Positions 1-10,656 of a stretch of 10,656 nt of DNA are shown here, piece by piece. Under the pieces are notes generated by a model that was given only the letters and a program-made list of their open reading frames with translations, searched no databases and had not been told where the DNA came from. Numbering within the stretch: position 1 is the first letter of the stretch; every line of letters begins with the position of its first letter. The translations under genes and the position numbers were made by a program. The DNA is from an uncultured Candidatus Saccharibacteria bacterium (GTDB lineage: Bacteria > Patescibacteria > Saccharimonadia > Saccharimonadales > UBA6022): positions 1 to 10,656 of the forward strand of contig CAMPJF010000027.1 in NCBI GenBank assembly GCA_946886725.1, written 5' to 3'.

Positions 1-29
1 TCTGATAGGTTTTTTACAATTGTATTCAT
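1..29 (-). CDS. Start of a possible leaderless gene running off the left edge
   Basis: An ATG at 29..27 opens a reading frame with no stop to the window edge; only nine complete codons are visible (MNTIVKNLS), so no function can be assigned. The case for a real start rests on position: the perfect TATAAT box at 39-44 ends 9 nt before the ATG and has a TTGAGA box 17 nt further upstream. The transcript would begin within 2 to 3 nt of the ATG, the same arrangement as at 3106 and 7144. It could be chance, since nine codons prove nothing. Confidence 0.35.
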
Positions 30-38
30 ATATGTTCA

Positions 39-67
39 ATTATAACAGAGATACAAAGGGGTCTCAA
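39..67 (-). promoter_or_regulatory. Sigma-70-type promoter pointing out of the left edge
   Basis: On the minus strand TTGAGA (67..62) and TATAAT (44..39) are separated by exactly 17 nt. The -10 box is a perfect consensus and the -35 matches 5 of 6. It lies just beyond the 3' element of the first cassette, so it should start a new transcript leaving the window. Confidence 0.65.
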
Positions 68-70
68 ATT

Positions 71-144
71 TAGACTCGTCACCAGAACCGTCATACTTTC
101 GTATAACACCTTTGGTGACGAGAGACAGAGGGTACTGTTTCTCG
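71..144 (-). repeat. 3' element of cassette 1: anti-Shine-Dalgarno block plus GAAA-capped hairpin
   Basis: This follows the 214-444 gene. Read on the minus strand it gives CCCTCTGTCTCT, the complement of the cassette start-site block, then a hairpin. The outer stem is 10 perfect base pairs (122..113 with 84..75), the inner stem is 7 pairs including one G-U, and the loop is GAAA closed by C-G. A second copy lies at 556-633; from the outer stem onward the 28-nt interior differs at only two positions. The pairing is best on the minus strand, where G-U wobbles hold that would be C-A mismatches on the plus strand. No long U-tract follows directly, so this is not a standard intrinsic terminator. 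Confidence 0.85.
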
Positions 145-213
145 ACACACGATACTTTTCGAATACGTCTGATTATATTACTGACGATTCGAGGCGTGAG
201 TCACCCCTGGATT

Positions 214-444
214 CTAACCTTGATCCGCATTTTTCTTCAAAAACGGCAGACCGACTAGACTATCCCAAAGCATAAGAGCGACGACGCTCAGACCAAGTGC
301 TTGAAGGCTAACGATAACGCCGGCCATGATCGGTATTAACCCCACCATTGGCTCGGTTTCGTTTGCTCCAATGAAAAAACATGCGACTGCGCCCAGTGCA
401 AATACGAAAGACGCAAAGAAGATTAGTTTAACACTAACGGGCAT
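214..444 (-). CDS. Small two-helix membrane protein, cassette 1 (76 aa)
   Basis: I do not recognise a family. The 76 residues are almost entirely two hydrophobic segments, about residues 6-25 and 34-60, joined by a short loop (NETEP) and followed by a short charged tail (KKNADQG). It should sit in the cytoplasmic membrane. The start is supported by GGGGAG about 5 nt before the ATG. The organisation matches the 658-921 gene: similar promoter, leader length, start-site block and 3' element. The proteins share size, two-helix layout and a loosely similar second helix ending in L-x-D-x-L, so they may be distant paralogues, but identity is low by eye. It could be a holin-like, toxin-like or stress membrane peptide; none is shown. 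Confidence 0.75.
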   Translation of the reverse strand: MPVSVKLIFFASFVFALGAVACFFIGANETEPMVGLIPIMAGVIVSLQALGLSVVALMLWDSLVGLPFLKKNADQG

Positions 445-446
445 TT

Positions 447-461
447 CACTCCCCTGTCTCT
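447..461 (-). promoter_or_regulatory. Ribosome binding block of cassette 1, complementary to its 3' UTR
   Basis: The minus strand reads AGAGACAGGGGAGTG just before the ATG at 444. The first 11 bases can pair without interruption with CCCTCTGTCTCT of the 3' element at 121-132 (8 Watson-Crick pairs, one G-U, then two G-C). Pairing would cover the Shine-Dalgarno GGGG. Confidence 0.7.
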
Positions 462-521
462 AAAATATGTCGCATCAGCAACAATCAAAACATCTTCAAT
501 TGAAAGATGCCTATAAATAGT

Positions 522-550
522 ATATTAACATAAATATACTAAAAAAGCAA
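522..550 (-). promoter_or_regulatory. Promoter of the 214-444 gene
   Basis: Minus-strand TTGCTT (550..545) and TAATAT (527..522) are 17 nt apart. The -35 lies in TAAAAAAGCAAT (540-551), a 12-nt block repeated exactly at 1016-1027 in the other cassette. The predicted leader is about 70 nt. It contains hairpins CATCTT/AAGATG at 491-509 and GTTGC/GCGAC close to the start-site block. An 8-bp inverted repeat AGTATATT/AATATACT (519-540) overlaps the -10 box and could be an operator. Confidence 0.5.
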
Positions 551-555
551 TATTA

Positions 556-633
556 TAGACTCCTCGTCACCAAAACCGTCATACTTTCATATAACACCTT
601 TGGTGACGAGAGACAGAGGGTCTCTGCTTCTCG
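556..633 (-). repeat. 3' element of cassette 2: anti-Shine-Dalgarno block plus GAAA-capped hairpin
   Basis: Second copy of the element at 71-144, placed just after the 658-921 gene. The outer stem is again 10 perfect pairs (610..601 with 572..563), with identical arm spacing. Its two interior differences from copy 1 are structurally mild on the minus strand: G101 becomes A589, turning a C-G pair beside the GAAA loop into U-G, and G85 becomes A573, turning an A-C mismatch into A-U. AGAGACAGAGGGT at 609-621 is the exact inverse of the start-site block at 928-940. TATAAT occurs just downstream (557..552) but without a good -35. Confidence 0.85.
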
Positions 634-657
634 CCGAAAAAACATGCGTATCGCTCG

Positions 658-921
658 CTAGGTTTGTGGCACCTCGGGCTTGTCGCTTTCAGCGGACTGC
701 GCCTCACTCTGAGACTCACCCAGCGCTTCGACATTCTCCTTGAGATCTCCCAAGATAAACGCCAAAACGATCGCGATTAACCCAACGACGATAAAAAGCG
801 CCGCGTCATTTATGCCGCCGTACTTCTCTGGCGAGAGTGGATTGGTCACCCAGGAAATCAGGCTGCCGATACCGAAAGCCGCACTCCCCAGACCCAACAT
901 AGCAAGTATTGCAAATTGCAT
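658..921 (-). CDS. Small two-helix membrane protein, cassette 2 (87 aa)
   Basis: No family recognised. Two hydrophobic segments (about residues 3-25 and 39-58) flank a short polar loop (PLSPEKYGGIND); a hydrophilic acidic tail of about 28 residues rich in E, S and Q follows and ends in VPQT. Membrane location is inferred. The frame is open upstream to 1026, but I place the start at the ATG at 921 because GAGGG lies about 8 nt before it and the longer reading would translate the promoter and leader. The unit lies right after hisS but has its own promoter, so it is probably transcribed separately. A small envelope or stress protein is possible; a toxin is not excluded. Confidence 0.75.
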   Translation of the reverse strand: MQFAILAMLGLGSAAFGIGSLISWVTNPLSPEKYGGINDAALFIVVGLIAIVLAFILGDLKENVEALGESQSEAQSAESDKPEVPQT

Positions 922-925
922 CTTT

Positions 926-940
926 GTACCCTCTGTCTCT
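926..940 (-). promoter_or_regulatory. Ribosome binding block of cassette 2, complementary to both 3' elements
   Basis: The minus strand reads AGAGACAGAGGGTAC, ending 4 nt before the ATG at 921. All 15 bases are the reverse complement of the 3' element after cassette 1 (121-135), and 13 of them match the element after its own gene (609-621). A 6-bp hairpin ATGTCG/CGACAT (944-961) sits 3 nt upstream; CGACAT-ATT-AGAGACAG is shared with cassette 1. Confidence 0.8.
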
Positions 941-997
941 AATATGTCGAATGAACGACATGCGAGATATCGTCTGACGATAGATATCTTAAAATAT

Positions 998-1026
998 ATA
1001 CTACCACAAAAACAATAAAAAAGCAA
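998..1026 (-). promoter_or_regulatory. Promoter of the 658-921 gene
   Basis: Minus-strand TTGCTT (1026..1021) and TAGTAT (1003..998) are 17 nt apart, and the -35 starts 2 nt after the hisS stop codon. Box sequence, spacing and predicted leader length (about 69 nt) match those of the other cassette, which is the main support. Confidence 0.5.
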
Positions 1027-1028
1027 TG

Positions 1029-2369
1029 CTACTCAAACAGGTCATCGAGCTCATCGAGATGTGGGCGGCGGCGATCTTTGACCGTACTGACGATGCGTGC
1101 AAAGCTCAGCTTCTGCTCTTCGCTGGATGCGGTATCCTTGAATGGATATATTTCAGATTGCAGCTCTTGTTCACCGACAAAGACAAGGAAAGGAATCTCT
1201 TTTTTGACGGCTGTTTTGATTTGCTTATCAAGTTTACGACCAGTCGTATCAAGTTCCGTGTTCACACCTTCGGATCGAAGCTCACTAGCAAGCTTCATTG
1301 CGCCAGATAGCGCATCCTCGCCAAGTACGGCGATATACACGTCGGTCGTTGAAGGTAGAGCTGGAAGAAGATTGTGTGATTGCAAGAATAGCTCGGTCGT
1401 CGACAAGCCCGGCGCCATACCAACAGCAGAAATCTGCTCGGCACCAAACAATCCAACCAGCCCATCGTATCGCCCGCCACCAAATAGCGAACGGTTGTTA
1501 TCAGGGTGGTTATCAAAGAACTCAAACACCGTACCCGTGTAATAATCTAGGCCGCGCATCAAGGTTACGTCAAAGACTGCATTTTTAATGCCAGCAGCCT
1601 CTAATAGCGTAAACAGTCCTTGGACTTCTTTTACCGCCGCGCTTTCAAGCATCTCTGGTGGCAAATCAGCCATAGAATGCGCATTCAATATTGCAGAGAT
1701 TTTTGCAATGCCAGACTCTGCCATATCCGGACCAAAGATATCGAGAGCTTGATCTCTGAAATCTTCAATACTGATCTTGTTTTTGCGATCAAATAGTTTG
1801 ATCATCAACTGCGCCTGAACCGTATCCAGTCCAAGATACTGCGCCATCATAAAGTTAATGAGTTTACGGTTATTGATTTTGATGACGTACATATCGTCAG
1901 TTGCACCGAACTCGCGCAGGAACTCTGTACCCATCGCAATAATTTCGGATTCTGCAAGCACCCCATCAGCACCAAAGATATCGACGTTCAGCTGCCAAAA
2001 TTCACGCTCACGACCGCGTTGAGGCCGTTCGTAGCGCATAAAGTTAGCTATAGAGAACAGGCGCGCAGGGTATGCCAGTTCTTGACGCCTCGCAGCTACC
2101 ATGCGGCTGATTGACGGTGTCATCTCTGGTCGAACAGCAACGATACGTCCACCCCGATCAGTAAACGCATACGTCTGTTCGCCAGCCAGCTCTTGGCCTG
2201 ACTTTGCCGCATACACCTCTAAAGGTTCTAGCATCGGGGCGCCATATTCCTCGTATCCATAGCGCATCGAAACGCGCTTCCAATTCGTAAATATATAATT
2301 TTGGATGCGTTTATCCGCTGGATAGTAGTCGCGCGTGCCCTTGTATGGCTGTGATGATAGTGTACTCAT
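1029..2369 (-). CDS. hisS: Histidyl-tRNA synthetase
   Basis: Class II synthetase that charges tRNA-His in the cytoplasm; 446 residues is in the usual range. Motif 2 lies at 111-133 with R112 and E114, the histidine-binding signature RGLDYYTG at 272-279, and GGGRYDGL at 297-304. The anticodon-binding domain covers about 340-430. Motif 3 is odd: where most HisRS read GFA-x-G-x-ER, this one reads GMAPGLSTT (317-325), with no arginine. The start ATG at 2369 has no clear Shine-Dalgarno; a stronger one serves another ATG 19 nt upstream in a different frame. It follows the 222-residue gene by 68 nt and is probably in its transcript. There is no hairpin terminator after the stop. Confidence 0.97.
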   Translation of the reverse strand: MSTLSSQPYKGTRDYYPADKRIQNYIFTNWKRVSMRYGYEEYGAPMLEPLEVYAAKSGQELAGEQTYAFTDRGGRIVAVRPEMTPSISRMVAARRQELAYPARLFSIANFMRYERPQRGREREFWQLNVDIFGADGVLAESEIIAMGTEFLREFGATDDMYVIKINNRKLINFMMAQYLGLDTVQAQLMIKLFDRKNKISIEDFRDQALDIFGPDMAESGIAKISAILNAHSMADLPPEMLESAAVKEVQGLFTLLEAAGIKNAVFDVTLMRGLDYYTGTVFEFFDNHPDNNRSLFGGGRYDGLVGLFGAEQISAVGMAPGLSTTELFLQSHNLLPALPSTTDVYIAVLGEDALSGAMKLASELRSEGVNTELDTTGRKLDKQIKTAVKKEIPFLVFVGEQELQSEIYPFKDTASSEEQKLSFARIVSTVKDRRRPHLDELDDLFE

Positions 2370-2388
2370 TTGCTTTATATCGTTTCAT
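2311..2388 (-). CDS. Possible 25-codon ORF overlapping the hisS start
   Basis: An ATG at 2388..2386 lies 3 to 5 nt after AGAGGTGA, the only good Shine-Dalgarno in this leader. It opens a 25-residue frame (MKRYKANEYT...) ending in TAA at 2313..2311, out of frame with hisS and overlapping its first 19 codons. Only one histidine codon occurs, so it is not a histidine attenuator. It may couple translation into hisS, or may be fortuitous. Confidence 0.25.
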   Translation of the reverse strand: MKRYKANEYTIITAIQGHARLLSSG

Positions 2389-2437
2389 ATTTCACCTCTG
2401 TTTGCAAGCACAAGCGGGTTATTTGCAGGGCGCGCCA

Positions 2438-3106
2438 CTACGAAACGGCACGGTCACTAATAAATGCTGTTTTCACAAACATACGCTGAGCTTTGGGCGC
2501 TTCGTGTGACGGGTCAATCTCTTGAGAGTACGACGACCTATCCATCCCCAGATGATCCATCAAATTTGTATGTGCTTCACCGATAGCCTCATCGTCGACG
2601 AGTAGTGAGCGTGCAATCAGAGTTCGTGCATAGATGACCTGGTCGGGGGACTTGTCATGATGGTCAATCCATAGCGGCCGAAGAATTGTCTTGCCTATCT
2701 TTCTTTTTACTGCCTCGCTTGGTAATAATGCAAGCTCGATTGATAACGCGCCGGTTTCCGTTCGCTCCATTCGTGGGCGGTAGGCGGCTACGGGAATAGC
2801 CTGGGACTTGATCTGCTCGATCTCACGCTTATACTGTCGCAACCATGTTCGATCACTCACGCCATCAAGCGAGCTGTCGAATGCGGAATACTGCAACCCA
2901 CTCGCATCCCCACCCGTATAATGCAATCTCGTTACTTCGTCGGATCTTAAAAGCCCGCTAAATTTTCGGCGTTCATCGGGCTTTATAAACTGATTTAGTG
3001 ATTCTTCAAGCTTATCGCTCGGCTGAAAAACAAGGTGAATAGCGGCCATTCCTAGATGATGTGAAGGCGGCGTATACTCGAAATCGTTTAGCAGCTTCTC
3101 TGTCAT
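2438..3106 (-). CDS. Unrecognised soluble protein (222 aa)
   Basis: I do not recognise this protein. It has no signal peptide or membrane segment, is rich in charged residues, and contains no cysteine. Visible features are a central basic stretch (residues 86-112) and a C-terminal half with EIDPSHEAPK near residue 200. The start is well supported: TTGACG-N17-CATAAT ends 6 nt before the ATG at 3106 and there is no Shine-Dalgarno, so the mRNA is probably leaderless. The gene starts 20 nt after the methyltransferase stop and lies 68 nt before hisS. That placement beside translation genes is suggestive only. Confidence 0.7.
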   Translation of the reverse strand: MTEKLLNDFEYTPPSHHLGMAAIHLVFQPSDKLEESLNQFIKPDERRKFSGLLRSDEVTRLHYTGGDASGLQYSAFDSSLDGVSDRTWLRQYKREIEQIKSQAIPVAAYRPRMERTETGALSIELALLPSEAVKRKIGKTILRPLWIDHHDKSPDQVIYARTLIARSLLVDDEAIGEAHTNLMDHLGMDRSSYSQEIDPSHEAPKAQRMFVKTAFISDRAVS

Positions 3107-3112
3107 GTATTA

Positions 3113-3141
3113 ATTATGTGCTGGTATCATGCTTCCGTCAA
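3113..3141 (-). promoter_or_regulatory. Leaderless promoter of the 222-residue gene
   Basis: Minus-strand TTGACG (3141..3136) and CATAAT (3118..3113) are exactly 17 nt apart, each matching consensus at 5 of 6 positions. The -35 lies in the last codons of the methyltransferase gene. Only 6 nt separate the -10 from the ATG, putting the start of transcription at or next to the ATG. Confidence 0.65.
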
Positions 3142-3747
3142 TGCATATCGCTGTACCCACGCGTACATAACGATACCCGCCGCAACACCGACATTCATTG
3201 AACGCGTACTTCCCGCCTGTTCAATCATTACCATCTGCTCGCTTGCGGCGATCATTTCATCACTAACACCCGGGCCTTCACCCCCAAAAACAAGTACTGT
3301 ATGCTGTGGCAAATCAGCCCGAGAAAGCGGCGTGGCACCTTCGAAATTATCGATTGTAATAATATGACGCCCGTCAGTTCGCATTACATTAACGAAATCG
3401 TCAACACTCGCGTGATGAAAGACATTCATATACCGATCAGTCACCATTGCCCCGCGCTTATTCCAATGACGCTTACCGATCACATGGACCGCAGCAACAT
3501 TAAACGCATTAGCATTACGGACAATCGTGCCGATATTAATGTCGTGTTGCCAATTTTCGATGGCCACATGCAAATCCACCCGATGTTTATCAAGGTCTGC
3601 TTTGATTGCCTCAACCGTCCAATAGCGGTATTTGTCTTCGACATTGCGGCGATCACCACCGATCAACAGCTCGATGTCGTAATGACTATCCGTAGGATAC
3701 GGTAAGGGGTGTGGGCCAACGCCAACTTCGTGTTGTTCTTTACTCAT
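3127..3747 (-). CDS. SpoU/TrmH-family RNA 2'-O-ribose methyltransferase
   Basis: A SPOUT-fold enzyme of 206 residues that transfers a methyl group from S-adenosylmethionine to a ribose 2'-OH in tRNA or rRNA. All three family motifs are present: NIGTIVRNANAF (71-82, with the expected catalytic arginine at 77), FGGEGPGVS (154-162) and the cofactor-knot motif IEQAGSTRSMNVGVAAGI (175-192). There is no N-terminal substrate-binding extension such as RlmB carries; the first 45 residues are polar. The target (tRNA position 18, 34, or rRNA) cannot be told from the sequence. A TATACT box (3761..3756) lies 8 nt before the ATG and the Shine-Dalgarno is weak, so the mRNA may be near-leaderless, although no good -35 is visible. 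Confidence 0.9.
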   Translation of the reverse strand: MSKEQHEVGVGPHPLPYPTDSHYDIELLIGGDRRNVEDKYRYWTVEAIKADLDKHRVDLHVAIENWQHDINIGTIVRNANAFNVAAVHVIGKRHWNKRGAMVTDRYMNVFHHASVDDFVNVMRTDGRHIITIDNFEGATPLSRADLPQHTVLVFGGEGPGVSDEMIAASEQMVMIEQAGSTRSMNVGVAAGIVMYAWVQRYALTEA

Positions 3748-3782
3748 ATATCTCTAGTATAGCGTATATCGACAGAGGCAGG

Positions 3783-3808
3783 TTGGGGTGATACTATGAA
3801 CATATACT
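3783..3808 (+). promoter_or_regulatory. Weak promoter candidate for the 3828 membrane protein gene
   Basis: TATACT (3803-3808) lies 19 nt before the ATG at 3828. The only TTG-like -35 is TTGGGG at 3783, with a 14-nt spacer, which is short. The 80-nt gap also holds the divergent start of the methyltransferase gene. Confidence 0.3.
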
Positions 3809-3827
3809 ACCTAAAAATGGAAAAAAT

Positions 3828-4628
3828 ATGGCAAAAACAATGACTTATATTAATAACCCCCTAAAAATAGCTGTTGACGGATCAAAGCTGCTATTTCAAA
3901 AAGCACCGATGGCTGCATTGATATTGGCGGTATTGTCAGCACTTGGAGCGAGCAATTACTTTGGCGATTCCGCATCCACTCCACCAGCTAATACACCGAT
4001 GGGATCACCAGATGCAGTCGATTTCGCAATGATCATCGGTTTTGTTGCAATCGCGATTATATTTACGTTCGGCGCACTAGTCGTCGGCTCTATCGTCGCT
4101 GGTATCTTTGCCTACACTTCAGCAGAAATCGCCAACGGCCGCGAAGTAACTTTTCGCCAAGCAGTGAAAGCGACTATGGATCGTCTTTGGAGTTTTGTAT
4201 GGCTACAGCTACTTACTATCTTAAAAGTAATCGGATGGTCACTGTTGTTCATTATTCCCGGTATCATCATGGCATTTCGTTACTCCCTCGCCAACCTGTC
4301 ATTCTTTGACGATAAAAAGAAGCTGACTGGTAATGCGGCCATAAAAGATAGCTTGGCGCTTACGAAAGGTGCATGGGTGACAACATTTGCCGCCCAGACA
4401 TTCCTTAATATCATTACTCTTGGCTCTATCGGACCGATTGTAGATACTGGTTCAAAAGCCGTTTTGTATCGCCAATTCTCCGCAATGAAAGACGACGAAT
4501 TAAAGCCAAAACCGCACCCACTTTCATGGGTTACATTAGGTCTTACTATTTTGATAGTGATCATCGTGATTGGATTGATGTCATACGGACTCGTAAACTA
4601 CGGACTCTCTGCTGCGAATTTCGAATAG
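3828..4628 (+). CDS. Multi-pass integral membrane protein, DUF975/YciC-like
   Basis: 266 residues with hydrophobic segments at about 27-42, 66-96, 121-150, a weaker one near 183-203, and 233-253. The core reads IIPGIIMAFRYSLA (142-155), then DDKK, then AIKDSLALTKG (171-181). This resembles the pattern of an IIPG helix, an Asp-containing loop and a Ser-x2-Leu-x-Lys-Gly helix seen in DUF975/YciC-type membrane proteins, whose function is not established. Start: ATG at 3828 with a weak GGA 8 nt upstream; no better in-frame choice. It ends just before the 4649-4680 terminator, which it shares with the convergent gene. It appears to be a single-gene transcript. Confidence 0.8.
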   Translation: MAKTMTYINNPLKIAVDGSKLLFQKAPMAALILAVLSALGASNYFGDSASTPPANTPMGSPDAVDFAMIIGFVAIAIIFTFGALVVGSIVAGIFAYTSAEIANGREVTFRQAVKATMDRLWSFVWLQLLTILKVIGWSLLFIIPGIIMAFRYSLANLSFFDDKKKLTGNAAIKDSLALTKGAWVTTFAAQTFLNIITLGSIGPIVDTGSKAVLYRQFSAMKDDELKPKPHPLSWVTLGLTILIVIIVIGLMSYGLVNYGLSAANFE

Positions 4629-4648
4629 AATACGTTGCCGAAAAATAA

Positions 4649-4680
4649 AAAGAGCCCCGCATATACCAGCGGGGCTCTTT
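4649..4680. terminator. Bidirectional intrinsic terminator between convergent genes
   Basis: A perfect 12-bp stem AAAGAGCCCCGC / GCGGGGCTCTTT with an 8-nt loop. On the minus strand it is followed by TTTTTATTTTT, a strong U-tract serving the 4698-5087 gene. On the plus strand the stem ends in UUU, weaker but usable for the 3828-4628 gene. Confidence 0.9.
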
Positions 4681-4697
4681 CGTGCTCGACGTAGATA

Positions 4698-5087
4698 TTA
4701 GCGGGGTCTGTAGTGACGAACAACTCGATGCGTGATCGTTATCGCTGCAACCGTGCCTAGACTGAACAGAACAGCCCTTTTGGTCGTAAAGCTGCCATCG
4801 GCTTGTTTGTAGCGCATCCATGCAAGCAGGGATTCGCCTTGTTCCAGCAAGCGATGCGAAACACCATCCCGGTCGGTTATCTGCGCCCATATGGTTGCGG
4901 TGTCCCTGTTCTTCGCAGGCACCCCAGGTAATTCCTTCGAACGGTCAATCTGCTTTCCGGTTAATTTTAACAGGAGGTTGCCGGCGGCATCCTGAAAGAC
5001 ATCACCTCGCAATTTCATCTTGCCAGAATCAAGGACGACTTCCGCTTGGCGCGCGTCATCAGTTGAATCGTCATTGTTGATGGACAT
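4698..5087 (-). CDS. Unrecognised tail-anchored protein (129 aa)
   Basis: No family recognised. Residues 1-100 are soluble and polar with a beta-rich look (EVVLDSGKMKLRGDVFQD and TATIWAQITDRDG are typical strand patterns). A single hydrophobic helix at about 104-119 is followed by a basic end (HRVVRHYRPR), so the protein is probably anchored by its C-terminus with the basic tail inside. The start is supported by AAGG about 9 nt before the ATG at 5087. It has its own -10 (TATACT, 5134..5129) flanked by two inverted repeats, and a strong terminator after its stop. Confidence 0.7.
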   Translation of the reverse strand: MSINNDDSTDDARQAEVVLDSGKMKLRGDVFQDAAGNLLLKLTGKQIDRSKELPGVPAKNRDTATIWAQITDRDGVSHRLLEQGESLLAWMRYKQADGSFTTKRAVLFSLGTVAAITITHRVVRHYRPR

Positions 5088-5120
5088 CGTCTCTACCTTT
5101 CGTTGGATTCAATAGATCGA

Positions 5121-5163
5121 TTACTTTAAGTATACCGAAAGTAACCTAGAATCACCTAGGTTA
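5121..5163 (-). promoter_or_regulatory. Promoter with overlapping palindromes upstream of the 4698-5087 gene
   Basis: TATACT (5134..5129) is the likely -10. Two perfect inverted repeats overlap here: TTACTTT/AAAGTAA (5121-5127 with 5138-5144) and TAACCTAG/CTAGGTTA (5142-5149 with 5156-5163). They share the bases TAA, so only one can form as a hairpin at a time. The second covers the -10 to -35 spacer and the -35 region, as an operator would. No convincing -35 is seen. Confidence 0.45.
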
Positions 5164-5182
5164 ATGAATACTCCCAGTTGCC

Positions 5183-5211
5183 AAATAGAAAAGCCATCCT
5201 TTCGGATGACT
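5183..5211 (-). terminator. Terminator of tRNA-Leu(CAG)
   Basis: On the minus strand an 8-bp stem AGTCATCC/GGATGGCT with a GAAA loop is followed by TTTCTATTT. It begins 9 nt after the CCA end of the tRNA, so the tRNA is a single-gene transcript separated from the gene downstream. Confidence 0.8.
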
Positions 5212-5219
5212 ACTCTATA

Positions 5220-5306
5220 TGGTACGCGAGAGAGGACTTGAACCTCCACGTCCCGAGGGACACTAGCACCTGAAGCTAGCGCGTCTACCAATTCCGCCAC
5301 TCGCGC
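5220..5306 (-). tRNA. tRNA-Leu, anticodon CAG
   Basis: An 87-nt class II tRNA. The acceptor arm GCGCGAG pairs with CTCGCGT, the anticodon stem CTAGC/GCTAG closes the loop TTCAGGT (anticodon at 5272..5270), the variable arm GTCC-CTCG-GGAC is long, and the T-arm carries TTCAAGT. Discriminator A and the CCA end are encoded. It decodes CUG. A broken copy of the 5' half lies upstream, between the gene and its promoter. Confidence 0.97.
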
Positions 5307-5323
5307 ATATGTACCATTTTCAC

Positions 5324-5364
5324 GCTAGCGCGTCTACGATTACTCATAGGGCCGCCACTCGCGC
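5324..5364 (-). pseudogene. Broken 5' half of tRNA-Leu, upstream of the intact gene
   Basis: CCGCCACTCGCGCATATGT (5352-5370) repeats 5294-5312 exactly, and GCTAGCGCGTCTAC (5324-5337) repeats 5275-5288 exactly. On the minus strand this is the acceptor 5' strand, the start of the D arm and the 5' side of the anticodon stem. The 5 bases between the two blocks in the intact gene are replaced by 14 unrelated bases, which removes one G of the D-loop GG, and the copy stops before the anticodon. It cannot fold as a tRNA. It is nearer to the promoter than the intact gene. Confidence 0.85.
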
Positions 5365-5387
5365 ATATGTCGGGTAGATACCCAATT

Positions 5388-5416
5388 ACTATAGCAAAGA
5401 ACTACTTAGGTATAAA
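5388..5416 (-). promoter_or_regulatory. tRNA-Leu(CAG) promoter
   Basis: Minus-strand TTTATA (5416..5411) and TATAGT (5393..5388) are 17 nt apart. The context TCTTTGCTATAGTA recurs exactly at the tRNA-Leu(UAG) promoter, followed in both by RTTGRGTA. The -35 overlaps the end of the FAD oxidase gene. The precursor would include the broken tRNA copy before the mature tRNA. Confidence 0.75.
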
Positions 5417-7037
5417 GAGTATGATCAGCGAAATCCGACGTATCGTAGTTTGTTCGCAAATCAGCAACAAGCACACGAAGATCTGCGGGCTGCTTCACGC
5501 CAGGATTGAGAATATTGTGACCATCAAAAATCGCTTTGACTGCAGAAAATAGCTCGATAACATCTTCTCCGATATTCTTTTGCGCAAATCGCGCTTTAAC
5601 ACGACCTTCGCCAGCTTCGCCAATTAAATGACCGCCGTGACGCTCGACCAATGCAGCGTATTCGTCAAGTATCTTAAATATCTTTTGCTTGTCAGCCACC
5701 TTATGCAATTGCAGCACCGGCCGTGTATACACAATACAATCTAGGACACGGGTATGAATAGGTAGCAGTACGTGATGTTTCTGTGCCAATGCGGCAACCG
5801 CCGTTTGAAATTCCTCAAACCGTTCGTTCGGCACGTACGCACCATCGACAATAGGTGGCGCCGAGGTGTCTTTTCCAACGGGCGATAACAAGAATGATGT
5901 CACTTCACGTGCAGAGAAAAGTTGCCCAGCGTCTTCGCTGTCTTCGACGGTCATCTGCGCCTCAATACCTTCAAGTAGCTTTGCCACCTTCTTGTGTTTA
6001 TGTTGCCGAGCGCGGTCACTGAAGTCATCAAAGCCAATCATTACGCCAGCCTCAAATGCGGCCGAAGAGGCATTATAAAACGGATACGTCTTGCCCTGCT
6101 TTTCTGCCTCGACAAATAATTGCCCATCAAAATATTCGAGAACGGATGGCTCAAGTGCGGCAAATTTATCCAGCAAGTCACGTGCGGATTCCTTACTGGC
6201 GAATGTGATAAATATAGACTTTTGCTGAGTGCTGACATACTGGGTTTTTAAAATCATTTCCGACACAACCCCTAATGTACCTTGGCTACCGACCAACAGC
6301 GGCGTCAAATCAAATGATCCGTCCTTGCGTTTGACCTTCGTAATCGCAGAATAGCCCACATTATCACGGATGTCACTCATTAGTTTGTCGGCAATCAGCT
6401 GCTTGTTATCCTCAATCAAGTTATCGAGTGTTCGATAAATCTCGCCCTCGAATGTCTGCAGCCCCTTTTTTCGATCAAGATCGCGCTTGCTGAGACGTTC
6501 GGTCTGTAATACGTCACCATTAACCAGTACCACTTCTAGTTGATGAACCCATTCTGACATATCGCCGTATCTTCCCGATAGTGGCCCGCTCGCATTATTA
6601 GCAACCGCGCCGCCGATAGTACTGTAGGCGCTTGACACTGGTAATGCGGGAATCGACATACCCTGCAACAAAAGCGCGTCATTCAAGGCTTTGGCATTGA
6701 CGCCAGGCTGCACGCGGACGAGTTTTTGCTTGCTGTCTAGTTCGAAAATACGATTCATATGCGCTGGCATGACTAAAGTAATACCTTTACCGATCGCAGC
6801 CCCTGTTTGATCGCTACCCGCACCCCTTGCCGTGATAGACATGACATGACCCTTTTCAGCCAGTTGAAAAACAAAACGCGCCACCTTGCGAATATCGTTG
6901 GTTACTCGTGGATACACCGCCATTTCCGGGACTATCTCAAGGACACTTGCGTCAGTACCTAGTGATTTTAAAATAGCAGGGTCTGTCGAAACTTCACCCA
7001 GAATATGCTCTTGTAGATATGCAGCAACTTTACTCAT
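5406..7037 (-). CDS. FAD-binding oxidoreductase, GlcD / D-lactate dehydrogenase-like
   Basis: A 543-residue flavoprotein of the FAD-linked oxidase C-terminal (GlcD/Dld) group, which oxidises D-2-hydroxy acids such as D-lactate or glycolate. The FAD domain shows RGAGSDQTG (71-79), STIGGAVANNASG (129-141) and GSQGTLGVVSE (240-250). The C-terminus ends with the family pattern FDGHNILNPG (494-503). The usual GEHG motif reads GEAGEGR (463-469), so the conserved histidine is alanine here. There is one cysteine only, so no fused iron-sulfur domain as in GlcDF or Dld-Fe-S fusions. No membrane helix. Start at 7037 is backed by AGAGAGG about 11 nt upstream. It is divergent from the 7144 gene. Substrate and electron acceptor are unknown. 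Confidence 0.88.
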   Translation of the reverse strand: MSKVAAYLQEHILGEVSTDPAILKSLGTDASVLEIVPEMAVYPRVTNDIRKVARFVFQLAEKGHVMSITARGAGSDQTGAAIGKGITLVMPAHMNRIFELDSKQKLVRVQPGVNAKALNDALLLQGMSIPALPVSSAYSTIGGAVANNASGPLSGRYGDMSEWVHQLEVVLVNGDVLQTERLSKRDLDRKKGLQTFEGEIYRTLDNLIEDNKQLIADKLMSDIRDNVGYSAITKVKRKDGSFDLTPLLVGSQGTLGVVSEMILKTQYVSTQQKSIFITFASKESARDLLDKFAALEPSVLEYFDGQLFVEAEKQGKTYPFYNASSAAFEAGVMIGFDDFSDRARQHKHKKVAKLLEGIEAQMTVEDSEDAGQLFSAREVTSFLLSPVGKDTSAPPIVDGAYVPNERFEEFQTAVAALAQKHHVLLPIHTRVLDCIVYTRPVLQLHKVADKQKIFKILDEYAALVERHGGHLIGEAGEGRVKARFAQKNIGEDVIELFSAVKAIFDGHNILNPGVKQPADLRVLVADLRTNYDTSDFADHTLYT

Positions 7038-7108
7038 TGTCGGTTAGCCTCTCTCATATTGTTTATATGATACCACAGATACGACCATTTCTAGCAAAAC
7101 GGTAATGC

Positions 7109-7137
7109 TTGACTCTATCCGATCGCGGATCTACTAT
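7109..7137 (+). promoter_or_regulatory. Leaderless promoter of the 7144 gene
   Basis: TTGACT (7109-7114) and TACTAT (7132-7137) have a 17-nt spacer. The -10 ends 6 nt before the ATG at 7144, placing the transcription start at that ATG. This rules against an in-frame upstream start at 7105, which would place the promoter inside the gene. Confidence 0.65.
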
Positions 7138-7143
7138 TGCATC

Positions 7144-7650
7144 ATGAATGAACGCCCAGTCCTCCCGTCCCACTACGCTCGCCTAACAGTGAGTGACATA
7201 GCTCCAGGTGAAATATATTATCCAAAGCAAAATATACTCGAAATGGACGATACGACCAAGGAAGTCTTTATCCATAAATACACTGAACTAAGCGAATCAT
7301 CAAAGCGACCAAAAAAGTTAGTCGGTCGCGTAGGAATTATGCGAATACTAGATTCAACAAGTGATTTTCAGCTACTTGATGGAGTTATTGTAGACGCTCG
7401 ACGCGCACGGTCAAGCAATATAAAAACCGAATTCTACTACCCATTCGATCCAAACAACGAAGAAGAGCGAATGGCTTGCGATGAACTTCGCCTAGACTAC
7501 ATCCACCCGCTCGCCATAATCGCGCTTGATGAAGATGCAAAGCCAGTTTATTCGGGCAACGAGGCCTTAATCGATCACGCTAACGAGTTGCGCGAGAAGA
7601 CAGACGAGCTCTACGAGTACATTCTTCAACAAAGCAATAGCCATTCTTAA
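7144..7650 (+). CDS. Unrecognised soluble protein (168 aa), leaderless mRNA
   Basis: No family recognised. The protein is soluble and charged, with no signal peptide or membrane helix, one cysteine, and a probable helical, acidic C-terminus (HANELREKTDELYEYILQQ). The pattern PGEIYYP near residue 21 and GVIVDARRAR near residue 88 suggest alternating strands and turns. I start it at 7144 rather than the longer in-frame ATG at 7105 because a TTGACT-N17-TACTAT promoter lies between them and no Shine-Dalgarno serves either. It diverges from the FAD oxidase, and the tRNA-Leu(UAG) promoter begins 19 nt after its stop, with no terminator between. Confidence 0.7.
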   Translation: MNERPVLPSHYARLTVSDIAPGEIYYPKQNILEMDDTTKEVFIHKYTELSESSKRPKKLVGRVGIMRILDSTSDFQLLDGVIVDARRARSSNIKTEFYYPFDPNNEEERMACDELRLDYIHPLAIIALDEDAKPVYSGNEALIDHANELREKTDELYEYILQQSNSHS

Positions 7651-7668
7651 AGTTCGTTCACCGAGGGC

Positions 7669-7697
7669 TTTATCTTTGGCGACATCTTTGCTATAGT
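7669..7697 (+). promoter_or_regulatory. tRNA-Leu(UAG) promoter
   Basis: TTTATC (7669-7674), 17-nt spacer, TATAGT (7692-7697), ending 17 nt before the tRNA. TCTTTGCTATAGTA is identical to the promoter of tRNA-Leu(CAG) and the -35 differs in one base, so the two genes share a conserved promoter design. Confidence 0.8.
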
Positions 7698-7714
7698 AGT
7701 TGAGTACCAATTAT

Positions 7715-7799
7715 GCGCGAGTGGTGGAATTGGTAGACACGCTAGCCTTAGGAGCTAGTGCCTTCGGGCGTGAAGGTTCAAGTCCTTTCTCGCGTACCA
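7715..7799 (+). tRNA. tRNA-Leu, anticodon UAG
   Basis: An 85-nt class II tRNA. Acceptor GCGCGAG/CTCGCGT, anticodon stem CTAGC/GCTAG with loop CTTAGGA (anticodon TAG at 7749-7751), variable arm GCC-TTCG-GGC, T-arm with TTCAAGT, discriminator A and encoded CCA. It reads CUN codons. Its 5' half differs from tRNA-Leu(CAG) at only two positions, so the two are recent paralogues. Confidence 0.97.
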
Positions 7800-7840
7800 T
7801 ATAAAATAGCAGGTCGGCTGGCCTGCTATTTTATATGGTA
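7795..7840 (+). terminator. 19-bp hairpin overlapping the tRNA CCA end
   Basis: ACCATATAAAATAGCAGG pairs perfectly with its complement across an 8-nt loop (TCGGCTGG), and one further T-A pair makes 19 bp. The left arm includes the discriminator and CCA of the tRNA. The core AGCAGG/CCTGCT followed by ATTTTATAT would act as an intrinsic terminator on the plus strand; the same holds on the minus strand. Confidence 0.7.
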
Positions 7841-7907
7841 AAAAACATGCATTATTCCCTATTATTATCGAATTTATCAATATTATGACATTTACCTGAT
7901 AATAAGA
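7841..7907. other. AT-rich gap before the protease gene
   Basis: No gene, RNA or strong repeat is visible. The stretch is distinctly AT-rich, unlike the GC-richer protease gene that follows, and may mark the edge of an inserted segment. Confidence 0.4.
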
Positions 7908-7936
7908 TTGTACAAATGTATATTTTACATTATAAT
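7908..7936 (+). promoter_or_regulatory. Protease gene promoter with internal palindrome
   Basis: TTGTAC (7908-7913) and a perfect TATAAT (7931-7936) are 17 nt apart. The spacer holds an inverted repeat AATGTA/TACATT (7915-7920 with 7926-7931) that runs into the -10, a possible operator. The leader is about 68 nt and contains a small hairpin GATTC-TTTC-GAATC at 7946-7959. Confidence 0.7.
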
Positions 7937-8010
7937 TCGTCGCATGATTCTTTCGAATCTTGCTTTTACCTGAGAAGATAATCGCCGCACCTTAAGAGAA
8001 AGACACTGCT

Positions 8011-9117
8011 ATGAAACGTGTGTTACGAGCACTCCTTGCGCCACTCGTCCTTGCCCTGGTTGGCATAGGATTGGCAGCCCCGGCTGCGTCCGCCGATATT
8101 GACACCGACCGCATCATGCGGGCAACGGTATGGGTTGACGTCTCCTGGGAAGGTATCGTAGAAGTCCCCTACGCCGACGACACTACCGAAAAATACACCG
8201 CCACAGCAATCGGCTACTGCACTGGCTTCATCGTTAGCCCAAACGGTCACGTGGCCACCGCGGGCCACTGCGTGCGCTACGACGAAGGCATTCGGCGCCA
8301 GCTAATTGCGAACGTCATTGCAAAAGAGAAGCTTGCTCCGACAAACGGCCAATTCGACGTCACAAAGCTTGACTGGAGAGTCCTTCATGAAGAGACACCA
8401 ACGATTCGCATCGGCCAGCCGAGCGTAGTCAATGATGCGATCTTCGAGAACGAAGGCATCACAGCACAGCTGCTCAACTCGCAAGACTTTGAGGGCGGAG
8501 ACAACGCACTCGTGCAAGTTGCCGGAAAAAATACCGAGGATGCAGTGCTGCAAATTGCCAGCCAAACACCGAAGGTTCGCGACAGAGTAACTGCCGTAGG
8601 CTTCCCCAGCGACACTGCTGGAATCAGCGAGGCCGACCGACAGTCGCCTACGTTTAAGGAAGGCTCGATCAGTGCCCAGACCGTATCAAAAAAAGGTGTT
8701 CCTCAGCTCCAGCTTGATGGCGAGCTGATTACAGGTATGTCGGGCGGACCCACACTCAACAGTACCGGCCAAGTTGTCGGCATCAACAGTAGCGGTTTCA
8801 CCGACAGAAATCAGTCGTACATTACCGACACCGCAACGCTCCGGACATTCTTGGAGCAGAACGGCGTCAAGCTATCGTCGGCTCAGCCAGCGTCAAGCAC
8901 GCCAGTTGCCGTCGACCCGCAACCAGCCGCGCAGCCGGTTCAACAGAGCTCGGACAACGGCTGGATGGGTGGTGCGCTTATCGCACTTACCGTCTTGATC
9001 CTGGTAATCCTTGGCGCGGGAGCATGGTACATACTGCGCGAACGGCGCAAATCAACACCAGTAGCAGCGCCCGTCGAACCGCCCATGTCTCCACCGAGCG
9101 ACACGACCAAGAGTTAA
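8011..9117 (+). CDS. Secreted, membrane-anchored trypsin-like serine protease
   Basis: 368 residues. A signal peptide (basic MKRVLR, hydrophobic core, ASA before residue 29) leads to export. The chymotrypsin-fold protease domain spans about 33-285: His86 in TAGHC, Asp164 in GGDNALV, Ser244 in GMSGGP complete the triad. Cys70 and Cys87 flank the catalytic His as in the classic Cys42-Cys58 disulfide. A Pro/Ala/Gln-rich linker (291-313) precedes a membrane helix at about 319-342, then RERRK and a short Pro-rich tail inside. The active domain is thus displayed outside the cell on a tether. No PDZ domain is seen, unlike DegP/HtrA. The Shine-Dalgarno is weak (AGAGAAAG). The gene looks richer in GC than its neighbours, and the signal peptide has an actinobacterial look. 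Confidence 0.88.
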   Translation: MKRVLRALLAPLVLALVGIGLAAPAASADIDTDRIMRATVWVDVSWEGIVEVPYADDTTEKYTATAIGYCTGFIVSPNGHVATAGHCVRYDEGIRRQLIANVIAKEKLAPTNGQFDVTKLDWRVLHEETPTIRIGQPSVVNDAIFENEGITAQLLNSQDFEGGDNALVQVAGKNTEDAVLQIASQTPKVRDRVTAVGFPSDTAGISEADRQSPTFKEGSISAQTVSKKGVPQLQLDGELITGMSGGPTLNSTGQVVGINSSGFTDRNQSYITDTATLRTFLEQNGVKLSSAQPASSTPVAVDPQPAAQPVQQSSDNGWMGGALIALTVLILVILGAGAWYILRERRKSTPVAAPVEPPMSPPSDTTKS

Positions 9118-9131
9118 TCTAGTCGTAGTAC

Positions 9132-9173
9132 GGGTGGTGTGAGTGAAATACTAGTATCTCACTCACACCACCC
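9132..9173 (+). other. 15-bp hairpin after the protease gene
   Basis: GGGTGGTGTGAGTGA pairs perfectly with TCACTCACACCACCC around a 12-nt loop that itself contains the palindrome ATACTAGTAT. It starts 14 nt after the stop codon and has no U-tract, so it is more likely a 3' mRNA-stabilising structure than a terminator. Confidence 0.7.
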
Positions 9174-9181
9174 CAAAACAC

Positions 9182-9216
9182 CCCACCTAACGTTCCGACG
9201 CCTGGTGGGCTTTTTT
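9182..9216 (+). terminator. Intrinsic terminator of the protease gene
   Basis: CCCACC (9182-9187) pairs with GGTGGG (9204-9209); inside it, CGT-TCCG-ACG forms a small second stem. CTTTTTTATAT follows directly, a good U-tract. Confidence 0.8.
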
Positions 9217-9235
9217 ATATCTTGCAATTATTAAT

Positions 9236-9264
9236 TTTACTTTTATGCGTGTCTAGGGTATTAT
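9236..9264 (+). promoter_or_regulatory. Promoter of the candidate small RNA
   Basis: TTTACT (9236-9241), 17-nt spacer, TATTAT (9259-9264). Its transcript would begin near 9271. It lies downstream of the protease terminator and no gene on this strand follows within the window, which is why a non-coding product is favoured. Confidence 0.45.
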
Positions 9265-9269
9265 ACATA

Positions 9270-9328
9270 CATAACATGTCCTACGTTATGACTGCACCCT
9301 GCGAGAAATCGCGGGGCTGCTTTTTATT
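9270..9328 (+). ncRNA. Candidate small RNA with two hairpins (about 58 nt)
   Basis: Starting at the predicted transcription start, hairpin 1 pairs CATAAC (9270-9275) with GTTATG (9285-9290) around the loop ATGTCCTAC. Hairpin 2 pairs GCA-CCCTGCGA with TCGCGGGG-(C)-TGC (9294-9320) around a GAAA loop, with one bulged C, and is followed by TTTTTATTT, an intrinsic terminator. Promoter, hairpin and terminator are close-packed with no protein gene between. The loop of hairpin 1 has UCCU, which could bind Shine-Dalgarno sequences. A short frame from the ATG at 9276 reads through the terminator and is less likely. Confidence 0.45.
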
Positions 9329-9345
9329 TAGACAAAGCTATGGGC

Positions 9346-9369
9346 AAATTAAAAAGACCTCACGGTCTT
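9346..9369 (-). terminator. Terminator of the rsmD transcript, overlapping its stop codon
   Basis: On the minus strand AAGACC-GTGA-GGTCTT is a 6-bp stem with a GNRA-type loop followed by TTTAATTT. The first bases of the stem are the AA of the rsmD TAA stop codon. Confidence 0.75.
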
Positions 9370-9910
9370 AGCTATCACGGCGGTAGAAGGTGAGATATGC
9401 ATTTCCATAACTACGATTGTCCACCACAACAACTCCTGTTTTGGTCGGTACCTCACCTCTACCTGGATGTGATAATACCATAATACCGCCGGGCTTTAAA
9501 AGATCGAAAATTCGATCGACTGTGGAAAACTGCACATCATGGTATGGTGGATCGGCAAAAATAATGTCGAATAACTGGGGTTCTTTGGTGCCGAGCCAGC
9601 TGGCGACCGTCGTTCGAATAATCTTCGTTTTTTCTTCGACGCCAATCTTCGCAACGTTTCGCGTCAAGTAGCGCTGCGCAGTACGATCGCGCTCCACGAA
9701 CGTCACTGATTTAGCACCACGACTGAGTGCCTCAAGCCCTACCGCGCCGGTACCGGCAAACACATCCAACACCTCAGCGTCCGCCATTTCGCCGGCAAGA
9801 CTATTAAACAATGCATTTCTGATACGCTCACTCATCGGGTGTGTACGGCGATTCTTCGGCGCTTCAATTTGCTGTCCACCATAGTAGCCGCCAATGATAC
9901 GAATATTCAC
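9368..9910 (-). CDS. rsmD: 16S rRNA (guanine-966 N2)-methyltransferase
   Basis: RsmD methylates G966 of 16S rRNA during 30S assembly using S-adenosylmethionine. The 180 residues match the family length. Visible are the N-terminal RIIGGYYGGQ and RRTHPMSERIRNALFN (family pattern ending in the RxxxFN helix), the cofactor site LDVFAGTGAVGLEALSRGA (48-66), acidic E73 at the end of the next strand, and the catalytic ADPPY (119-123; the N/DPPY motif of base N-methylases). The start is GTG at 9910, directly after the upstream stop (TAG-GTG, no gap), with GGAG about 10 nt before it inside the upstream gene. The two genes are translationally coupled. Other starts would cut the conserved N-terminus. Confidence 0.95.
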   Translation of the reverse strand: MNIRIIGGYYGGQQIEAPKNRRTHPMSERIRNALFNSLAGEMADAEVLDVFAGTGAVGLEALSRGAKSVTFVERDRTAQRYLTRNVAKIGVEEKTKIIRTTVASWLGTKEPQLFDIIFADPPYHDVQFSTVDRIFDLLKPGGIMVLSHPGRGEVPTKTGVVVVDNRSYGNAYLTFYRRDS

Positions 9911-10656
9911 CTACTTCTTCTCCGCAAGGATAATCGCCTGATACCAGGCTAGGGTAACGGCCTTGATAATTTCAGGGACCAGCGCTCGTTTTGTTTGCGT
10001 CGCTAAATGACGCGTCCAACCAAGCCGACTGAATTCATCGTACATGTTTAATCCATCAACCTTCGCAAGGATCGTCCTAAAAACCTCCTCATAGCCACCC
10101 TCCTGGACGGCAATGTAGTCTTTTTCATGCGGATGCGTATCATCCATTTTCAACCCTGCTATTGTCGTTGCGACACCCAATTCAAACCCTAGATGAGTCG
10201 TCATTATTCCTTTGACACCCCAATATTCCCAGTTGTTCTGAATCTGATGACGGCGTGTCCTACCGGGCAACACTAATTTATCCTTCGTTGTTATTCGCGT
10301 TTCGATACCCTGACCGCCGCGCAGTTCTTCAAGTTTAGCTTCTAAAGGATAGTGGTGCGCCGGGGTTAAACCGTCCGTAATTGCATGCGCCATCCATGCC
10401 GCTTCAAACGCAGCCCGTTCATTGTTACCCTTCTTAAGTGCGGCCGCCATGTTATGGATGTGATCGTTAATCATCACAATCAATGCGTGATCGTCGGGAT
10501 TTTTTGGATCAATATAGTGCCAAGGCTCGTCTTTTGCGGGACTTTTACGCTTAATACCATCAGGACCATTTAATCCTTCAAAGTGAAGTACATCTTGGGT
10601 CGTAGGAAAATGGAGCGATTTTGGTACGTGTTTTTTAATATGACGGTGGGCAACAC
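9911..10656 (-). CDS. Zinc-dependent phospholipase C / S1-P1 nuclease-like protein, 5' end outside window
   Basis: 247 residues are visible and the frame stays open to the right edge, so the N-terminus is missing; a TTG at 10483 is internal and not the start. Counting from the first complete codon (10654), it has WHYID (45-49), a further His pair at 65 and 67, and HAITDGLTPAH (90-100), which fits H-x3-D-x3-P-x-H. This matches the metal-binding motif of the S1/P1 nuclease and bacterial phospholipase C fold, where His and Asp residues hold a tri-zinc centre. Whether it cuts nucleic acid or phospholipid cannot be told, and any signal peptide is out of view. The stop abuts the rsmD start, so the two are co-transcribed. 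Confidence 0.65.
   Translation of the reverse strand, partial: VAHRHIKKHVPKSLHFPTTQDVLHFEGLNGPDGIKRKSPAKDEPWHYIDPKNPDDHALIVMINDHIHNMAAALKKGNNERAAFEAAWMAHAITDGLTPAHHYPLEAKLEELRGGQGIETRITTKDKLVLPGRTRRHQIQNNWEYWGVKGIMTTHLGFELGVATTIAGLKMDDTHPHEKDYIAVQEGGYEEVFRTILAKVDGLNMYDEFSRLGWTRHLATQTKRALVPEIIKAVTLAWYQAIILAEKK

Follow-up and report, generated by a model that had tools for sequence, protein, structure and literature searches.

The closest described relatives of the arrangement reported here are bacterial mRNAs whose two ends pair with each other. In the hok and AapA mRNAs a 5'-3' long-distance interaction (LDI) lies over the Shine-Dalgarno sequence (SD) and translation requires processing of the 3' end; the AapA folding is described as conserved at various loci in related species (PMC6733600). 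The icaR mRNA of Staphylococcus aureus is the case of a single gene, whose 3' UTR pairs in cis with the SD region, which interferes with the initiation complex; the 3' UTR carries a 7-nt UCCCCUG motif, and cleavage by RNase III is involved (PMC3868564). In Bacillus subtilis the 5' and 3' UTRs of the hbs mRNA pair in cis over 14 nt, which is reported to protect the mRNA from RNase Y; this again is a single gene, and its 3' UTR is described as not conserved in close relatives. The same source names RNAIII, icaR and hbs as single cases of bacterial 5'-3' UTR interactions and states that applicability to other genes "requires further investigations" (PMC7821165).

The cassettes described below are like hbs in that 5' and 3' UTRs pair in cis. 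They differ from icaR in forming a family, with helices mostly of 9-13 bp and with flanking hairpins; the pairing of the 3' UTR with its own SD, as in icaR, is seen here in the sequence, while its effect on translation is a prediction.

The two cassettes of the window

Saccharibacteria are a bacterial group with very small genomes. The locus examined here is Saccharibacterial; it lies on a stretch of 10,656 nucleotides, called the window in what follows, and the closest relatives of its HisS protein come from MAGs of Candidatus Saccharibacteria or Saccharimonadia. Two cassettes, A and B, are found on the minus strand between hisS (1029-2369, Pfam) and a trigger-factor-like gene, presumably tig by resemblance, which begins near position 29 and extends beyond the window. 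Their features, from the start of cassette B to the end of cassette A, are the following.

1004..1026, minus strand: AT-rich TTGCTTTTTTA block at the start of cassette B, a possible promoter region (sequence)
944..961, minus strand: P0 hairpin of cassette B (ATGTCG..CGACAT), 3 nt upstream of P1 (folding)
928..940, minus strand: P1 5' strand of cassette B (AGAGACAGAGGGT), overlapping the SD of the 87-aa gene (MFE pairing with 609-621)
658..921, minus strand: 87-aa ORF with two predicted transmembrane (TM) segments, cargo of cassette B (ORF, hydropathy)
605..635, minus strand: X - anti-SD - Y segment of cassette B, with a competing local hairpin of GGCGAGA with TCTCGTC (run 16.7, p 0.07)
609..621, minus strand: P1 3' strand of cassette B (ACCCTCTGTCTCT), the anti-SD block (inverted match)
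563..610, minus strand: P2 terminal hairpin of cassette B (inverted repeat I3; family covariation)
519..550, minus strand: possible promoter region of cassette A (TTGCTT...TATACT; sequence, block D2)
468..484, minus strand: P0 hairpin of cassette A (TTGTTGC TGAT GCGACA; folding)
451..461, minus strand: P1 5' strand of cassette A (AGAGACAGGGG), overlapping the SD of the 76-aa gene (pairing, MFE)
214..444, minus strand: 76-aa membrane ORF, cargo of cassette A (ORF, hydropathy)
135..144, minus strand: X segment of cassette A (CGAGAAACAG), with possible local pairing to the end of the 3' block (CGAGA:TCTCG only, p 0.26)
121..131, minus strand: P1 3' strand of cassette A (CCTCTGTCTCT), one G.U with its own SD block (pairing, MFE)
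75..122, minus strand: P2 terminal hairpin of cassette A (inverted repeat I2; family covariation)

The first-pass annotation had described the start-site blocks of both genes as complementary to their own 3' UTRs. The inverted matches on which this was based are present, 121-135 matching 926-940 at 15 of 15 positions and 609-621 matching 928-940 at 13 of 13, and minus-strand positions 461..451 of the 214-444 gene do pair with the gene's own 3' block, a match of 11 positions that includes one G-U. The notion of a 3' UTR antisense to its own ribosome binding site holds for own matches of 13 positions (87-aa gene) and 11 positions (76-aa gene), but the match of 15 is a cross-cassette one, joining the 3' block of the 76-aa gene to the SD block of the 87-aa gene. 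In the minimum free energy structures predicted by RNAfold for both mRNAs (z-scores -7.0 and -5.0) the helix between SD and 3' block is present and directly adjoins the terminal hairpin.

The 3' elements of the two cassettes (75-133 and 563-621) are 97% identical over 59 nt, and the AT-rich block of cassette B has a similar copy before cassette A (block D2, 76%). The 76-aa and 87-aa ORFs show no similarity to each other at E<=0.01; each has one sub-threshold Pfam match and a single near-identical homologue (P0002 with 99% protein identity for the former, P0001 with 97% for the latter). Promoter-like sites are weak for both cassettes: cassette B, with a TATATT-like -10 within 988-1004, has a promoter score of only 8.0, and a consensus promoter scan found none upstream of either cassette.

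Elsewhere in the window, at 5275-5370, the tRNA-Leu(cag) gene (5220-5306, minus strand) is followed downstream by two exact repeats of parts of itself or of its edge, one of 14 nt (5324-5337) and one of 19 nt (5352-5370), which resemble a partial tRNA duplicate. An ORF of 368 aa at 8011-9117 has a signal-like N-terminus and a C-terminal TM segment, and we take it, by eye, to resemble a secreted trypsin-like serine protease.

The cassette family and its cargo

A blastn search of the elements against 80 loci returned matches in L002 (RYN_419), L003 (JJ.18) and L055 (UBA4727), each with one cassette after hisS and a different ORF in it. The cassettes of relatives follow one order, with a promoter-like site, the P0 hairpin, a 5' block usually lying over the SD, a small ORF that differs between cassettes, a 3' block and the terminal hairpin P2. 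The first-pass annotation spoke of two genes; both are confirmed, but the phenomenon is not limited to them, as relatives carry the same cassette. Among the six loci inspected by eye, L004 and L040 have no cassette.

JJ.18 carries a second cassette on another contig (L087), which is followed by a promoter-like stretch resembling the one before tig and therefore probably belongs to the same hisS-tig locus. The contig of L003 (genome G003, JJ.18) ends inside the P2 hairpin of the post-hisS cassette, which together with L087 is consistent with tandem copies broken in assembly. In L001 (RYN_423, 7339-7460, L093) a decayed 3' hairpin lies between hisS and the tig-like gene, with neither ORF nor SD block, and this remnant suggests loss of a cassette followed by drift.

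Each of the five genomes in the genus group had matches to a covariance model of the 3' element (R1); G001, G002, G003 and G023 have matches away from hisS-tig, and the match at hisS-tig of G001 is the decayed remnant. Broader models (R2, R3) reached at least 35 of 394 genomes of the family at E<=0.01 and at least 44 of 392 of the order at E<=0.001. At the level of the phylum at least 15 of 379 genomes were matched at E<=0.001, eight of them already known and seven new (G628 and the second matches in G794 and G875 are left out of this reading). These tallies are lower bounds, since filters were stricter in any search covering more than 40 genomes, and the survey favours CTGTC-like blocks because the models, made from the 3' element, took in about 12 nt of the 3' block. 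Five of the six new phylum loci (L205-L210) showed no significant P1, and the sixth, L209, is cut short by the end of its contig; as the new loci gave no convincing cassette, we make no claim beyond the order of G002. An exact 13-mer search of the family hit nine places in 8 of 245 genomes, and at five of the nine (L082-L086) the cassette is absent.

The 51 matches used below are the inspected model matches plus the window, leaving out L003 (hairpin cut), G017 and G152:C60; L128 and L139 in this set are near-identical. At its gathering scores Rfam release 15 did not match the element in the window, where it found only two tRNAs, and in 12 loci it returned only an L10 leader (L118, 1315-1453) outside the cassette match. 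Identity with SAM-SAH was rejected, the match being below the gathering score (E 0.92).

The genes inside the shell are varied. In 58 cargo ORFs of 41-204 aa, a simple hydropathy rule predicts TM segments, one or more, for 25 and none for 33; the earlier description as small membrane protein genes fits both window ORFs and is too narrow for the family. The clearest family match is HTH_3 in one member (1.9e-07), and other Pfam, PADLOC and PHROG matches are scattered, one member per family. Only eight pairs of the 58 ORFs are similar at E<=0.01, and none among the window's two ORFs and those of L002, L087 and L055, so that the cargo is mostly unrelated and either diverges very fast or gets exchanged.

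Related cargo was seen in L096, L097 and L099, other loci in three related genomes, whose ORFs share 22-31% identity and which we take by eye to be small helical, HTH-like proteins. Membrane proteins are the cargo of four, possibly five, cassettes that stand in tandem in locus L132 (2380-6300), an accessory membrane-protein array in which two proteins are related at 23.5% identity; by eye the array lies between what are presumably nrdR-like and ftsZ-like genes.

Pairing between the two ends

Could the complementarity be a coincidence? An SD is rich in purines, and any C/U-rich stretch at the 3' side will resemble an anti-SD. We compared the block directly before the terminal hairpin with the upstream 60-700 nt (400 nt for cassette A of the window, keeping the search within its own cassette), the choice of ORF or start site playing no part. 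Non-cognate blocks do score well, with a permuted mean of 19.0, and against the blocks of other cassettes the p-value (p_up) of a single match is above 0.05 in 28 of 51. The mean cognate score, however, is 25.8 over the 51 matches (permutations: sd 0.47, maximum 20.98 in 20,000) and 23.35 against 18.35 (sd 0.57, maximum 21.08) over 31 later matches; the later set includes weak matches and some other loci of first-set genomes, L204 in it repeats L125, and L187 (too short) and G487 are left out. With the mean cognate score exceeding all 20,000 permutations in both sets, coincidence is hardly credible at family level, and the first-pass proposal of an mRNA pairing with itself gains support.

For single matches the picture is more uneven. 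Values of p<=0.05 were reached by 40 of 51 against their own shuffles and by 23 of 51 against the blocks of other cassettes, and the own block scores at least as high as every other block in only 17 of 51. Good P1 helices are absent from several matches, for example L143, L144, L199 and L200. Both window copies have p_shuf 0.005 (0 of 200 shuffles as good, the lowest possible value), with p_up of 0.176 and 0.059; against the blocks of other cassettes they are not individually distinctive, and the cassette-specificity of P1 is a result at the level of the family.

Compensatory change between SD block and 3' block, by which the earlier annotation proposed to judge the pairing, is found in relatives. 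The flanks of six hisS-tig cassettes allow an alignment that makes no use of pairing; it offers 12 possible P1 pairs, of which seven are invariant, three have changed on both sides (one also to G.U) and two depart only through unpaired cells at the distal end. The share of cells that pair is 88.9% in this alignment and no more than 60% in slid ones; as there are only six sequences and the number of both-side changes is reached in 11 of 500 column shuffles, the covariation of these cassettes is modest when taken alone. Across the family the helices are mostly 9-13 bp long and matched, and their sequences differ: GGCGGAAGGAA/TTCCTTCCGCC in L147, GAGCAGAAGGAT/ATCCTTCTGCTC in L135, AGGCAGGAGA/TCTCCTGCCT in L116 and GGACAAGGAGA/TCTCCTTGTCC in L118, while the tandem array of L132 has GAGACAGGGA/TCCCTGTCTC beside GAGACAGAGG/CCTCTGTCTC in neighbouring cassettes. 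In the pairing table the register of P1 was picked by complementarity, and its rows for L127, L130 and L141 are doubtful. Over the family as a whole P1 is specific to its cassette, and its two strands show matched changes. Interior G.U outnumber A.C in P1 by 12 to 4, a count that includes weak matches, so that P1 alone leaves the choice between RNA and DNA undecided.

That choice bears on a reading at the level of DNA, in which the inverted blocks would serve a mobile or invertible cassette, akin to those of integrons, as terminal repeats or as sites of recombination. In integron cassettes small ORFs, unrelated to one another, each have a structured element behind them and stand in tandem arrays; the consensus core of the element, attC, is GTT/AAC. 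The similar shell around mostly unrelated ORFs, the tandem arrays and the symmetry of the hairpin arms, by which the models also match the opposite strand, all fit such a reading. The terminal hairpin fits it poorly. P2 is an 18-pair hairpin with 93.1% of 735 cells paired in 41 sequences (from the 51, L124, L125, L127, L128, L130, L141-L144 and one L132 copy are left out as weak, duplicate or misfitting); 17 of its 18 pairs have changed on both sides, and its covariation score is 0.581, where slid alignments give no more than 0.13. Among its cells G.U outnumber A.C by 83 to 16, or by 31 to 13 without the two conserved wobble positions, and this preference is expected for a sense-strand RNA and not for duplex DNA. 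The AAC/GTT core is missing in 31 of 41 P2 sequences; as only 10 have it, we do not file the element as an integron cassette, and cassettes here differ from those of integrons in possessing their own promoter-like site and 5' partner block. The 5' strand of P1 stands behind P0 and, in 23 of 42 cassettes, behind a promoter-like site scoring at least 10. Presence in phage or viral genomes, which a phage moron would entail, was not observed: three P2 patterns had no match in viral contigs and megablast gave none in phages. A DNA-level role is on these grounds very improbable.

The cassette also has other recurrent parts. A sigma70-like site scoring at least 10 lies within 130 nt upstream of P1 in those 23 of 42 cassettes and scores below 10 in the other 19. 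P0 usually ends a few nt before P1, with a mean z of -2.25 over 42 cassettes and values below -1 in 36 (mononucleotide shuffles). A short way upstream of P2 a segment X has its complement in Y, the stretch where the 3' block meets the 5' arm of P2. X:Y scores average 14.82 against 12.26 (sd 0.28, maximum 13.54) over 72 of 82 matches (L127, L130, L141-L144, L193, L199, L200 and L203 skipped), with 11.54 for a control further upstream; at family level the complementarity is specific to the cassette, and it is mostly weak where the blocks are GACAGAGTA-like. X:Y cannot form together with the base of P2 or with part of P1, which makes the 3' end look bistable. A role of P2 as a general intrinsic terminator was rejected, a T-rich stretch following it in only 9 of 51 matches.

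The first-pass annotation had also raised the possibility that the 3' element comes free as an RNA and silences both genes in trans; in the rival reading weighed here, this would be a small RNA acting on the cassette genes. The 3' block of cassette A does fit the SD of cassette B at 15 of 15 positions, better than B's own block, and copies in L132, like the two in G037, are interchangeable (ties). Within genomes, though, the own 3' block is the better partner in 20 of 32 cases, equal in 9 and worse in 3; as the 87-aa gene is among these three, cross-pairing between tandem copies may occur. An internal sense promoter scoring at least 10 is found in none of 42 cassettes, which leaves release by processing as a possible route, and P1 is contiguous with P2 in the same RNA. 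Silencing in trans of both genes accordingly appears improbable.

A putative clamp on the start site

Where does the helix lie in relation to the gene it would control? The nearest listed ORF starts between -2 and 15 nt after the P1 5' strand in 35 of 44 matches and 21-105 nt after it in the other 9, where P1 cannot directly mask the start for this reason. Single assignments are uncertain (the block of L145 is of the second kind, a TTG start in L131 is nearer to P1, and one L132 register was mis-picked). Judged by position, masking of the start site appears to be the common arrangement, beside which a second layout exists. In this second layout (L128/L139, L129, L133, L134 and, twice, L136) a matching P1 is kept 21-88 nt from the listed start. 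By eye, a further hairpin seems to stand between the P1 5' strand and the start codon in L128/L139, L129, L134 and L136.

The second layout gives some weight to the idea that P1 joins the mRNA ends as protection against ribonucleases, the hiding of the start being a by-product. P0 and P2 flank the helix on either side, and the hbs mRNA of B. subtilis provides a reported precedent (PMC7821165). Protection of ends would not, however, need the position next to the start that is found in 35 of 44 matches, and we regard stabilization as an unlikely main purpose. With P1 away from the start in 9 of 44, closure of the ends may nevertheless be the wider role.

How the 3' block would affect access to the start was followed by partition folding. 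The folded stretch began about 50 nt upstream of P1 and ended with P2, and 36 of the 42 kept cassettes were used, the other six having blocks more than 650 nt apart. P1 has a mean pair probability of 0.93, above 0.5 in 35 of 36. The P1 5' strand is unpaired with a probability of 0.05 in the full-length RNA, 0.41 in an RNA ending before the 3' block and 0.39 with that block scrambled; since P1 was picked by complementarity, it is this contrast with truncation and scrambling that is informative. Accessibility of the P1 5' strand is thus predicted to depend on the 3' block.

The explanation that we consider best, and probably correct, is a cis-acting 5'-3' clamp of the mRNA that represses translation, as suggested by the sequence comparisons and the predicted folds. 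Each cassette would be an independent transcription unit whose transcripts run through P2, and the 3' end of the mRNA would fold back onto the 5' end. The block just before P2 would pair, as P1, with a block of the 5' leader that mostly overlaps or borders the SD; P1 would stack directly on P2 and lie usually a few nt from P0. In the closed state the start site would be hidden and the mRNA inert, so that closure of P1 would repress translation in the cell, and removal or opening of the 3' end would expose the start site again. Opening could come about by 3' trimming, by a switch to the competing X:Y hairpin or through a bound factor. Because the pairing recurs with matched changes around many genes, most of them unrelated, it is probably a built-in lock on protein production.

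The logic of such a cassette would be analogous to that of the hok, AapA and icaR mRNAs, and the earlier statement that no system of this layout had been described does not stand, 5'-3' pairing over the SD being known from all three. As in hok/Sok and AapA/IsoA, the 3' end pairs, here by prediction, with the 5' end over the SD, or off it in 9 of 44. The cassettes differ from these systems in their phylum, in the mostly unrelated cargo of 41-204 aa, often without a TM segment, and in having a P2 with conserved G.U positions together with an X:Y competitor. Type I toxins are short hydrophobic toxic peptides, whereas 33 of 58 cargo ORFs here, which range over 41-204 aa, lack a TM segment. Nor does the antisense RNA with its own promoter, as in hok/Sok and AapA/IsoA, find a counterpart in a consensus scan, where the best antisense promoter inside a cassette averages 6.76 against 6.63 in shuffled sequence and scores at least 10 in 1 of 42. 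Since an antisense promoter does not stand out and the cargo is not a uniform small toxin, we do not file the cassettes as type I toxin-antitoxin systems. In the literature on Saccharibacteria, Patescibacteria and CPR and on UTR interactions and toxin mRNAs, a shell common to unrelated genes is not described in the titles and abstract beginnings among the matches listed, a search covering few subscription papers or preprints.

What could such a shell mean for these bacteria? It is possible, and we put it forward tentatively, that this order of Saccharibacteria possesses a modular mRNA clamp, in which promoter, P0, P1, a bistable 3' switch between X:Y and P1 with P2, and P2 itself would wrap exchangeable and mostly orphan small genes. 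Pairing of tail to start would shut the mRNA and a signal would open it, one design controlling variable accessory genes. If a clamp is indeed common to many mostly unrelated genes, what has been known as isolated cases would become a general regulatory design. The family would then offer a handle on the small orphan genes of Saccharibacteria, together with an RNA switch that is directly testable.
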